Below are positions 1-64,000 of a stretch of 64,000 nt of DNA, piece after piece; within the stretch, counting starts at the first letter, position 1; each line of letters begins with the position of its first letter. The notes below the pieces were generated by a model that was not told the DNA's origin, did no database searches, and was given only the letters and a program-made list of their open reading frames with translations. The stretch lies in NCBI RefSeq assembly GCF_003130405.1, contig NZ_QEAS01000002.1, positions 109,289 to 173,288 of the forward strand. The letters run 5' to 3'. Position numbers and translations under genes: made by a program. Origin of the DNA: Pararcticibacter amylolyticus. GTDB taxonomy: Bacteria; Bacteroidota; Bacteroidia; Sphingobacteriales; Sphingobacteriaceae.

Positions 1-104
1 CCGTTCGTATTCATAGTAATATCTGTTTCCAGATAATAAAGGCGGAAAACGCTGAATTGTTTGCCCTGTGCTCTTTGCCTGAGGAGCAGAACCGTTAGTC
101 GCTT

Positions 105-827
105 TTACTTAATTGCGCCAAAAGCAGCCACATTTGAATTCTTATGAAGGATCTCTGTATATGAAAAACCTGTCTTGCGAAGCAGTTCGAGCTGATAATT
201 CAAAGAACGCGGAGTATCTTCATAATCAACATATTCCAGTACATGATCCCGGTACTGCGGACCGCCAATTGATTCAAGATGATCACTGAACCTTTTCTGG
301 AACATGCGCTCCAGTACAGGTGCCTCCTGCGTCACGATGTCCGAGATCCAGATACTTCCGCCTGGTTTTAATATTCTGTAAAACTTCTGAAACATATTTT
401 CCCAGTCGGCATCATCCCGGAGGTGATGCAGGGTAGCAGAAGCGAGAATGATATCAAATTGATCTGAGGGAAGTTCCAGATCTCTCATGTCCTGCTGGAT
501 AAGCGTAATCTGACCGGTAGTTTGTCCGCTCACCCGGACTTTCGCCCGTTCAAGCATAGGCAAACTCAGGTCGTTGAGCGTACAGTTCAGTCCCGGAATC
601 CTGCTCAGCATCCTGAGCGTTAAATTACCAGCCCCGCAGCCGACATCCAGCAGTTCTTTAGCCTGCGGGTTAACATACATAGCTGCTTCCGTACAAAGTT
701 CGAGCATGAGGGGTGCATCGATGATGGTTTTCTGGCCAGTGTCGAGATTCGAAAAACGCTCTACATCCTGATCGAATCTGGCCCTGATCTCTTCGTTTGT
801 GGCCTTGCTTGTGTAATCTGTTTTCAT
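105..827 (-). CDS. class I SAM-dependent methyltransferase
   Basis: A 240-residue soluble protein with a Rossmann-type methyltransferase core. Motif I is LLDVGCGAGNLT at about residues 59-70. It is followed by an acidic strand end (LNDLS), the QQDMRDLELP segment (motif II region), FDIILASATLHHL (motif III/IV) and LKPGGSIWISD (post-motif). This layout is that of Methyltransf_11/25 small-molecule methyltransferases; the substrate cannot be told. It is transcribed divergently from a LysR-type regulator. A minus-strand -7 box (TACCTTTG, 847-854) lies just upstream, and a LysR-type palindrome sits about 65 bp before the predicted start of transcription, so it is probably the regulator's target. 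The ATG at 827 fits the promoter. Family certain, substrate unknown. Confidence 0.88.
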   Translation of the reverse strand: MKTDYTSKATNEEIRARFDQDVERFSNLDTGQKTIIDAPLMLELCTEAAMYVNPQAKELLDVGCGAGNLTLRMLSRIPGLNCTLNDLSLPMLERAKVRVSGQTTGQITLIQQDMRDLELPSDQFDIILASATLHHLRDDADWENMFQKFYRILKPGGSIWISDIVTQEAPVLERMFQKRFSDHLESIGGPQYRDHVLEYVDYEDTPRSLNYQLELLRKTGFSYTEILHKNSNVAAFGAIK

Positions 828-846
828 CGTGCGGTTTGTTTTTTAT

Positions 847-854
847 CAAAGGTA
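847..854 (-). promoter_or_regulatory. -7 promoter box of the methyltransferase gene
   Basis: On the minus strand this reads TACCTTTG, a match to the Bacteroidetes primary-sigma -7 consensus TAnnTTTG. It lies 19 nt before the ATG at 827, predicting a transcript start near 842. No good -33 TTG is visible, which fits an activator-dependent promoter. Confidence 0.5.
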
Positions 855-899
855 AAGGGATTAACTATGCACTGAAAATACATTTTCTGTCAATTATTG

Positions 900-914
900 A
901 TACCTTTAAGGTAT
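900..914. promoter_or_regulatory. LysR-type operator, ATACC-N5-GGTAT
   Basis: ATACCTTTAAGGTAT is a perfect 15-bp palindrome around a central T. It contains the T-N11-A core expected of a LysR recognition site (ATAC-N7-GTAT). It ends one base before the ATG of the LysR gene at 916 and is centred about 65 bp upstream of the predicted start of the divergent methyltransferase transcript. That is the classical position for LysR activation and simultaneous autorepression. Binding is inferred, not shown. Confidence 0.55.
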
Positions 915-915
915 T

Positions 916-1824
916 ATGGAACTCAGGCATCTCATCTATTTCCGCACAGTGGCTGAAGAACTGCACTTTACCAGGGCTGCGAATAAGCTTTATATCTCCC
1001 AGCCTCCGCTGAGCCGCCAGATAAAAGAACTGGAAGAAGAACTGGGAGCCGTGTTGTTTATCCGGAATAATAAAGAAGTGACGCTTACAGATGCCGGCAA
1101 ATACCTGAAAACTAAAACAGACCTCATCCTGAACGAACTTGAAGAGTGCAAAAACACCGTTAGGAAAATTCACGAAAACGAAAGCGGCGAATTCCGGATC
1201 GGGTATATCAGTTCGGTCTATCAATCTTATCTGGCAGAGGTGCTGAAGGCTATGCGGGTGGTCTTCCCTTACATAAGAACTTCCTTGTATGAGCTGCCTA
1301 CCAGGGCGCAGATAGAAAACCTCGAGAAAGGCACACTGGATGTGGGGATATTAAGGGCGCCGGTGCCATCGGCGAAGCTGAAAGTAAAAAGCCTTTTTAA
1401 CGATCCTTTTATGCTGGTTGTACCTTCTCTGGCGGTTGACACACATAAGCGGGAAGCATTGGTTGAGTATCTGCGGAAGAGCCCGTTCATATCTTTTGAT
1501 AATGAGTTTGCACCTCATTACAACGAGAAGCTGGCGGAGGTGTGTAACAGGCTTGGCTTTATTCCTGACATTACGCATGAAGCTAATAACGTATATTCGA
1601 TTCTCCAGATGATAGAAGGAGGGCTTGGCGTATCCGTGCTGCCGGTCTCTTTAAAACACCAGTATACCCATTTGAAAGTTGACTTTATTGAACTTCCGGA
1701 GATCCCTGTGAGTACGGAGGTGGTGCTGGCATGTCACAACGCAAGTGAGAGCAAGGTACTGGAATGGTTTATCCGCAATTATGCAGATCCGCTTCCTGCA
1801 GAAGGCACAAAGAAAAAATATTAA
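916..1824 (+). CDS. LysR family transcriptional regulator
   Basis: A 302-residue regulator. Residues 1-60 form the LysR winged helix-turn-helix, beginning MELRHLIYFRTVAEELHFTR, with the recognition segment YISQPPLSRQIKELEEELG. Residues about 90-290 form the periplasmic-binding-protein-like effector domain. The N-terminus resembles the BenM/CatR/AlsR branch, whose ligands are usually small organic acids, but no ligand can be assigned. The gene is divergent from the methyltransferase at 105-827, with a LysR-type palindrome (900-914) touching its start codon. The likely scheme is autorepression plus activation of the methyltransferase. Length is standard for the family and no residues look damaged. 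Confidence 0.92.
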   Translation: MELRHLIYFRTVAEELHFTRAANKLYISQPPLSRQIKELEEELGAVLFIRNNKEVTLTDAGKYLKTKTDLILNELEECKNTVRKIHENESGEFRIGYISSVYQSYLAEVLKAMRVVFPYIRTSLYELPTRAQIENLEKGTLDVGILRAPVPSAKLKVKSLFNDPFMLVVPSLAVDTHKREALVEYLRKSPFISFDNEFAPHYNEKLAEVCNRLGFIPDITHEANNVYSILQMIEGGLGVSVLPVSLKHQYTHLKVDFIELPEIPVSTEVVLACHNASESKVLEWFIRNYADPLPAEGTKKKY

Positions 1825-2075
1825 GCGGGAATTAGTCAAGGTAGTTTTTATTACGATAAGTGGGAACTGTGTACCGGCCTGTATTTCGGAATGCGCTTCG
1901 CCCCTTGACCCTAAGAAATGGACAGTGATGTCAGCAACCACGGTGAAGACTACGGGATAGCCTGGTAAGTCAGCCTAATGAAATAAAATTCCGTTCGCAG
2001 CTAAATATCAGGGTAATATACCGGATAATCCATAATATTGCGGCGGGCATAAAAAATTAAATGCCGCATAGATAA

Positions 2076-3317
2076 ATGAGAAGAACCGGGTCCCGCTGGG
2101 TCATTATTGCGCTTATATTACTTTTAGACCTTTATGTATTTACCGCTTTAAATTCCTTGTTCCTGTCAGAATGGGACGGAGTAAAAACCGGAATTTATAT
2201 CGTATACGCCCTGATGTCTGCAGGCACTCTGGCTTCTGTGCTTCTTTTTCCTTATCTCCAGTCGGCTGTCAGGTTTACGAGGTTCAGCAACTATTTGTTT
2301 GCTGTGGTCATAGGGCTTGTGTTTTCAAAAGTTGTCAGTTCGGCGGTGTTCCTGCTTGACGATATCCGCAGGCTCATTACATGGATCATCCTTTCTTTTC
2401 AGGGAGGAGCACACGATTCTGTTCCAAGAAGCGCTATTGTTACGATTGTGGGGCTTGTACTGGGCACCGGGCTTTTTCTTTCACTGGTATATGGATTCGG
2501 AAATAAATACGCTTACAGGATCAGGAGGATAAAGCTTCATTTTCCGAAGCTCCCTCAGGGACTCAAAGGAATGCGCTTCGTTCAGATCAGCGATATTCAT
2601 AGCGGCAGTTTCCAGGATAAAGCAAAAGTAAACAGGGGAATCGATCTGATCCTTAAGGAAAGGCCAGACCTGATCCTGTTCACGGGCGACCTGGTAAACG
2701 ACAGGGCGGTAGAGATGGAAAATTACATGGATGTCTTTAGCAGATTGAAGGCCCCCCTGGGTGTATACAGCGTACTGGGGAACCATGACTATGGTGACTA
2801 TTACTGGGGAATAAACCCACAGGGCGAAAAAGCCAGGGAAAAAGCGGACAATCTGAGCCGTCTGAAAGATGTGCACAGTGAGCTGGGGTGGAGGCTCCTG
2901 ATGAATGAACATGTGGAGCTGGAACGCAACGGAGACAGGATGGCTCTGCTGGGGATTGAAAACTGGGGCGCGAAGGCCGGGTTTCCAAAGTACGGCAGGA
3001 TGGCAGAAGCATACAGGGGATCGGAAAGCTATCCGTTTAAAATATTAATGAGTCACGACCCAAGCCACTGGGAAGCAGAGGTGAGAATAAAATATCCGGA
3101 TATCGACCTGACACTTTCAGGCCACACACATGGTATGCAGTTTGGCTTTGAACTGCCCGGTCTTAAATGGAGTCCGGTTCAGTGGGTGTACAAGCAGTGG
3201 GCCGGACTGTATGAAGCCGGAAACCAGAAATTGTATGTAAACCGCGGCTTTGGTTTCCTTGGATATCCGGGAAGGGTGGGGATTCTCCCCGAGATTACGG
3301 TTTTCGAGCTGACATAA
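2076..3317 (+). CDS. membrane-anchored calcineurin-like metallophosphoesterase
   Basis: A 413-residue protein with an N-terminal membrane region (hydrophobic segments near residues 8-28, 40-60, 72-94 and 120-142), followed by a cytoplasmic-type calcineurin-like phosphoesterase domain from about 165. All five metal motifs are visible: SDIHSG (D173, H175), FTGDLVND (D205), LGNHDYG (N236, H237), a later MSHDPSHWE and SGHTHG near the C-terminus. This is the YkuE/YaeI-like architecture; YaeI-type members hydrolyse UDP-2,3-diacylglucosamine-like or other phosphodiesters, but the substrate here is not known. The gene stands alone, with 251 bp of non-coding DNA before it and the S-box region after it. 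Confidence 0.88.
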   Translation: MRRTGSRWVIIALILLLDLYVFTALNSLFLSEWDGVKTGIYIVYALMSAGTLASVLLFPYLQSAVRFTRFSNYLFAVVIGLVFSKVVSSAVFLLDDIRRLITWIILSFQGGAHDSVPRSAIVTIVGLVLGTGLFLSLVYGFGNKYAYRIRRIKLHFPKLPQGLKGMRFVQISDIHSGSFQDKAKVNRGIDLILKERPDLILFTGDLVNDRAVEMENYMDVFSRLKAPLGVYSVLGNHDYGDYYWGINPQGEKAREKADNLSRLKDVHSELGWRLLMNEHVELERNGDRMALLGIENWGAKAGFPKYGRMAEAYRGSESYPFKILMSHDPSHWEAEVRIKYPDIDLTLSGHTHGMQFGFELPGLKWSPVQWVYKQWAGLYEAGNQKLYVNRGFGFLGYPGRVGILPEITVFELT

Positions 3318-3448
3318 ATGCAAAAAAGACTTCATTTTTCAGCATCTGAGAGGGGGGGCCGATCCTCTCATCACTGTGAGCCGGAACAGCTCAAAAGTCA
3401 TCTCTTTCTAATTTTTCCAATACCCTATAGAATTACTAGATTTACTAG

Positions 3449-3456
3449 TATATTTG
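3449..3456 (+). promoter_or_regulatory. -7 promoter box of the S-box transcription unit
   Basis: TATATTTG matches the Bacteroidetes TAnnTTTG -7 element and lies 14 nt before the first paired base of the SAM riboswitch, placing the transcript start within about 10 nt of the riboswitch. No convincing -33 TTG is visible. Confidence 0.55.
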
Positions 3457-3470
3457 CACCATAGTTTTTG

Positions 3471-3565
3471 CTTATCCAGAAAGATGGAGGGAAAGGCCCT
3501 GCGAAATCTTGGCAACCTGTAATAACAAGGTGCTAATTCCTGTCCGCCAAGGCGGAGAAGATAAG
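3471..3565 (+). ncRNA. SAM-I (S-box) riboswitch
   Basis: The P1 helix is CTTATC (3471-3476) paired with GATAAG (3560-3565). Between them are the hallmark blocks: GATGGAGGGA, GGCCCTGCGAAATC, TTGGCAACC and AAGGTGCTAATTCC. The P4 hairpin TCCGCC-AA-GGCGGA follows. These are the conserved kink-turn, SAM-binding and P3 elements of the S-box family. The expression platform is unclear: an AT-rich hairpin (TGATTTTAAT 3566-3575 with ATTAAAAATCA 3585-3595) follows without a U-tract, so control may be translational. It heads the small ORF at 3626 and the SusC/SusD/DUF1684 genes, implying the unit is repressed when S-adenosylmethionine is plentiful. Confidence 0.92.
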
Positions 3566-3625
3566 TGATTTTAATTGTTTGTCCATTAAAAATCATTCCG
3601 GGTAAGTAAGTTTTTAGAAAGAATT

Positions 3626-3775
3626 ATGAAAACTTATCCAGTAAACACAGTGAAAACAGAAGCAGTAATCAAATCAGTCAAGCCTTCCTGGTCCCATTAC
3701 CGGGACTATCCCATGACGGGCAATTCCATGCATGCCTGTTGTAAGTCACCCCAAGCCTCTCCGATGATCTGCTGA
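3626..3775 (+). CDS. 49-residue Met/Cys-containing small protein or leader peptide
   Basis: An ATG-to-TGA frame of 49 codons lying between the SAM riboswitch and the SusC-like gene, 60 nt after the aptamer and 60 nt before the next start. It begins MKTYPVNTVKTEAVIKSVK and has a central WSHYRDYPMTG segment. The last 20 residues contain three Met and three Cys, including a CC pair and a C-terminal Cys. There is no signal peptide and no membrane segment. I do not recognise a named family. It could be a leader peptide sensing Met/Cys-tRNA, a metal- or thiol-binding small protein, or a precursor of a modified peptide taken up or exported by the neighbours. The position directly behind an S-box makes chance less likely, but its coding status is not proven. 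Confidence 0.5.
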   Translation: MKTYPVNTVKTEAVIKSVKPSWSHYRDYPMTGNSMHACCKSPQASPMIC

Positions 3776-3835
3776 CGTACGGCAGTCAGGAAACAACACA
3801 TTATCAAAAAACAGAACATTCATTAATCAATCAAC

Positions 3836-6800
3836 ATGACATACTTTAACTATTGGAAGTTGAGGCTGAATACCTATGGCCTCAGAAGAACACATTATGC
3901 CTCAATCCTTGTTTTTGCCTTTTGTCTTTATATACCCGGTGCAATACGGGCTGCGCGCACGGCACCCGCAGAGTTATTTAAAAGTCCTGTCAAATTGCAG
4001 GAAATCCACGTCTCCGGAACGGTAACGGATGCAGGCGGGGAAACTCTCCCGGGTGTTTCTGTAAAGGTGAAAGATACACATATCAGCGCATCGACTGATG
4101 CTGCAGGTAAATTCAATATCTCGGTGCCGGATCAGAACGCTATCCTGGTGTTCACCTATATCGGGTTTAATACCCAGGAGCTTAAGGTGGGACAGAAGAC
4201 TTTACTTAATATACGTCTCAGCCCGTCAAACAACAACCTTACTGAGGTGGTAGTGACGGCGCTTAATATCCCGAGAGAAAAAAAAGCCCTTGGTTATGCA
4301 GTTCAGGACATTGGCGGACAGGCACTTGCCACCCGGCCAACTAACGCACTTAGTTCCATTTCCGGAAAGATCGCCGGGTTACAGGTGATATCATCAGGAG
4401 GAAACATGGGGGGATCGACCCGGGTAACATTAAGGGGAATCACCTCCCTCTACGGTAGCAACCAGCCTTTATATGTAATAGATGGTACCCCTATAGACAA
4501 CACCGACCTGAATACTTCCCCTACGCAAAATGGTAGCGCAGGAAAGGACATCGGCAATATGATCCAGGACCTGAATCCCGACGATATTGAGAATATTTCG
4601 GTATTAAAAGGCCCTTCAGCTTCAGCCTTATATGGTACAAGATCTGCAAACGGGGTCATCCTTATTACGACAAAGAAAGGAAAAACCGGTGACCGGACGG
4701 ATCTTTCTTTTACAACAGGAGTGGAACTGGAAAAAATAGTACGCCTTCCAAAACGTCAGAAACTATATGGTGGAGGGTACTCGAACGAATTTCAGAAAGC
4801 GAATATAAACGGCACAGAATATAACATTGTCGATTATGCAGCCGACGAAAGCTGGGGCCCGCGCCTGGACGGTACCCCCGTCCTGCACTGGTACAATCTC
4901 GATCCGGAATATCCTGCTGATTATCTTAATCCTCAGCCCTGGATCTACCCTAAAAACGACGTAACATCCTTCTTCGAAACAGGAATTTCTAATACTAATA
5001 ACCTGTCTATCAGTGGAGGAAGTGAGAAGACGACTTACAGACTCTCTTATACAAATAAAAATGTCAGCGGTACAGTTCCGAATTCAAGTCTCAACCGGAA
5101 CACAATCAGCGCTTCCGGCTCTTCCAGGTTTGGAAAGCTGAACGCTTCCTCCAGTATTAACTATGTCAAAAATAAAACTACAGGACGTCCATGGACGGGA
5201 GCATCTAACAGGAATATCATGCTGGAAGCGTTTCAATGGGGCCAGGTGCAGGTAGATTACGACAGACTGAAAGAATATAAACGGCCCGACGGAACTCCGC
5301 GTGCATGGAACCGGACCGGCTATCTGAATACCCCGGCAGCTGAAGCCACCCGTTTTATAGACAATCCTTACTGGTCAGCTTACGAGAGTTATCTGAAGGA
5401 AAACCGCGACCGGGTGTTCGGAAATATAGGCCTTGAGCTGGATGCTACTGACTGGCTGAAACTGAGAGGTAAATTAAACGCAGATATTTACCACTATGAT
5501 TTTCAGGATAGAATTGCTGTTTACTCGAGGTCACAATCGAATTACGAAGAATATTTTAATAATTTCAGCGAACTGAACTATGAATTTCTTGCGCTGGCAA
5601 AAAAGAACGTTAATGATTTCTCCATTAACGCAATTGCCGGAGGAAATATCATGAACAAGCGCGGTAGGATCAGCGATGTGATTACCCAGGGCGGACTTAT
5701 CGTTCCCAACTACTATAATCTAAGGAATGCTCCTTCTGTAGCAACAAATTCAAACGAATTTCATAGAAAGATGTACTCGTTATTTGGCAGTGTTTCTGTG
5801 GGATGGAGGAATATGCTTTACCTGGAAGGCACTGTCAGAAACGACTGGTCTTCGACCCTTCCTGAGTCGGACTTTTCATTCATTTACCCCTCTGTTACCG
5901 GAAGCTTTGTGTTTAGTGAACTGAGCGCACTCAAGCAATGGACATGGCTCGATTTTGCAAAACTGAGGTTAGGATGGGCTGACGCCGGGAATGATACGGA
6001 ACCTTACCGACTTGCGAAGGTATATGAGCCCGGACAGGCATTTGGCGGAAGTCCGGTGTATTCATTGCCCTCCACTCTGAATAACGCCAACCTCCAGCCG
6101 GAATTAACAAGGTCGTTGGAAGCGGGTTTAAACATACAGGCCTTACAGAGACGTGTTTCCATCGATGTAACCGTCTACGACAATAAAAGCCGGAATCAGA
6201 CGATCCCAATTCCTTTATCTCCTGCATTCGGTTATGACAGCAAATATCTGAATGCCGGTTTGATAACTAATAAGGGGATCGAGGTCACACTCGGTGCAAG
6301 TCCTGTGAGAAACAACAATTTCGAATGGAACAGTACCCTTAACTGGTCTAAAAACCGGAATAAGGTAGAAAACTTGTACGAGGACGTTAATACCCTGGAA
6401 CTCAGCAACACACTGGTAACTCTCGTGGCAAAAGAAGGTCAGTCTTATGGCCAGATTATGGGCTATGATTTTGTATATGCTCCTGATGGTCAGCGATTGG
6501 TGCAAGCCGACGGTACCTATGCCAGGACAGAACAACTTGTGCCCCTGGGGAGCGTCCTGCCGGATTACCTCTTTGGTTTTCAGAACTCATTCAGATACAA
6601 AAACTTTAATCTTGGCTTCCTGGTAGACGGCAGGGTAGGCGGCAAATTTTTCTCCCAGACCTATAAGGTAGGGATGTATTCCGGTGTGCTCGAACGTACT
6701 GCCGCCAATAATGTCCGGGAAGACGGCATCATTGTAGACGGAGTAAAAGGAAATGTTCAGTTCAATGCCGACGGAACTTACACGGTAAGCAATACCAGCC

Positions 6801-7111
6801 CGAATGATACACGTATCTCCGCTCTTAACTGGGCTAGGAACGAATACAATGGCCCCACCACCTTCAGCGTGTTTGATGCCACTTTCGTAAAATTACGGGA
6901 AGTAACCCTCGGGTATAATTTCAATCTTAAGAATGCCCCGGTTCGCCAGGTTAACCTTAGTCTCTACGGACGTAACCTCTGGAACATTTACACAAAAAGC
7001 AAGTATATAGATCCTGAAATAACCAACAGCGGAGGAAACGTTCAGGGAATAGAAGGAGGGAACCTGCCCGTTCCGGCAACTTTCGGATTAAACTTAAACT
7101 TCAAATTTTAA
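3836..7111 (+). CDS. SusC/RagA-type TonB-dependent outer-membrane receptor
   Basis: A 1091-residue receptor: signal sequence (hydrophobic stretch about 22-38), a carboxypeptidase-regulatory-like beta domain (about 56-135, starting HVSGTVTDAGGETLPGVSV), a TonB-box-like LTEVVVTAL, a plug domain with LYVIDGTPIDN and LKGPSASALYGTRSANGVI, then a long 22-strand barrel ending in the aromatic FKF. It lacks an STN domain, so it is not wired to an ECF sigma factor. It pairs with the SusD-like gene 12 bp downstream, forming a lid-and-barrel importer. Control by the upstream SAM riboswitch suggests import of a methionine- or sulfur-related nutrient rather than a glycan. Family certain, substrate inferred. 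Confidence 0.93.
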   Translation: MTYFNYWKLRLNTYGLRRTHYASILVFAFCLYIPGAIRAARTAPAELFKSPVKLQEIHVSGTVTDAGGETLPGVSVKVKDTHISASTDAAGKFNISVPDQNAILVFTYIGFNTQELKVGQKTLLNIRLSPSNNNLTEVVVTALNIPREKKALGYAVQDIGGQALATRPTNALSSISGKIAGLQVISSGGNMGGSTRVTLRGITSLYGSNQPLYVIDGTPIDNTDLNTSPTQNGSAGKDIGNMIQDLNPDDIENISVLKGPSASALYGTRSANGVILITTKKGKTGDRTDLSFTTGVELEKIVRLPKRQKLYGGGYSNEFQKANINGTEYNIVDYAADESWGPRLDGTPVLHWYNLDPEYPADYLNPQPWIYPKNDVTSFFETGISNTNNLSISGGSEKTTYRLSYTNKNVSGTVPNSSLNRNTISASGSSRFGKLNASSSINYVKNKTTGRPWTGASNRNIMLEAFQWGQVQVDYDRLKEYKRPDGTPRAWNRTGYLNTPAAEATRFIDNPYWSAYESYLKENRDRVFGNIGLELDATDWLKLRGKLNADIYHYDFQDRIAVYSRSQSNYEEYFNNFSELNYEFLALAKKNVNDFSINAIAGGNIMNKRGRISDVITQGGLIVPNYYNLRNAPSVATNSNEFHRKMYSLFGSVSVGWRNMLYLEGTVRNDWSSTLPESDFSFIYPSVTGSFVFSELSALKQWTWLDFAKLRLGWADAGNDTEPYRLAKVYEPGQAFGGSPVYSLPSTLNNANLQPELTRSLEAGLNIQALQRRVSIDVTVYDNKSRNQTIPIPLSPAFGYDSKYLNAGLITNKGIEVTLGASPVRNNNFEWNSTLNWSKNRNKVENLYEDVNTLELSNTLVTLVAKEGQSYGQIMGYDFVYAPDGQRLVQADGTYARTEQLVPLGSVLPDYLFGFQNSFRYKNFNLGFLVDGRVGGKFFSQTYKVGMYSGVLERTAANNVREDGIIVDGVKGNVQFNADGTYTVSNTSPNDTRISALNWARNEYNGPTTFSVFDATFVKLREVTLGYNFNLKNAPVRQVNLSLYGRNLWNIYTKSKYIDPEITNSGGNVQGIEGGNLPVPATFGLNLNFKF

Positions 7112-7123
7112 AAGCTCAGAGTG

Positions 7124-8674
7124 ATGAAAAATAATCTTTCCACCATATACAAAACAGCAGCGGCAGCACTTGTACTCGTTACAGGATTGTCGTCCTGCAA
7201 AGACTTAACAGATATTAATACCGACCCCAACAAAGCGGCTATCGTACCTACAACGACCATTCTGCTTTCTGCAGAAAAACAGCTCGTGGATAACCTTCGT
7301 GGTGAAACATTCTCCCTTAAAGGAGCTATGCTTTTCTCCCAGTATTATAGTCAGAACATTTACACCGATCAGTCCAGGTACAGCATCTCAGCAGGCGATC
7401 TGAACACCTTCTGGTCAAATTCATACAAGACGCTTAATAACCTGGAAGAAATAATCCAGTTGAACACCAGTGAGCAGACAAAGAATGTAGCCGCTGCCGG
7501 AACAGCAGGAACGAATGCCAACCAGATTGCCATCAGCCGGATACTGAAGTCATACATCTTTCAGACCCTGACAGATGCTTTCGGCTCAGTCCCTTACCAG
7601 TCCTACGGAAACTCCGACCCTGATTTCGAAGCTTTACAGCAAATCCAGGAAAATTACACCCCTGCTTATGCCAGCCAGGAAAAGATCTACACCGATATTC
7701 TGAACGAACTCAAGGCTGCAGGCGACACCCTTTTAAAAACGCCTTCGGCAACCACCTTTGGCGCTTCAGACATTATTTATAAAGGAAGCAATGCAAAATG
7801 GGCCAAATTCGCTAATTCACTGCGCCTGAGAGTTGCTACGCGGATAAAGACCAAGCTTCCGCAGCTTTCTGAGCAGCATTTTACCGATGCCGTTCAAAAG
7901 GGAGTATTTTCAGGAAACGAAGACAATGCCGTATTTAAATATTTACCGGCAGCTCCGAATGAAGCCCCTCTTTACCGGGCAACAGTGACTGCAAACCGTA
8001 AGGACTACGCGGTATCGCACGTTCTCATCAATGTCCTGAAGGGGGAGACCGGGCCGTTCAACTTCGCGGATCCGCGCCTGAGTATTTACGCGCTTCCAAA
8101 CGCCCGGAACGAGTACATCGGCCAGCCTTACGGACTGCCGCTTTCAGTTGCCGGGGTAAACGGCCCGACCGACATCAGTCTTCCCGGTACAGCCGTAAAC
8201 GCAGCAGATTATGGCGAAGTTCTGATGGAATATGCAGAGGTAGCCTTCCTCCGTTCAGAGCATGATAACTGGAATGATGCTTCTTACAGGAGCGGCGTGC
8301 AGCGCTCACTGGAGAAGTGGGGGGTAAGTGCCGACAAGGTTTCAGAATACCTGTCTAAACTCCCCGCTGCAAATAAGGAGAACGTCTTAACCCAAAAATA
8401 CCTTGCTTTGTATATGCAGGGGCAGGAAGCCTGGAGCGAGATCAGGAGGACGGGTTACCCCTTGTTCCTGGTGAAACCGGGCGACCTGGTATGGCGGCGT
8501 ACGACTGATACCGGTGTCCAGGAGTATCGTTTTGAACCACTGTTTGGAAACGGGATCCCCAAAAGATTATATTACCCCCTCAGGGAGCAGAGTGTAAACA
8601 GGGAAAATTACCAGCAGGCGCTTGCCGGACAGGGACAGGACAACCTTGAGACAGCCTTGTGGTGGAATAAATAA
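7124..8674 (+). CDS. SusD/RagB-type surface lipoprotein (SusD-like_2)
   Basis: A 516-residue lipoprotein. The signal peptide ends in a lipobox (TGLSSC, Cys25), followed by the KDLTDINTDPNKA start typical of the SusD-like_2 (PF12771) group. The body is alpha-helical with TPR-like repeats, as in SusD. The C-terminal WWNK ending is also family-typical. It acts as the extracellular lid over the SusC-like channel encoded just upstream. A GTG immediately precedes the chosen ATG (7121), so the start could be one codon earlier. It is in the same S-box-controlled unit as the receptor and the DUF1684 gene 14 bp downstream. Ligand unknown. Confidence 0.9.
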   Translation: MKNNLSTIYKTAAAALVLVTGLSSCKDLTDINTDPNKAAIVPTTTILLSAEKQLVDNLRGETFSLKGAMLFSQYYSQNIYTDQSRYSISAGDLNTFWSNSYKTLNNLEEIIQLNTSEQTKNVAAAGTAGTNANQIAISRILKSYIFQTLTDAFGSVPYQSYGNSDPDFEALQQIQENYTPAYASQEKIYTDILNELKAAGDTLLKTPSATTFGASDIIYKGSNAKWAKFANSLRLRVATRIKTKLPQLSEQHFTDAVQKGVFSGNEDNAVFKYLPAAPNEAPLYRATVTANRKDYAVSHVLINVLKGETGPFNFADPRLSIYALPNARNEYIGQPYGLPLSVAGVNGPTDISLPGTAVNAADYGEVLMEYAEVAFLRSEHDNWNDASYRSGVQRSLEKWGVSADKVSEYLSKLPAANKENVLTQKYLALYMQGQEAWSEIRRTGYPLFLVKPGDLVWRRTTDTGVQEYRFEPLFGNGIPKRLYYPLREQSVNRENYQQALAGQGQDNLETALWWNK

Positions 8675-8688
8675 GATCAGGAATAATA

Positions 8689-9312
8689 ATGAAGTTAAAA
8701 TATCTTTTAGTGGTGGCTTGCCTGTGTCAGGCCGCCGCCGCTTTCGCTCAGGATTTTCAAAAGGAAGCAGCCCGCTACCGCAAGGAGTACCTGGAAGGTT
8801 TCCTGAAGGATCAGCATTCTCCCCTGAAGAAAGAAGACCTGAAAAACCTGCATTTTTATGAGGCCGACAGCAACTTCAGGGTACAGGCAAAAGTGACGCT
8901 TCCCGAAGACCAGAAACCTTTTAAGATGCCCACTTTCGACGGAACCAGTAAGGAGTTTATCCGCTATGCAACACTCAGCTTCACGCTGGCCGGCGAGTCC
9001 CGCCAGCTTACGCTGTACAGGAATATTGCTCTGGCGTCTAACGCTGAATATAAGGACTATCTGTTTCTTCCGTTCACCGACCAGACCAACAGCACGGAGA
9101 CATATGGCGGGGGAAGATATATAGACGTCAAAACCAGCGATATCAAAGACGGGAACATCACAATCGATTTCAACAGGGCATATAATCCATACTGCGCATA
9201 CAGTTCCGGTTACCGCTGCCCCGTCCCTCCGGAAGAAAATGATCTTTCTTTAGCAGTGAAGGCAGGAGAGAAGCAATATACCGGGGAAAAGAAACAAAGG
9301 GATGCCCGATAG
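8689..9312 (+). CDS. DUF1684 family exported protein
   Basis: A 207-residue protein with a cleavable signal peptide (cut expected near AAAFAQ, residue 21). The body carries DUF1684 landmarks: KEDLKNLHFYEADSNFRV, RYATLSFTLAG, a YLFLPFTDQTN block, YGGGRYIDV and the near-invariant NRAYNPYCAYSSGYRCP followed by PPEENDL. The biochemical role of this family is unknown; the conserved Cys pair and Tyr/Asn motif suggest a fold-stabilising or active site. It is the third cistron of the S-box-controlled SusC/SusD unit, which links it to whatever that importer brings in. A strong terminator (9342-9384) closes the unit. Confidence 0.88.
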   Translation: MKLKYLLVVACLCQAAAAFAQDFQKEAARYRKEYLEGFLKDQHSPLKKEDLKNLHFYEADSNFRVQAKVTLPEDQKPFKMPTFDGTSKEFIRYATLSFTLAGESRQLTLYRNIALASNAEYKDYLFLPFTDQTNSTETYGGGRYIDVKTSDIKDGNITIDFNRAYNPYCAYSSGYRCPVPPEENDLSLAVKAGEKQYTGEKKQRDAR

Positions 9313-9341
9313 GCACACCATTTAATATGCAAATCGTTATT

Positions 9342-9384
9342 CCGGCAGGTTCTTTTTCAAAAGGAGCCTGCCGGTTGTTTTTTT
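9342..9384 (+). terminator. Rho-independent terminator after the S-box operon
   Basis: CCGGCAGG (9342-9349) pairs with CCTGCCGG (9367-9374), followed by TTGTTTTTTT. It lies between the convergent DUF1684 and nagA genes and overlaps the nagA stop codon. Confidence 0.8.
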
Positions 9385-10492
9385 ATCGTTTTTGTTCTTC
9401 CCCGTTAATGAACACCATATCCGGCTTGAAATCCTCATCGAACACCAGGATATCTGCTTTATAACCTTCCCGGATCTTTCCGCGGTCCGGCGCTCCGATC
9501 ACCTGTGCCGGATAGGCAGATGCCATTCTCAAAGCCTCGTCCAGGGGTATATCTGCATGCTTCACGCAATTCTCAACAGCCTTTAAAAGAGTTAGTTTAG
9601 AGCCCGAAAGCGTACCGTCAGGTAAAGTAAAGCGATCTTCTTTTTCTACGTGAACATACGGTCCTGCCAGTGTTTCTGTAACGGCATCTGTAATCAGGAA
9701 AAGCCGTTCTTTCATCATCTTCTTCGCAATGGAAATCACAGGGAAGGCAACATGGATACCGTCTGCCACAATACTTGCAAAGACATCTTTCGCCCCGAAC
9801 AAGGCTCCTGGTAAACCTGGCTCCCGGTGATGCAGCGGCGACATTGCATTGAAAAGATGTGTGGATGTTCTGATACCGTTTGCAAAAGCCTGCTGCGACT
9901 CTTCAAATGTAGCATTACTGTGTCCGGCAGACACCGTTACTCCATTTTGCTCCAGGAAGGTAATAATCGCCGGGTCTGTCATTTCAGGAGCCAGGGTGAT
10001 CATTTTAACTAATCCATCACTGTACCGGATCAGATCTTCAACTTCTTTCATATCCGGCTTCCTGATATACCCGAGCACGTGAGCTCCCCGTTTCGCCGGG
10101 TTCATATAGGGTCCTTCCAGATGAATCCCCATAAAGGCGGGATGGGAGAATCCTCTGGCTGCCTCAATTGCTTTCCTGAACACTTCCAGGGTATTGGTAG
10201 CCAGGGTGATCAGGAAACCTGTTGTTCCCGTCGCGGTAATCGCATCGGAGATACTTTCAAGGGAAGAGCGGGAAAGCGCCTGCGAAAACAAATACTCTCC
10301 GGCTCCGTAGATCTGGAGATCAAGTAATCCGGGTGCTATATATTTTCCATTACAATCTATGATAGTATAATCTTCAGGAACGGAAGAGAGATCTGTAAAT
10401 CCCTCAATTTCCCCCCTGGTACATAACAGGGCTTTTCCCTGAATTTCTCCGTCCCCGGTATAGATTGTACCGTTAATAAACGCTGTTTTCAT
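9383..10492 (-). CDS. nagA: N-acetylglucosamine-6-phosphate deacetylase
   Basis: A 369-residue amidohydrolase of the NagA type. It would hydrolyse GlcNAc-6-phosphate to glucosamine-6-phosphate and acetate in the cytoplasm, in amino-sugar and wall recycling. Visible metal/substrate residues are DLQIYGAG (58-65, the NagA form that replaces the usual HxH), HLEGPY (E126), SAGHSNAT (H191), STHLFNAMSPLHHREPG (H212, substrate loop), ADGIHV (H247) and ITDAV (catalytic D269). It is divergent from a DUF5009/NagX-like membrane protein, 139 bp apart, consistent with shared GlcNAc metabolism. nagB is not in this window. Confidence 0.93.
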   Translation of the reverse strand: MKTAFINGTIYTGDGEIQGKALLCTRGEIEGFTDLSSVPEDYTIIDCNGKYIAPGLLDLQIYGAGEYLFSQALSRSSLESISDAITATGTTGFLITLATNTLEVFRKAIEAARGFSHPAFMGIHLEGPYMNPAKRGAHVLGYIRKPDMKEVEDLIRYSDGLVKMITLAPEMTDPAIITFLEQNGVTVSAGHSNATFEESQQAFANGIRTSTHLFNAMSPLHHREPGLPGALFGAKDVFASIVADGIHVAFPVISIAKKMMKERLFLITDAVTETLAGPYVHVEKEDRFTLPDGTLSGSKLTLLKAVENCVKHADIPLDEALRMASAYPAQVIGAPDRGKIREGYKADILVFDEDFKPDMVFINGEEQKR

Positions 10493-10631
10493 ATCTGGTT
10501 TTAAATGTCACTAAAATAAACTTCTCTTTAGTAAACTTAGATAAATTCGATCTCTCCTCAGCCATTGAAAATATTCTATAGAGGAAATTTATTATCTTGT
10601 TCTGCTTTTATAAGACTTGAATACCAGCAAA

Positions 10632-11804
10632 ATGACTAACCTCCCTAAGCGCCTCCTGTCTATTGACGTGTTCCGGGCGATCACGATGTTCCTGATGATC
10701 TTCGTTAACGATGTAGCAGGTGTAGATAACATTCCGTCCTGGATCGGACACACGCAGGCTGATGAAGACGGAATGGGTTTTGCTGACATTATCTTTCCGA
10801 CCTTTCTTTTCATTGTCGGGCTTTCGATGCCCTGGGCGCTAAGAAAGCGCATTCAAAAGGGAGATTCCTTTATCAGCATCTTTTATCACATCTTTTCCCG
10901 CTCGTTTGCCCTGATAGTGATGGGCTTTTACCATGTAAATATGGAAAGCTATAGCGACGAATCTATGCTGCCGAAGGCAATATGGGGATTGCTGATCACT
11001 CTGAGCTTTTTTCTTGTCTGGCTGGATTATCCTCTGGCCATCAACAAAATACTGAAATATGCGCTGATATCCCTTGGCGCTGCAGCCCTCATCACAATGG
11101 CTTTGCTGTACAAAGGGGGAGAAGGCGGGCAAACTCATGGAATGGAGCCATCATGGTGGGGTATCCTGGGCATCATTGGCTGGGCATACCTCGTGAGTGC
11201 AGTAGTTTTCACAGTGATCAGGGCGAATATTTATCTTCACCTGTCTGCCACAATGCTGTTCCTGGCAATTAATATTACATCTCATCTTCAGCTCATGCCT
11301 TTTGATATCCCGGTGGTAGGCGACGCTTCCAGCATCATGCTCATCATGCTGGGCGCCCTCGTCTCCCTAATGTACTCAATTCTCACCGAACGGAACAGGG
11401 AGGAAGCACTATGGTCCCTGCTGGCCGGAACTGCAGTAGCATTGACAGCGCTCGGGTTCTTCATCCGCCCTTATGCAGGGGGCATCTCCAAGATCATGGC
11501 TACACCAGCCTGGGTAACGATCTGTTCCGGTATCGCCATCCTCTTCTTTGCCGGCATGATCTGGCTGATTGACATAAAGAAAAAGCAGGACTGGTTTAGC
11601 TGGATCAGCGCGGCAGGAACAAGCACGCTTACCTGCTACCTGATGCCTTACATCCTTTATTTCATCTTTGACCTGGCCGGTTTCTGGTATCCTGCTGTTT
11701 TAAATTCCGGCTTGCCAGGCATCCTGCGCTCGTTGTCTATATCTTTTTTACTTATCGTACTCGTTAAAAAAATGGAAAAGAAAAAGCTCCGGCTGAAAAT
11801 ATAG
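10632..11804 (+). CDS. DUF5009 / NagX-like (HGSNAT-related) membrane protein
   Basis: About 390 residues with roughly ten membrane helices. The N-terminus (RLLSIDVFRAITMFLMIFVN) and the FADIIFPTFLFIVGLSMPWA block are typical of the heparan-alpha-glucosaminide N-acetyltransferase-like family (DUF5009/DUF1624, NagX). Such proteins sit in the inner membrane near GlcNAc or chitin genes and may move acetyl groups or sugars across it; the activity in bacteria is not well established. The divergent nagA next door supports an amino-sugar role. A TTG 15 nt upstream (10617) could extend the protein by five residues, but the ATG at 10632 gives the usual family N-terminus. Confidence 0.82.
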   Translation: MTNLPKRLLSIDVFRAITMFLMIFVNDVAGVDNIPSWIGHTQADEDGMGFADIIFPTFLFIVGLSMPWALRKRIQKGDSFISIFYHIFSRSFALIVMGFYHVNMESYSDESMLPKAIWGLLITLSFFLVWLDYPLAINKILKYALISLGAAALITMALLYKGGEGGQTHGMEPSWWGILGIIGWAYLVSAVVFTVIRANIYLHLSATMLFLAINITSHLQLMPFDIPVVGDASSIMLIMLGALVSLMYSILTERNREEALWSLLAGTAVALTALGFFIRPYAGGISKIMATPAWVTICSGIAILFFAGMIWLIDIKKKQDWFSWISAAGTSTLTCYLMPYILYFIFDLAGFWYPAVLNSGLPGILRSLSISFLLIVLVKKMEKKKLRLKI

Positions 11805-11830
11805 GCGCTTAAAATCATGATAAATTCCAT

Positions 11831-11838
11831 TACATTTG
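11831..11838 (+). promoter_or_regulatory. -7 promoter box of the NUDIX gene (leaderless)
   Basis: TACATTTG matches TAnnTTTG and ends only 4 nt before the ATG at 11843, so the transcript probably begins at or beside the start codon. Confidence 0.55.
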
Positions 11839-11842
11839 CCGC

Positions 11843-12298
11843 ATGTTTCTGTTTAACGTTCGTGTCTACGGGCTATTAATAAATGAGAAGGAGCAAGTGC
11901 TCCTGAGTGATGAGGAACACGAAGGTGTATATCTTACCAAGTTTCCCGGCGGAGGATTAGAGTATGGCGAAGGGCTTATAGACGCCCTTAAACGCGAGTT
12001 TTTTGAAGAGTGTGGTTTCCAGATCGAAATAAAGGATCACCTGTATACCACCGATTTCTTTGAGAAATCAGCATTTAACGAAAGCCAGATCATCAGTATT
12101 TACTACCTTGTAAAACCATTGTCGCCGGTACAGCTTGCCAGCTCCGAACTTCCTTTTGATTTCCCTGAAGGAAGCAAGTTCCGCCAGGCCTTCCGCTGGC
12201 GAAATCTTCACGCCCTGCAATCCTCCGATGTGACGTTTCTGACGGATAAAAAGGCGATAGAAGCGGTAAAGAAAAGGTGGAAAGAATCCACTCTGTAG
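11843..12298 (+). CDS. NUDIX hydrolase
   Basis: A 151-residue NUDIX protein. The full Nudix box GX5EX7REUXEEXGU is present within GGGLEYGEGLIDALKREFF continuing EECGF (about residues 36-58). It would cleave a nucleoside diphosphate linked to another moiety with Mg2+; the exact substrate (oxidised dNTP, sugar nucleotide or other) cannot be read from the sequence. It is a single gene between the DUF5009 and aldo/keto reductase genes. A -7 box 4 nt before the ATG suggests a leaderless message and supports this start. Confidence 0.9.
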   Translation: MFLFNVRVYGLLINEKEQVLLSDEEHEGVYLTKFPGGGLEYGEGLIDALKREFFEECGFQIEIKDHLYTTDFFEKSAFNESQIISIYYLVKPLSPVQLASSELPFDFPEGSKFRQAFRWRNLHALQSSDVTFLTDKKAIEAVKKRWKESTL

Positions 12299-12375
12299 CT
12301 TACAGAGATCCCTCTGTCAAAATCTCAGTGAAATGACATTCAGGTGTTGAACAATCCGGTTTAGCCTTAGTTATT

Positions 12376-12396
12376 TTGTACAAAACATACGTACAA
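12376..12396. promoter_or_regulatory. inverted repeat TTGTAC-N9-GTACAA at the aldo/keto reductase start
   Basis: Two perfect 6-bp half-sites separated by 9 bp. The second runs into the A of the ATG at 12396. The position fits a repressor operator covering the start region, but the cognate regulator is unknown. Confidence 0.35.
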
Positions 12397-13343
12397 TGGA
12401 ACGAAGAAAACTTGGAAATTCAGAACTGGAAGTATCTCCCTTATGCTTCGGTGGTAACGTTTTTGGCTGGACCGCTGACCAGAGCACTTCATTCAGGCTG
12501 CTGGATTCTTTTTTAGATCTGGGCTTTGATTTTATAGATACGGCGGATGTATACTCCCGCTGGGTGCCCGGCAACACCGGCGGAGAGTCGGAAGCCATTA
12601 TCGGCAAATGGCTGAAACAAAGCGGCAAAAGGAACAAGGTTGTCCTGGCTACAAAAGTCGGCTCCGAGATGGGCCCCGGCCAGAAAGGATTATCAAAGGA
12701 ATATATCACTAAAGCTGTAGAGGCATCCCTGAAGCGCCTGCAAACAGACTATATCGATTTGTACCAGTCTCACTATGATGATGTTTCGGTACCGGTTGAA
12801 GAAACCCTCGAAGCATATGCGAAACTGATCAGCGAAGGAAAAATCAGGGTAATTGGAGCGTCTAACTTCAGTCCCGAACGACTAAAGGAAGCGCTTGACG
12901 CCAGCGAAAAAGGCCTGCCCAGATATGAAAGCCTTCAGCCGGAATACAATCTTGTCGAACGGGAAGGCTATGAAAGCAAATATGAACCTATAGTAAACGA
13001 ATATGGCATCGGCGTGATCAGTTATTATTCTCTTGCCAGCGGTTTCCTTTCCGGGAAATACCGCACCGAAGCAGACCTTTCGAAGAGTCCGCGCGGACAG
13101 GGAGTGAGAAAATACCTGGAAGGGAAGGGTAAGAATGTCCTGGCGACCCTGGATGAAATAGCTGCAAAACACCATGCAACCCCGGCACAGGTTTCTCTTG
13201 CCTGGCTGATAGCCCATCCGGGTATCACCGCTCCGATTGTCAGCGCTACCACCACCGGACAACTGGAAGACATTGCAAAGTCGGCAACACTGAAACTGGA
13301 TGAGTCTGATCTGGAATCACTCAACAGGGCCAGCGCCTGGTGA
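12396..13343 (+). CDS. aldo/keto reductase
   Basis: A 315-residue NADPH-dependent aldo/keto reductase of the plain (beta/alpha)8 type. It starts MERRKLGNSELEVSPLCFGG, as in the YghZ/Tas/AKR11-like group. The catalytic tetrad is visible: Asp and Tyr in DFIDTADVYSRW, Lys in VVLATKVGS and His in YQSHYDD. The C-terminal ITAPIVSATTTGQLED loop binds the cofactor phosphate. It likely reduces sugar-derived or xenobiotic carbonyls. It is monocistronic; a TTGTAC palindrome overlaps the start and a repeat-bearing intergenic region follows. Confidence 0.92.
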   Translation: MERRKLGNSELEVSPLCFGGNVFGWTADQSTSFRLLDSFLDLGFDFIDTADVYSRWVPGNTGGESEAIIGKWLKQSGKRNKVVLATKVGSEMGPGQKGLSKEYITKAVEASLKRLQTDYIDLYQSHYDDVSVPVEETLEAYAKLISEGKIRVIGASNFSPERLKEALDASEKGLPRYESLQPEYNLVEREGYESKYEPIVNEYGIGVISYYSLASGFLSGKYRTEADLSKSPRGQGVRKYLEGKGKNVLATLDEIAAKHHATPAQVSLAWLIAHPGITAPIVSATTTGQLEDIAKSATLKLDESDLESLNRASAW

Positions 13344-13461
13344 AATCAGGGGAACCGGAGGTTAATTCTGCCTCATAAGGAGGAAGCTTTGCAGAACTAA
13401 AGGAACCGGTTGCGACCCCTGTGCTGCCGCTGTGCGGGATGAGGGCTCAGTGAGAGAACCA

Positions 13462-13517
13462 TGAGAGCACGGTAAGTGCACCTTTTCCTGCAAAAGGGTG
13501 CACTCACCGTGCTCTCA
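13462..13517. repeat. long imperfect hairpin built on GAGAGCAC / GTGCTCTC
   Basis: TGAGAGCACGGTAAGTGCACC on the left pairs with GGGTGCACTCACCGTGCTCTCA on the right, with TTTT/AAAA extending the stem to a 5-nt loop: about 25 pairs with one A-C mismatch and one bulge. A third partial copy (GTGCTCTCACCC) lies at 13530-13541 and a TGAGAGAACC half-copy at 13451-13460. The whole 325-bp gap (13344-13668) otherwise has no gene. It could be a REP-like element or a terminator for the aldo/keto reductase, though the U-tract is missing. Confidence 0.6.
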
Positions 13518-13654
13518 CCCTGCTGTCAACGTGCTCTCACCCGGCAGAGAGGTGCCACAGAGATGGCAGCGTGATCCTTATGATCTATAAATCATCCTCC
13601 CTTTTATATAACCCCATACCACAATCAAATGTTCAGATTTTCGGAGCGAACTCT

Positions 13655-13662
13655 TACCTTTG
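13655..13662 (+). promoter_or_regulatory. -7 promoter box of the UbiD-family gene (leaderless)
   Basis: TACCTTTG ends 6 nt before the ATG at 13669, implying transcription starts at or next to the start codon. This argues against the TTG start three codons upstream, which lies inside the box. Confidence 0.55.
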
Positions 13663-13668
13663 GCTCCA

Positions 13669-15507
13669 ATGGGATATAATAGTCTGCAAACCTGCATAAA
13701 CGATCTGGAGAATAACGGGCATTTGATCAGGATCAGGGAAGAAGTAGATCCGTACCTGGAGATGGCCGCCATTCATCTCCGTGTATTCGAAAATGAAGGA
13801 CCGGCTCTCTATTTCGAGAATGTCAAAGGTTCCCGTTTTCCGGCGGTTTCCAACCTGTTCGGAACACTTGACCGTTCGAAGTTCATCTTCAGGGACACCC
13901 TGGAAAAGATCAAGATCCTGGTAGATCTGAAGACCGATCCGGTGAAAGCTATCAAAAATCCGTTTAAATATCTTGATGTTAGTCTGACGGCCCTTTCCGC
14001 GCTTCCGATGAAGACGGGGCGTAACGCTCCCATCAATTTCGGAAGAACGCAGATCAGTGAGCTGCCGCAAATTGTAAACTGGCCGATGGACGGAGGCCCT
14101 TTTGTGACCATGCCACAGGTTTATACCGAGGATGCCGATAAGCCCGGCATCATGAATGCGAACCTGGGAATGTACCGGATCCAGCTTGGCGGAAACGAAT
14201 ATGTTCTGAACGAAGAGGTGGGGTTGCATTACCAGATCCACCGGGGCATTGGTGTGCATCAGACTAAAGCAAATGCTAAAGGCCAGCCCCTGAAGGTGAG
14301 TATATTTGTGGGAGGGCCGCCCTCTCATCCGCTTTCGGCCGTTATGCCTTTGCCCGAAGGCCTCTCTGAGATGACTTTTGCAGGAGCACTAGGAAACAGG
14401 CGTTTCCGCTATTTTTACGATGAGGAAGGATTTTGTATCTCCGCAGACGCCGATTTCGTGATTACAGGAACGGTCGAGCCTTATGCGAATAAACCGGAAG
14501 GACCGTTTGGAGACCACCTTGGCTATTACAGCCTCGTTCATCCTTTCCCCTTAATGAAGGTTCATAAGGTGTATCACCGTAAAAATCCGGTATGGTCATT
14601 TACCGTAGTCGGCAGGCCTCCCCAGGAGGATACCAGCTTTGGCGCGCTGATCCACGAGATCACGGGTTCAGCTATTCCTTCGGAAATTCCGGGCTTACAT
14701 GAAGTAAATGCTGTGGATGCGGCCGGTGTTCACCCCTTACTGTTTGCCATCGGAAGTGAACGGTACACCCCATACCTGGCAGAACGCAAACCGCAGGAGA
14801 TTCTGACGATAGCGAATCATATATTAGGAAAAAACCAGTTAAGCCTCGCTAAATACCTGTTCATCTCAGCGAAAGAAGACGATCCTTCACTGCATACGCA
14901 CGATATTGGCGGCTTCCTAATACATGTACTCGAAAGGATGGACTTCAGAAGTGACCTCCATTTTCACACCAATACAACAATTGATACGCTTGATTATACA
15001 GGCGGAGCTTTAAATTCAGGGTCAAAAGTCGTTTTTGCAGCAGCGGGAGAGAAGAAGAGGGAATTATGGAGAGAGCTGCCTGCTGCGTTGACTATTCCTT
15101 CTGTTTTTAGCGGCATTAAACTGGCCCTGCCGGGTATAGCCGCTATTGAAGCGCCAGCTTACCAGAATGAGGAAAAGACTGAAAAAGAAATAGGTATCCT
15201 CAACGAGCAATTGAGGAAGGAAGACCTAAAAGGACTGGCTCTGATCGTTTTATGTGACGATGCTGACTTTGCTACGGCCTCTGTAAACAACCTGGTCTGG
15301 ATAACATTTACCCGCAGCAATCCGTCTCATGATATTTACGGTGTTAATAGTTTTACGAGGTATAAACACTGGGGATGTGAAGGTCCCGTTATTATAGATG
15401 CACGAAAGAAACCACATCACGCACCCGAGCTGATTAAAGATCCGGATGTTGAAAGGAGGGTAGACCGGCTTGGAGAGAAAGGTGGATCTCTCTATGGAGT
15501 TATTTAA
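13669..15507 (+). CDS. UbiD-family prenylated-FMN decarboxylase
   Basis: About 612 residues, a full-length UbiD-type enzyme that would use prenyl-FMN to decarboxylate an aromatic or alpha,beta-unsaturated acid. Seen in sequence: the N-terminal LQTCINDLENNGHLIRI, the flavin/metal region around VGLHYQIHRGIGVH and, in the active site, EPYANKPEGPFGDHLGYYS carrying the UbiD Glu and Asp residues. The C-terminal YKHWGCEGPVIIDARKKPH is also typical. The partner UbiX that makes the cofactor is not in this window, and no quinone genes are adjacent, so the substrate is open. A bidirectional terminator separates it from the convergent porin gene. Confidence 0.88.
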   Translation: MGYNSLQTCINDLENNGHLIRIREEVDPYLEMAAIHLRVFENEGPALYFENVKGSRFPAVSNLFGTLDRSKFIFRDTLEKIKILVDLKTDPVKAIKNPFKYLDVSLTALSALPMKTGRNAPINFGRTQISELPQIVNWPMDGGPFVTMPQVYTEDADKPGIMNANLGMYRIQLGGNEYVLNEEVGLHYQIHRGIGVHQTKANAKGQPLKVSIFVGGPPSHPLSAVMPLPEGLSEMTFAGALGNRRFRYFYDEEGFCISADADFVITGTVEPYANKPEGPFGDHLGYYSLVHPFPLMKVHKVYHRKNPVWSFTVVGRPPQEDTSFGALIHEITGSAIPSEIPGLHEVNAVDAAGVHPLLFAIGSERYTPYLAERKPQEILTIANHILGKNQLSLAKYLFISAKEDDPSLHTHDIGGFLIHVLERMDFRSDLHFHTNTTIDTLDYTGGALNSGSKVVFAAAGEKKRELWRELPAALTIPSVFSGIKLALPGIAAIEAPAYQNEEKTEKEIGILNEQLRKEDLKGLALIVLCDDADFATASVNNLVWITFTRSNPSHDIYGVNSFTRYKHWGCEGPVIIDARKKPHHAPELIKDPDVERRVDRLGEKGGSLYGVI

Positions 15508-15550
15508 AAAGAAGCAGGCCGGAAGTTAAACACTCCGGCCCGCTTCTTTT
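15506..15550. terminator. bidirectional terminator between convergent genes
   Basis: AAAAAGAAGC-A-GGCCGGA pairs with TCCGGCC-C-GCTTCTTTT (one mismatch), with an A-tract on one side and a T-tract on the other. It serves the UbiD-family gene on the plus strand and the FadL-like gene on the minus strand. Confidence 0.82.
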
Positions 15551-15574
15551 CTGGAGAAATATATAAAACACACA

Positions 15575-17044
15575 TTAAAAACGGAAGCCTACAGTAAGGT
15601 ATGCGTTGTTATACGTTTTGTCAAGCGTAGCCTGTGGGCTATCATTATTATATAGCTCATAAGGGTAAATATGTTGTTTTCCTGAACTTCTTGAATATGT
15701 AGCATCTACATAGAAATTAGCAAAACGATATCCGACTCCGCCGCTGTATGTGTTGGTCGCACTTCCAATACCTCTTTCTGGATTGCCCTGGTAATTGTAA
15801 CCAGCACGCATGTAGAAATTATTATCAATTCTTCCTTCTGCTCCAATGCGGGCATTAACTGTCGACTGATATAACGATGCTATGTCACTATTGTCGTTCT
15901 CAGCCCCGGGAGTATCGCTAATCTTCATTCCTTCATAATCAACATATTCGACGTCAGCTGTGATAAATCCCCTTTGCTTGAAGAACACTGCCAAGCCTCC
16001 TGAAACCTTCAATGGTGTACGTAAATTATAATTGTAGTTATAAGCCTCAGCAGGCTCTGCGCGGCTATAAGGAGTCGCATTCACGTAACGGGTTTCCAGT
16101 GCATAGTTAGTACGGTCTTCTATCGAATACCAGGTGGGGCTGGTAAATGATGCTCCAAACTGTACAGCGGGAACCGGTTTGTAGATCAAACCAACCTTTA
16201 GATTAAAACCACTGCCGTTAGTATGCTGGTTAATATCATAGAAACTATCGAAAAGGGCATTATCTGCAACAGCATCACCATCGAGAAAGGTTGTTTCATT
16301 TGTCTCAATAAATGTGGAGGCCGACCTGTAACGAAGACTTGTAAAACCAATCCCGAGCCCCAGGTAAAGCTTGTTGCTGTAATTTGTACCCATCGAAACG
16401 CTAAATTCGTTTTGTCCTCCGGTCATCTGCTGATCATAATACTGATCAGCACCTATCGCGGTATTCGGCACATATGTATTTCCTTCTAATCTGATCAACC
16501 TGTGATCGGCTGCCCAACCGGCTTCGGGATAATCCTCCATCCCGTAAGGCGTGTTAGCCAGTTCTGCAAAATAGTCGGCTACAGATGTTTGATTATTAAA
16601 CCCTGAATAAGACACGTTATTATAGAAGTTATATGTCCTGTTCCAGGATAAACCAAAATTGAAATTTAAGAAGCCTTCAGATGTGTTAGCTCCTCTGCCT
16701 ACTCTTGATTTCGTATTAAATACGAGTGAGGCATTATTAAAATTCATCCGGTTCTTGTCTGCACTCTCTTTATTCCCAAAATAAGTAGCATCAATGGAAG
16801 ATAAATTGTATTCAGGAGTAAAACTAAATTCAGATCCGTTGAAGAATCCTAAGCCGGCAGGATTGCTGCTGACAGATGTTAAGTCTCCTCCGATGGCAGT
16901 AGACGCGTTACCGAGCGCCTTAACTCTCGATGTGGATCCCTGGTTAAATCTCGAAAACCGCAACGCATCCTGCACATATTGTGCATATGTTGTCTGACTG
17001 ACTGTAAGTAATACAGTGCCAATCAATAGAAATTTTAATCTCAT
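15575..17044 (-). CDS. OmpP1/FadL-family outer-membrane transport protein
   Basis: A 489-residue outer-membrane barrel with a signal peptide (cut after QTTYAQ). The mature start YVQDALRFSRFNQGSTSRV and the following GNASTAIGGDLTSVSSNPAGLGFF are the FadL hatch-domain signature found in Bacteroidetes FadL/TodX-like proteins. Many alternating aromatic strands follow and the protein ends in GFRF. FadL-type channels pass hydrophobic compounds such as fatty acids; some Bacteroidetes members serve other roles. It sits 30 bp downstream of the Gly/Tyr-rich lipoprotein gene on the same strand, so they are probably co-transcribed. Confidence 0.85.
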   Translation of the reverse strand: MRLKFLLIGTVLLTVSQTTYAQYVQDALRFSRFNQGSTSRVKALGNASTAIGGDLTSVSSNPAGLGFFNGSEFSFTPEYNLSSIDATYFGNKESADKNRMNFNNASLVFNTKSRVGRGANTSEGFLNFNFGLSWNRTYNFYNNVSYSGFNNQTSVADYFAELANTPYGMEDYPEAGWAADHRLIRLEGNTYVPNTAIGADQYYDQQMTGGQNEFSVSMGTNYSNKLYLGLGIGFTSLRYRSASTFIETNETTFLDGDAVADNALFDSFYDINQHTNGSGFNLKVGLIYKPVPAVQFGASFTSPTWYSIEDRTNYALETRYVNATPYSRAEPAEAYNYNYNLRTPLKVSGGLAVFFKQRGFITADVEYVDYEGMKISDTPGAENDNSDIASLYQSTVNARIGAEGRIDNNFYMRAGYNYQGNPERGIGSATNTYSGGVGYRFANFYVDATYSRSSGKQHIYPYELYNNDSPQATLDKTYNNAYLTVGFRF

Positions 17045-17074
17045 TGTTTTGTGTTAAAAGTTAATTACAAACTC

Positions 17075-18007
17075 TTACCTGCTTGGTCTTGGCCTATTGC
17101 TGCCACCACCTGAAGACCCTCCGCTGCTGGTACTTCCTGAGCTTCGGGGCGAACTGCTTTGAGTAGAGGGGGTATAGCTCGGATAATCAGAACGTTGAGG
17201 TCTTTCAGATGACCTGCTTGGTCTCGATGATTCTGTTGACGGCCTTTCCTGGCGGGTCGGACGCTCCTGTCTTACAGGCCGTTCTGATGATGTTGAAGTG
17301 CCAGTTCCGTCATTACCTCTGACAGGTCTGGAATACCCACCTGAAACCCTTCCGTCAGAAGGTCTTGAATATCCGCTGTTTGTGGGTCTAGTTGTCCGGT
17401 CTCTGCCGAGATTAGGATTACCTGTACCTCGCCCTGGTCTAGGACGGTAATTTTGATCTGCCACAACTACACCACCACCGTAGCCCCATCCGGGATATCC
17501 GCCATATCCCCAGCCCGGATAACCTCCGTAACCATAGTAGGAAACAGGGCCCCAGTAGTTACTGTAGTATGGCGATCCATATCCGTAGATTCCCCAGGGA
17601 CTGCTGTAACCGCCGTAAAATGGTGATCCCCATCCGAAAGACAATGACATGCCTGAACCGTAGAACCAGGGATCGTACCGGTAAGAGTACCATGGGTCAT
17701 AAGCATAGGTGTACCAGTTATCGTAATACGTTCTCCAGGGAGACGCATACTGAAATCGGTTAAGCCTTGAGGCATACCCATAATCAAAATCATAATCTAC
17801 GTCATCGCCGTGATCCTCCCCGCCGTAAAGCTGTTCGTCTGTTCGATAACTTCTTTCTGCCTGCCGGGCATAATCTACCTCTTTTGCCCTCGCCTCTGAA
17901 TAATATACATCGTCGTTGTTGCCCTGCTGTGCCAACTGGTTAGTAGTGGAACAGGCTGCCATCAGTAAGCCTACTGATGCAAGGGCCGGTAATAGTAATT
18001 GTTTCAT
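17075..18007 (-). CDS. low-complexity Gly/Tyr/Arg-rich lipoprotein
   Basis: About 310 residues. The N-terminus MKQLLLPALASVGLLMAAC is a lipoprotein signal with Cys19. It is followed by an acidic/Tyr stretch, then a Tyr-Trp-Gly-Pro-rich middle with tandem GYPGWGYGG units. The C-terminal third is a Ser/Arg/Pro tail (RPVRQERPTRQERP, then SSGGSSGGGSNRPRPSR). It is almost free of predicted fold and resembles surface or periplasmic disordered proteins. An in-frame ATG 27 nt upstream exists, but the lipobox position favours 18007. The gene lies directly upstream of the FadL-like porin. I do not recognise a functional family. Confidence 0.72.
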   Translation of the reverse strand: MKQLLLPALASVGLLMAACSTTNQLAQQGNNDDVYYSEARAKEVDYARQAERSYRTDEQLYGGEDHGDDVDYDFDYGYASRLNRFQYASPWRTYYDNWYTYAYDPWYSYRYDPWFYGSGMSLSFGWGSPFYGGYSSPWGIYGYGSPYYSNYWGPVSYYGYGGYPGWGYGGYPGWGYGGGVVVADQNYRPRPGRGTGNPNLGRDRTTRPTNSGYSRPSDGRVSGGYSRPVRGNDGTGTSTSSERPVRQERPTRQERPSTESSRPSRSSERPQRSDYPSYTPSTQSSSPRSSGSTSSGGSSGGGSNRPRPSR

Positions 18008-18110
18008 TGCCGTGTGTGTTAAATCTCCAATCATCCCTTTCTCATTGTTAGACGCTCCTTAGGGGCAAAGGTTGCATCTTAAAATATATTTTATAGCCGG
18101 GTTAGTTTTA

Positions 18111-18118
18111 TAACTTTG
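18111..18118 (+). promoter_or_regulatory. -7 promoter box of proS
   Basis: TAACTTTG matches TAnnTTTG and predicts an mRNA leader of about 45 nt before the proS ATG at 18169. Confidence 0.45.
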
Positions 18119-18168
18119 CTATCAGAATATTTGTGTTAAAATTACGAAAAAAAACTTTAAAAATTATT

Positions 18169-19641
18169 ATGAGTAAGGGTATTACAAGCAGAAATGAGGA
18201 CTATTCGCAATGGTATAATGAACTTGTTACAAAAGCGGATCTGGCAGAACACTCTTCAGTAAGAGGATGTATGGTAATCAAGCCGTACGGATACTCTATC
18301 TGGGAAAAGATGCAGGCTGCTCTTGATAAAATGTTTAAGGATACTGGCCACACCAACGCTTATTTTCCCTTATTCATTCCAAAGTCATTTTTTTCGAAAG
18401 AGGCTTCACATGTGGAGGGATTTGCAACCGAATGTGCTGTTGTGACACACTATCGCCTGAAGAATGACGGTTCGGGCAACATCATAGTGGATGAAGAAGC
18501 AAAACTGGAGGAGGAACTGATTGTAAGGCCTACTTCTGAGACGATCATCTGGAATACTTACCGCGGGTGGATTCAGTCGTACCGCGACCTTCCTATCCTG
18601 GTAAATCAATGGGCTAACGTGGTAAGATGGGAAATGCGCACACGCCTGTTCCTGCGTACGGCTGAATTCCTGTGGCAGGAAGGACATACAGCACATGCTA
18701 CATCTGAAGAGGCAATCGAAGAGGCAGAAAAAATGCTTCACGTATATGCGGATTTTGCGGAGAACTGGCTGGCTGTGCCGGTTGTGAGGGGAGTTAAAAC
18801 TCCAAACGAACGCTTTGCGGGAGCTATTGAAACGTATTGTATTGAAGCATTGATGCAGGATGGAAAAGCCTTGCAGGCTGGTACATCTCACTTCCTCGGA
18901 CAGAACTTCGCGAAGGCATTTGACGTTAAGTTCACGAGCAAGGAGGGAAAGCTTGATCACGTGTGGGCTACCTCATGGGGTGTTTCGACCCGCCTTATGG
19001 GAGCGCTTATCATGGCACATTCAGATGATCAGGGCCTGGTGCTCCCTCCAAAACTTGCTCCTATACAAGTGGTTATTGTTCCTATTTACAAAAGCGCTGA
19101 AGAACTGAACAGGATTTCGGAAGTGGCTGATGCCCTGGTAAAGGAGCTGAAGGCTATGGACATTTCTGTGAAGTTCGACGACCGCGACACACAGCGTCCG
19201 GGCTTTAAATTTGCTGAGTATGAGCTAAAAGGAGTGCCTGTAAGGGTGGCGATGGGAGCAAGGGACCTGGAAAACGGGACTGCGGAAATTGCCCGCCGGG
19301 ATACACGCGAAAAACAAACCGTGAACCAGGAAGGCCTGGCTTCTTACATTGAAAATCTGCTTGGCGAGATCCAGGAGAACATTTACCAGAAAGCACTGAA
19401 GTTCAGGAACGATAGTATCACCAAAGCGGATACCTATGAAGATTTCAAAAAGATACTGGACGAAAAGGGTGGCTTTGTTTCGGCTCACTGGGACGGAACT
19501 CCTGAAACCGAGCAACGCATCAAAGAAGAAACTAAAGCCACGATACGTTGCATCCCGCTGGACAACGCGCTTGAGGATGGCGTTTGTATCCTTACAGGAC
19601 AGCCATCAAAGCAAAGAGTGTTGTTTGCACGGGCTTATTAA
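18169..19641 (+). CDS. proS: prolyl-tRNA synthetase
   Basis: 490 residues, the compact archaeal/eukaryotic-like form of ProRS used by Bacteroidetes, without the bacterial editing insertion. It charges tRNA-Pro with proline. Class II motifs are visible: [19 protein letters not shown] (motif 1 region), [16 protein letters not shown] with [20 protein letters not shown] (motif 2), and [22 protein letters not shown] (motif 3). The anticodon-binding domain (about 300-400) follows, and the C-terminal domain ends FARAY as usual. The longer open frame upstream is rejected because [20 protein letters not shown] is the family start. Confidence 0.95.
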
Positions 19642-19955
19642 GTTGTAAGTAGTAAGTTTTAAGTTGTAAGGACAGGCACGCGGCAAAAATGAATGGTGAT
19701 AGCTGGAAGGTTAAGCAATTGCTGAGCCTGAAAGGCTGATGAACGATATGCTGACGGCTAATGGCTTTAAACGTCTTAGACAGATAGCTGATTATATGGC
19801 GCTGAGAGCTGATTGCTGATAGCCGAAAGCATTTTATTCCTCGCGTCGATAAAAGCCTGACGCTGATAGCTAGCAGCCAATAACTACTGGCCGACCGCTG
19901 TTGCGGTCAGCCAGTAAAAACATTTTTCCGGTTTAATTGCTTTTGCATATACTCT
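19642..19955. other. gene-free interval with degenerate repeats
   Basis: 314 bp without a credible gene. It opens with two copies of AAGTTGTAAG (19640-19649 and 19661-19670) and continues with scattered GCTGATAGC-like units (for example near 19697, 19815 and 19862). This kind of degenerate, low-complexity spacer is common between Sphingobacteriaceae genes. It ends with the hairpin at 19886-19915. Confidence 0.6.
19886..19927 (+). terminator. hairpin, possible proS terminator
   Basis: ACTGGC-C-GACCGC pairs with GCGGTC-A-GCCAGT around a TGTT loop (12 pairs, one mismatch), followed by AAAAACATTTTT. The T-tract is displaced, so termination is only plausible. Confidence 0.4.
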
Positions 19956-21011
19956 ATGGACGAAAGCAAGGAAAAAAAAACATCTGACAAGGATCTTAAG
20001 AAATTTACGGAGAAAGTATGGATAACCCTGGGCATAATCGCACTGCTGGTTATCCTTATTTTTATATTGAAGGCAGCATTCAACGTACTGTTAATGATAT
20101 TTGCCGGTTCTCTGATTGCCACTTATTTTCACGGACTGGCGGACGTTATCGAACGTCGTACAAAATGGCGCAGGAGGTGGAATCTCCTGCTGTCGTTAAG
20201 TCTTACCTTTATCACAGCAGGCCTGCTGTTCTGGTTCCTGGGAGCCAAGATCTCGGGGCAGATAGGAGAGATGTCGAAAGACCTACCCGAATTGGTAAAG
20301 GGGGCAGAGGAAAAACTGAAACATAGTTCGCTGGGAAGAAAAGTCCTTACCTATATTTCCAGCAACAGCAGCCAGAAGCTGATGACTTCATTCCAACAGA
20401 TCTTCCGCACCAGCTTTGGGGTAGTGGGCGATTTCTATATTACGATGTTCATCGGGATATTTTTTACTGCAAATCCCTCTATTTATAAAGAAGGATTCAT
20501 CAAGCTGATACCGTCAGCGGGCAAAGCCGATGCAAGAAGAGTTTTCGAAAGGATAAGCTATACACTGAAGGGCTGGCTGAAAGGGATGCTGATTGCGATG
20601 CTGTTCATTAGTATCCTGACTGTGATTGGTTTAACTATTCTTGGGATTCCTATGGGACTTGCCCTTGCTGTCATGGCCGGTCTTCTCAATTTTATTCCGA
20701 ATTTCGGGCCTTTAATAGCTATGATACCGGCTGTTCTGGTCAGCCTTACCGTAAGTGTCAATACGGCTCTTATTGTTGCCGGACTTTATCTCCTGATCCA
20801 GGCAGTAGAAAGCAATATTGTTACCCCGATGGTCCAGAATGCCATGATCCAGATCCCTCCGGCTATGATCATTATCAGTCAGGTACTATTCGGGACCCTC
20901 ACGGGGGGATTGGGAATCATACTGGCAACTCCTCTGCTAGCCGTCATTATTGTGATAGTAGATGAATTGTATGTAAAGAAGCAGCAGCCGGAAGCAACAG
21001 CACAGACATAG
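19956..21011 (+). CDS. AI-2E-type (YdiK/PerM-like) membrane permease
   Basis: A 351-residue inner-membrane protein of the AI-2E transporter family (PF01594). After a charged N-terminus it has a helix pair at about 25-60, another at about 75-95, a soluble linker (about 95-150), and a C-terminal helix bundle. That bundle includes the family signature GIPMGLALAVMAGLLNFIPN followed by FGPLIAMIPA, and ends with GTLTGGLGIILATPLLAV. Members export signalling molecules or ions; the name AI-2 exporter is not safe for any given homologue. It is monocistronic. Confidence 0.87.
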   Translation: MDESKEKKTSDKDLKKFTEKVWITLGIIALLVILIFILKAAFNVLLMIFAGSLIATYFHGLADVIERRTKWRRRWNLLLSLSLTFITAGLLFWFLGAKISGQIGEMSKDLPELVKGAEEKLKHSSLGRKVLTYISSNSSQKLMTSFQQIFRTSFGVVGDFYITMFIGIFFTANPSIYKEGFIKLIPSAGKADARRVFERISYTLKGWLKGMLIAMLFISILTVIGLTILGIPMGLALAVMAGLLNFIPNFGPLIAMIPAVLVSLTVSVNTALIVAGLYLLIQAVESNIVTPMVQNAMIQIPPAMIIISQVLFGTLTGGLGIILATPLLAVIIVIVDELYVKKQQPEATAQT

Positions 21012-21140
21012 CTTATTGACAGGGGGCAGGCAGTTGTAATTGTGAAGCCTGAGCAGCCCTGACCAGCTCAAAGCAACAGGGATTAACGTAATTCAACGGT
21101 AATAATACAGCAAGGACCTCCAGGTGTCGGCCAGTATTTC

Positions 21141-21148
21141 TATTTTTG
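21141..21148 (+). promoter_or_regulatory. -7 promoter box of the trans-sulfuration gene
   Basis: TATTTTTG matches TAnnTTTG; the ATG at 21169 lies 20 nt downstream. No S-box or other aptamer is visible in this upstream region. Confidence 0.5.
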
Positions 21149-21168
21149 CCTGACTAAAGGTATAAACT

Positions 21169-22311
21169 ATGAAATTTGCAACCAAAGTAATACATGCAGG
21201 TCAGGAGCCTGATCCATCAACTGGTGCGATCATGACTCCGATCTACCAAACCTCCACTTACTGGCAGAAATCACCCGGCGACCATCAGGGATTTGAATAT
21301 TCGAGAGGCACAAATCCTACACGTAAAGCCCTGGAATCATGCCTGGCAGCTCTTGAGAACCGCAGGTATGGCCTGGCGTTTTCAAGTGGAATGGCTGCTA
21401 CCGACGCGGTAATGAAACTGCTAAAGCCCGGAGACGAAGTGATCACAGGTACCGATCTTTACGGAGGAACCTATCGCATGTTTACGAGGATATTTGCAGA
21501 CTATGGCATTGTATTTCATTTCGCTGATCTGTCTGACCCTCAGAATATCAAGCAGTATATAAACGAAAAGACCAAGTTAATCTGGATCGAAACGCCGACA
21601 AATCCGACGATGCAGATCGTTGATATTGCGGCTGTGTCTGCAATTTCGAAAGAGCATCAGATCATTCTGACGGTTGATAATACCTTTGCATCACCCTATT
21701 TGCAGAATCCGGGCGACCTGGGTGCTGATATTGTGATGCACTCTGCTACCAAATACCTTGGAGGGCATTCGGACGTGGTAATGGGTGCCCTGATGCTCGA
21801 CGACGAGGAGTTATACAAAAAGCTCTGGTTTATCTATAATTCTTGCGGCGCAACACCCGGGCCGATGGACAGCTTCCTGGTACTGAGAGGCATTAAGACC
21901 CTGCATTTACGCATGAAAGCTCATTGCGAAAATGGCAGGAAGGTCGCTCATTTCCTTAAGAGCCACCCCGAAGTAGACAAAGTTTACTGGCCGGGCTTTG
22001 AAGATCATCCCAATCATGAAATAGCGAAGAAACAGATGAAAGACTTCGGCGGCATGATCTCCTTTACCATTAAAGGTGCAGATGCGGAAAAGACCTTCCG
22101 TATCGTTTCCTCCTTTAAAGTCTTTTCACTGGCTGAATCATTAGGCGGGGTAGAGTCGCTTGTAAATCATCCTGCTACCATGACACATGCTTCTATCCCG
22201 AAAGAAACAAGGGAGAAAGCAGGTATCACCGATAATCTGTTACGCTTAAGCGTCGGAGTAGAAGACGCAGACGACCTCCTGGATGATCTTAAAAGGGTAC
22301 TAGATATCTGA
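21169..22311 (+). CDS. trans-sulfuration PLP enzyme (cystathionine gamma-synthase/lyase type)
   Basis: A 380-residue Cys/Met-metabolism PLP enzyme. The PLP lysine lies in MHSATKYLGGHSDVVMG (about K198). Also present are the fold-type I features FEYSRGTNPTRKALE, SSGMAATDAVMKLL, the TVDNTFASPYLQNP loop carrying the cofactor Asp, and the C-terminal SLGGVESLVNHPATMTH and LLRLSVGVED. It would make or cleave cystathionine, linking cysteine and methionine. The sequence fits both gamma-synthase (MetB) and gamma-lyase (MccB/CTH); no single residue seen here settles it. It is preceded by its own promoter; the next gene starts 37 bp downstream. Confidence 0.88.
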   Translation: MKFATKVIHAGQEPDPSTGAIMTPIYQTSTYWQKSPGDHQGFEYSRGTNPTRKALESCLAALENRRYGLAFSSGMAATDAVMKLLKPGDEVITGTDLYGGTYRMFTRIFADYGIVFHFADLSDPQNIKQYINEKTKLIWIETPTNPTMQIVDIAAVSAISKEHQIILTVDNTFASPYLQNPGDLGADIVMHSATKYLGGHSDVVMGALMLDDEELYKKLWFIYNSCGATPGPMDSFLVLRGIKTLHLRMKAHCENGRKVAHFLKSHPEVDKVYWPGFEDHPNHEIAKKQMKDFGGMISFTIKGADAEKTFRIVSSFKVFSLAESLGGVESLVNHPATMTHASIPKETREKAGITDNLLRLSVGVEDADDLLDDLKRVLDI

Positions 22312-22348
22312 TTCAATTCATTACACAGAGATAATTCTTCTGTTGATT

Positions 22349-23308
22349 ATGGAACAAAGACAAGAAGCAGATTCCGAGATTGCGGGATCTGAAGGCAAAA
22401 ACATCAGGACCGGTGATGATCTTAAGGCTTTTTTAGACGAAAAGGCGGATCAATATAACCGTCCTGAATTTATTAAAGATGACCCCGTTTCCATCCCGCA
22501 CCTGTTTCATAGGAAGCAGGATATAGAGATTATGGGCTTCTTTGCCGCTATCCTGGCATGGGGACAGAGAAAGACGATTATTAATAAATGCAGAGAACTG
22601 TCGGACAGAATGGACAGCAGTCCGTATGATTTTGTTATGAATCATACGGATGAAGATCTGAAGGTTTTATTAGGGTTCAAACACCGTACATTCAATGACA
22701 CCGACCTGCTCTATTTTATCAACTTTTTCAGGCATCATTATGAGCAGTATGAATCTCTTGAGGATGCATTCCTGCCTTCAAGGACAGGGCTGTTCAGAAA
22801 TGAGGTTTTCAGGGAAGAATTTATGGATGAAGTCCGGGGCCCTCATCCTTCAGAAAGCTTCTTCTCGCCGCCTTGCTATCTGACTGGGATTGATCCTGGC
22901 GATCATCGCGTGGAGACTATTTTGAATCATTTTCGCGAATACTTTTTCAGCCTCCCGGATTTCCCTTCAAGGACTATCAAGCATGTTTCCTCCCCATCGC
23001 AGAAATCCACATGCAAGAGACTGAATATGTTTTTGAGATGGATGGTACGAAATGATAACAGGGGCGTTGATTTTGGGCTTTGGTCCCGGATTCATCCATC
23101 CCAGCTGATCTGTCCCTGCGATCTTCATGTCGACCGTATAGCCCGTTATCTGAAACTAATTACAAGAAAACAAACGGACTGGCAAACTGCCGTTGAACTG
23201 ACCGAACAACTCCGGCAATTTGATCCACTGGATCCCGTGAAGTACGACTTCGCATTATTTGGCCTGGGCATCGACCGATCGTTTGGCAAACTTATTTCCT
23301 CTCATTAA
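22349..23308 (+). CDS. TIGR02757 (DUF2400) family protein
   Basis: About 319 residues, cytoplasmic. Family landmarks are the N-terminal LKAFLDEKADQYNRPEFI, DDPVSIPHLFHRKQDIEIMG followed by FFAAILAWGQR, the KRLNMFLRWMVR block and the C-terminal PVKYDFALFGLGI. The family resembles the HhH-GPD DNA-glycosylase architecture, but its activity is not defined. It sits between the trans-sulfuration gene and mnmE, 14 bp before the latter, and is probably co-transcribed with it. An upstream TTG would add two residues; the ATG at 22349 is preferred. Confidence 0.88.
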   Translation: MEQRQEADSEIAGSEGKNIRTGDDLKAFLDEKADQYNRPEFIKDDPVSIPHLFHRKQDIEIMGFFAAILAWGQRKTIINKCRELSDRMDSSPYDFVMNHTDEDLKVLLGFKHRTFNDTDLLYFINFFRHHYEQYESLEDAFLPSRTGLFRNEVFREEFMDEVRGPHPSESFFSPPCYLTGIDPGDHRVETILNHFREYFFSLPDFPSRTIKHVSSPSQKSTCKRLNMFLRWMVRNDNRGVDFGLWSRIHPSQLICPCDLHVDRIARYLKLITRKQTDWQTAVELTEQLRQFDPLDPVKYDFALFGLGIDRSFGKLISSH

Positions 23309-23322
23309 TACTTACGCAAGCA

Positions 23323-24693
23323 ATGACGAATACTTCATTTTCGGGAGAAACTATTGTAGCACTGGCCACCCCTGCGGGTAGTGGTGCTATTGCAGTTATC
23401 CGTCTTTCCGGACCCGATGCGATTTCAATAGTGAACACTGTATTTAAAGGCAAAGACCTTTCCGTTCAGGCCTCGCATACTATACACTTCGGTACTATCC
23501 GGGACGGGAATGCAATTATAGATGAAGTGTTAGTTTCGCTGTTTATTGCACCACGCTCATATACAAAGGAAAATGTAGTAGAAATATCCACTCACGGTTC
23601 TCCTTATATCATCGAAAGCCTGATACGGTTACTGATCAGGCAAGGGGCCAGGGCGGCCAGGCCGGGGGAGTTCACCCTTCGCGCATTCCTGAATGGAGGA
23701 ATGGATTTGTCCCAGGCGGAAGCAGTGGCTGATCTTATAGCATCTAATTCGAAAGCTGCTCATGATATCGCGATGCAGCAAATGCGGGGCGGTTTTTCCA
23801 ATGAACTTCGCCAGCTCAGGGAGCATCTTATCCATTTTGCTTCCCTGATTGAGCTGGAACTGGATTTCTCTGAGGAGGATGTTGAATTTGCCAACCGGGA
23901 TCAGCTGCGTACGCTGATCTTAAGAATAAATCATACAGTGAAACACCTGATTCAGTCATTCGAGCAGGGAAATGCCCTGAAGAACGGCGTGCCGGTGGTG
24001 ATAGCGGGAAAACCCAACGTGGGTAAATCGACGCTTCTTAACGCACTTTTAAACGAAGAAAGGGCCATTGTTTCGGAGATCGCAGGAACGACTCGTGATA
24101 CCATCGAAGATGAGATCTCCATCAACGGAATTGTTTTTCGTTTTATTGACACTGCCGGAATCCGGAATACAGAAGATATTATCGAAGCAAAAGGGGTGGA
24201 ACGGACCCTTGAAAAGATGAAACAGGCGAGCCTGATCATTTACCTTTTCGACCCTGATCAAACCATGGAAGACATTGATCTTCAATTGAATGGAGCTTCT
24301 GATCTTCATATTCCCATAATCGGAGTAATGAATAAAAGTGATCTTATAGTGCCGGGGAAACAGGTAGAATTGAGCGGACAGGAGCTCGAGTTTATCTCAG
24401 CAAAAGATAAAGAGGGGATTGAACGATTGAAGGAGACTATCCTTTCAAAAGTCAATCTTCACGGCATCAGTACTGACAGCGTTCTGGTGTCTAACATCCG
24501 TCATGTAGAAGCGCTGCAGAGAACGCAGGAGGCACTTGACAAAGTGGTGTACGGGATCGATCATCCTGTATCATCAGATTTCCTTGCAATGGATATTAAG
24601 CAGGCTCTACACTATTTAGGTGAGATCACCGGAACTGTTACAACAGATGATTTGCTCGACAATATCTTCTCGAAGTTTTGTATCGGCAAATAA
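23323..24693 (+). CDS. mnmE: tRNA uridine-5-carboxymethylaminomethyl(34) GTPase MnmE
   Basis: 456 residues, full length. With MnmG it installs the cmnm5 modification at U34 of certain tRNAs. Domains in order: N-terminal tetrahydrofolate-binding domain (1-120, with TIVALATPAGSGAIAVIRLS), helical domain, inserted G domain with P-loop GKPNVGKS (229-236), switch GTTRDT, DTAGIRNT and NKSD, then the C-terminal helix ending FSKFCIGK with the essential Cys. All key residues are intact. It is likely in one unit with the TIGR02757 gene upstream. MnmG is not in the window. Confidence 0.96.
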   Translation: MTNTSFSGETIVALATPAGSGAIAVIRLSGPDAISIVNTVFKGKDLSVQASHTIHFGTIRDGNAIIDEVLVSLFIAPRSYTKENVVEISTHGSPYIIESLIRLLIRQGARAARPGEFTLRAFLNGGMDLSQAEAVADLIASNSKAAHDIAMQQMRGGFSNELRQLREHLIHFASLIELELDFSEEDVEFANRDQLRTLILRINHTVKHLIQSFEQGNALKNGVPVVIAGKPNVGKSTLLNALLNEERAIVSEIAGTTRDTIEDEISINGIVFRFIDTAGIRNTEDIIEAKGVERTLEKMKQASLIIYLFDPDQTMEDIDLQLNGASDLHIPIIGVMNKSDLIVPGKQVELSGQELEFISAKDKEGIERLKETILSKVNLHGISTDSVLVSNIRHVEALQRTQEALDKVVYGIDHPVSSDFLAMDIKQALHYLGEITGTVTTDDLLDNIFSKFCIGK

Positions 24694-24825
24694 TCATGCT
24701 AAACAATGCATAACAATTACAAGTCACGCTACAAAATCCAGGAAATTTATGTCTGGTCAGTAACCTTCATAAACATCAAACCCTTAACCGAAATCCAGGT
24801 TATAACAATAAAAAAATTGATCTCA

Positions 24826-25443
24826 ATGCACTGGGTTAAAAAAATCATGCTTGCCGTTGTCTGCGTTCTTATTGTCTGGAGTTGCAATTCACAGGATATG
24901 GAAAATCCTAAAACCTTAGGAGGCGAGAACTTTCGTCTTGATAAACTAACCTTCAATGAAAAACCAGCTGCTCTTTTTGGCAGGAATAAATATTACAAAA
25001 CTACGATTAGTGACGATGACGGCAGCGTTGTCGCGTGTAATTATATCATAAGTAAGAAAGACAATCCTGAGGTTAAGGTTTCGCTTGGCGATATAGATGT
25101 AAGCAGATATAAATATGACTTTAAGGTAAATAAGCAAAACATGCTTATCGGTGTTTCCATATCCTTTACATCCAAACAGAATATGACGGAGAATATATTA
25201 AAAAACATCAATAATGAATTCGGAAAATACCGAATAGATATTTACCAGGCTTACGAAAACCCTTCTGTATACCGATGGGAGTCTTCGGATAAGATCATCC
25301 ATTTTACCTGCGCAACGTCTGAAGGCGAATATGTATACAGTATTTCAATTCTGAGCAGGAAGTTTGATTGCAGCAGCTTTCCACTAGAAAGAGTGTTTGT
25401 AGGAGAAGATATTTGCCTGAAGAAATACACCAGAAATAAATGA
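24826..25443 (+). CDS. hypothetical lipoprotein
   Basis: About 205 residues starting MHWVKKIMLAVVCVLIVWSC, a clear lipoprotein signal with Cys20 in the lipobox VWSC. The mature part is beta-rich and charged (FRLDKLTFNEKPAALFGRNK, and later FTCATSEGEYVYSISILSRK) without a motif I can name. The open frame extends 40 codons upstream, but the signal sequence argues for the internal ATG. Lower GC than its neighbours and no close operon partner (132 bp after mnmE) suggest an accessory or lineage-specific gene. Confidence 0.62.
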   Translation: MHWVKKIMLAVVCVLIVWSCNSQDMENPKTLGGENFRLDKLTFNEKPAALFGRNKYYKTTISDDDGSVVACNYIISKKDNPEVKVSLGDIDVSRYKYDFKVNKQNMLIGVSISFTSKQNMTENILKNINNEFGKYRIDIYQAYENPSVYRWESSDKIIHFTCATSEGEYVYSISILSRKFDCSSFPLERVFVGEDICLKKYTRNK

Positions 25444-25508
25444 TTAGTCTTTAATGTTTATAAACCAGCAGGTCTTCGTCGTATGTATCAATGGAATGCT
25501 ATCATTAG

Positions 25509-25649
25509 TCACCAATGGGCATTCTGCATCAAAACCTTCAGCCCTAATTTGCTGATCCCGTTAGCTGTCAGGGCATTCATTACGACATTGGCGCGCTTTT
25601 CCGACAATTCTTTATTATTTATTCCCGACTCTAAGAGCTCATTAGTAAT
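25509..25649 (-). pseudogene. C-terminal fragment of an OmpA-like protein
   Basis: The minus strand reads an open stretch of 46 codons containing ESGINNKELSEKRANVVMNA and ending QNAHW-stop. The NKELSEKRA segment is the classic OmpA C-terminal peptidoglycan-binding helix (N..LSxxRAxxV). There is no start codon, the frame is closed upstream by a TAG, and the rest of the domain is absent. It is best read as a decayed relic in the 317-bp gap before the histidine kinase gene. Confidence 0.42.
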
Positions 25650-25760
25650 CTAAAGATATTAACTAAAAAAAGGTTTTATTGCTCTAAACAGAAATATCTT
25701 TACTTGCTGGAATCTCGTGATAAATTTTATATCATACAGTAATAGAACTAAATTGCGGTA

Positions 25761-27551
25761 ATGTCGGGCTTCTTCTCAAAACTTGCCATACTCTGTTGTT
25801 GCTGGACAATCACGCTTGCTGGTGATGGTCCTGCTCATACGAAAAGAACTGTTAATGCTCATGTTCAAAATTCACTGAAGCAGGCGAAAGCGGATTATGG
25901 CGACGGGAATTATCCGGAAGCGATGGAAGGCGCGCTGGAGGCTTATAGTCATGGTCAGAAAACCGGTGATCTTGCTATGCTCGCAGATGCTGGGAACCTG
26001 ATAGGACTGGTCGACCTGGCCCAGGGACAGACTGCAGCCGCTATTGTTTATTTCAGGAATGCTGAAAGGATTAACAGGAAGCTCGGAAACCAGGAAAGGG
26101 TGGCAGCGAACCTTCTAAACATCAGTCTGGCTCAGTCTGAACTTCAAAAGTTGGACAGTGCGGTTTATTACGTCCGAAAGTCTTTAACCATCAGCAGCGC
26201 ACATCATATTAAAAACCTGATTGCTATGGGACGTAACCATCTGGGCGATTACTATTTCAGGCAAAACAAACTGGCGGCTTCAGAAGCAGAGTTTATGGCA
26301 GTGCTTACTAACAAAGCTTATCAGGACGACTGGGAGAATAGCTTTGCCAACACCGGTATGGCCAGGATCATGTTCAGTCGCAAGAACTTCCAACAGGCAG
26401 CTTTGGCAGCAGACCGGGCTTTTACGCTAGCTAAGGCAGTTAATGCGAAATGGGACGCTGCACAGGCTCTAGAAGTAGCACATCGGGCTTACAGGGCTGC
26501 CGGTAATGATAAAAAAGCATATGACCGGTTGCTGGCTTATAAACTATACTCAGATAGTTTATTTAATGTAGAGAGTGAAAAAATAATAGCCCAACTGCGG
26601 TACAAGCAGAAGTCCGTAGAAAATGACAATCTCCGGAAACAAGTAGAACTGGCCAGGAAGCAGCAAAAGATAGATCAGCTTATTATTATTGTTGTCCTGA
26701 TCGCCTCCCTGCTCATACTATTTATTGCAGTGGTTCTTTACCGGCGGCACCGTCAAATGACGAGGCGCAACCTGATGTTAAAAGCGGATCATGAAGCAAG
26801 CCTGCACCAAAACAAAATAATAGAAGCACAAAACGAAGAACTCAACCTGATGAACAGGGACAACAATCGCCTGCTATCGATAATTGCTCATGATCTGAGA
26901 AGTCCTTTTGCTGCTATAGAAAATACAATCGCTTTTTTCAAATCTGAAGGTCTAAGCAACGAAGAACTGACTATGTTATCTGAAGCGTTATCCAGCCAGG
27001 TGAGTACTGCATCAGGGATGCTAAATGGCCTGTTAATGTGGGCGGCTAATCAAAGAGGAGGAATGTCCTATTTCCCGGTAGAGGTTGATCTTCAGAGGAA
27101 AGTCGATAAGGTTATTGACGTTTATATCGCTGCTGCCCGGCATAAAAGCATCACTATCGAGCATCTCAAGGCAGATTTACCATCTGTAACCGGGGATGCC
27201 GATCAGATCAGGATCATGATCCATAACCTCATATCTAATTCAATCAAGTTTACCGCAGAGTCCGGGCATATTTGCATACGTTATGAATTAAAGGGTAATT
27301 TCCTGGATCTGATTATCGAAGATACCGGGATTGGCATGTCGCAGGAGAAACTTGATAACATACTGGCTGGAAGGCATGAACAAACTTCTACATACGGTAC
27401 GGGAAACGAGAAGGGCATCGGCCTGGGTTTGCATCTGGTCAGGGATTTTGCCATCAAGAACGGTGTACATTTTTTGGGCGAAACTGTGATAAACTCGGGT
27501 ACTCAATTCAGATTACGCTTTAACAGGCTTTCTTATAAAGCTCATTCATAA
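25761..27551 (+). CDS. TPR-containing sensor histidine kinase
   Basis: 596 residues: signal sequence, periplasmic TPR repeats (about 35-265), coiled coil (about 270-305), one membrane helix (307-327), a second coiled coil, then HisKA with the phospho-acceptor H377 in LLSIIAHDLRSPF. A HATPase_c domain follows with N box NLISNSIKFT, G1 DTGIGMS and G2 GIGLGLHL. It is a typical Bacteroidetes orphan kinase; no response regulator is adjacent. The signal it reads through the TPR domain is unknown. Length and motifs are intact. Confidence 0.9.
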   Translation: MSGFFSKLAILCCCWTITLAGDGPAHTKRTVNAHVQNSLKQAKADYGDGNYPEAMEGALEAYSHGQKTGDLAMLADAGNLIGLVDLAQGQTAAAIVYFRNAERINRKLGNQERVAANLLNISLAQSELQKLDSAVYYVRKSLTISSAHHIKNLIAMGRNHLGDYYFRQNKLAASEAEFMAVLTNKAYQDDWENSFANTGMARIMFSRKNFQQAALAADRAFTLAKAVNAKWDAAQALEVAHRAYRAAGNDKKAYDRLLAYKLYSDSLFNVESEKIIAQLRYKQKSVENDNLRKQVELARKQQKIDQLIIIVVLIASLLILFIAVVLYRRHRQMTRRNLMLKADHEASLHQNKIIEAQNEELNLMNRDNNRLLSIIAHDLRSPFAAIENTIAFFKSEGLSNEELTMLSEALSSQVSTASGMLNGLLMWAANQRGGMSYFPVEVDLQRKVDKVIDVYIAAARHKSITIEHLKADLPSVTGDADQIRIMIHNLISNSIKFTAESGHICIRYELKGNFLDLIIEDTGIGMSQEKLDNILAGRHEQTSTYGTGNEKGIGLGLHLVRDFAIKNGVHFLGETVINSGTQFRLRFNRLSYKAHS

Positions 27552-27636
27552 CACTGGAGCGAAGCCGGTATTTTTTGAGCCACTTATGTTGGACTATAGT
27601 GAATCCAAACAAGGAATTGCCCTGCCCGAAGGTGGC

Positions 27637-28548
27637 TCATCCCTGAAACGCCATCACTGCCAGTTCCCTGTTGATGTTTGCTCCGGCAAAACTGCCATTA
27701 GCTACGGCATTCGTGACAGAGCGCAGGGGACTGACATTATCACCGCATGCATAAACACCCTCAATGCTGGTTTTAAAGAACATGTCGGTTTTGATATGGC
27801 CTTTATCTGTCAGCTCACAACCCATCGCAGCTGGAACGGGGCAATGCTGCTCAAATCGTAAACCAGCATACATTGCGTCAAAATCATGCTTTTGACTATC
27901 TTCAAAAGCAATGCTTTTTAGTTGGCCGTCTTTGTGGCTAATACCGGTGATCCGCTTTTCGACAACTTTTACGCCGTGCTTTTTAAACTTTGTAAGTTCC
28001 TCATTGCTTAACTGTATGTCGCCATTTGTTAAGACTGTCACCTGCCTGGTAAGGTTACGTACCAACGGCACCAGGTGGCCGGAGTTTTCTGCGTTGACCC
28101 ATATCGCGGTCTTCTGCCCCCGAAACTCATAGCCGTGACAGTAGGGGCAATGAATGATGCTTTTGCCCCAGCAATCTTCAAAACCTTCAAGATCAGGGAA
28201 GATATCTCTGACGCCTGTTGCAAACACCAGCTTTTGGGTTTGAAAAACCTTACCAGACCATGTTTCTATCTGAAAGCCGCCTGCGCGCGGCATGCCGGAA
28301 ACAACCAGATCATCCAAAAACTTTACAGTATTATACTTCAGAACCTGATTCCTGGCAATGGCGGCAATCTCACCCGGAGCACGGCCGTCCTGGGTTAAGA
28401 AGTTTTGCGAATGGGGCGTGAAGCGGTTACAGGGTTCTCCACTATCGATCACTAATGTATTCCGCAAAGATCTGCCCAGTGACATAGCAGCTGCTAATCC
28501 GGAATAACTGCCCCCGACGATAATCACTTCGAAACTTTGATTTTTCAT
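27637..28548 (-). CDS. thioredoxin-reductase-like NAD(P)/FAD oxidoreductase
   Basis: About 303 residues. The FAD-binding Rossmann motif is VGGSYSGLAAAMSLGRSLR (11-29), with a second nucleotide-binding region after the redox motif CPYC (C134, C137, in IIHCPYCHGYEFRG). The C-terminal FAD segment is GVYACGDNVSPLRSV. The architecture is that of low-molecular-weight thioredoxin reductase, though this branch (GGSYSG) often acts on unknown partners. The start at 28548 is supported by a -7 box (TAGCTTTG) 5 nt upstream, so a longer in-frame extension to 28605 is unlikely. Confidence 0.88.
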   Translation of the reverse strand: MKNQSFEVIIVGGSYSGLAAAMSLGRSLRNTLVIDSGEPCNRFTPHSQNFLTQDGRAPGEIAAIARNQVLKYNTVKFLDDLVVSGMPRAGGFQIETWSGKVFQTQKLVFATGVRDIFPDLEGFEDCWGKSIIHCPYCHGYEFRGQKTAIWVNAENSGHLVPLVRNLTRQVTVLTNGDIQLSNEELTKFKKHGVKVVEKRITGISHKDGQLKSIAFEDSQKHDFDAMYAGLRFEQHCPVPAAMGCELTDKGHIKTDMFFKTSIEGVYACGDNVSPLRSVTNAVANGSFAGANINRELAVMAFQG

Positions 28549-28553
28549 AGTGA

Positions 28554-28561
28554 CAAAGCTA
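28554..28561 (-). promoter_or_regulatory. -7 promoter box of the oxidoreductase gene (leaderless)
   Basis: The minus strand reads TAGCTTTG, five bases before the ATG at 28548. The transcript is predicted to begin at or beside the ATG. Confidence 0.5.
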
Positions 28562-28692
28562 TTAATAGTTTTTATAAGTGCAACAGGGTTGCATAAATAT
28601 GACACCAGGAAGAAACTATCCGTTGAGATCCGGGCAGACAGGAGCGTAATTTCTCCTGAATATTTTTTATGCTCCCGGTACCGGAATTAACA

Positions 28693-29058
28693 TTAAGACG
28701 GCAGGACACTGATTTCAATCATCAGCTTATCAAAATGAAAATAGAAGCCGAACGTGTTCCGTAACTTCTGAGGGGCGCTATCGAAGGCAAGGTCTTCGTT
28801 TTGCAGGTCATTATATACCTTCAAAACAGACTCTCTGTCGGGCTGGTAAAAACCGATATGAAAGTTTTCCGGATAATTTACAGCATCTGACTTGTTCAAT
28901 TTTGATGACCAGAAGATCAGCACAAAGTTATCCTCATTGGTTAGCACAGCCACTGCATCTTTCCTGTTCCCGATACATTTAAACCCAAAAAAACTCTCAA
29001 ATAAATTTACCGCCTTTGAGACATTTGTTACTACCAGATTGATATGATTTATTTTCAT
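28693..29058 (-). CDS. VOC (glyoxalase/dioxygenase-fold) family protein
   Basis: 121 residues starting MKINHINLVVTNVSKAVNLF, with a central GNRKDAVAVLTNEDNFVLIF strand and a C-terminal FDKLMIEISVLPS carrying the usual acidic ligand. One vicinal-oxygen-chelate module is present, so it would act as a homodimer; the substrate is unknown. A minus-strand -7 box candidate (TAATTTTG, 29082-29089) lies 23 nt upstream. It is near, but not in operon with, the AraC gene at 29167. Confidence 0.82.
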   Translation of the reverse strand: MKINHINLVVTNVSKAVNLFESFFGFKCIGNRKDAVAVLTNEDNFVLIFWSSKLNKSDAVNYPENFHIGFYQPDRESVLKVYNDLQNEDLAFDSAPQKLRNTFGFYFHFDKLMIEISVLPS

Positions 29059-29166
29059 CGCATTTAAATTATTTGACAGAACAAAATTATCGCCAGGAAG
29101 AGGTTCTAAATAGGATAAATCGGACGTATTTAAAATATTTGATTGTTCAGGGATCGGAGCAGCTGA

Positions 29167-29919
29167 TTATCTGTCATCCGAATTTTCCGGGCTGTTAAAC
29201 TGCAGGTAACGCTGGGCTTCATTCTTTAAAAGCATTTTAGGTGTCGTACCGGTATGCTTCCTGATTTCTCTTATAAAGTGAGACTGATCATAATAACCAA
29301 GATCCGGGTTGAGGCGGCCGGCTTTAATCTCTTTGTAAGAAGCATAGCATTTCAAAATATTACTATAACTTTTCAGAGGCATCCCCATCTGCATATTGAA
29401 ATAACGGTTGATCTGCCGCGAACTCCAGCAGCAATGTTCTGCAAGTATTTCTACATGAATATTGCCTGAAGTTTGTTGTAGCAGCTCGAAAAGGATAAGT
29501 TTTCTCTTGTCGATAGACTCAACCGGCACAATGCTCCTGATATCGGCAGTCACATGATTTGAAAAAAGCCGGAGATCTCTTACCATATCTCCCGACAAGC
29601 TTGTCGTAAATGCACCAAAACGTTCCAGGGTGGGGCACCTGTTCAGATAATACTCTTTCCCAATGGGCATCAAACGGATGCCAAGTTTCAGTTCATTGCC
29701 GGGCATTAACAGTTCGTAAGCTTCGGTTAAAATACCAGCCAACATAACGTTATGAAGCATACCATCCCTGTAGGTAACAATAAGCTCCGGACATCCGTCG
29801 GGCAATGTGGTAAAATGACAGTCAGCCCCCGAATCGTTGACAGATATCCAAAAACATTTGATAAGAGGCCTCAATTCTTCTTCAGGCAGAAGCTCGAGAT
29901 ACTTTGCGCGCTGTTGCAT
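29167..29919 (-). CDS. AraC family transcriptional regulator (DUF6597-type sensor domain)
   Basis: 250 residues. The N-terminus (YLELLPEEELRPLIKCFWIS, then CHFTTLPDGCPELIVTY) is the DUF6597/AraC-like beta sensor domain. The C-terminal HTH pair has SSRQINRYFNMQMGMPLKSY and the second helix DLGYYDQSHFIREIRKHTGT with the PKMLL end. Effector and targets are unknown; the neighbouring VOC gene downstream on the same strand is a candidate. A -7 box (29934-29941) lies 14 nt before the ATG. Confidence 0.88.
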   Translation of the reverse strand: MQQRAKYLELLPEEELRPLIKCFWISVNDSGADCHFTTLPDGCPELIVTYRDGMLHNVMLAGILTEAYELLMPGNELKLGIRLMPIGKEYYLNRCPTLERFGAFTTSLSGDMVRDLRLFSNHVTADIRSIVPVESIDKRKLILFELLQQTSGNIHVEILAEHCCWSSRQINRYFNMQMGMPLKSYSNILKCYASYKEIKAGRLNPDLGYYDQSHFIREIRKHTGTTPKMLLKNEAQRYLQFNSPENSDDR

Positions 29920-29933
29920 ACGTTTCTGCCGAT

Positions 29934-29941
29934 CAAAGTTA
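29934..29941 (-). promoter_or_regulatory. -7 promoter box of the AraC-type gene
   Basis: The minus strand reads TAACTTTG, a TAnnTTTG match 14 nt before the ATG at 29919, implying a very short leader. Confidence 0.45.
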
Positions 29942-29984
29942 ATACCATTAAAGATAACAAATCCAGGTCACCTGTATGTGCTTG

Positions 29985-31253
29985 CTAATCGTACAGTAAA
30001 GATGGCGTTTTGTTATGAAACCTGTACCCCAATCCGAGCATCAGGTAGTTAGGTTCCCTAAAGTCTTTCAGGTTGTACCCGATGTGCAGGAAGGAACTTT
30101 TACTCGTCCCAATCTTCAATGCTACGCTTTGGTAGGTTCCCCGAAAGTCTCCACCCTTATGGAGAACATTGGATCCGATTCCTATATCAATGGTAAAGAC
30201 AGGCATGATATATTCTGCCCGTGCAGATAATCCCAGGGCAACCTGCCGGTTCAGTTCCGGTTTGAAGAAGTCCTGGCCTGTACCTACAATATAATCTTTG
30301 GTATAAACATTGGCGCTGCCATCATAGATAAAATCTAAAGAAGGTCCGGTACGGAACTTGTATCCAAGATTATACATAGGCGCGAAGTAGGCTCCGGCGA
30401 CAGGGTACTTAAGAGGCGAGGCGATCTGGCTGCCGAAAAAATAAACTCCTTTCCTTCGCCAGGAGCCGAAAACAACCAGGTCATAGCTCACATGACGCGG
30501 GAATTCTGGTATTCTTACTCCTGTGCCCTGGTTTACAGCCGGCGCTTCTGAAATTCCATAGAGCAAGCCGGTTTTGAAACCATAGGTATTGACTCCTGCA
30601 TTGGGATATTCTGTGTTGCCATTAGAGAAGTGCGAAAAATCAAAGCCGCTTGTCAGCGATAACCGCCGCGCAAGGTTCCATTTTAAATATAATCCAAGGT
30701 TGATGTACGCATTTGCTTTAGATCCGACTATGACGTTATTGGGATTTGTTCTCCCGTCATAGGGCTTCCATCCGGATGACAGACCGAAGTTCCATTCATA
30801 GTTGAGCGATACCAGGCTGGCCAGTCTGGTTACTTCAGCATTCTGAAAGAGATAAGCTGCAACAGGAGTTCCAACTTCGGCGCCGTTCCCAAAATCAAAA
30901 AAGGCCAGTCCGGCTCCCTGCTGAACGTTTGAGAATATCCTGCCGCCAGGTGTATTGCGGGAGAGACCGAATGAGTATTTAAGATGTCCCGAAAGCGGGT
31001 GCTTCATATATAGCTCTTCGTTGTTTACTCCCTTATAGAATGGTGAAGACGGAACGACAAAACCGGGCCTGAACTCCAGGCCGATATAGTGGGCAAATCT
31101 TTTTGCGGCCCCCGGCAAAACAGAGTCGGCGTTATTTTTAAGAGAGCGGCTGTCCTGGCTAAAACCTTTGAAAGAAAGCAGGACTAACGATAAAATGAAG
31201 CACCGTGCAAATATTCCGCTTATAACCGGAGGTCTGCGATTATTTAAAGACAT
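29985..31253 (-). CDS. acyloxyacyl hydrolase / PagL-like outer-membrane protein
   Basis: 422 residues with a signal peptide (cut near KGFSQ). The middle strand carries GFDFSHFSNGNTEYPNAGVN, matching the PagL HxSN-(x)-PNxG active-site strand (His-x-Ser). PagL removes the 3-O acyl chain from lipid A in the outer membrane. In Pseudomonas PagL the acid residue follows 14 positions after the His; here that position is Asn, so the triad is altered. The second half is an extra barrel-like region, making the protein about twice the length of PagL. Lipid A remodelling is likely but unproven. Confidence 0.75.
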   Translation of the reverse strand: MSLNNRRPPVISGIFARCFILSLVLLSFKGFSQDSRSLKNNADSVLPGAAKRFAHYIGLEFRPGFVVPSSPFYKGVNNEELYMKHPLSGHLKYSFGLSRNTPGGRIFSNVQQGAGLAFFDFGNGAEVGTPVAAYLFQNAEVTRLASLVSLNYEWNFGLSSGWKPYDGRTNPNNVIVGSKANAYINLGLYLKWNLARRLSLTSGFDFSHFSNGNTEYPNAGVNTYGFKTGLLYGISEAPAVNQGTGVRIPEFPRHVSYDLVVFGSWRRKGVYFFGSQIASPLKYPVAGAYFAPMYNLGYKFRTGPSLDFIYDGSANVYTKDYIVGTGQDFFKPELNRQVALGLSARAEYIMPVFTIDIGIGSNVLHKGGDFRGTYQSVALKIGTSKSSFLHIGYNLKDFREPNYLMLGLGYRFHNKTPSLLYD

Positions 31254-31395
31254 GCAAAAGATAAGTTCATGACAGCGGGCAAATTTATATTATATGAATA
31301 TAAGCTGCAACAAATAAAACATCCGGGCAGGTAACTTTAAAGTCACACCCGGATGAAAAACTGTCTGATTTCCAATAGGAGAGAAGTTACTTTGT

Positions 31396-31845
31396 TTAAT
31401 TGCCGAGGGGCTTGATCAGCGACCAGTGAGTCTGCACAATTTTCCATGTACTGTCTGGCTGTAACAAGTAAACTTCTGTACAATTCCATCTGGTTTCTTT
31501 GTCTTCCTCGAAACAGTTAAGGTTGAATGTCAGTACAGCCATTTTATCAGTTGAAACCACTTTTGGATTTAACATTTCATACCTGGAAACCCTGAATGTT
31601 CCTTTTATAGGAGCATAGTATTGTTTCAGTGCAGGCAATCCATCCAGTCTTGCTTCGAGATAAGGATCAAAATAGCTGACATTTTCCGCCGAAAGCTCCA
31701 GATAGCCGGCAGGATCGCCGGTATTCCACTTTTCAAGTGCGGCTTTCTCCAATGCAATAATTTTTTCTGTAAAAACGGCGTTTGCCGTTTGAGAGGAAGC
31801 TGTGCCAATCATAAATAATAATGTAAAAAAAAATACATATTTCAT
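31396..31845 (-). CDS. exported NTF2-like (SnoaL/DUF4440-type) protein
   Basis: 149 residues with a signal peptide (MKYVFFFTLLFMIGTASSQT). The mature part shows NTF2-fold features: ALEKWNTGDPAGYLELSAEN and YFDPYLEARLDGLPALKQYY, then a strand block ending WKIVQTHWSLIKPLG. Such proteins bind small ligands or act as lyases/isomerases; nothing more specific can be said. It lies 57 bp downstream of the AraC-type gene at 31903 on the same strand, so the two may be co-regulated. Confidence 0.8.
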   Translation of the reverse strand: MKYVFFFTLLFMIGTASSQTANAVFTEKIIALEKAALEKWNTGDPAGYLELSAENVSYFDPYLEARLDGLPALKQYYAPIKGTFRVSRYEMLNPKVVSTDKMAVLTFNLNCFEEDKETRWNCTEVYLLQPDSTWKIVQTHWSLIKPLGN

Positions 31846-31902
31846 AAACTGTCTTTATACCTGTAAAGTACGCGCTCCTCTTTATCATTTCCGGTATAGA
31901 AA

Positions 31903-32787
31903 TCAGGGAAGAAAAGACATTTTTCCGGGATTTTCTTTCTTGTTTCTGAACTCAAGGGGAGTCTCTCCGGTGCCATTCCGGAACGAACGGGCAAAGAAAC
32001 TGGTATTCTCGTAACAAAGATGAATAGCTATCTGGCCGATCGACATGTCAGTATACTTTAGTAAACGCTTGGCTTCAAGGAGGGTCCGTTCTGTAATATA
32101 TTTTTTTGCACTTATTCCGTACCGGCTTTTAATGATGTCATTGAGATGACCGCTGGTGATACATATTTTTTGCGCATAATACCCGACAGACCTGTTCTCT
32201 CTGAAATGACTTTCAACAAGTTCAGCAAACTGCCCGGCATAACGGTTTACAGCTTTGTCCATGGGACTGGGCCTCCTTTTTATGTATATCCTGTTAAGCG
32301 AAACGAGTATCTGATAAAGCAAGGCTCTCAGTATGTGCTTGTCGTTGTTTCTAAACGTTGTTATTTCCTTCCTGACGTCTTCAAGGAGCTCCTTCATTTT
32401 ATTCAGTTCCTCTGATGCTAGTTCCACCATAGGAGGCATATTCCGGTCTCTAAAAAAAGCGAGATGTCTGATAAAATGAACATCGTTGAAGAAGGCACCG
32501 AGGAATTCCTCTTCAAATATCAAAGCGTAGCCATCCGGTGCTGAAGGAGTGTCCCAACAGCGTACCTGTCCCGGCCCGGAGAAGAAAACAGTTCCTGGCA
32601 TTAACGGGTATTCGCATCCGTCAATGGAAAATGATCCATCTCCATAGTATATGAACGTAATATCATAATATGTTAGCTGCTGAACAGGAGATTCCCTGAT
32701 ATAATGGTGAAGGCTCTCAAGCCTAAGCAGATCTATCAGTAGCTCTTCTCCGTATTTAGATCTATAGAAATCGTATTGAACAATCAT
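31903..32787 (-). CDS. AraC family transcriptional regulator
   Basis: 294 residues: an N-terminal cupin-like AraC_binding domain (about 25-150, with YYGDGSFSIDGCEYPLMPGT) and a C-terminal double HTH (about 185-290) with AQKICITSGHLNDIIKSRYG, LLKYTDMSIGQIAIHLCYEN and TSFFARSFRNGTGETPLEFR. This form regulates nearby metabolic or efflux genes in Bacteroidetes. Likely targets are the NTF2-like gene downstream or the PF13557-type protein upstream; no operator was recognised. Confidence 0.9.
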   Translation of the reverse strand: MIVQYDFYRSKYGEELLIDLLRLESLHHYIRESPVQQLTYYDITFIYYGDGSFSIDGCEYPLMPGTVFFSGPGQVRCWDTPSAPDGYALIFEEEFLGAFFNDVHFIRHLAFFRDRNMPPMVELASEELNKMKELLEDVRKEITTFRNNDKHILRALLYQILVSLNRIYIKRRPSPMDKAVNRYAGQFAELVESHFRENRSVGYYAQKICITSGHLNDIIKSRYGISAKKYITERTLLEAKRLLKYTDMSIGQIAIHLCYENTSFFARSFRNGTGETPLEFRNKKENPGKMSFLP

Positions 32788-32994
32788 TTGCTGTAAAACC
32801 TGTGAGGTACAACGGCTTGGTTATCCCAACATCAATGTCTTGTTGTGCCTGCTGGTCAATATCCAGAAAGCATAATACAAGGACTGTCATTATCCGGTTG
32901 GTTTGTAATAACAGCAAAGTAAGGGTTGTTGACTGAAAAATACAATAGCAGCTCACGGTAAAAAGGCAGGCTGGAAAGAACAAATAAGATTGCT

Positions 32995-33897
32995 TTAGTA
33001 CCGGAATGCTAAGCCGAAAAAGAAATCTTTGTGGGCATCTTTCTGAAGTCCGTACACCATTCCTGCATCTATCTTAAGGTCGCGTGTAAGTTCCACTGCC
33101 AATGCAGCATCCAGAAAGTTATTAAAGTGATGACTTTTCAGATCATACGTATAGTATGTCTCTCCTGAAACTTCGAGCTTTTCAAAAAGAACGTGACTTA
33201 CTGACAGCGATTGCAAAAGTTCCGCATGGTGCCGTTTAGATTCTTCATCCAGCATCCTGTCTGCCTCAACCTGCATACCGATCTTCCAGTCGCCGGGAAG
33301 TTTGAGTGACATCGGCACCATTAAGCCTTCCTCATCGCTTTGATTTTCAGAATACCTGTTGGTGGGGATCTTTACATAGGGTATGAGTGCCAGGCTAAAG
33401 TTACCTTTATAGTTTCCGAGTAGATTTTGTTTAATGCGGATGGTTATATCACCAAAGCCTTCAGCCGATTGTTTTTCACCAGACTGAATTTCCCTGTCAA
33501 GTTCCCTTACGTAGCTTTCAACGATCACCTGCAAAGCTGTTCGGGGGAGCAATCCCAGCTTCAGATTGGCCTGGTTAAAAATAGAGAGGCGTTGTTTGCT
33601 GTCTTCACTTGTCTCTCTGCGGTGTTTAAACAAGTCTGCCTCATATTGAAAATGCCCTGGCTCTACAGTGAAAGGGGATTCCGTGATGTTCGGACGATCT
33701 GTTTCCATTTCTTCACGCATTAAAGCACGGGGCATAGGTCTGAAAATAGAATAGCGTAGATGGCTGGTATCCTGAGCCTGAACTGACCGGATTCCTAATA
33801 TAAGGGCTGTGACATTCAACCAGGTTAATAAATAGAATTTTGAGTGCTTCTTTCCTTGAGTTTGTCGTTGTTTTATCTCAAATACCGGCCTGTTCAT
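32995..33897 (-). CDS. PF13557-type outer-membrane protein (phenol MetA-like)
   Basis: 300 residues, signal sequence ending near SVQAQ. The mature protein begins with the telling METDRPNITESPFTVEPGHF segment, then beta strands such as GDITIRIKQNLLGNYKG, and ends in FGLAFRY with a terminal aromatic as in barrels. This matches the 'MetA-pathway of phenol degradation' family, often annotated as transporter. The substrate is unknown and the name should not be read as phenol degradation. It stands alone between the AraC gene and the SusD-like gene. Confidence 0.78.
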   Translation of the reverse strand: MNRPVFEIKQRQTQGKKHSKFYLLTWLNVTALILGIRSVQAQDTSHLRYSIFRPMPRALMREEMETDRPNITESPFTVEPGHFQYEADLFKHRRETSEDSKQRLSIFNQANLKLGLLPRTALQVIVESYVRELDREIQSGEKQSAEGFGDITIRIKQNLLGNYKGNFSLALIPYVKIPTNRYSENQSDEEGLMVPMSLKLPGDWKIGMQVEADRMLDEESKRHHAELLQSLSVSHVLFEKLEVSGETYYTYDLKSHHFNNFLDAALAVELTRDLKIDAGMVYGLQKDAHKDFFFGLAFRY

Positions 33898-34101
33898 TTT
33901 GTTTTTGTGTATGCAACCAGAGACAGGAATATTTTGTTTGCGGAGGCATTAGCTAATATAAACGAAGACTAAGAACAGGATAAGATTTTAAACGAGAATT
34001 TTAAAGATACAGGGAAGCCCAGGCGGTAAAGTTCAATGTCTGAGCTTTTCTTCCAGGCTATCCCTGCATCTATTGTTATTAAAAGATATTATGGACGATT
34101 T

Positions 34102-35688
34102 TTACCGGCCTGTTAACCACACCGGGCTGGTATAATTATTTTCATTGACCACGTCAGCAAAATTATCGTGGTTATTGGTAGACTCACTGACAGGATAGGG
34201 CCTTCTTTCCATAAACCGCCTGTTTGAAGGTTTCTTCATTACCCTGTTACCTAATTCCTTGTAAAGCCGCCGTGTTTCTGTCCACAATTCATATGGCTTC
34301 AAAATATTGAAATGAACGTACTTCTGATCGTAGATCAAGCCCTTTTTCTCCTGTTCAGCAGCGGCGACGAATTCGTTCCGTTTAACTTCCGCAAATGCAT
34401 CAATCTGGCTCTGGGCTGGTTTGGCCGGCTGAGCGCCAGCAATCCTGCTTGGATAATTGCGGGTATTCATAGCGTTGATCTCATAATAAAAATCAATAGA
34501 CTGTTTAATCGCCGCTACGTATTCGTCACTGGCGTTCAACCCGAGATCGGGCCAGCGAACAGCAGCCTCGGCAAGAATCAGGTGCATCTCGGGGGAGGTG
34601 ATGATTTGGTAGGGCATGGTATAATTCTGCTCAAAAGTAGTCCTGTTATAGTACGATGGAAAAGTTCTTGACATCACCCTCGTATCAATCGAATCTCTGT
34701 AAGATTGGTTGTAAGGTCCTTCAGTACGGATGCCGCTGTATCCGCCATATTTATCGGGCTGGAAAATAACTTTAATACGAGGATCATCAGACTGGCCTGG
34801 CTTTCTCATTACCTTTATCATGTTTTCGGGTGCCAGCAGGTAGAGTTTCTGTTCGTCAATAGCTTTGAATATCAAGATCTTTTCGGGGGCTAACTCTTGC
34901 TGCAATTCAGTAAACAATATACTACTGGCTCTATCCTTTGCATACACATTTTCTGTTAGGACCTCCATAATAGTGGATTTCGCCAGCTCTGGCTCTACAT
35001 TTGTCAGATGGATAGCCAGACGCAGCCGAAGACTGTTAATAAAGACTCTCCACTTAGTGAGATCTCCCTTGAACATAATATCGTGAATTGAAAAGGCCGA
35101 TTCGGGAACACTTGACCCCAACGTGAAAGTACTGAGTTCACCAGAAGTAGATTTCAAATTTGTGAGTATATCATGATAGATATCCCGTTGCTTATCGTAT
35201 TTAGGAAAAAAATGATCACTTTTTCCCTTTAATGCATCGAAATAAGGTATACTATTAAATATATCTGTAAGCTGGTAAAAAATGTACGCTTTCATCACAT
35301 CAGCGGTCATCTTGTAAACCTTATAGTTAGTCTTTTCACCCTCAGACAAGGCTTGATATAATCTTTCTATTTCAGCAAATGATCTTAGCCTGCTAAAAGA
35401 ATTTTCAAACGGATCGTATCCCCATGAAAATGTATTTGTTACTCCATCATTTGAATACCCCCCGGTGCCAAGCATTGGCCCCAGAGTAAGGAAGGCACTT
35501 GTCATCTCGCTATACGTATAACGGAATGTGCCCAGTGACTGCTGTGTCTCTGCGTAAAAACCTTCGATAGAAGGAGCCGTTAAACCGTTAGGATTAAGAT
35601 AGTCATCTTCTAATCCCTGGCTACATGAGCCGACAAATAAAGAAATCACAATCAATACTTTGCTTAGTGTCTTATTTAGTTTCATCAC
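34102..35688 (-). CDS. SusD/RagB-type surface lipoprotein of the sigma-controlled PUL-like cassette
   Basis: 528 residues, lipoprotein signal with Cys22 (LFVGSC), then SQGLEDDYLNPNGL, as in SusD-like_2 proteins. TPR-like helices follow (for example YKMTADVMKAYIFYQLTDIF) and the C-terminal VWLTGR. It lies 17 bp downstream of its SusC partner and is the last gene of the sigma/FecR/SusC/SusD set. It should form the lid of the importer. The ligand is unknown; no glycoside hydrolase or protease is adjacent to hint at one. Confidence 0.9.
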   Translation of the reverse strand: MMKLNKTLSKVLIVISLFVGSCSQGLEDDYLNPNGLTAPSIEGFYAETQQSLGTFRYTYSEMTSAFLTLGPMLGTGGYSNDGVTNTFSWGYDPFENSFSRLRSFAEIERLYQALSEGEKTNYKVYKMTADVMKAYIFYQLTDIFNSIPYFDALKGKSDHFFPKYDKQRDIYHDILTNLKSTSGELSTFTLGSSVPESAFSIHDIMFKGDLTKWRVFINSLRLRLAIHLTNVEPELAKSTIMEVLTENVYAKDRASSILFTELQQELAPEKILIFKAIDEQKLYLLAPENMIKVMRKPGQSDDPRIKVIFQPDKYGGYSGIRTEGPYNQSYRDSIDTRVMSRTFPSYYNRTTFEQNYTMPYQIITSPEMHLILAEAAVRWPDLGLNASDEYVAAIKQSIDFYYEINAMNTRNYPSRIAGAQPAKPAQSQIDAFAEVKRNEFVAAAEQEKKGLIYDQKYVHFNILKPYELWTETRRLYKELGNRVMKKPSNRRFMERRPYPVSESTNNHDNFADVVNENNYTSPVWLTGR

Positions 35689-35705
35689 GTATCTTCTTTA
35701 AATAA

Positions 35706-38700
35706 TTAAAATGTAGCCCTGATACTCATTCCATAACTCCTCGCTGAAGGAAATGCGTTATTTTCGTAATAAACGTTTGTACCGTTAAATGACTCGGGAT
35801 CAACATTTGGCATCGTCTTATAAAGAAATCCTATTCCGTTAGCGAATGCAGTCAAAGTAAGTCTTTCAAATTTCATTTTTGATGTCAGGCTCCTAGGAAG
35901 GGAATAAGATAACGTAATATCCCTGATTTTAATGTAATCATTTTTAAAGACCACATCTTCCTGGAGATCAGATTGAGGCTGGTTAAAATAAGCGTACTTC
36001 TCTGAAGCAGAAATAACCTGATCGTTCGGAGTACCATCCGACTTCATCCCCGGTAGTAAAACACCATCATGGAGGATGTATGTGTATTTAGAATCATTGG
36101 GAACGGCAGCACTATGGCTATCTAACCTGATTCTTTCTCCTGCGGTATTAATATAATACGGTAAGCCGCCCGAAGCTTCGTCTCTCCCAAATACCGTATT
36201 TTTGCCTGTACCATTCCCTATCATAAACAGATTCGTCATAGAAATCAGGGTACTGCCAAACGAAGCGTCCAGATTAATACCGAGATTAAAGCCTTTGTAT
36301 GAAACATTCGTATTGAATCCACCGATAAAATCGGGAATAACGTTTCCAACTGTTTTTTCACGTGATTTGTCCTGGTAGTAAAATCCATAAGAGGTAACAA
36401 GCCTGTTGCCGTTTTCATCTGTTGCATATGGATAGAGATTGATCTCCCCAAAGGGGCGTCCTTCAGCAGCTACAATCCTGGCGCCCTGGCCTCCCCATAA
36501 GTTTTGCGTAGTGATCCCTTTTGCGAGCTTCTTGACCTTTGGAGTAGAGGCACTTCCGTTTAGTGTAAGTTCCCATGCGAAACTTTTCGATTTAACAGGG
36601 GTACCCTTTAACATAAGTTCATACCCTTTTGTACTGATATTCCCTGCATTTATGCCAACAGCTGAATAGCCGGAAGAAGAAGGAATACTGAGTGCCATGA
36701 TCTGATTATAAGTGTTCGATGAGAAAAAACTAAATTCCAAGCCGAAACGATCTTTAAAATATCTGGTGTCAAGACCGACTTCGAATTCCCTTTTTCGTTC
36801 CGGCTTCAAATCAATAGGAGGTATCAGCGACGGAGCATTATAGATAGTCGTGTTACCGTAGGCTCCTATACTATATATCTCATTGGCAAAGTACCTTGAG
36901 CCAGGACGTCCTACATCTGCCCATGAAGCTCTTAACTTTCCAAGAGACAACCATGCCGGTTTAGGAAGAGCTTCTGAAAACACCCATGAAACGCTTGTTC
37001 CGGGATAGAAGTATGAATTATTTTTTGAAGGCAGCATAGATGACCAGTCGTTACGCGCCTGAAAATCGACAAATAAGTAGTCTTTGTATCCGAGTTGTGC
37101 AGAAGCGAAAATTCCATACAAACGATCTTGTCCCAGGTTTGATGAACTGTTTTTAAGGGGATTTTTGGAGTTTTCGAGCGATGGCCAATCACGGATGATA
37201 AAGCCTCCATTCGTACTCCTGGTGAGAGTCCGGTCAGACGACGATTGGTATTCACCTCCGGCAAATCCAGAAAAATAAAAATCAGGATTTTTGAGATGAC
37301 GTTCATACCGAAGCATTGTACGGGCATTCCATCGAACGGCACTGGCATTACTCAACGAATTCATGCCAGCCGAACCGTTAGCTGTAATAGGGGAACGAAG
37401 CACTTCGTTCTTGTTAACATTGGTCAGTATCCAGTCGAAACCGCCGATCCCATCGAGGCTGAGATACTTGCTTAGCTTTATGTTAAGATTCAGGGAGTTT
37501 AGGAAATGGTCTCTTTTAGTATCAAAGGTGTCCCGCCACTGAGAGAAGAAGTAATTATCCGAGACCCTTGTTACGTGACTGCCCGGACTCATTACATTCG
37601 CCCGGTTTTCCATTCTCCAAAATGAGTAGGCTGTTTCAGGATCGAGAACCTGGGTTCTGAGCAATCTGGTATCGAGGTTCCTCGGAATGCCATTGGCAAC
37701 CATTTCGTTAACCGGTGTTGGAGCGTTATGACTGAAAGAGCGCGAATAGCTGCTTACTACCTGGAGGCGTACTCTGTCGGTAATATCCATATTGCCATTA
37801 AAGGCAATTTTGTCGTTTTTTACTTTATACCCTTCGAAAATCCCCCTGTAGTCTTCGTGAGTATAAGCAACACGGAAACCACCTAAGTTACCGCCTCCTG
37901 ATAAGGAAATATTGGCTTTACTGGTAGATCCATTTTTGAAGAGTTCCCGTACATTATCGGGCTGCGCTACATAAGGTCGCATTTCGTTGTCATACCACAG
38001 AATATCGCGACCGTCAAAGCGTGGCCCGAAATTGTAATACGTCGAAGCCGGAGTATAAGATTGTTTCCCGTCGCGTACAAAAAAACCTTCACTGTCTCTC
38101 GCTGTTGAATAATCTCCCCATGCGATGGGCAAGCCCGTACCAAATTCATTCTGAAATTCCTGCTGAACCCAGGGTTCGATTGTCTGGGTGCCCAGATTGA
38201 CATCGATACCGAAGCCAGGACGCTTTCTTCCTGTCTTGGAAGTGATGAGAATAACACCATTGGCTCCCTGGGAACCATACAATAGTGATGCTTTCGCTCC
38301 GCGTAATACCTCAAGAGATTCGATGTCATCCAGATTCAGATCGTTAAGTCCGTTACCCGGATTCCGGTTGATATCCGTTTGCCAGTCGAGCATAGGGATA
38401 CCATCTATTACAAAAAGCGGGCGGACATTTGAGCTCTCCGAAAATGAAACCGCATTACGGATGTTTACATTAATCCCTCCGGTAGGCCCCATGGCCGTTG
38501 AGTTTATCCTCAATCCCGGAACCTGTCCGTATAAAGCCGTGAGGGCATTTACCGGCGAACCAAGATCGGCTAAGTCGGACGCTGAAATAGAACTTACAGC
38601 ATAACCCAGCGCTCTTTTATCTCTTTTTATGCCAAGCCCTGTCACGACCACTTCTCCCAGATCTTTCGAGTCCTGGGACAACTTAATGTTCAGCGGCGCA

Positions 38701-39350
38701 AAACTTGCAACAATGATCTCGCGGCTTTCAAAACCAACATATGATACAACCAATACATCGCCCTGGTTTACTCCCGGAAGAAAGAACTCGCCCTGCGCAT
38801 TTGTTGCTGCACCTCCACTGACACCTTTCTTCTTCACAACAGCGCCAATGAGCGGCATCCCGTCCTGGTCCGTCACTTTTCCCCGGATATTTCCAGGAAG
38901 GTCCAGTGTTTCGGCTACCTTATCGAACAAGGTCTTTTCTTCCGGTCTCAGTACGATTGTGGCTCCCTTTATCTGATAGCTGAAGCCGGTACCTGCCAGG
39001 ATTTCGCTAAGTGCGTCCTGCAAATCAGCGTTGTTTAATTTTACACTGACTGGCCGTGTATTTTCCAGAATCTTTGAATCATAAATAAAGTTGTACCCAC
39101 TCTGTTTACCAAATTCTCTCAGCACATTTTCCAGACTGATCTTTCTTTGGTGCAAAGTGATACGCTGCGCAAATCCCCCGGCACTCACCTGAATAAAACC
39201 GACAATCAGAAACACGATCATTAAATTCAGCCGCATAATTAGTTTTCTTCGTAAATCTGGTCCCGGCACTTTGAATGAGCTTTCGACCGTTTGCAATGGT
39301 TGATGACAACAGAAAGCAAAGCACTTCCTGATGAGATTGTAAAATTTCAT
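35706..39350 (-). CDS. SusC/RagA-type TonB-dependent receptor with STN signalling domain
   Basis: About 1214 residues: signal region (hydrophobic stretch near 43-57 of this start), STN/Secretin-TonB domain (ITLHQRKISLENVLREFGKQ through VKLNNADLQDALSEILAGTG), carboxypeptidase-regulatory-like domain (GNIRGKVTDQDGMPLIGAVV), TonB box DLGEVVVTGLG, plug with LFVIDGIPMLD and LRGAKASLLYGSQGANGVIL, then the barrel ending SMSIRATF. The STN domain is the element that contacts FecR, matching the sigma/FecR genes upstream. The ATG at 39350 is chosen over an upstream TTG because MKFYNLIRKCFAFCCHQPL is the family N-terminus. Substrate unknown. Confidence 0.93.
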   Translation of the reverse strand: MKFYNLIRKCFAFCCHQPLQTVESSFKVPGPDLRRKLIMRLNLMIVFLIVGFIQVSAGGFAQRITLHQRKISLENVLREFGKQSGYNFIYDSKILENTRPVSVKLNNADLQDALSEILAGTGFSYQIKGATIVLRPEEKTLFDKVAETLDLPGNIRGKVTDQDGMPLIGAVVKKKGVSGGAATNAQGEFFLPGVNQGDVLVVSYVGFESREIIVASFAPLNIKLSQDSKDLGEVVVTGLGIKRDKRALGYAVSSISASDLADLGSPVNALTALYGQVPGLRINSTAMGPTGGINVNIRNAVSFSESSNVRPLFVIDGIPMLDWQTDINRNPGNGLNDLNLDDIESLEVLRGAKASLLYGSQGANGVILITSKTGRKRPGFGIDVNLGTQTIEPWVQQEFQNEFGTGLPIAWGDYSTARDSEGFFVRDGKQSYTPASTYYNFGPRFDGRDILWYDNEMRPYVAQPDNVRELFKNGSTSKANISLSGGGNLGGFRVAYTHEDYRGIFEGYKVKNDKIAFNGNMDITDRVRLQVVSSYSRSFSHNAPTPVNEMVANGIPRNLDTRLLRTQVLDPETAYSFWRMENRANVMSPGSHVTRVSDNYFFSQWRDTFDTKRDHFLNSLNLNIKLSKYLSLDGIGGFDWILTNVNKNEVLRSPITANGSAGMNSLSNASAVRWNARTMLRYERHLKNPDFYFSGFAGGEYQSSSDRTLTRSTNGGFIIRDWPSLENSKNPLKNSSSNLGQDRLYGIFASAQLGYKDYLFVDFQARNDWSSMLPSKNNSYFYPGTSVSWVFSEALPKPAWLSLGKLRASWADVGRPGSRYFANEIYSIGAYGNTTIYNAPSLIPPIDLKPERKREFEVGLDTRYFKDRFGLEFSFFSSNTYNQIMALSIPSSSGYSAVGINAGNISTKGYELMLKGTPVKSKSFAWELTLNGSASTPKVKKLAKGITTQNLWGGQGARIVAAEGRPFGEINLYPYATDENGNRLVTSYGFYYQDKSREKTVGNVIPDFIGGFNTNVSYKGFNLGINLDASFGSTLISMTNLFMIGNGTGKNTVFGRDEASGGLPYYINTAGERIRLDSHSAAVPNDSKYTYILHDGVLLPGMKSDGTPNDQVISASEKYAYFNQPQSDLQEDVVFKNDYIKIRDITLSYSLPRSLTSKMKFERLTLTAFANGIGFLYKTMPNVDPESFNGTNVYYENNAFPSARSYGMSIRATF

Positions 39351-39406
39351 TAAATTTGCATGTTTGAGGTTGAGAATTGAATATTTATCTGTCTTTTCCA
39401 GGCCCA

Positions 39407-39450
39407 AAACAAATTTTTCCGGAAGTGTTAGCGCACTTCCGGATTTGTTT
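39407..39450. repeat. inverted repeat in the fecR-susC gap
   Basis: On the minus strand AAACAAAT and CCGGAAGTG pair with CACTTCCGG and ATTTGTTT around a CGCTAA loop, with a small A-bulge (about 16 pairs). It lies within the 199-bp gap between fecR and susC. It could be an attenuator or partial terminator that lets the sigma/FecR pair be read independently of the transporter. Confidence 0.5.
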
Positions 39451-39549
39451 AAGGTGAGATGAAGGGTCAGCAGTTTGTCAGGTAGAGTCTCTTCATGTTT
39501 TGTTTTGATTATACGTTAATAAACTATTGATTTTAAATTATTAGAAGTG

Positions 39550-40740
39550 CTATTGTTGTAACACTGTGAGTTTACGTCCTTTTAAGATAAATTTTACTGA
39601 ACCTGTCGCCTCCAGAGTGTTGAGCACCGCAGAGATATTATTTGACCGGGCTACAATACCTCCGAAGGTAGTATTGACCGGTTTTCCTGAATATTCAACA
39701 TCCACATCGTACCAGCGTGCAACCTTCCTCATAATCCCCTCCAGGCTTTCATGAGCAAGAATAAAGTACCCGTTCTTCCAGTCGGTCTCTGCTTCTATAT
39801 CTGTTGTGCCCACCCGGATGACTGTTGCACTGAGAACGGCTTGTTCACCTGGCTTAAGCTGAACAGACTCAGCGCTGTTAATACGGTTTACCCTCACAAG
39901 ACCTTCAAGCAGGGTGGTTTTTGTATCGGGTTCATCAGAGTAAGCATTCACATTAAAATGAGTACCCAGCACTTCGATGTCTTGTTTTGAAGTGTGCACG
40001 ACAAATGGCTGCCGGGCGGTTCCCTGTATCTGGACTTTCCTGGCAACTTCAAAATACCCTTCCCCCGACAATTCGACTATCCGCTTGCCGGAAGCAAAAT
40101 TTACAGGGAATCGAAGGGATGAAGATGCATTCAACCAGACTTTAGTTCCATCGGGAAGCTCCACCATGTATTGTCCGCCCACCGGAGTTTCAATAGTGTT
40201 ATATCCGCCTTCATTTGCGTGCCCCTGCTTTTTATCCAGCTGGTATACCAGCTGGCCTGTGGCTGTTTTCCTGATCCGGATTCCGGACTCTCTCGCGATT
40301 TCTCCCCTGGAAGCAGTATCCAGCAGTAATTTTCTTCCATCTGCAAGAGTGAGATATGCTTTATTATTACCAGGGCTCAAGTCATTTTCATAAACGGAAC
40401 CGTACTGTTTTTTTCTGATGCTGCCGCTGTAATAATATAAACCAGCGGAAAGCACCAGCAGTACGCTGGCAGCCAGTGCCAGGCGGGGTACGAGCCTGCG
40501 TACTCCCCGGGAAGGGAGATTCCTGGTAATCCCTGTCTGGTTCTTAATTTCGTTCCATATTGATTTCCGGTAGTTCATCATCAATGCCGGATCATCGGCA
40601 GCAGCTATACTTTCTTTCGCCGTCTCCTTCAGATACCAGCTTTCCATAAGCTGTATATCTTCCGGGGAGCATTCATCCCGGATGTATTTATCAAGTGTAT
40701 CTCTGAATTTATTTTCGTCCATTTTCTGACGGGTATTCAT
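39550..40740 (-). CDS. FecR-family anti-sigma factor
   Basis: 396 residues. An N-terminal anti-sigma helical domain (about 7-60), one membrane helix (RLALAASVLLVLSAGLYYY, about 91-110), a periplasmic FecR domain with TPVGGQYMVELPDGTKVWLN, ASSLRFPVNFASGKRIVELS and DIEVLGTHFNVNAYSDEPDT, and a C-terminal DUF4974 segment. It holds the ECF sigma factor at the membrane until the STN domain of the SusC receptor signals. It sits between sigma (63 bp upstream) and susC. The start could be the second Met at 40722. Confidence 0.93.
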   Translation of the reverse strand: MNTRQKMDENKFRDTLDKYIRDECSPEDIQLMESWYLKETAKESIAAADDPALMMNYRKSIWNEIKNQTGITRNLPSRGVRRLVPRLALAASVLLVLSAGLYYYSGSIRKKQYGSVYENDLSPGNNKAYLTLADGRKLLLDTASRGEIARESGIRIRKTATGQLVYQLDKKQGHANEGGYNTIETPVGGQYMVELPDGTKVWLNASSSLRFPVNFASGKRIVELSGEGYFEVARKVQIQGTARQPFVVHTSKQDIEVLGTHFNVNAYSDEPDTKTTLLEGLVRVNRINSAESVQLKPGEQAVLSATVIRVGTTDIEAETDWKNGYFILAHESLEGIMRKVARWYDVDVEYSGKPVNTTFGGIVARSNNISAVLNTLEATGSVKFILKGRKLTVLQQ

Positions 40741-40803
40741 CCCGTTTTATGTTATGACGATTAAGTACACGGCTAGTATTAGATTAAAATTAAAAAAAAT
40801 AAA

Positions 40804-41388
40804 TCAGAGTCCGCTAAGAAACAAAAAGACAATACCCGCAACGCCTGTGCGCGACTTGAGTATCCGCAGAGCATTGCTTACCTGGCTTTTTACTGTATGT
40901 TCGGATATACCCAGACTATCCGCAATCTCTTTATAAGAAAGATGTTGCTTCCGGCTCAGCTCAAATATATGACGCATTTTGGGAGGCAGTGCTTGTATCT
41001 CTCTTTCAATCAATGCACTAAGCTCTTTCTCTCTAAGGTCGACATCAGTAAGAAGCACACCTTCCTCCATAAACTGAGTAAGGGAGCTAAGGTAGTCGTT
41101 CACTACTTTTTTATGCTTAATATGATCGAAAATCCGGTTTCGCACGATCTTATAGAGGTAAGATGACAGGGCAACAGAGATATCAACCGAGGCTGCCCGT
41201 TGCCAGAACTGGGTAAAAACTTCCTGTATGACATCCCTTGCTTCTTCATCATCCTTCAATAATTTACGCGCATGCAGAAACAGCTTGCCCCAATATCGCT
41301 CATAGATCTCCGCGAAGGCGATTTCACTGCCCTGTTTAAAAAAATACATCAGTTCTTCGTCGGAAACGACCCTTTGCTGCTTCATCAT
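40804..41388 (-). CDS. ECF RNA polymerase sigma-70 factor
   Basis: 194 residues. Sigma region 2 (about 15-85) includes AFAEIYERYWGKLFLHARKL and DARDVIQEVFTQFW-like residues; region 4 (about 125-180) has LPPKMRHIFELSRKQHLSYK and EIADSLGISEHTVKSQVSNA. There is no region 3, as for ECF type. It pairs with the FecR gene downstream and should direct transcription of the SusC/SusD genes. The last 15 residues are strongly hydrophobic (VAGIVFLFLSGL), an odd tail that may weakly associate with the membrane. A TATATTCG element at 41401-41408 resembles a -7 box. Confidence 0.94.
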   Translation of the reverse strand: MMKQQRVVSDEELMYFFKQGSEIAFAEIYERYWGKLFLHARKLLKDDEEARDVIQEVFTQFWQRAASVDISVALSSYLYKIVRNRIFDHIKHKKVVNDYLSSLTQFMEEGVLLTDVDLREKELSALIEREIQALPPKMRHIFELSRKQHLSYKEIADSLGISEHTVKSQVSNALRILKSRTGVAGIVFLFLSGL

Positions 41389-41571
41389 GCTTATCTATAG
41401 CGAATATAGATAATTTAGGCATTTTAAGACAGATATAAGGAGTTATTTGCTTGATATTATTATAAAAAAACGGGTCTAAATAAAGAAAAACCAATATTTA
41501 GATTTCCAAAGAAGAAGAAAACGCTATACATCGGGTCAACTTCAAGCGGATGATTTTGTAGATGTAAGGAC

Positions 41572-41579
41572 TATATTTG
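41572..41579 (+). promoter_or_regulatory. -7 promoter box of the 2-hydroxyacid dehydrogenase-like gene (leaderless)
   Basis: TATATTTG ends 4 nt before the ATG at 41584, implying a transcript that starts at or beside the start codon. Confidence 0.55.
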
Positions 41580-41583
41580 CCGG

Positions 41584-42495
41584 ATGAAATTTCGCAAAAT
41601 AGTGGTGGTTGATAGCTGTGGATTAACCTTGCCGGAACTGGAAAAAATAAGAGCTTATTCTGCAGAACCCATGGAGGTTTATGAAGACACGCCCGCTACG
41701 GAAGAAGAGATCAGCGCAAGGATTGGAGCGGCCGATTGTGTGCTGGTAAGCTGGCGCACGGCCCTTACTGGCAGTATACTTAAAAAGGCTGGTTCGCTCA
41801 GGTATATCGGAATGTGCTGCAGCCTGTATGACCGGAAAGCCGCGAATGTCGATATCTCGGCTGCAGAAGAGTCGGGTGTGACAGTTAAAGGTGTAAGGGA
41901 TTATGGTGACGAAGGCACACTGGAGTTTGTATTTTCCCAGTTAATCAGCTTGTTTAAGGGATATTCGAAATATAAATGGCGGCCCCAAACTCAGGAATTG
42001 AAAGGAAAGTCAATCGGTATCGTCGGCATGGGGACACTTGGCCTGATGGTCGCCCGTACTGCACTTCATTTTGGAATGGAGGTGGCCTATTTTAGCCGGA
42101 CACGCAAGCCACAGATCGAAAAGGAGAATATTTCGTACATGCCACTTGAAGAACTGGCCGCGCACTGCGATGTCATCACCACTCATTTACCCAAGCATAC
42201 AGTGTTGCTGACAGAACAGATCTTTGCACAGAAGAAACAGAATTCTGTTTTTATTAATACATCCCTTGGACTGACCTTTGAGAAAGACGCATTAGAAAAA
42301 TGGTTGAAAAGAGATCCGTCGTCATTCGCCATCTTTGATATGGAAGGCGCCGGTAATTATATTAAAGAATTGCAGGAGACTGAGAACGTCATTGTATATC
42401 CTTTTACCTCCGGATTTACAGTTGAGGCAAAGGAGCGATTGTCTGTGAAAGTCCTGGAAAACATAGAAGTTTTTTTCAGAGGGAGCCACATTTAA
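41584..42495 (+). CDS. D-2-hydroxyacid dehydrogenase-like protein, catalytic Arg and His missing
   Basis: 303 residues with both domains of the family and an intact NAD-binding motif GIVGMGTLGLMVARTALHFG (145-164). However, the catalytic Arg of the usual INTxRG motif is Leu228 (FINTSLG) and the catalytic His of TPHxxG is Phe274 (VYPFTSG). The Glu region reads FDMEGAG rather than DVFxxEP. Without these residues normal hydride transfer would fail, so this may be a sensor, a regulator or an enzyme with new chemistry. Monocistronic, with a leaderless-type promoter; the VOC gene follows after 38 bp. Confidence 0.8.
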   Translation: MKFRKIVVVDSCGLTLPELEKIRAYSAEPMEVYEDTPATEEEISARIGAADCVLVSWRTALTGSILKKAGSLRYIGMCCSLYDRKAANVDISAAEESGVTVKGVRDYGDEGTLEFVFSQLISLFKGYSKYKWRPQTQELKGKSIGIVGMGTLGLMVARTALHFGMEVAYFSRTRKPQIEKENISYMPLEELAAHCDVITTHLPKHTVLLTEQIFAQKKQNSVFINTSLGLTFEKDALEKWLKRDPSSFAIFDMEGAGNYIKELQETENVIVYPFTSGFTVEAKERLSVKVLENIEVFFRGSHI

Positions 42496-42533
42496 AGACT
42501 ACACACGCTGAAACAACTAAAGGAATATACAAT

Positions 42534-42917
42534 ATGAAGTGTTTTGAATTTATCCTTTATGTAGCAGACCAGGAAAGGAGTACAGAATTCTATCGCCAAC
42601 TCTTTCAACAAGATCCGGTGCTCAATGTTCCGGGTATGACTGAATTTGAACCCATACCGGGATGTAAATTGGGACTAATGCCCGAGCGCGGAATCGCAAA
42701 GATTATCGGAGGAAAAACCCCGGATCCGGCAAGCGGAAGCGGCATACCCCGTTGTGAGATCTACCTGCTTGTGGAAGATATTCAGCCCTATTATGAACGG
42801 GCACAGGCGCTCTCTGCTGTTCGGGTAAGTGATATCGGGGAAAGAAACTGGGGTCACAGGGTATGCTATTTCGCAGATGCCGACGGACACATCCTGGCTT
42901 TTGCAGAAGAAATGTGA
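42534..42917 (+). CDS. VOC family protein
   Basis: 127 residues, one glyoxalase-like module. It starts MKCFEFILYVADQERSTEFY and continues RQLFQQDPVL, with a PRCEIYLLVEDIQPYYERAQ strand-helix and the C-terminal RVCYFADADGHILAFAEEM carrying the metal-ligand Glu. Probably a homodimer acting on a small hydrophobic or thiol-conjugated compound; the substrate is unknown. It follows the dehydrogenase-like gene by 38 bp and may share its transcript. Confidence 0.83.
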   Translation: MKCFEFILYVADQERSTEFYRQLFQQDPVLNVPGMTEFEPIPGCKLGLMPERGIAKIIGGKTPDPASGSGIPRCEIYLLVEDIQPYYERAQALSAVRVSDIGERNWGHRVCYFADADGHILAFAEEM

Positions 42918-43121
42918 ATTACTTCAAAGTTCAACTTGGCCATATCGCCTCTTACCTGGGATGTCGCAGGTGAGCCTCAGCCGGATAAGGGCAGAACACC
43001 GGTAATAAGCCTTACAGCTCAGGCAAGCGCTTCGGCAGGTACAAGTTTTCCCTGGTTACGAATAAATAGAATCATTTTTCTTTATTTTGACCCAATTTCT
43101 ATTATTTAATAGAGTGCAGAT

Positions 43122-44504
43122 ATGATTAAACCATCTTTTTTTCTTCCCTTCAGCCGTCTTTTTTTTCCTTTAATGACCCTAATCTTTATGATTTTGACGG
43201 ATGCAGCTGCGGGGACATCCCGGGGAAAATGGAACAGCAAAACAACGGATAGTTTCATACGGTTTACAGCCAGAGATGGTAGTTCACCCGTAAAAGATTT
43301 CTACGGAAATTATCCAACTGTTGTTTATCTGGAAAATCTGAACTTAAAGAAAGCCGGAAGAAACAGTAATGCAAAGGATGTAAAATGGCTGCTGTCACAG
43401 GGATACCGTGTAATTGAACTGGATTATGCCGGAAGCAAAGAAGCGGTCAGCCCGGGCATTAATATGGACATCATCGCTATCAACGACTCAATAGCAGCCG
43501 GATCCTTCTGCGGATATAAGGATTGTTCGAAGTACCAGTCGTACGTGTTATTTGAAGGATACCGCATAAAGCGGAATGTTCCTTATTTTAAGGATGATCC
43601 AAGTGTTTATAACACCCCGTCTGAATATAAGGAAGGGGATATGCTGCACATGGATATTATTTATCCGGCGAATACTGCTGTTCGGGTTCCTGTGATCCTT
43701 TCTTTTTCCTATTCCAATAGCTATGCCACATACGATCCTGAAAAAAAGCAACTTACTGCTGCCAACCGTGATCAGAGGTTAAATCTCGGAAATACATTAA
43801 GCGGATTCAACGATTCTTTCCTGGAAGGAGCACCAGCAAATGGCATTGCCTGGGCAATAGCAGATCATCCGAAATACTGCCCATGGGGAAAAGGCAAGCC
43901 TCTTAACGGGCAGAATGACGCCTATAAATCCTATCAGACCAACCCGGATGCAGCACGCAAGGTTAAATCTGCCATCCGTACTTTGCGAAAGTCGGGGCGG
44001 GAATTGGGTTTATCAGGAAAAATAGGCATCTATGGTTTCTCCCGGGGATCAACGGCAGGCTCTCTGGCTATCGGCGACCGGAAAGTTCCGGACTTTGAGA
44101 ATGCAGGATTTAATATTGGAGTTGAAGACCATGTTCAGGCAGCCGCACTTGGCCCCGGCGTTTTCGATTATACGCAAATCTATAATACTAAAGGGGATGG
44201 CGATACAAATCTGGAGACACGCTGCCCCTGGGTTTGGGGGCCTTTAGAAAACAATTATGAGCGATGGGAATCAATGGGAGCCGCTTACCTGGTCAAGTCC
44301 TCAGCCACAGCTCCGGTTCTCTTTTTCTACAACACAGATGACGAGCGATATTACCAGGACCAGCTTGCTCACTTCAGGGAGAAGCTGAATTCGCTTGGTA
44401 TTCACAATTCGTCGCTAACTGACTACGGACATGGTCACTCTGTTCCTCAAACAAAAGAGGTACTTACCGATATGTACAGTTTCTATAAGAAATATCTTTA
44501 TTAA
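43122..44504 (+). CDS. secreted alpha/beta-hydrolase-fold protein
   Basis: 460 residues with a signal peptide (MIKPSFFLPFSRLFFPLMTL region, cut about residue 30). The hydrolase core shows the nucleophile elbow IYGFSRGSTAGSLA (Gly-x-Ser-x-Gly-like, Ser of FSRGS), an aspartate near FFYNTDDERYYQD and the His near DYGHGHSVPQTKE. The N-terminal YRVIELDYAGSKEAVSPGIN block recalls dienelactone hydrolase/esterase-like exported enzymes. An ester or peptide substrate outside the cytoplasm is inferred. It ends 5 bp from the convergent barrel gene. Confidence 0.82.
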   Translation: MIKPSFFLPFSRLFFPLMTLIFMILTDAAAGTSRGKWNSKTTDSFIRFTARDGSSPVKDFYGNYPTVVYLENLNLKKAGRNSNAKDVKWLLSQGYRVIELDYAGSKEAVSPGINMDIIAINDSIAAGSFCGYKDCSKYQSYVLFEGYRIKRNVPYFKDDPSVYNTPSEYKEGDMLHMDIIYPANTAVRVPVILSFSYSNSYATYDPEKKQLTAANRDQRLNLGNTLSGFNDSFLEGAPANGIAWAIADHPKYCPWGKGKPLNGQNDAYKSYQTNPDAARKVKSAIRTLRKSGRELGLSGKIGIYGFSRGSTAGSLAIGDRKVPDFENAGFNIGVEDHVQAAALGPGVFDYTQIYNTKGDGDTNLETRCPWVWGPLENNYERWESMGAAYLVKSSATAPVLFFYNTDDERYYQDQLAHFREKLNSLGIHNSSLTDYGHGHSVPQTKEVLTDMYSFYKKYLY

Positions 44505-44509
44505 TTCCC

Positions 44510-47197
44510 TTATCCGGCTGTTTTGTTAAACTTGAAAATGCAGGTAACAAGAAAATATCTTTTGAGGATCTCGGTCTGGATATCGGTGGTTGTGTTACCA
44601 TATACACGACGCATAGAACCGACATTCTGGTTGAGCAGGTCGTAACACGACAGCCGGATTTCGGCCATGTCCTTCTTAAACATCCGTGTTCCGACAGCTG
44701 CATTTACAAAATGCACACTTTTCTGAAAGCCTTCACCAGCCAGGGGATTATAAGAATAAGAGTAAAATACTTCCCAGGTCATTTTTGCCGGAACTCTGAT
44801 GCTCAGTCTTGCATCAGCGTTATGATACACATACTTTATATTGCTGTAAGCTACGTCCTGGTAGCTGTTGAACACCGGACGGGCTGTGTAGGATGGGCTG
44901 AATTCCATTTTATCTTTCCAGCTCATTGAAAAGCGCTGGCTGAGGTTCAGAGAATAACTATTGAGATACCCCTCGTCAAGGTTTACCACAAAAAAGTTCT
45001 TGTTGTACATCAGACCGGCACTGGTTGCAGTGGTAAACTGAAATTCTCCCGATTTTTTGAACTGCCTGGAGAGTTCAGCCGAGGTACTAAGTCCGTACTG
45101 GCCGTTCCGGTTTTCCGGCATTGTTGATTCTGACCCAGTGCCCGATACGGTTTTTCTTTGAAAGATAACGTTCTGCTGAATAGACGCATTCACAAAGACG
45201 TTTATGTACTGCTGCTTTTCCGTATTATAGGAAAACAGGGAGGCCGTGAAACTGTGAGATCTTGACGGCTTCAGGTTTGGATTTCCGGTGAAAGAACTCT
45301 GAGGTGTTAGTTCGATTGTTACCGGCCGTAGATCATTCACGTTTGGCTGGCTGACACTGGCATCGTAGCTGAAAGAGTACCGCTCAAGGGAAAGACGGAA
45401 AGATGGCAGGAAGTTGAAGTATTCCTGATTCAAATCCTGGCTCCTGTCGGCGAAGTGGTTGTCAATACACGACCATTGCGTGGTAAGCCCCAGCGTCAGT
45501 GAGGCCTTTTCATTAAAACTATAAACCAGCTCAGGTCTGACATTTTGTTCCCATTGGATACGGTCAATATCACTGCTCTGGTCGGGGATGAATTCAGAAT
45601 AAGTACCGCTTTGGGGATCAAAATTAAATATGGATGACTTCTGGCTGCTCTTGTTATAACTGGCATCCGCGGCAACACCGGCAACCAGTTTCTTCCATAA
45701 AGGATAACGGAAACTCAGGCCGAGGTTGCCGTTTATAGATTTGCTGGAATTGTCATTCAGCCTTCTTAAGGTATCTGATGATACCTGAGAGCTGTAGGAT
45801 AGAAGGCTGTTGGTATTATAGCTCCTGCTATTATTCGGACTTATGCTGATTTGCTGGGTGACACCGTACGAGGCTCCTTTTTTTCTCATTCGTCTGTGAA
45901 AATTGAGGGTATGGGAAAAGGAGTTCTGATCGCCTTTCGAGGTTCCGTTATTCTGACTTTCACTGATCAGGGGATTAAAATTATTGGAAGTCGTGTTGCT
46001 GCTGAGGTTATCAGAGCGGTTACTGCCAAAATTCGCAGAAGCCGACCAGTATAAGGTCGTTAAGGTATCCGGCTGCCAGTCGAGACCACCGTTCAGCATG
46101 TGCTGAAGATTCTTCTGTTTACCGGTACCGGAAACTAAGGATAGAAGAGTTGTATCATTCAGTACCTGGGAAGTGAGCGACCGGTTGTTCGTTTCGGAAC
46201 TGCTGGAGCTGAGGCGGTACACTCCATTCAGCATCAGCTTCTTTTTAGGACTGTAGTTAAAATTTACACCCGTGCTGGATACCCTGTTCCTGCTCGGCTG
46301 TCCTCCTCCCTGCATCACCATGTCGCCCGGCCCGGAAGAGGAGAATAAAGAGGCCCCTGGGTTCCCCAGATTAGAGTGAGAGGCGATTGCACTAAATTGA
46401 ATGGTATCGGTAAAAAGATTTACCATACCGCCTGTTTCCACTCTTTCACGGCTTCCGGCACTTGCGGAAAGCCTTCCAAATACGCTTCTGCGGATCGCTT
46501 TTTTCAAACGAAGGTCCAGAACCTTAGACACTTTCGATTCTTCTATTCGGTGATCAGGATCGTTCTTCCTGTCGTCGTATACCTGGATCTTCGACAGCAG
46601 GCTTGCTTCCAGATTGCGGGTTGCCATTGTGGGATCGTTGCCAAAGAACTCTTTTCCGTCTATCAGTATCCTCGAAACTTTCTTTCCATTTACTGTTATC
46701 GTACCAGCATTATCAATATCCACTCCGGGAATTTTCTTCAGAAGTTCCTCTATAAGAGCACTGGGCCGGGTCTTAAATGCCAGCGCATTAAATTCAACAG
46801 TGTCTTTCCTTACTGCCACGGGCTGGTAGGTGGCAGTAACAACCGCTTCTTTTAATGTTGTGCCTGCTAAAAAAGCAGTGTCCAGTTTAATCTCGCCTCC
46901 TTGCCGGAGAAGCAGTGTCTTTCTGAAAGGATGATAGCTCACATAGGATATTACCAGGCGAAGGGACTGCTGAAGGGGCATGTTCCGGAGGGTATAATTC
47001 CCATCTTCATCAGACAAGGTGTACGATACCAGTGTTGAATCGGATGCCCGGATAACGGAAACAGTCGCAAACTCAAGAGCCTTTCTTGTAAGTGAATCGC
47101 GCACATTTCCCATGATACTGGCTTTATTCTGAGCAGCTGCGGATATGCAGGTGAGGAAAAAAGCAGAGAGCAAAAAGAAATACGAACGAAAGATCAT
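44510..47197 (-). CDS. TonB-dependent receptor-like barrel, OMP_b-brl_3 family
   Basis: 895 residues. Signal peptide (MIFRSYFFLLSAFFLTCISA), carboxypeptidase-regulatory-like domain (IMGNVRDSLTRKALEFATVS), a plug-like part with LKKIPGVDIDNAGTITVNGK and VSRILIDGKEFFGNDP, then a long outer_membrane-beta-barrel_3 region ending in CIFKFNKTAG. Such proteins lack SusD partners and their cargo is mostly unknown. A -7 box candidate (47254-47261) lies about 56 nt upstream. It stands alone, convergent with the hydrolase gene. Confidence 0.87.
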   Translation of the reverse strand: MIFRSYFFLLSAFFLTCISAAAQNKASIMGNVRDSLTRKALEFATVSVIRASDSTLVSYTLSDEDGNYTLRNMPLQQSLRLVISYVSYHPFRKTLLLRQGGEIKLDTAFLAGTTLKEAVVTATYQPVAVRKDTVEFNALAFKTRPSALIEELLKKIPGVDIDNAGTITVNGKKVSRILIDGKEFFGNDPTMATRNLEASLLSKIQVYDDRKNDPDHRIEESKVSKVLDLRLKKAIRRSVFGRLSASAGSRERVETGGMVNLFTDTIQFSAIASHSNLGNPGASLFSSSGPGDMVMQGGGQPSRNRVSSTGVNFNYSPKKKLMLNGVYRLSSSSSETNNRSLTSQVLNDTTLLSLVSGTGKQKNLQHMLNGGLDWQPDTLTTLYWSASANFGSNRSDNLSSNTTSNNFNPLISESQNNGTSKGDQNSFSHTLNFHRRMRKKGASYGVTQQISISPNNSRSYNTNSLLSYSSQVSSDTLRRLNDNSSKSINGNLGLSFRYPLWKKLVAGVAADASYNKSSQKSSIFNFDPQSGTYSEFIPDQSSDIDRIQWEQNVRPELVYSFNEKASLTLGLTTQWSCIDNHFADRSQDLNQEYFNFLPSFRLSLERYSFSYDASVSQPNVNDLRPVTIELTPQSSFTGNPNLKPSRSHSFTASLFSYNTEKQQYINVFVNASIQQNVIFQRKTVSGTGSESTMPENRNGQYGLSTSAELSRQFKKSGEFQFTTATSAGLMYNKNFFVVNLDEGYLNSYSLNLSQRFSMSWKDKMEFSPSYTARPVFNSYQDVAYSNIKYVYHNADARLSIRVPAKMTWEVFYSYSYNPLAGEGFQKSVHFVNAAVGTRMFKKDMAEIRLSCYDLLNQNVGSMRRVYGNTTTDIQTEILKRYFLVTCIFKFNKTAG

Positions 47198-47253
47198 ACC
47201 GGTGTAACAGATAAAAAAGATGTGTGCCCTTAGACAAGGATTTAATTTTGTGT

Positions 47254-47261
47254 CAAAGGTA
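47254..47261 (-). promoter_or_regulatory. -7 promoter box of the OMP_b-brl_3 gene
   Basis: The minus strand reads TACCTTTG, a TAnnTTTG match giving a leader of about 50 nt before the ATG at 47197. Confidence 0.4.
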
Positions 47262-47446
47262 TAAACAATATTTCTTAATCTACATCAATACTTTTCCCGG
47301 CACCAGACTCTACTTTTGAAACGTGGTAATGAATAATTTTAACGTCAAAATATCACAAATGGCATCGTATTCAGAAACCAGGAGTTAAATTTATAAAATG
47401 GCCGGCAAAAGGATTTGCCGGTGCGCTCTGACTAAACTAAGATACT

Positions 47447-47902
47447 ATGAAAATAGGAATTGCTGCTGATCATGCAGGCTTTGAACAAAAGAACCAGTTG
47501 CTTATTCAATTGCGGTCGGCCGGATTTGAGGTGAGTGACTACGGCGCCCATTTCTATGACGCTGAAGATGATTACCCTGACAAGGTACTTCCTTTAGCAA
47601 CAGCTATTGCCGCAGGAGAGGTGGAAAGGGGAATAGCGGTATGCGGAAGCGGGGTTGGGGTTTCGATAGCTGCCAATAAGGTGGCGGGCGTAAGAGCAGC
47701 ACTTATTACAGAAAGTTACTCTGCCCACCAGGGAGTAGAGCACGATGCTATGAATCTTTTGTGCATAGGGGCAAGGGTGATCGGTCCCGCTCTCTCACTG
47801 GAGATTGCACTGGCCTTTCTTAGCGCCCGGTATGCTGGCGAGGAACGCTTTGAACGGCGCCTTCAGAAGGTAATAGCACTGGAAAATAACAAAGGATTAT
47901 AA
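47447..47902 (+). CDS. rpiB: ribose-5-phosphate isomerase B
   Basis: 151 residues of the RpiB/LacAB family, interconverting ribose-5-P and ribulose-5-P. The start MKIGIAADHAGFEQKNQLL holds the substrate-binding Asp-His. Cys and Ser/Thr are visible in RGIAVCGSGVGVSIAANKV (catalytic Cys66 region), and the dimer motif HDAMNLLCIGARVIG is present. It is the first gene of a four-gene oxidative pentose-phosphate unit (rpiB-gnd-zwf-pgl), 35 bp before gnd. LacA/LacB activity is unlikely given the context. Confidence 0.93.
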   Translation: MKIGIAADHAGFEQKNQLLIQLRSAGFEVSDYGAHFYDAEDDYPDKVLPLATAIAAGEVERGIAVCGSGVGVSIAANKVAGVRAALITESYSAHQGVEHDAMNLLCIGARVIGPALSLEIALAFLSARYAGEERFERRLQKVIALENNKGL

Positions 47903-47937
47903 ATTCCCGGAATACGGTTTAAACAATCTATATAAAT

Positions 47938-49344
47938 ATGAAACAGTACGATTTTGGTGTGGTTGGCCTGGGAGTAATGGGCAGAAACCTGTTGCTGAAT
48001 ATTGCTGATCATCACTTTGCCGCTGCCGGACTGGATCTGGATGCGGAAAAAGTTAAAGCACTTGAAACTGAAAAGAAAGACGAAGCTGTTGTAAAAGGAA
48101 CAACCTCCGCTGCGGAATTCGTTGAAGTATTAAAAACTCCGAGAGCCATCATGTTCCTCGTTCCGGCCGGAAAAGCCGTGGATTCGGCAATTAACAGCTT
48201 GCTGCCTTTCCTAAATGAAGGTGACATCCTGATAGACGGCGGCAACTCTTACTTTACTGATACGGACAGACGGGTGACTGAACTTGCCGCCAAAGGGATA
48301 CACTTTTTCGGTATGGGAATATCGGGCGGTGAAAAAGGCGCACGTCTGGGGCCCAGTATGATGCCGGGCGGAGACAAGCAGGCATACGAACGCCTGAGGC
48401 CGGTCTTTGAGGCAGTAGCAGCTAAGGTGAACGGAGACCCCTGTGTCGCCTATTTAGGCAGCGGGTCGGCAGGAAACTATGTAAAAATGGTGCATAACGG
48501 AATTGAGTATGCCATCATGCAACTGATCTCGGAAGTCTATGACCTGATGAAACGCGGATTTAGGTGGAGCGAAACGGATATTCAGAAAACTTTTGAGGAG
48601 TGGAATAACAGCGAGCTTTCGTCCTTTTTGCTGGAGATCACTGCCGAAATTCTTAAAAAGAAAGATCCTGACACGGGGACGTTACTCGTTGACCTGATCT
48701 CTGACCAGGCCAGGCAAAAAGGAACAGGAAAATGGACCTCTCAAAATGCCATGGACCTGCAGGTGCCGGTGCCGGTAATAGATTCTGCGGTAATGATGAG
48801 AGACCTGTCGGCCTATAAAAACGAGCGTATTGAAGCATCTGCTATGCTGAACGGGCCACAGGAAGGTGGTGCAGACGTACCTGCCGGCATACAGACTCAA
48901 TTGAAAAATGCGTATTATTTTTCGGTTATTACCATCTATGCTCAGGGATTTGCGCAGCTGAAAACTGCTTCCAGTGCTTACAGCTATGGGCTGGACCTCA
49001 AAACGGTTGCGGCGATATGGCGGGGAGGGTGCATTATCAGGTCCGCCAGTCTCGAAACATTCATGCGCGCTTTTTCGGATCAGCCCGTTCTTCCAAACCT
49101 GATGCTTGACCGGGAACTCAGCGGATTGCTGAACCAGATTCATCCGGATTCAAGAGCAGTTGTCAAACTGGCCGTTGATCTTGGTGTTCCAGCTCCGGCA
49201 TTCATGGCTTCCCTGGCTTATTATGACGGTTACCGGAGTAAAGATCTGCCGACAAACCTGATTCAGGCTCAGCGAGATTATTTCGGGGCACATCAGTATC
49301 AACGTACTGATCGCGAAGGCATTTTTCATACAATCTGGGATTAA
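47938..49344 (+). CDS. gnd: 6-phosphogluconate dehydrogenase, decarboxylating
   Basis: 468 residues. NADP motif [20 protein letters not shown] (8-27), [13 protein letters not shown], the signature [20 protein letters not shown] with the catalytic Lys just after ([11 protein letters not shown]) and ending in the C-terminal tail [10 protein letters not shown], which caps the partner's active site. It oxidises 6-phosphogluconate to ribulose-5-P and CO2. It lies 5 bp before zwf, in one operon with rpiB and pgl. Confidence 0.96.
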
Positions 49345-49349
49345 AAAGA

Positions 49350-50861
49350 ATGAAGACAAATAAAAATTCCGCCCCCGTAATAATCGTCATATTCGGCGGC
49401 ACCGGCGACCTTGCAAAACGTAAGCTTATCCCTGCATTTTTTAACTTATACCTGGATGGATGGATGCCGGAGCATTTCTCCATTATCGGATTAGGAAGAA
49501 CTCCTTTAAGTGCAGAGGAATACTGTAACCGTTTATCAGACGGCATCAGCCAGTTTTCACGCAGCGGGACTCCGGACCCTGAAAAATGGAAGAGCTTCAT
49601 TTCTTCTGTTACTTACCTGCAATCGGATATAAATGATCCCGGTTCTTACAGGAGCCTGGGAGAGACACTCGATTCTTTGGATAAGCAATGGCAGGTGCGT
49701 GCCAACAGATTGTTTTATCTCTCGGTTGCGCCTCAGTTTATCGAGCCTGTAGCCGTAAACATCAGCCAGTCGGGGATAGCCTCTATCCCGCAGTCTGACC
49801 ACATCATTATAGAGAAACCATTCGGTCATAATAAAGAAACGGCAATTGCGCTTAATAAGTTACTGACAAACCTTTTCCTGGAAGAACAGATCTACCGGAT
49901 AGATCATTATCTGGGAAAGGAGACCGTTCAGAATATCCTGGCTTTCAGGTTTGCCAACGCCCTGTTCGAGCCGCTGTGGAACAGGAATTATATTGACTAC
50001 GTTCAGATCACTGTTGCTGAACAGGTTGGAGTAGAGGAAAGAGGCGGTTATTATGAGGGGTCGGGAGCGCTGAGAGATATGATCCAGAATCATTTACTCC
50101 AGATCATGTGTATGATCGCGATGGAACCGCCTGTGTCTTTCGAAGCAGAAGAGATCCGGAACAGGAAGGTCGATGTTCTCCGTGCTATCCGCCGGATGAA
50201 ACCGGATGAAGTACATCATTATGCTGTAAGAGGGCAGTATGGAAGAGGCTGGATACAGGGAAACAAGGTACCCGGATACAGAGAGGAACATGGCGTAAAT
50301 GCCAACTCCAATACTGAAACATTTGCAGCCGTCAAATTCTATCTGAATAACTGGCGCTGGCAGGATGTTCCGTTCTACCTGCGTACGGGAAAAAGAATGC
50401 AGCAGAAGACCTCTTCTATCACCATCCAGTTCCGGCCGGTGCCTCATTCTACATTCCCGGACAGCCAGTCAGACAGGCTTGCTGCCAACCGGCTTACGAT
50501 TAATATCCAGCCTCAGATGGACATCAGGCTTCGCTTTACCACGAAAAGACCTGGACTTGAAATGGAGCTGAATCCCGCGGAGATGGTATTCAACTATGAT
50601 AAATGCTCTACCCAAAGTCCCGAAGCTTATGAAACTCTTTTGCTCGATGCCATGCGCGGCGATGCCACCCTCTTTATGAGAGCCGACCAGGTGGAAGAGG
50701 CATGGGATGTGATTACGCCAATCCTGGAAACCTGGGAATCACGCGATTCCCTTGATTTTCCGAATTATGTTGCCGGCGGCTGGGGACCTGAAAGTGCAGA
50801 AGCCCTGATTGCCAGGGAAGGACATGTTTGGGCAGTGAATGCGGACGGGATCTATCAATAG
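49350..50861 (+). CDS. zwf: glucose-6-phosphate dehydrogenase
   Basis: 503 residues, full length. The NADP site [18 protein letters not shown] (15-32) and the active-site peptide [20 protein letters not shown] (catalytic His) are intact, along with EKPFGHN and the C-terminal [20 protein letters not shown]. It catalyses the first oxidative step of the pentose-phosphate pathway, supplying NADPH. The ATG lies 5 bp after gnd and the stop 6 bp before pgl, so translation is probably coupled. Confidence 0.96.
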
Positions 50862-50867
50862 CAAAAT

Positions 50868-51617
50868 ATGATTAAAATATTCACGGACAGTAAAGATTTA
50901 AGTGCTTTTGCTGCGGATTATTTTACAGCAGCAGCACGAAAAGCAATAGCAGAAAAAGGTACGTTTAACGTTGCCCTTACAGGTGGAAACTCGCCCTTAC
51001 AGCTGTATACCCTGCTCGCATCGCCTCAATATTCCGGCAGCATTGACTGGAGTAAAACTTATATCTTTTGGGGAGACGAGCGCTGGGTACCGCTTGATGA
51101 TAAGAGAAGCAATGCCGGCATGGCTTATGCCGCATTGCTGGATCATGTTCCGGTAAATAAAGATCATGTTTACCCGATGTGGAGCGACCAGTTGCCACCC
51201 GGAGAGTATGCCGCTGTTTATGAGAAACTGTTGAGGTCTCATTTCGATAAGAGCGGTGGTACATTCGATCTGATATTATTAGGGATGGGAGAAGACGGAC
51301 ATACCGCGTCCCTGTTTCCCGGAACACAGGTGACAAGGGAACAGCATACGTGGGTAAAAGCCTATTACCTTAACCCGCAGCAGATGTACAGAATTACGTT
51401 AACGGCACCGCTTATTAACCTGGCCGATAGAATTATGGTCATCACATTCGGAGAGAATAAGTCGGATGCGCTTGCTCATGTACTGGAAGGTAAAAGGGAT
51501 ACCATTACATATCCGGCACAATTGCTTCAACCGGAAAAGGGAGAACTTATCTGGGCCATTGATGATAAGGCTGCAGCTGCATTATCTCCTGATTATATCA
51601 AAACAAATGGTATTTAA
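50868..51617 (+). CDS. pgl: 6-phosphogluconolactonase
   Basis: 249 residues of the NagB-like 6PGL family, hydrolysing the lactone between Zwf and Gnd. Key segments are NVALTGGNSPLQLYTLL (phosphate loop), IFWGDERWVPLDDKRSNAGM and ILLGMGEDGHTASLFPGTQV with the catalytic His. Located 6 bp after zwf as the last step-enzyme of the operon. It ends about 60 bp before the GAF-protein gene, which has its own promoter box. Confidence 0.94.
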   Translation: MIKIFTDSKDLSAFAADYFTAAARKAIAEKGTFNVALTGGNSPLQLYTLLASPQYSGSIDWSKTYIFWGDERWVPLDDKRSNAGMAYAALLDHVPVNKDHVYPMWSDQLPPGEYAAVYEKLLRSHFDKSGGTFDLILLGMGEDGHTASLFPGTQVTREQHTWVKAYYLNPQQMYRITLTAPLINLADRIMVITFGENKSDALAHVLEGKRDTITYPAQLLQPEKGELIWAIDDKAAAALSPDYIKTNGI

Positions 51618-51650
51618 GCATGCGGACTGCAAATATCAGGTGATCATGAC

Positions 51651-51658
51651 TATGTTTG
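51651..51658 (+). promoter_or_regulatory. -7 promoter box of the GAF-protein gene
   Basis: TATGTTTG matches TAnnTTTG and lies 19 nt before the ATG at 51678. It suggests that the GAF/HD-PycTM pair can be transcribed apart from the pentose-phosphate operon. Confidence 0.45.
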
Positions 51659-51677
51659 CGAATTATTACAAAGATAT

Positions 51678-53972
51678 ATGAATCTGCTTTTCTTCCCGGA
51701 GAGCCCTTTCAGGGTTAAATTATCATTTGAATCTGTCATAAAAGAGCTTGAAGAAACAGCAGGTGAAAGCGGGTATTACCACGGGGACAAAGCAGGATTG
51801 CTTGAAGAGATAGCATCAGCACCGGAGCTGAGAGACGGCATTTCGAACACTCTCCACATTCAGAAGAATGCTGACCTGATCAGGCGTCTTATGGCGCCTT
51901 ATTTTCCTCCGGCACTAACACGGAATGAAATTAAGGCCATTACAATCCCTTATTCCGGACTTGTCTTCAATCATTCGCAACGCTTTTTAAGTATATTGAA
52001 TGCGAGCGGTTCGGTGTTTGACTTCGGCATCCGGGATCTTGACGATCATCAGTCTTATGTGTTAAGCTGCTGCCTGATCCTGAATGAATACTACCAGACC
52101 CGACTGAATTTTCAGAAACCCTTATTCTATGATATCCCGACTGCAAATGGGGTTGTAAGACACTATAAGGTCCTTTATAATGCTGATTTTCTGGATATAT
52201 TTCCTACAGAAAGGTCGGTGGATATCAGCAGGGAGGACATTGAGCTCCTCATTGATAACTACGATAACCTGGATCTATGGAAAGAGAAATTCCCTGAGAA
52301 CAGTTGGGAACTGAGAGGTTTTGCCATCATGTCACTGATAGACGTCACCATTGAAAATGCTGTCTCGATCCTGAAGGAAAGGCTTTTAAAATCCGGATCT
52401 GATGGGTTTGAAGAAGGGGTGGAGTCGGTATTTCAATCGGTGTTTAATGATCCGGATATAAAAGCCGGTTTTACTCTTTACAACCCCGACAACAGGAATT
52501 TCAGCATCGCAGTTTTCGGACAGCCGATGCGCAGTTTTATCATGCAGGGCACAGCGCCCATGGTAGCAGAAGACGCACTATGCTGTCATTCGTATGCCAG
52601 CATATTTAAAAAGGGCAAGTATTTCGCGGTTTCGGATACGGAAGAGCTCTTAACAAAGGAACCTGAAAATCATCTTGTCCGCCAGCTTTTAACAACCGGC
52701 ATTCAAAGCTTTATCCTTGCTCCGGTAATCAGGGAAGGCGTAACACTAGGAGTGCTTGAGGTTACTTCACGAAAAAAAAATGAGCTTAACAGCATTAATG
52801 CGCACAAGCTTGATGTTGTCATGCCCTATATTACAGACAACATCAAGAGGCTGATCAGCGACTTGCAGAACCAGGTCCAGATACTGATCCAGGAAAAGTA
52901 TACGACTATCCATCCAAGTGTATACTGGAAGTTCAAGGCAGAAGCGCAGAAATTTATTTATGACCAGCGGCTTGGGAAAGAAACAACCTTAAGAGAGATT
53001 GTATTTAAAGATGTTTATCCCCTTTATGGTCAGGTTGATATAAAAGGATCCTCCTATACCAGGAACATTAATCTTCAGAGAGATTTACAGCTGCAGATTG
53101 AGTCGGTACTGGGGCTGATGGCTGCCGTAGACGCTGGCTCAAGTGCGCTTTTTACGGCAGAGGAGAAGGAACAGCTGGATTCTTTTCTGAGGGAAGTATC
53201 ACAATCGCTCCATGCTTCTGCCGAGCAGGAAATCAATGACTATCTCGAAAAGCACATTCACAACAAACTAAAGCTGATAGACGAGCCCGGGCAGCAGGTG
53301 CTGATCGGGGAGTACTTCGAACAAACCAGGAAGAAAGAGGGGCGTTTTCACCAGTTCAGAAGGCAGTACGAGGAGTCAGTATCGGCTATCAACGACAGGA
53401 TGAGCACGATCATAGATGCTGCGCAAACGGAGGCCCAGTCACAATTTCCTCATTATTTCGAAAGGTTTAAAACAGACGGAGTGGAACATAATTTATATAT
53501 AGGCTCGTCCATTGCGCCTGATGTGCCCTTCACCATCTCCAGGCTCCATAACTTGCGGTTCTGGCAGGTCAGGACACTGTGTATTATGGCACAAGCCCAT
53601 TATCAGTTGAAACCTTCTCTTCCATGCCCTATGGATATCACTTCTCTTATTCTTGTTTACAATTCACCTATTTCTATCCGTTTCCGGATGGATGAAAAAC
53701 GTTTTGACGTGGATGGGAGTTATAATGCAAGATTTGAGATAGTAAAGAAAAGGATTGACAAGGCTTATGTTAAAAATACCCATGAACGGATTACCCGGCC
53801 CGGAAAGCTCACAATTGTATATTCCGGTCTTCAGGAGGAGGCTGAGTATATAGGATATGTGGAAGAGCTGTCTAAGCAGGGTTTCTTTGAACCCGGAATT
53901 GAAACCCTGGAGGTGGAAGATTTACAGGGAGTGGCCGGACTGAAAGCGTTAAGGATAAAAATCAGGTATTAA
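51678..53972 (+). CDS. large GAF-domain protein of unknown function
   Basis: 764 residues, no signal or membrane segment. A GAF domain is recognised at about 245-395 (strand-helix pattern with FTLYNPDNRNFSIAVFG and the core FILAPVIREGVTLGVLEVTS). Around it are an all-helical N-terminal domain (1-240) and a helical C-terminal region. At 446-458 it has the segment VYPLYGQVDIKGS. The rest has no domain I can name. GAF domains bind nucleotides, hemes or small molecules. It is immediately followed (63 bp) by an HD-PycTM protein, suggesting a two-gene signalling module. Function unknown. Confidence 0.72.
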   Translation: MNLLFFPESPFRVKLSFESVIKELEETAGESGYYHGDKAGLLEEIASAPELRDGISNTLHIQKNADLIRRLMAPYFPPALTRNEIKAITIPYSGLVFNHSQRFLSILNASGSVFDFGIRDLDDHQSYVLSCCLILNEYYQTRLNFQKPLFYDIPTANGVVRHYKVLYNADFLDIFPTERSVDISREDIELLIDNYDNLDLWKEKFPENSWELRGFAIMSLIDVTIENAVSILKERLLKSGSDGFEEGVESVFQSVFNDPDIKAGFTLYNPDNRNFSIAVFGQPMRSFIMQGTAPMVAEDALCCHSYASIFKKGKYFAVSDTEELLTKEPENHLVRQLLTTGIQSFILAPVIREGVTLGVLEVTSRKKNELNSINAHKLDVVMPYITDNIKRLISDLQNQVQILIQEKYTTIHPSVYWKFKAEAQKFIYDQRLGKETTLREIVFKDVYPLYGQVDIKGSSYTRNINLQRDLQLQIESVLGLMAAVDAGSSALFTAEEKEQLDSFLREVSQSLHASAEQEINDYLEKHIHNKLKLIDEPGQQVLIGEYFEQTRKKEGRFHQFRRQYEESVSAINDRMSTIIDAAQTEAQSQFPHYFERFKTDGVEHNLYIGSSIAPDVPFTISRLHNLRFWQVRTLCIMAQAHYQLKPSLPCPMDITSLILVYNSPISIRFRMDEKRFDVDGSYNARFEIVKKRIDKAYVKNTHERITRPGKLTIVYSGLQEEAEYIGYVEELSKQGFFEPGIETLEVEDLQGVAGLKALRIKIRY

Positions 53973-54035
53973 TATTATCTATTTTGAAATATCTGATTTG
54001 CTTCTGATTTTTATCAATATAAAACGACTGTAACA

Positions 54036-55253
54036 ATGAGCGATTACCATGAGTTATCCAGAATCATAAAAGACTATGTATCTTCCTTTTATAAGGAACA
54101 TCACAATCCCATATTGACGTATCATAATGAGAAGCATACGGAAGATGTCGTAGCTGCGGCGGCGGAAATTGCGGATCACTACCACTTATCAGAGAAAGAT
54201 TACTTTATCGTTACGGCAGCTGCCTGGTTTCATGACCTTGGATATTATATCAGCATGGATAACCACGAGTATGCAGGAGCTAACCTGGTGGCAGACTTTC
54301 TTCGTAAACACAAAGTGGACGAAGAGATCAACGAAGCCGTTCAGAAATGCATCCTGTCTACCCGTATGCCTCAGAATCCGGCTAACCTGAATGAAATGAT
54401 CGTATGCGATGCCGATCTTTTTCATCTTGGCAGGGATTCATTCAGGGAGAAGAACCGCCTGATGAGAAAGGAGTTTGAATCAATTTCGGGTGTAAAGATC
54501 AGCAAATCTGAATGGCGGGAAAGTACGATCAGGCTACTAAAGCAACATAAATACCACACTGATTATTGCCGCCTGCTGCTGGGAAAAGGAAAAGAAGAAA
54601 ATCTGCAGGAGCTTGAGAAGAAGCAGGAAGAGAAGGCCCGGCCACAGGAACCTTCTGCTGCTTTAATTCCTTTACCTGCGGAAGAAAAAAGCGCTGAATC
54701 AGGCAAAAAAAACAAAGACAGGCCCGACCGTGGTATTGAAACAATGTTCAGGGTCAGCTCATCGAATCATCAGCGCCTGAGCGATATGGCGGATAATAAG
54801 TCGCATATCCTGATCACGGTAAATTCCATTATACTTTCCGCTATAATAAGCCTTCTTCTCCGGCGGCTTGAAGATCACATCTACCTGGCTGGTCCAACAT
54901 TTATATTACTAACAGTGAGCTTATTAAGTATCATCTACTCAATACTTTCCACGCGTCCGACTATCCCCGACGGGATATTTACCCAAAAGGATATTGATGA
55001 AAAATCTGTTAACCTTTTATTCTTCGGCAACTTTTATAAGATGAGCCTGGAAGACTACTCTGCCGGGATGTGGAAAACAATGGAAGACAAGTCATTCCTC
55101 TATGGAAGTCTTATACGGGATGTTTATTCGCAGGGGATTGTTCTGGGCAAGAAATACCGGCTGCTAAGGATAGCTTACAATATATTTATGTACGGCCTGA
55201 TCATATCCGTTCTTGCCTTTATAATCATGTCGGCTATTCACGGGAAGGATTAG
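54036..55253 (+). CDS. HD phosphohydrolase fused to a Pycsar-type transmembrane effector domain (PycTM, DUF5706)
   Basis: 405 residues. The N-terminal HD domain (about 20-180) has H30 in LTYHNEKHTED, the HD pair H66-D67 in WFHDLGYYI, and D125 in CDADLFHLG. A charged linker (185-232) follows. The C-terminal PycTM/DUF5706 domain begins RGIETMFRVSSSNHQRLSDM and has membrane helices at about 257-275, 283-303 and 383-401. PycTM domains in Pycsar anti-phage systems respond to cCMP or cUMP and disrupt the membrane; HD domains often cleave phosphodiesters. No cyclase gene is adjacent. Its stop overlaps the convergent PAS kinase's stop. Confidence 0.85.
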   Translation: MSDYHELSRIIKDYVSSFYKEHHNPILTYHNEKHTEDVVAAAAEIADHYHLSEKDYFIVTAAAWFHDLGYYISMDNHEYAGANLVADFLRKHKVDEEINEAVQKCILSTRMPQNPANLNEMIVCDADLFHLGRDSFREKNRLMRKEFESISGVKISKSEWRESTIRLLKQHKYHTDYCRLLLGKGKEENLQELEKKQEEKARPQEPSAALIPLPAEEKSAESGKKNKDRPDRGIETMFRVSSSNHQRLSDMADNKSHILITVNSIILSAIISLLLRRLEDHIYLAGPTFILLTVSLLSIIYSILSTRPTIPDGIFTQKDIDEKSVNLLFFGNFYKMSLEDYSAGMWKTMEDKSFLYGSLIRDVYSQGIVLGKKYRLLRIAYNIFMYGLIISVLAFIIMSAIHGKD

Positions 55254-58132
55254 GAATAAACGGGAAGCTCAATGGTAAAGGAAGTCCCGGCACCTGCCTG
55301 GCTCTCAATATTGATTTTCCCACCTAAGGTTTCAACCTGAGTTTTAACCATAAAAAGCCCCATTCCTCTTCCTTCTTTGTGAGGATGGAAGCGCTTGTAA
55401 AGCCCAAAAACCTTATCCCCGTATTTTTCAAGATCTATTCCAAGGCCATTGTCTGAATAATTTATAACAACGGATCCGTTTGTCCGGGCGCTCTTAATGC
55501 TGATAAGCGGCTCCTGGTCTGGTTTCCTGTATTTGATGCTATTGCTGATAAGATTGTAAAGAATGCTGTTAAGGTAGCTTTTAGTAGTATAAATATTTGA
55601 AACATCGGAAAAATCGCATTCGATCATCGCATGCTCATCTTCAATGATATTTGAGATACTTCCTTTGATTGAGTCTACCATACGGCTTAGGTTTATCTCC
55701 TCCTTCGTTTCGGCCAGTTGCCTGCTCGACCGTAGTATACTGTTTAGATCTATGATAATTTCATCCAGCTTATTAATGCAAGACGACAGATCCTGGTTGA
55801 ATGCTTGTCTTTCTCCTTCCGAGATATCCTGAAGCTGCAGCAACTGCATAAGTCCCATAATATTGGATACGGGCGCTCGCAGATTATGAGATATGATGTA
55901 TGCGTATTGCTCAAGGTTTTTGTTACGCTGGATCAGATCCCTTGTGACCCTCTCGTTTTCAATCTCTGCAAGTTTCTTCTGCGTAATATCCCATCCTATA
56001 ATGAGATATTGATATGGGTGATTACGGGTATCTGAAAAAGGGATGATATGTGTATGTGTCCAGTAAACCGCTCCATCTTTTGTCCTTTGTTCTATTTCAC
56101 CTTTCCATACCTTACCCTGCCGGATCGTTAACATTATTTTCTGTTCGAGATCTCCGCGGGAAGTTCGTTTCATAATGTCAATTTTCTTTCCGGCTACTTC
56201 CCTGAAGGTATATTGGGATATAAGCGTGAAGTTATTGTTCACATGCTGGACCAGTCCCCGGCGGTCGGTTATAACAATTATTGCCGATTCGTCAAGGGCA
56301 TGTTTGTAGTCGCGGATCTCTTTAGTCCGTTCAATTACCCTTTGCTCCAGTACCTCGTTTAATTTCAGGATCTCCTGTCGGGCTTTCTTTTCTTCAGCGG
56401 CATCCGTAAAAGCGCAAATTAGACATTCCTTTCCGTCTATATCAATCAGATCAACATGAGCGTAGACGCATTTCTCTTCCCCGTCGGCGGCTCTTAAATG
56501 AAGTTCAATATTTGAAACCGTCTCACCATTGTGAAGCCTCTGAAGCATAAAGATTCGCTCTGAATATTTCATCCAGATCTTTAGTTCACGGGATGTAACG
56601 CCAAGGAGCTGTTCCTTTCTGAATTTGAAAAAGTTGCAGAAGTTATTGTTGATGTCGATGAATTTGCCGCTTTGCGCTTCTGTAATACAAAGTATGACCG
56701 GACTTTTATAAAAAAGGCTGGAATAAATCTCTTCGTTCTTCTTCAGAATCGACTGAGTCTTTCTGATATCGGTGATATCCTGAAAACATACTAACCTTTG
56801 CTGCTTTCCCCTGATGTTGATCGTTTCGGCAAAGTGCTGTATATACTTTACAACACCGGCCTTTGTTCTGACTGAGACCCCAACGCTATCCCGGTACTGA
56901 TTTACTGCACTTACAGGATTATTGCTGCCTTGCAATTCCGTGTCGCTGTTTATGCCGAACAAAGGCGCCGCACGGCCAACCAGCTCCTCCCTTGAATAAC
57001 CAAAGAAATCTGCGTAACGGTCATTAATATCAATAATATGATTGGTTGCAATATCAGTTAAAGCCAGTATACTTGGATTTTTATAAAACAGGGTGGCAAA
57101 CTGATCCTGACTTTCTTTAATGGCCTGTTCGGCTTCTTTTTGTACCGTGATATCGAAGAAGGCAATAAAGAGCGTGGTTTTACCATCTATTATTACCTTA
57201 TCAAAATTACAGGAGATATAGCGGTGTTCGCTACCGTTTAAAACAATGGAAGTAACATAATCACGCACCTGCGTATTTTCTGTTATAATTTTCCTGATCA
57301 ATGCTTTATCAGGTGCCGATTTCAGAATATTGAGGCTGGCGATAGCCTTACCTACGATCGCCTCCCTTTCGAGGTTGAGGAATCTCAATATGTTGTTATT
57401 GGCATTGATCACCTCAAGACTGAACGCATCTACCATCAGGAACATCACAGGACTATGATAGAATAACGTCTCGAATTTTTCTTCATTCTTTTTCGATTTT
57501 CTCTCAGCCTCCGCACGTTTTCTCAAACTCAATTGAAGCAGAAAGAAGTTTACAATAAAGAACATCAGGATAGATGCCGAAACACCAATCATGATGAATA
57601 CATTGGTTCTGTTTCGTATGATCGATTTCTCAACAGTGGTTTTGGGAGACCGCTGATGAGTTTCAAGTGCCGTTATGAGTGTCTGGATTTTTGCGACTGG
57701 CGTGTTCCGGACTTTAACAGGAGATAGAATCTTTTTAGAACGGGCTGTTCCCTTTACATATGCTAGTTTAATATCGGACAAATATATCCTGCTTTCTTCC
57801 TGCAAATCTTTATACAACTCCAGGTCGCGCCCGCTTAAATATGATTTAAGACTTGCAAGCTCCTTCTGATATTCTGAAATGAATTGATCTGCTCTTTTCC
57901 GGCAATCTTCATTTTGGGGTTTGCAGTTCGCTATATCTTCATGAATGTTCTCCAGGTGGATGTTCAGATGGGTGGTCGTATGAAAGAATTCTATTAATTT
58001 CTCCTGCTGTTCGTTATTTTTTCTTACAATCTGCAAATCCTGATAAATCAGCATCGCAAAACAACCAAGGCTAATGAAGAAGCCGGTGAATGCGATCAGA
58101 AGCATCCTGGATATGTGTTCAGACTTTACCAT
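55250..58132 (-). CDS. multi-PAS sensor histidine kinase
   Basis: About 960 residues: membrane helix 1 (about 9-30), periplasmic helical loop, helix 2 (about 175-200), four PAS/PAC repeats (SPVMFLMVDAFSLEVINAN; NPSILALTDIATNHIIDIND; SPVILCITEAQSGKFIDINN; and ESAIIVITDRRGLVQHVNNN), then a histidine-kinase core with phospho-acceptor in YAYIISHNLRAPVSNIMGLM, N box LYNLISNSIKYR, G1 YSDNGLGID and G2 GRGMGLFMVKTQ. No response regulator is adjacent. The ATG at 58132 is preferred to a TTG three codons upstream. Confidence 0.9.
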   Translation of the reverse strand: MVKSEHISRMLLIAFTGFFISLGCFAMLIYQDLQIVRKNNEQQEKLIEFFHTTTHLNIHLENIHEDIANCKPQNEDCRKRADQFISEYQKELASLKSYLSGRDLELYKDLQEESRIYLSDIKLAYVKGTARSKKILSPVKVRNTPVAKIQTLITALETHQRSPKTTVEKSIIRNRTNVFIMIGVSASILMFFIVNFFLLQLSLRKRAEAERKSKKNEEKFETLFYHSPVMFLMVDAFSLEVINANNNILRFLNLEREAIVGKAIASLNILKSAPDKALIRKIITENTQVRDYVTSIVLNGSEHRYISCNFDKVIIDGKTTLFIAFFDITVQKEAEQAIKESQDQFATLFYKNPSILALTDIATNHIIDINDRYADFFGYSREELVGRAAPLFGINSDTELQGSNNPVSAVNQYRDSVGVSVRTKAGVVKYIQHFAETINIRGKQQRLVCFQDITDIRKTQSILKKNEEIYSSLFYKSPVILCITEAQSGKFIDINNNFCNFFKFRKEQLLGVTSRELKIWMKYSERIFMLQRLHNGETVSNIELHLRAADGEEKCVYAHVDLIDIDGKECLICAFTDAAEEKKARQEILKLNEVLEQRVIERTKEIRDYKHALDESAIIVITDRRGLVQHVNNNFTLISQYTFREVAGKKIDIMKRTSRGDLEQKIMLTIRQGKVWKGEIEQRTKDGAVYWTHTHIIPFSDTRNHPYQYLIIGWDITQKKLAEIENERVTRDLIQRNKNLEQYAYIISHNLRAPVSNIMGLMQLLQLQDISEGERQAFNQDLSSCINKLDEIIIDLNSILRSSRQLAETKEEINLSRMVDSIKGSISNIIEDEHAMIECDFSDVSNIYTTKSYLNSILYNLISNSIKYRKPDQEPLISIKSARTNGSVVINYSDNGLGIDLEKYGDKVFGLYKRFHPHKEGRGMGLFMVKTQVETLGGKINIESQAGAGTSFTIELPVYS

Positions 58133-58350
58133 GGAGCACAAAAAATATTATTAATAGTATCAGACATGCACCGTTTTACGTATGTAGAATCAATAAGGTT
58201 TCCTATGTGTAAAATCTTTTATCGTCTGGGGGTAAACATGCTTACAGGAAAAGTTAAAAATGAGGCATTTTATCGCTGCTCAAAAGCACCGGCCTCAGGG
58301 TTTGGGATAGCAGGACAGGTATGCTCTGAAAACTGTTTAAATGGTGCAGC

Positions 58351-58821
58351 CTATTTAACCCTTCGCATTGGAAACCGTTCATTGCGTTGTCTTCCATTTT
58401 GCATCCCCGATATTTGAGCCATTAACGAATCCTTACCAGTCCGTGTATAAGAAATAACTTGCGGAAAATCGTGTGACGGATTTTCGAATATAATTTTCTT
58501 GCCGGAAACAGATTTCATTGAGAAGTGTACAGGCAGGCCATCGTTCTGTTCTCTTACAGTGGGGATATAAAATAAACTGTCACCTTTCTGTACGAGTTTC
58601 ACGGTCTCCAGGATGATCGTATCCCGGTTCTTCAGTATATAACTCTTGCCAGAGAACTCATCCTTGTTTATTTTCTTCCAGCTTTCATACACATTTCCCT
58701 TTTTGGTCGTCATTTCCCAGGTGCCGGTTAACCATTCGGCTTTACCGATCCTGTTAGAGATTTTAAAACTACAACCGGAAAGCAATATCAGGATGAAAGC
58801 ATGACCTCCAATTTTATGCAT
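58351..58821 (-). CDS. DUF6265-type lipoprotein
   Basis: 156 residues, starting MHKIGGHAFILILLSGC, a lipoprotein signal with Cys17. The mature body has AEWLTGTWEMTTKKGNVYES, the aromatic strand EQNDGLPVHFSMKSVSGKK and FENPSHDFPQVISYTRTGKD, which matches the DUF6265 pattern (an FENPxHDFPQxIxY core). No function is known for this family. A -7 box candidate (TAATTTTG, minus strand, 58869-58876) lies upstream. It is not linked to its neighbours. Confidence 0.82.
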   Translation of the reverse strand: MHKIGGHAFILILLSGCSFKISNRIGKAEWLTGTWEMTTKKGNVYESWKKINKDEFSGKSYILKNRDTIILETVKLVQKGDSLFYIPTVREQNDGLPVHFSMKSVSGKKIIFENPSHDFPQVISYTRTGKDSLMAQISGMQNGRQRNERFPMRRVK

Positions 58822-58973
58822 CTTTTTAATGTTTTCTATAGAGACTAATATCGGAATTACAGGGAAATCAAAATTATAAAAATGTGTACGCTTGATCCGG
58901 AACGGGTTGGAAGATCCCGATTTAATCCGGCATTTAAATTGAAATCAATATCAGAAACCAACAATATTTAAAT

Positions 58974-59008
58974 AAAAAACCCGCTTACTTTTAAATAAGC
59001 GGGTTTTT
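58974..59008 (-). terminator. Rho-independent terminator of the tRNA-Gln transcript
   Basis: AACCCGCTTA pairs with TAAGCGGGTT, and on the minus strand the T-tract follows. It starts one base after the end of the tRNA-Gln gene. Confidence 0.8.
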
Positions 59009-59009
59009 G

Positions 59010-59080
59010 TAGTCTTGCTAGGGTTCGAACCTAGATTTTCAGAGCCAGAATCTGACGTGGTACCATTACACTACAAGACT
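59010..59080 (-). tRNA. tRNA-Gln (anticodon CTG)
   Basis: On the minus strand a 7-bp acceptor stem AGTCTTG/CAAGACT closes the cloverleaf. The D arm holds TAGTGTAATGGTACCA, the anticodon stem is TCAGA/TCTGA with loop TTCTGGC (anticodon CTG), and the T arm is CTAGG-TTCGAAC-CCTAG, with discriminator A. Length 71 nt, no encoded CCA. A -7 box (59120-59127) lies upstream and a terminator follows. Confidence 0.93.
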
Positions 59081-59119
59081 ATCAGAACATACCAGCAAGA
59101 TCGTTTCTTTTTGGTGCTG

Positions 59120-59127
59120 CAAAAATA
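59120..59127 (-). promoter_or_regulatory. -7 promoter box of tRNA-Gln
   Basis: The minus strand reads TATTTTTG, a TAnnTTTG match about 40 nt before the mature tRNA 5' end. Confidence 0.45.
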
Positions 59128-59192
59128 CAATAAAAATTATTGGAAGGAAATCTATTTCCACTTTTCTGATTTTCTTTTCAGCTAACACACGA

Positions 59193-59215
59193 TTATCGCC
59201 ACATAATACGATAAT
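59193..59215. promoter_or_regulatory. upstream operator half-sites TTATCGCC / CGATAAT
   Basis: TTATCGCC (59193-59200) and CGATAAT (59209-59215) repeat the half-sites of the palindrome at 59236-59258, 43 bp upstream of it. They look like an auxiliary binding site for the same regulator. Confidence 0.4.
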
Positions 59216-59235
59216 TTCATATTATAGACTTAAAA

Positions 59236-59258
59236 GGCGATAATTGTATTTTATCGCC
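59236..59258. promoter_or_regulatory. palindromic operator GGCGATAA-N7-TTATCGCC
   Basis: Two perfect 8-bp arms separated by TTGTATT. It sits 9 bp upstream of the -7 box (59268-59275) and covers the -33 region, an ideal repressor position. The likely binder is the SatD-type protein itself, whose C-terminus looks like a helix-turn-helix. Confidence 0.6.
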
Positions 59259-59267
59259 ATATATATC

Positions 59268-59275
59268 TATATTTG
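59268..59275 (+). promoter_or_regulatory. -7 promoter box of the satD-like gene (leaderless)
   Basis: TATATTTG ends 5 nt before the ATG at 59281, implying a leaderless transcript. A TTG at 59244-59246 inside the palindrome could serve as the -33 element. Confidence 0.55.
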
Positions 59276-59280
59276 TCCAT

Positions 59281-59910
59281 ATGACGAGCATCAAAGCGAT
59301 CCTGACTGGTGATATTGTGAATTCTACCTTGCTGAATGAAAAAAAGCTGGATGAACTTCTTTTTGCAATAAAGACGGAACTTAAGTGGCAAAACGCCAAA
59401 AACGACTTTTACCGGGGAGACAGTTTTCACGCTCTGTGCGAAGCTTCTGAAGGCTTAAACCTGGCACTCCGGCTCAGGACGATAGCCAGGCAGGGAATGT
59501 GGCAAAATGAAGATGAGAGCATTGACATCCGGATTGCGATCGGAATAGGCAACGTGGAGGAGCCGGTAAAGAGCATGGCAACCGCCAAGGGAGAAGCTTT
59601 TGTCATTTCCGGAAGGGAGCTTGACACACTTGTCAGAACCTCCGACCGGCTTTCGATACGCTGCGCAGATGAGAAAATAGATCCGGGGCTGCAGGGAATT
59701 GCCGTACTTGCGGATATGCTTACACAAAAAATGTCTGCCAAGCAATCAGAGGCTATCAGTGAATTGCTGATGGGTGCTACGCAGACGGAAACTGCAAAAA
59801 AGCTGAGAAAGAGCCAGTCAACGATCAATAAGCTCGCACAATCCGCAAACTGGAAAGAATTGGAAAGATCTGTTGAAATATATCGTAAACTTGTATCTCT
59901 GATTAAATAG
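59281..59910 (+). CDS. SatD-family protein: cyclase-like domain plus C-terminal HTH
   Basis: 209 residues. The order of motifs recalls a class III nucleotide cyclase: ILTGDIVNST (D11, like the first metal Asp), FYRGDSFHAL (D47, like the second), IDIRIAIGIGNV (beta strand) and GEAFVISGRELDTL in place of the usual GxxVNxAxRL. The Asp spacing is 36, shorter than usual, and the transition-state Asn is absent, so it may bind rather than make a nucleotide. Residues about 155-190 (AISELLMGATQTETAKKLRK, SQSTINKLAQSANW) form a helix-turn-helix. The family is named SatD after streptococcal satD. It is followed 4 bp later by the DUF3307 gene. Likely self-regulated through the upstream palindromes. Confidence 0.75.
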   Translation: MTSIKAILTGDIVNSTLLNEKKLDELLFAIKTELKWQNAKNDFYRGDSFHALCEASEGLNLALRLRTIARQGMWQNEDESIDIRIAIGIGNVEEPVKSMATAKGEAFVISGRELDTLVRTSDRLSIRCADEKIDPGLQGIAVLADMLTQKMSAKQSEAISELLMGATQTETAKKLRKSQSTINKLAQSANWKELERSVEIYRKLVSLIK

Positions 59911-59914
59911 ACCT

Positions 59915-60622
59915 ATGCTGTTTCTGTGGTATATCAAAATGTTTTGTGCTCATCTGCTTACTGACTTTGTACTGCAACCCAACTCATGGGTCAAAGGAAG
60001 AATGGAACGGCACTGGCAGTCGTGGCACCTTTACCTGCACTCCGCCCTTACGGCCTTCGTTGCCTGGCTTTTTACCGGTTTTGAACACTGGCAGGTTCTT
60101 GTATTTATTCTGGTTAGCCATTGCCTTATAGACCTGTGGAAGTCTTACAGACCCGCAAAACTCGTCTATTTCTTTGCCGACCAATTTTTACACACTGCGG
60201 TCATCCTGCTTTTGGGGCTCATGATCTTTCCGGAACAAATGCCCGAACCAGCGTTTGTTATCAGCTTACTAAACAACAAAAACGCCTGGGTTTGTGCAAT
60301 AGCGATCATCTTCCTTTCATACCCATCAGGGATCATAATCGGCATGCTGACCACCAGGTGGAGAGAACAGATTCAGCCACAGGAAAACAGCCTGGCCAAT
60401 GCAGGGAAGTGGATAGGAATACTGGAACGGCTGATCATATTTGTCCTGGTAGTATTCGACCAGTATGCCGCGATCGGTTTACTCACGGCAGCTAAATCTA
60501 TCCTGCGGTTCAGTGACACCAAAGATGCCCCGCAGCGGACGGAATATGTTCTGATCGGTACGCTGATAAGTATTTCCACAGCTATCGTTACCGGGCTTCT
60601 TGTGAAGACGGCCTTGAATTAA
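59915..60622 (+). CDS. DUF3307 family membrane protein
   Basis: 235 residues with about six membrane helices. The start LFLWYIKMFCAHLLTDFVLQ with PNSWVKGRMERHWQSWHLYL and the SHCLIDLWKSYRP block match DUF3307. It lies 4 bp after the SatD-type gene, the usual pairing of these two families, so they almost surely form one operon and work together. The function of the family is unknown. The leading ATG overlaps no better start. Confidence 0.87.
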   Translation: MLFLWYIKMFCAHLLTDFVLQPNSWVKGRMERHWQSWHLYLHSALTAFVAWLFTGFEHWQVLVFILVSHCLIDLWKSYRPAKLVYFFADQFLHTAVILLLGLMIFPEQMPEPAFVISLLNNKNAWVCAIAIIFLSYPSGIIIGMLTTRWREQIQPQENSLANAGKWIGILERLIIFVLVVFDQYAAIGLLTAAKSILRFSDTKDAPQRTEYVLIGTLISISTAIVTGLLVKTALN

Positions 60623-60655
60623 AGAGTTGAAAGTTCAGAGTTGAAAGTTTAAAGT
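60623..60655 (+). repeat. tandem 13-mer AGAGTTGAAAGTT
   Basis: AGAGTTGAAAGTT occurs at 60623-60635 and 60638-60650, followed by a partial third unit. It is a short low-complexity spacer repeat immediately after the DUF3307 stop codon. Confidence 0.6.
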
Positions 60656-60760
60656 ATCGGGGCCTTTTGATGATTAGGGGTTTGTTGATAAGCAAATTTT
60701 GAATTATCATCAGATTGCGGCAAATTCGCGGACTTTTTATTTGACATCTTTGAGAGAGAT

Positions 60761-62980
60761 ATGATTGCACATTTTAAAAAGATTGCCGCAGAACTTTCAT
60801 TAAGTGAGAAGCAGGTAAGCACGACTGTTGCATTGCTCAACGAAGGGGCGACAGTGCCCTTTATTTCACGCTACCGTAAGGAAATGACGGGCAGCCTTGA
60901 TGAAGTTCAGATTGCAGCTATCCGCGACCGGGCAGAACAATTACGGGAACTTGACAAACGGCGTGAAGCTATTTTAAAATCTTTAACAGAGCTCGGTAAA
61001 CTGAGTCCCGAACTGGAGAAAAGCCTCCATGAGGCAGAAACACTGAGTGTTCTTGAAGACCTTTACCTTCCTTACCGTCCGAAAAGAAAAACCAGGGCAA
61101 GTGCTGCAAGAGAAAAAGGACTGCAACCTTTAGCAGACAGGATACTGGAACAGGGGGCATTCGATATACTGGCAGAAGCCTCTAAATTTGTGGATGACCA
61201 GAAAGGAGTGAACAGCGATGCCGAGGCATTGGCAGGTGCCAGGGATATCATAGCGGAACAGATCAGCGAGAATGCCGATGCCCGGGCTAAAATACGTGAA
61301 TTATTCATTGAAAAAGGCGAGTTCAGTTCAAAAGTTATCGAAGGCAAAGAAGAGGAGGGCGCCAAATATAAAGACTACTTTGAATGGACCGAGCCGGTGA
61401 AAACAGCTCCTTCTCACCGCATACTTGCCATGAGAAGGGGAGAAAAAGAACTCGTTCTTTCCCTGGATGTTTACCCTCCGGAGGATGATTCCATTGCTAT
61501 CCTCGACAGGTTCTTTGTAAAGGGTAATACTGCTGCTTCAGATCAGGTACGCCTGGCTGTGGCTGATAGCTTTAAAAGACTTTTAAAGCCCTCCATGGAA
61601 ACAGAAATCCGCCTTCTGACCAAGAAAAAAGCAGACGAAGAAGCAATAAGAGTGTTCGCAGAGAATGCGAGGCAGTTGCTGCTGGCCGCCCCTATGGGGC
61701 AAAAGAGGATCATGGCGATAGACCCGGGATTCAGAACCGGCTGTAAAGTGGTATGCCTGGATGAGCAGGGGCAGTTGCTTGAAAACACCACTATTTATCC
61801 GCATACCGGCGCGGGCGGTGCCGCGGAAGCTCAAAAAACGGTCATTCATCTTGCCGGCAGGTATTCTGTAGAGGCTATAGCAATTGGCAACGGAACTGCG
61901 GGCCGCGAGACCGAAGCATTTATCAGGGCGCTTAATCTTCCTGCTTTGCAGATTGTCATGGTGAACGAAAGCGGTGCTTCCATTTATTCCGCCTCTGAAG
62001 TGGCGAGGGAAGAATTTCCGGACAAAGACGTTACCGTAAGAGGGGCCGTGTCAATAGGACGGCGTCTGATGGACCCGCTTGCTGAACTGGTCAAGATAGA
62101 TCCCAAATCAATCGGAGTGGGACAGTATCAGCATGATGTAGACCAGAATAAATTGCAGACTTCCCTGGATGATACCGTGATCAGCTGCGTGAACGCAGTA
62201 GGAGTAGAGTTAAACACTGCATCTAAGCAGATCCTTGCGTATGTTTCCGGACTTGGGCCGCAGCTTGCGAAAAGTATCGTGGAGTTTCGGAACAAGAATG
62301 GTGCGTTTAAGCGAAGAGAGGAATTGAAACAGGTTCCGAGACTGGGCGAAAAGGCCTTTGAACAGTCGGCCGGCTTCCTGCGCATCCGCAATGCTGAAAA
62401 CCCGCTGGATGCAAGTGCTGTACACCCTGAACGCTACACATTGGTTAAACAAATCGCCAAAGATCTTGACTGTACGGTAGAGGATCTGATGAAAGACGAC
62501 ACGCTCCGCAAAAAGATTAAACCGGAAAAGTATGTGAGTGAAAAAGTTGGCTTGCCGACACTCAACGACATTCTTCAGGAACTGGCTAAACCAGGACGGG
62601 ACCCGAGGGAAAAATTTGAGACTTTTAGCTTTACAGATGGCGTAAATGAGATCGGGGACTTACGGACGGGGATGAAATTGCCCGGTATTGTCACTAATAT
62701 CACTAATTTCGGTGCCTTTGTCGATATCGGAGTTCACCAGGATGGCCTTGTTCATCTCAGCCAGCTCTCAAACCGCTTCGTTAAAGATCCGAATGAGGTA
62801 GTAAAAGTGCACCAGAAGGTAGAAGTAACGGTAACGGAAGTTGACGTGGCCCGGCGCAGGATCTCCCTTTCAATGAAAAAAGAGGAACGTCCAGCACAAC
62901 AGCAGAAAAAGGGCGAAAAGAGACCTGAGAAGGTTGATTTTAACGCGAAACTTGCTGCCCTTAAAAGCAAATTTTCGTAG
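60761..62980 (+). CDS. tex: Tex family RNA-binding transcriptional accessory protein
   Basis: 739 residues. Order: N-terminal HTH-like domain with TVALLNEGATVPFISRYRKE; central YqgF/RNase H-like domain with MAIDPGFRTGCKVVCLDEQG and AIAIGNGTAGRETEAFIR; the two helix-hairpin-helix units (DDTVISCVNAVGVELNTASK, then KQVPRLGEKAFEQSAGFLRI); and a C-terminal S1 domain (GIVTNITNFGAFVDIGVHQD, then LVHLSQLSNRF). It binds nucleic acids and affects transcription and toxin expression in other bacteria. Complete and intact; monocistronic. Confidence 0.95.
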   Translation: MIAHFKKIAAELSLSEKQVSTTVALLNEGATVPFISRYRKEMTGSLDEVQIAAIRDRAEQLRELDKRREAILKSLTELGKLSPELEKSLHEAETLSVLEDLYLPYRPKRKTRASAAREKGLQPLADRILEQGAFDILAEASKFVDDQKGVNSDAEALAGARDIIAEQISENADARAKIRELFIEKGEFSSKVIEGKEEEGAKYKDYFEWTEPVKTAPSHRILAMRRGEKELVLSLDVYPPEDDSIAILDRFFVKGNTAASDQVRLAVADSFKRLLKPSMETEIRLLTKKKADEEAIRVFAENARQLLLAAPMGQKRIMAIDPGFRTGCKVVCLDEQGQLLENTTIYPHTGAGGAAEAQKTVIHLAGRYSVEAIAIGNGTAGRETEAFIRALNLPALQIVMVNESGASIYSASEVAREEFPDKDVTVRGAVSIGRRLMDPLAELVKIDPKSIGVGQYQHDVDQNKLQTSLDDTVISCVNAVGVELNTASKQILAYVSGLGPQLAKSIVEFRNKNGAFKRREELKQVPRLGEKAFEQSAGFLRIRNAENPLDASAVHPERYTLVKQIAKDLDCTVEDLMKDDTLRKKIKPEKYVSEKVGLPTLNDILQELAKPGRDPREKFETFSFTDGVNEIGDLRTGMKLPGIVTNITNFGAFVDIGVHQDGLVHLSQLSNRFVKDPNEVVKVHQKVEVTVTEVDVARRRISLSMKKEERPAQQQKKGEKRPEKVDFNAKLAALKSKFS

Positions 62981-63090
62981 TTGATTGAAGTTAAAAACGG
63001 GCTTTTACGGGGCGGCGTTCAATGTTAAAAAAACATTAAATATTTTTTCGATTTCCAGAACATTTCATTTACCCCTGGTGTTGTAACAAT

Positions 63091-63354
63091 ATGGATCTCA
63101 CGGAAAACAATACCCCTGCAAATGCAAAGCCTGATAGCTTTAATTTTTTCATCAATCTGTTCGATTACGGCGAGTTTAACGAAGTAGTGGTAAGGAAAGA
63201 AGTCGACGGATACCAGGTTAACCTGGACGACGAAATCTATCTTTGCACCCTTGCACGCAACAACGACCATTCCTGGGAGCTCGTCAAAGGAAATATCCCG
63301 GCGTCAGTGGTCGGCAAAATCACTCAGGGTATGGACAGAAAGTTAAGTAACTAG
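63091..63354 (+). CDS. 87-residue protein of unknown function
   Basis: A small acidic protein with no signal or membrane segment, starting MDLTENNTPANAKPDSFNFF and containing GYQVNLDDEIYLCTLARNND. It looks like a compact alpha/beta domain, and I do not recognise a named family. The only neighbours are tex upstream (110 bp) and the convergent yigZ-type gene. A hairpin terminator closes it at 63404-63434. Confidence 0.62.
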   Translation: MDLTENNTPANAKPDSFNFFINLFDYGEFNEVVVRKEVDGYQVNLDDEIYLCTLARNNDHSWELVKGNIPASVVGKITQGMDRKLSN

Positions 63355-63403
63355 TTATTACTAAAGAATTTTTCGCAAACGGATATTTCTTTAGTCATAC
63401 GTC

Positions 63404-63434
63404 AAAGCTTCCCAAAAGGAAGCTTTATTTATTT
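63404..63434 (+). terminator. Rho-independent terminator after the 87-residue gene
   Basis: AAAGCTTCC (63404-63412) pairs with GGAAGCTTT (63418-63426) around CAAAA, followed by ATTTATTT. A second hairpin (ACTAAAGAA/TTCTTTAGT, 63360-63395) precedes it. Confidence 0.7.
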
Positions 63435-63449
63435 ACAGGGATATAAAAC

Positions 63450-64000
63450 TTAAAGGGTGTATAAATACTCCTGCTTCAGTCCCTCTACCTTTTCAAACTT
63501 ATCAAGGACATGGTTCAGATAAGACTTGCGGATCTCAACTTCAAAAACACAAACATTATCATACTCCTGTTTTAACAGGTTCAGGTTTTCATCCTTAATG
63601 ATTTTCATCACTTCATTCATCCTGAGATAATCGAAACGCAGTCCGTAGATGTCGTTTACAGTTTTTGTCACTGTTTTTGCGGCACCAAGGGCTTCCTGCG
63701 TGGCTGTCTTATAAGCATTGATTAATCCCGGCACCCCCAGCAGAGTACCTCCGAAATAACGAACTACAATCACCACTAAATTGGTCAGGTCAGCAGACAG
63801 CAGGCAATTGAGAATAGGCCGCCCCGCCGTTCCCGAAGGTTCACCGTCATCGTTGATCCTGAAAACGGATCTATCAGAAGAGAGACGCATGGCCCAGCAA
63901 TGATGACGGGCTTTCGGATGCGCTGCTTTAACCTCCGCCAAATAGCTCTTTGCTTCTTCTTCCGATCTGACAGGATAAGCATAGGCAATGAATTTGCTGC
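63450..64000 (-). CDS. YigZ/IMPACT-family protein, 5' end beyond the window
   Basis: The frame is open to the right edge of the window (codon phase reaches 63998), so the start is missing. The first visible residues are SKFIAYAYPVRSEEEAKSYL, followed by the IMPACT core HPKARHHCWAMRL, NDDGEPSGTAGRPIL and VVIVVRYFGGTLLGVPGLIN. The C-terminal domain of about 70 residues is the usual YigZ DUF1949 part. Family members are small regulators near translation or of unknown role; about 20 N-terminal residues are likely lost here. Confidence 0.88.
   Translation of the reverse strand, partial: SKFIAYAYPVRSEEEAKSYLAEVKAAHPKARHHCWAMRLSSDRSVFRINDDGEPSGTAGRPILNCLLSADLTNLVVIVVRYFGGTLLGVPGLINAYKTATQEALGAAKTVTKTVNDIYGLRFDYLRMNEVMKIIKDENLNLLKQEYDNVCVFEVEIRKSYLNHVLDKFEKVEGLKQEYLYTL

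Follow-up and report, generated by a model that had tools for sequence, protein, structure and literature searches.

Riboswitches and leader peptides are commonly presented as alternatives. The tnaC leader of E. coli senses free tryptophan, and mycobacterial polycysteine leaders are reportedly leaderless, going by the title of Canestrari et al. 2020, which is cited in PMC13236596. The described systems closest to the one reported here are the polycysteine leaders of Actinobacteria, which are known from Mycobacterium cys operons, from P. acnes and from cbs of B. longum. These leaders are described as having no obvious terminator, Rho and the tna model are proposed for them, and tnaC of E. coli is named as a model (PMC1262725). 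In Rhodobacterales, the uORFC-8-2 motif before cysS contains an upstream ORF with tandem Cys codons, for which ribosome-mediated attenuation is proposed (PMC8632094). Leader peptides also precede amino-acid operons in a Flavobacterium, according to PMC9723704. Among the literature matches listed, which lay mostly outside subscription papers and were available in part, we found no Cys leader behind a SAM riboswitch and none in Bacteroidota; the combination of a riboswitch with a Cys leader may be new. In many of the genomes studied here, a single transcript appears to carry both a riboswitch and a leader peptide.

A 49-codon frame between a SAM riboswitch and SusC

The window, by which we mean the whole 64,000-nucleotide stretch of Pararcticibacter amylolyticus DNA that was analysed, contains the following features near its 5' end.

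3449..3456, + strand: putative promoter of the riboswitch transcript, TATATTTG, which fits TAnnTTTG (sequence)
3469..3567, + strand: SAM-I riboswitch aptamer, RF00162 (Rfam cmscan)
3626..3775, + strand: 49-codon ORF, proposed Cys/Met leader peptide (translation, composition, class evidence)
3737..3742, + strand: tandem Cys codons 38-39, TGTTGT (sequence), predicted to pair with ACAACA at 3793-3798 in the MFE fold
3760..3791, + strand: predicted hairpin over the last Cys codon (3770-3772) and the stop codon (3773-3775) (MFE fold)
3836..7111, + strand: SusC-type TonB-dependent transporter, 1091 aa (Pfam PF07715, Plug, and PF13715, CarbopepD_reg_2)
7121..8674, + strand: SusD-like lipoprotein, 517 aa (Pfam PF12771, SusD-like_2, 280 bits), listed with a GTG start at 7121 and with an ATG at 7124
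8689..9312, + strand: DUF1684 protein, 207 aa, the next same-strand gene after SusD (Pfam PF07920)

The aptamer is the one RF00162 match that cmscan found (84.8 bits, E 1.3e-18, gathering score 44.4) and aligns to model positions 1-108 of 108, so that it is full-length and above gathering. The element at 3449..3456 is likely the promoter that drives the riboswitch transcript; TAnnTTTG is the sigma-A consensus of a flavobacterium in PMC9723704. Behind the aptamer, the ATG of the small ORF follows after 59 nt, and 60 nt separate its stop from the SusC start. The ORF translates as MKTYPVNTVKTEAVIKSVKPSWSHYRDYPMTGNSMHACCKSPQASPMIC, then stop, with Met at 30, 35 and 47 and Cys at 38, 39 and 49. The original prediction had placed a small ORF between an S-box and SusC/SusD genes and had counted three residues each of Met and Cys among its C-terminal 20, with Cys as the final one; cmscan, translation and Pfam confirmed the arrangement, and the translation agrees with the count. 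No signal sequence was apparent by eye in the 49-mer.

The presence of an ORF of 30-70 codons in this gap is, as such, unsurprising: when the gap was shuffled by mononucleotides, 25% of the shuffles held one. As to composition, the window has 261 ATG ORFs of 30-70 aa when both strands are counted, and this ORF alone has at least three Cys and at least three Met in its last 20 residues; the same tail occurs in 3 of 1714 ORFs of the fetched loci (two of these being copies of the window ORF), and of the 621 ORFs at control SAM loci none has three Cys and three Met and one has a Cys+Met count of 6, although these figures overstate the surprise because the cut-offs derive from the finding itself.

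Cys/Met-ended small ORFs behind SAM riboswitches

A protein search of the 49-mer in 100 genomes of relatives returned no clear homologue: matches at E up to 1 occurred in 28 of the 100 genomes, its own included, and the best besides itself had E 0.043. Because the sequence is not recognisably conserved, we compared position and composition instead. Our strict rule called for an ATG ORF of 12-75 aa that starts at most 200 nt from the aptamer and has at least two Cys in its last 10 residues. This rule was chosen after the first loci had been inspected, and 24 later genomes served as the independent test. The set comprised 164 riboswitch loci, 110 from 60 genomes searched (54 with a match) and 54 from 24 further genomes; exclusion of L132 (31 bits, below gathering) left 163 loci to be counted. 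Genes were assigned by motifs with a gene-start overlap of up to 10 nt allowed in the first 100 loci, and by tblastn with up to 20 nt in all 163. Names such as metY, metX, nifS and metZ are those assigned here, and the Pfam families of one representative each, which include Cys_Met_Meta_PP, Abhydrolase_1 and Aminotran_5, agree at family level.

Across all 163 loci, 33 of the 36 metY riboswitches were followed by an ORF that passes the strict rule, versus 1 of 68 at metH. In the 24 genomes added once the rule had been settled, the figures were 12/14 for metY and 0/20 for metH, and in the first 100 loci 20/21 and 1/39, respectively. As controls in these first 100 loci, dinucleotide shuffles passed in 7% of metY and 1% of metH stretches, and the reverse strand passed at 3/21 metY and 3/39 metH loci. 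Among the other targets, the rule was passed at metX (5/12), hom (1/9), cysH (1/3), cgs (1/2) and M28 (1/1), and at none of the metE (0/7), metF (0/3), nifS (0/6), metZ (0/4), M20 (0/2) and redoxin (0/1) loci or of those without such a gene (0/3). Both metY loci outside the family pass (L088, L259). The Pararcticibacter genome itself has five SAM riboswitches, which precede nifS, an M28 peptidase-SusC-SusD-redoxin operon, the SusC of the window, metY and metH; the small ORF behind its metY riboswitch ends FICCCCC. In this family, SAM riboswitches at metY are thus systematically followed by a small ORF ending in Cys/Met; such ORFs are frequent at metX and SusC, and rare at metH.

The peptides of this class differ in length and sequence, and little is kept but Cys and Met near the end. 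In 43 leaders, Cys lies mainly within the last eight positions, encoded by TGT (105) or TGC (86), and the last 12 residues are enriched in Met (60/504 versus 11/1016 elsewhere, P 7e-20, window excluded). Between the members of four close leader pairs, Cys positions had 7 synonymous and 3 nonsynonymous changes, against 13 and 59 at all remaining positions (Fisher P 0.0015). Cys codons that change mostly silently while the rest drifts are the pattern expected of a leader that is read by its codons, not of a peptide, and the Cys codons of the class appear to be under selection. Of 55 leader stretches of metY, metX, SusC and M28 loci, 17 contain the hexamer CGAATG (Arg-Met), versus 2 of 97 controls; its position could be assigned in 15 leaders, and in 14 of these it is in frame.

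Leader starts lie 7-12 nt behind the aptamer in 32 of 33 metY leaders (3 nt at L259) and 10-12 nt behind it in all five metX leaders of this set. The closing stem of the aptamer may overlap the leader start region at both targets and, with the start so close behind the aptamer, translation of the leader could itself be under the control of SAM. In the window, where the start is 59 nt behind the aptamer as against 7-12 nt at metY, such control is at most a possibility.

The window ORF is atypical of this class, since its Cys codons are the 12th, the 11th and the last from the end; with one Cys in the last 10 residues and three in the last 12, it fails the strict rule. Many class members have a run of Cys codons beside the stop, and here a single Cys codon is next to the stop, the other two being 11 and 12 codons from the end. 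The last 20 residues of the ORF do hold a Cys+Met count of 6 (3+3), and 27 of the 43 leaders, that of the window included, reach 6 or more there; among the 261 window ORFs it is alone in doing so. A tail of three Cys and three Met is itself untypical, because 4 of the 43 leaders, again including that of the window, have it.

SusC operons, SusC orthologues and tRNA-Cys

Five loci have a SAM riboswitch directly before SusC. Three of them (L057, L066, L094) pass the strict rule and two, the window and L201, fail it; in the first set, 3 of 4 pass. L057 and L201, which belong to one genus, have CCGAATGTGYATG (Arg-Met-Cys-Met) in common, with leaders that have otherwise diverged. By eye, L057 also has a hairpin with a T-run about 30-75 nt behind the SAM aptamer; as this hairpin lies ahead of the Cys leader, there are perhaps two serial control points. 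A leader can also stand immediately before SusC with a gene intervening behind the riboswitch, as in G006 (SAM-redoxin-leader-SusC) and G002 (SAM-nifS-leader-SusC). No Cys leader was found before the SusC of the SAM-nifS-SusC locus L099 (G031), and no leader at a weak SAM locus of G004. In the genome of the window, the second SAM-SusC operon (L197, G000:C80:22500-34000) consists of the riboswitch, a leader ending SCCKRMCCC, the M28 peptidase, SusC, SusD and a redoxin with DUF4369, an arrangement that suggests import of sulfur-containing peptides.

For 30 same-genus SusC loci, we applied a looser rule (two Cys in the last 12 residues, within 420 nt), which flagged six: the window, G001:C4, G002, L168, L171 and L184. 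The flagged ORFs of the last three look unrelated and have no SAM match, which indicates that chance flags occur under this rule. In the congener G001:C4, a SusC homologue of 39% identity is preceded by a SAM riboswitch and a leader that ends IMCCCCCMP, 61 nt before SusC, and in G002 a homologue of 38% identity has a leader ending SCCCRMCCA behind SAM-nifS. G005:C9 and G001:C12 match the window SusC as strongly as G001:C4 does, yet are without a leader.

The original prediction had asked for a homologue of the ORF at the same place in related genomes, and the outcome was mixed. Beyond the lack of a clear sequence homologue, a GTDB contig scan yielded 28 loci of SusC orthologues with 58-69% identity, and RF00162 at gathering was found near none of these (0/28). 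Comparable short ORFs were nevertheless present before SusC in the two same-genus homologues described above and in orthologues of Olivibacter and Sphingobacterium. The Olivibacter leader ends NSMRMHVQVICC, with its stop 47 nt before SusC. In Sphingobacterium (L268-L289), CGA-ATG lies in a short upstream frame at all 13 loci with upstream sequence (L282 is cut upstream and stands outside the 13), and Cys follows CGA-ATG in 9 of the 13 frames. These leaders are followed by a hairpin, GGRGATAAT/ATTATCYCC, in which 96.6% of cells are paired; one pair alone varies on both sides (AU in 7, GC in 6), perhaps through a single event. No convincing leader was found before the SusC orthologues of Chitinophaga (9), Pedobacter (3) and Rhinopithecimicrobium (1), two Chitinophaga ORFs flagged by their Cys count, at -218 and -124, being unconvincing. 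The presence of leaders at part of the orthologues suggests that, over some of the transporter's distribution, a Met/Cys-type leader is retained whether or not a riboswitch accompanies it.

Poly-Cys leaders for which the fetched DNA gave no SAM match were also seen before TonB receptors (L145, L162), a PhyH dioxygenase (L306) and, in another family, a PAPS reductase (L159). A scan of 21 genomes for four Cys codons plus stop gave many more matches than the reversed control pattern, and was set aside as a source of leaders, most of the 30 loci inspected being other frames. In a scan of 119 class genomes for five Cys codons, L306 and L317 alone among the 30 loci inspected look like leaders with a gene behind.

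A further possible target of these riboswitches is tRNA-Cys. On the same strand, tRNA-Cys lies 58 nt downstream of a SAM riboswitch in G006 (L070/L324) and 49 nt downstream in G203 (L325), and the order SAM-peroxiredoxin-tRNA-Cys occurs in G054 (L225) and G040 (L211), the latter with two tRNA-Cys; the peroxiredoxin is of the 1-Cys type by Pfam. ARAGORN found four tRNAs across the 164 riboswitch loci, all of them tRNA-Cys, in three loci, and these three are riboswitch loci without a met gene. The direct SAM-tRNA-Cys form, searched for as one narrow pattern, occurs in 2 of 251 family genomes. The literature matches listed contained nothing on a SAM riboswitch before tRNA-Cys.

A proposed second sensor, its rivals and known systems

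We infer that ORF 3626-3775 is translated, that it belongs to the leader class and that stalling on it raises expression. In this proposal, charged tRNA-Cys would be sensed at codons 38, 39 and 49 of the ORF and charged tRNA-Met at codons 30, 35 and 47, and the ORF would form a second, translation-based sensor after the SAM riboswitch that heads the SusC/SusD operon. A stalled ribosome would raise SusC expression, and importer expression would be high solely when SAM and Cys/Met are both scarce. In the most speculative step, a ribosome stalled close to the stop codon would shield the C-rich stretch downstream of it from Rho or open the hairpins there, much like one on tnaC of E. coli.

The stretches between leader and gene are more structured than their shuffles (mean z -1.42, n=41) and contain 1010 C versus 648 G, as against 1790 and 1821 in metH leaders. 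In a simple scan for a hairpin with a U-run between leader and gene, 40 of 41 leaders had none and L259 alone had one. When a stalled ribosome was modelled, the main start region was predicted to be unpaired at 0.63 versus 0.59 (P 0.03, n=40), and the same comparison with a ribosome at the stop gave 0.63 versus 0.60 (P 0.13, n=40). In the window, the SusC start region was 0.74 unpaired in all modelled states, and fold modelling found no clearly masked SusC start codon. By these predictions, start-codon masking would have a slight effect at most. Given the structured C-rich gap, the near absence of U-run hairpins and the slight opening of the start, our candidate is a tnaC-like, possibly Rho-linked step, as put forward for the mycobacterial Cys leaders (PMC1262725).

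In the predicted MFE fold of the stretch from 3728 on, the ACAACA that pairs with TGTTGT lies behind the stop-spanning hairpin. The fold of this run with the intergenic stretch has a z of -1.56, which is not significant alone, and that of the whole leader a z of -1.26, also not significant. Two further pairings were considered and dropped. The 9-mer CTTATCCAG occurs both in the aptamer 5' strand and in ORF codons 3-6, as an anti-P1 pairing would have it; the longest exact P1 complement is not unusual (P 0.088), and the whole-leader fold is the non-significant one just given. The last 24 bases of the leaders were predicted to pair weakly with the sequence that follows (mean z -0.36, n=41).

We consider it moderately probable that ORF 3626-3775 works as a Cys/Met leader peptide, though one atypical in its class, and adds a second sensor to the SAM riboswitch. 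The chief competing account, in which a chance ORF lies in an untranslated leader and the riboswitch alone controls SusC, is rather unlikely. It draws on the frequency of comparable ORFs in shuffled gaps, on the 49-mer having no clear sequence homologue, on its failing the strict Cys rule and on the absence of the riboswitch at the 28 close SusC orthologues. Against it stand a Cys/Met tail that is unique among the 261 window ORFs, a spacing to SusC that matches that of the G001 Cys leader in a similar type of operon, and the Cys leader carried by the other SAM-SusC operon in the same genome. The ORF fits the leader class in composition, spacing and type of operon, and fails the strict rule in its Cys placement; a leader is favoured. 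A leader in decay, whose Cys-Cys was once terminal and whose frame was later extended, leaving codons that no longer work, seems improbable. The idea comes from the G029 leader (L066), which ends SMHCC at the stop where the window reads SMHACCK and continues; this likeness is one of few residues, no sister sequence gives the direction of change, and Cys is again the last codon before the stop in the window ORF.

That the ORF encodes a functional secreted or modified small peptide, a metal- or thiol-binding one or a RiPP-like precursor, handled by SusC/SusD, is very improbable. Such a peptide would suit the Cys and Met content and the importer next door, and a reading of this kind had been part of the original prediction. 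It found no support: the peptides of the class vary except for Cys and Met near the end, no signal sequence was seen, and no recognised modification enzyme was found among the seven neighbour proteins scanned. The other reading offered at that time, a leader peptide, stood at the level of the class, given its systematic occurrence at metY, its frequency at metX and SusC and the selection apparent on Cys codons; for the window ORF itself the support is indirect.

A wider picture, possible rather than probable, is that in Sphingobacteriaceae and some other Bacteroidia families a SAM riboswitch gates a leader whose Cys/Met codons decide over metY, and so over homocysteine synthesis, and over SusC/SusD pairs that act as dedicated sulfur-peptide importers; with tRNA-Cys placed under a SAM riboswitch in a few genomes, the aptamer and the supply of tRNA would there belong to one circuit. 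If true, this would constitute a natural gate that responds to SAM as well as to charged tRNA-Cys/Met, would explain why control of metY differs from that of metH, and would hint at Cys- or Met-containing peptides as cargo for those SusC/SusD pairs that are accompanied by an M28 peptidase or a thioredoxin-like protein.

The original statement that no family had been described for such an ORF was too strong, since PMC1262725 describes Cys-run leader peptides in Actinobacteria. The leaders reported here are like those in being short ORFs before sulfur-metabolism genes, with Cys codons near the stop and a terminator that is not obvious. They are unlike them in belonging to Bacteroidota, in following a SAM riboswitch, in containing Met codons as well, and in preceding metY, metX and SusC/SusD rather than cys biosynthesis genes. 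In contrast to the leaderless mycobacterial type, the window ORF is preceded by a riboswitch, with its ATG 59 nt behind. The uORFC-8-2 motif differs in that its two Cys codons are usually at positions 14-15, in its U-run terminator and in its tRNA synthetase target, and the accessible part of its description mentions no riboswitch. Likewise unlike a classical transcription attenuator, the window has no U-run terminator hairpin that we could find between the ORF and SusC. With tnaC, the proposed leader would share a stall near the leader stop and a mode of action without an intrinsic terminator, and would differ in responding to a shortage of charged tRNA. Finally, the window aptamer fully matches the SAM-I (S-box) riboswitch, RF00162, which is here followed at part of its targets by a Cys/Met frame.
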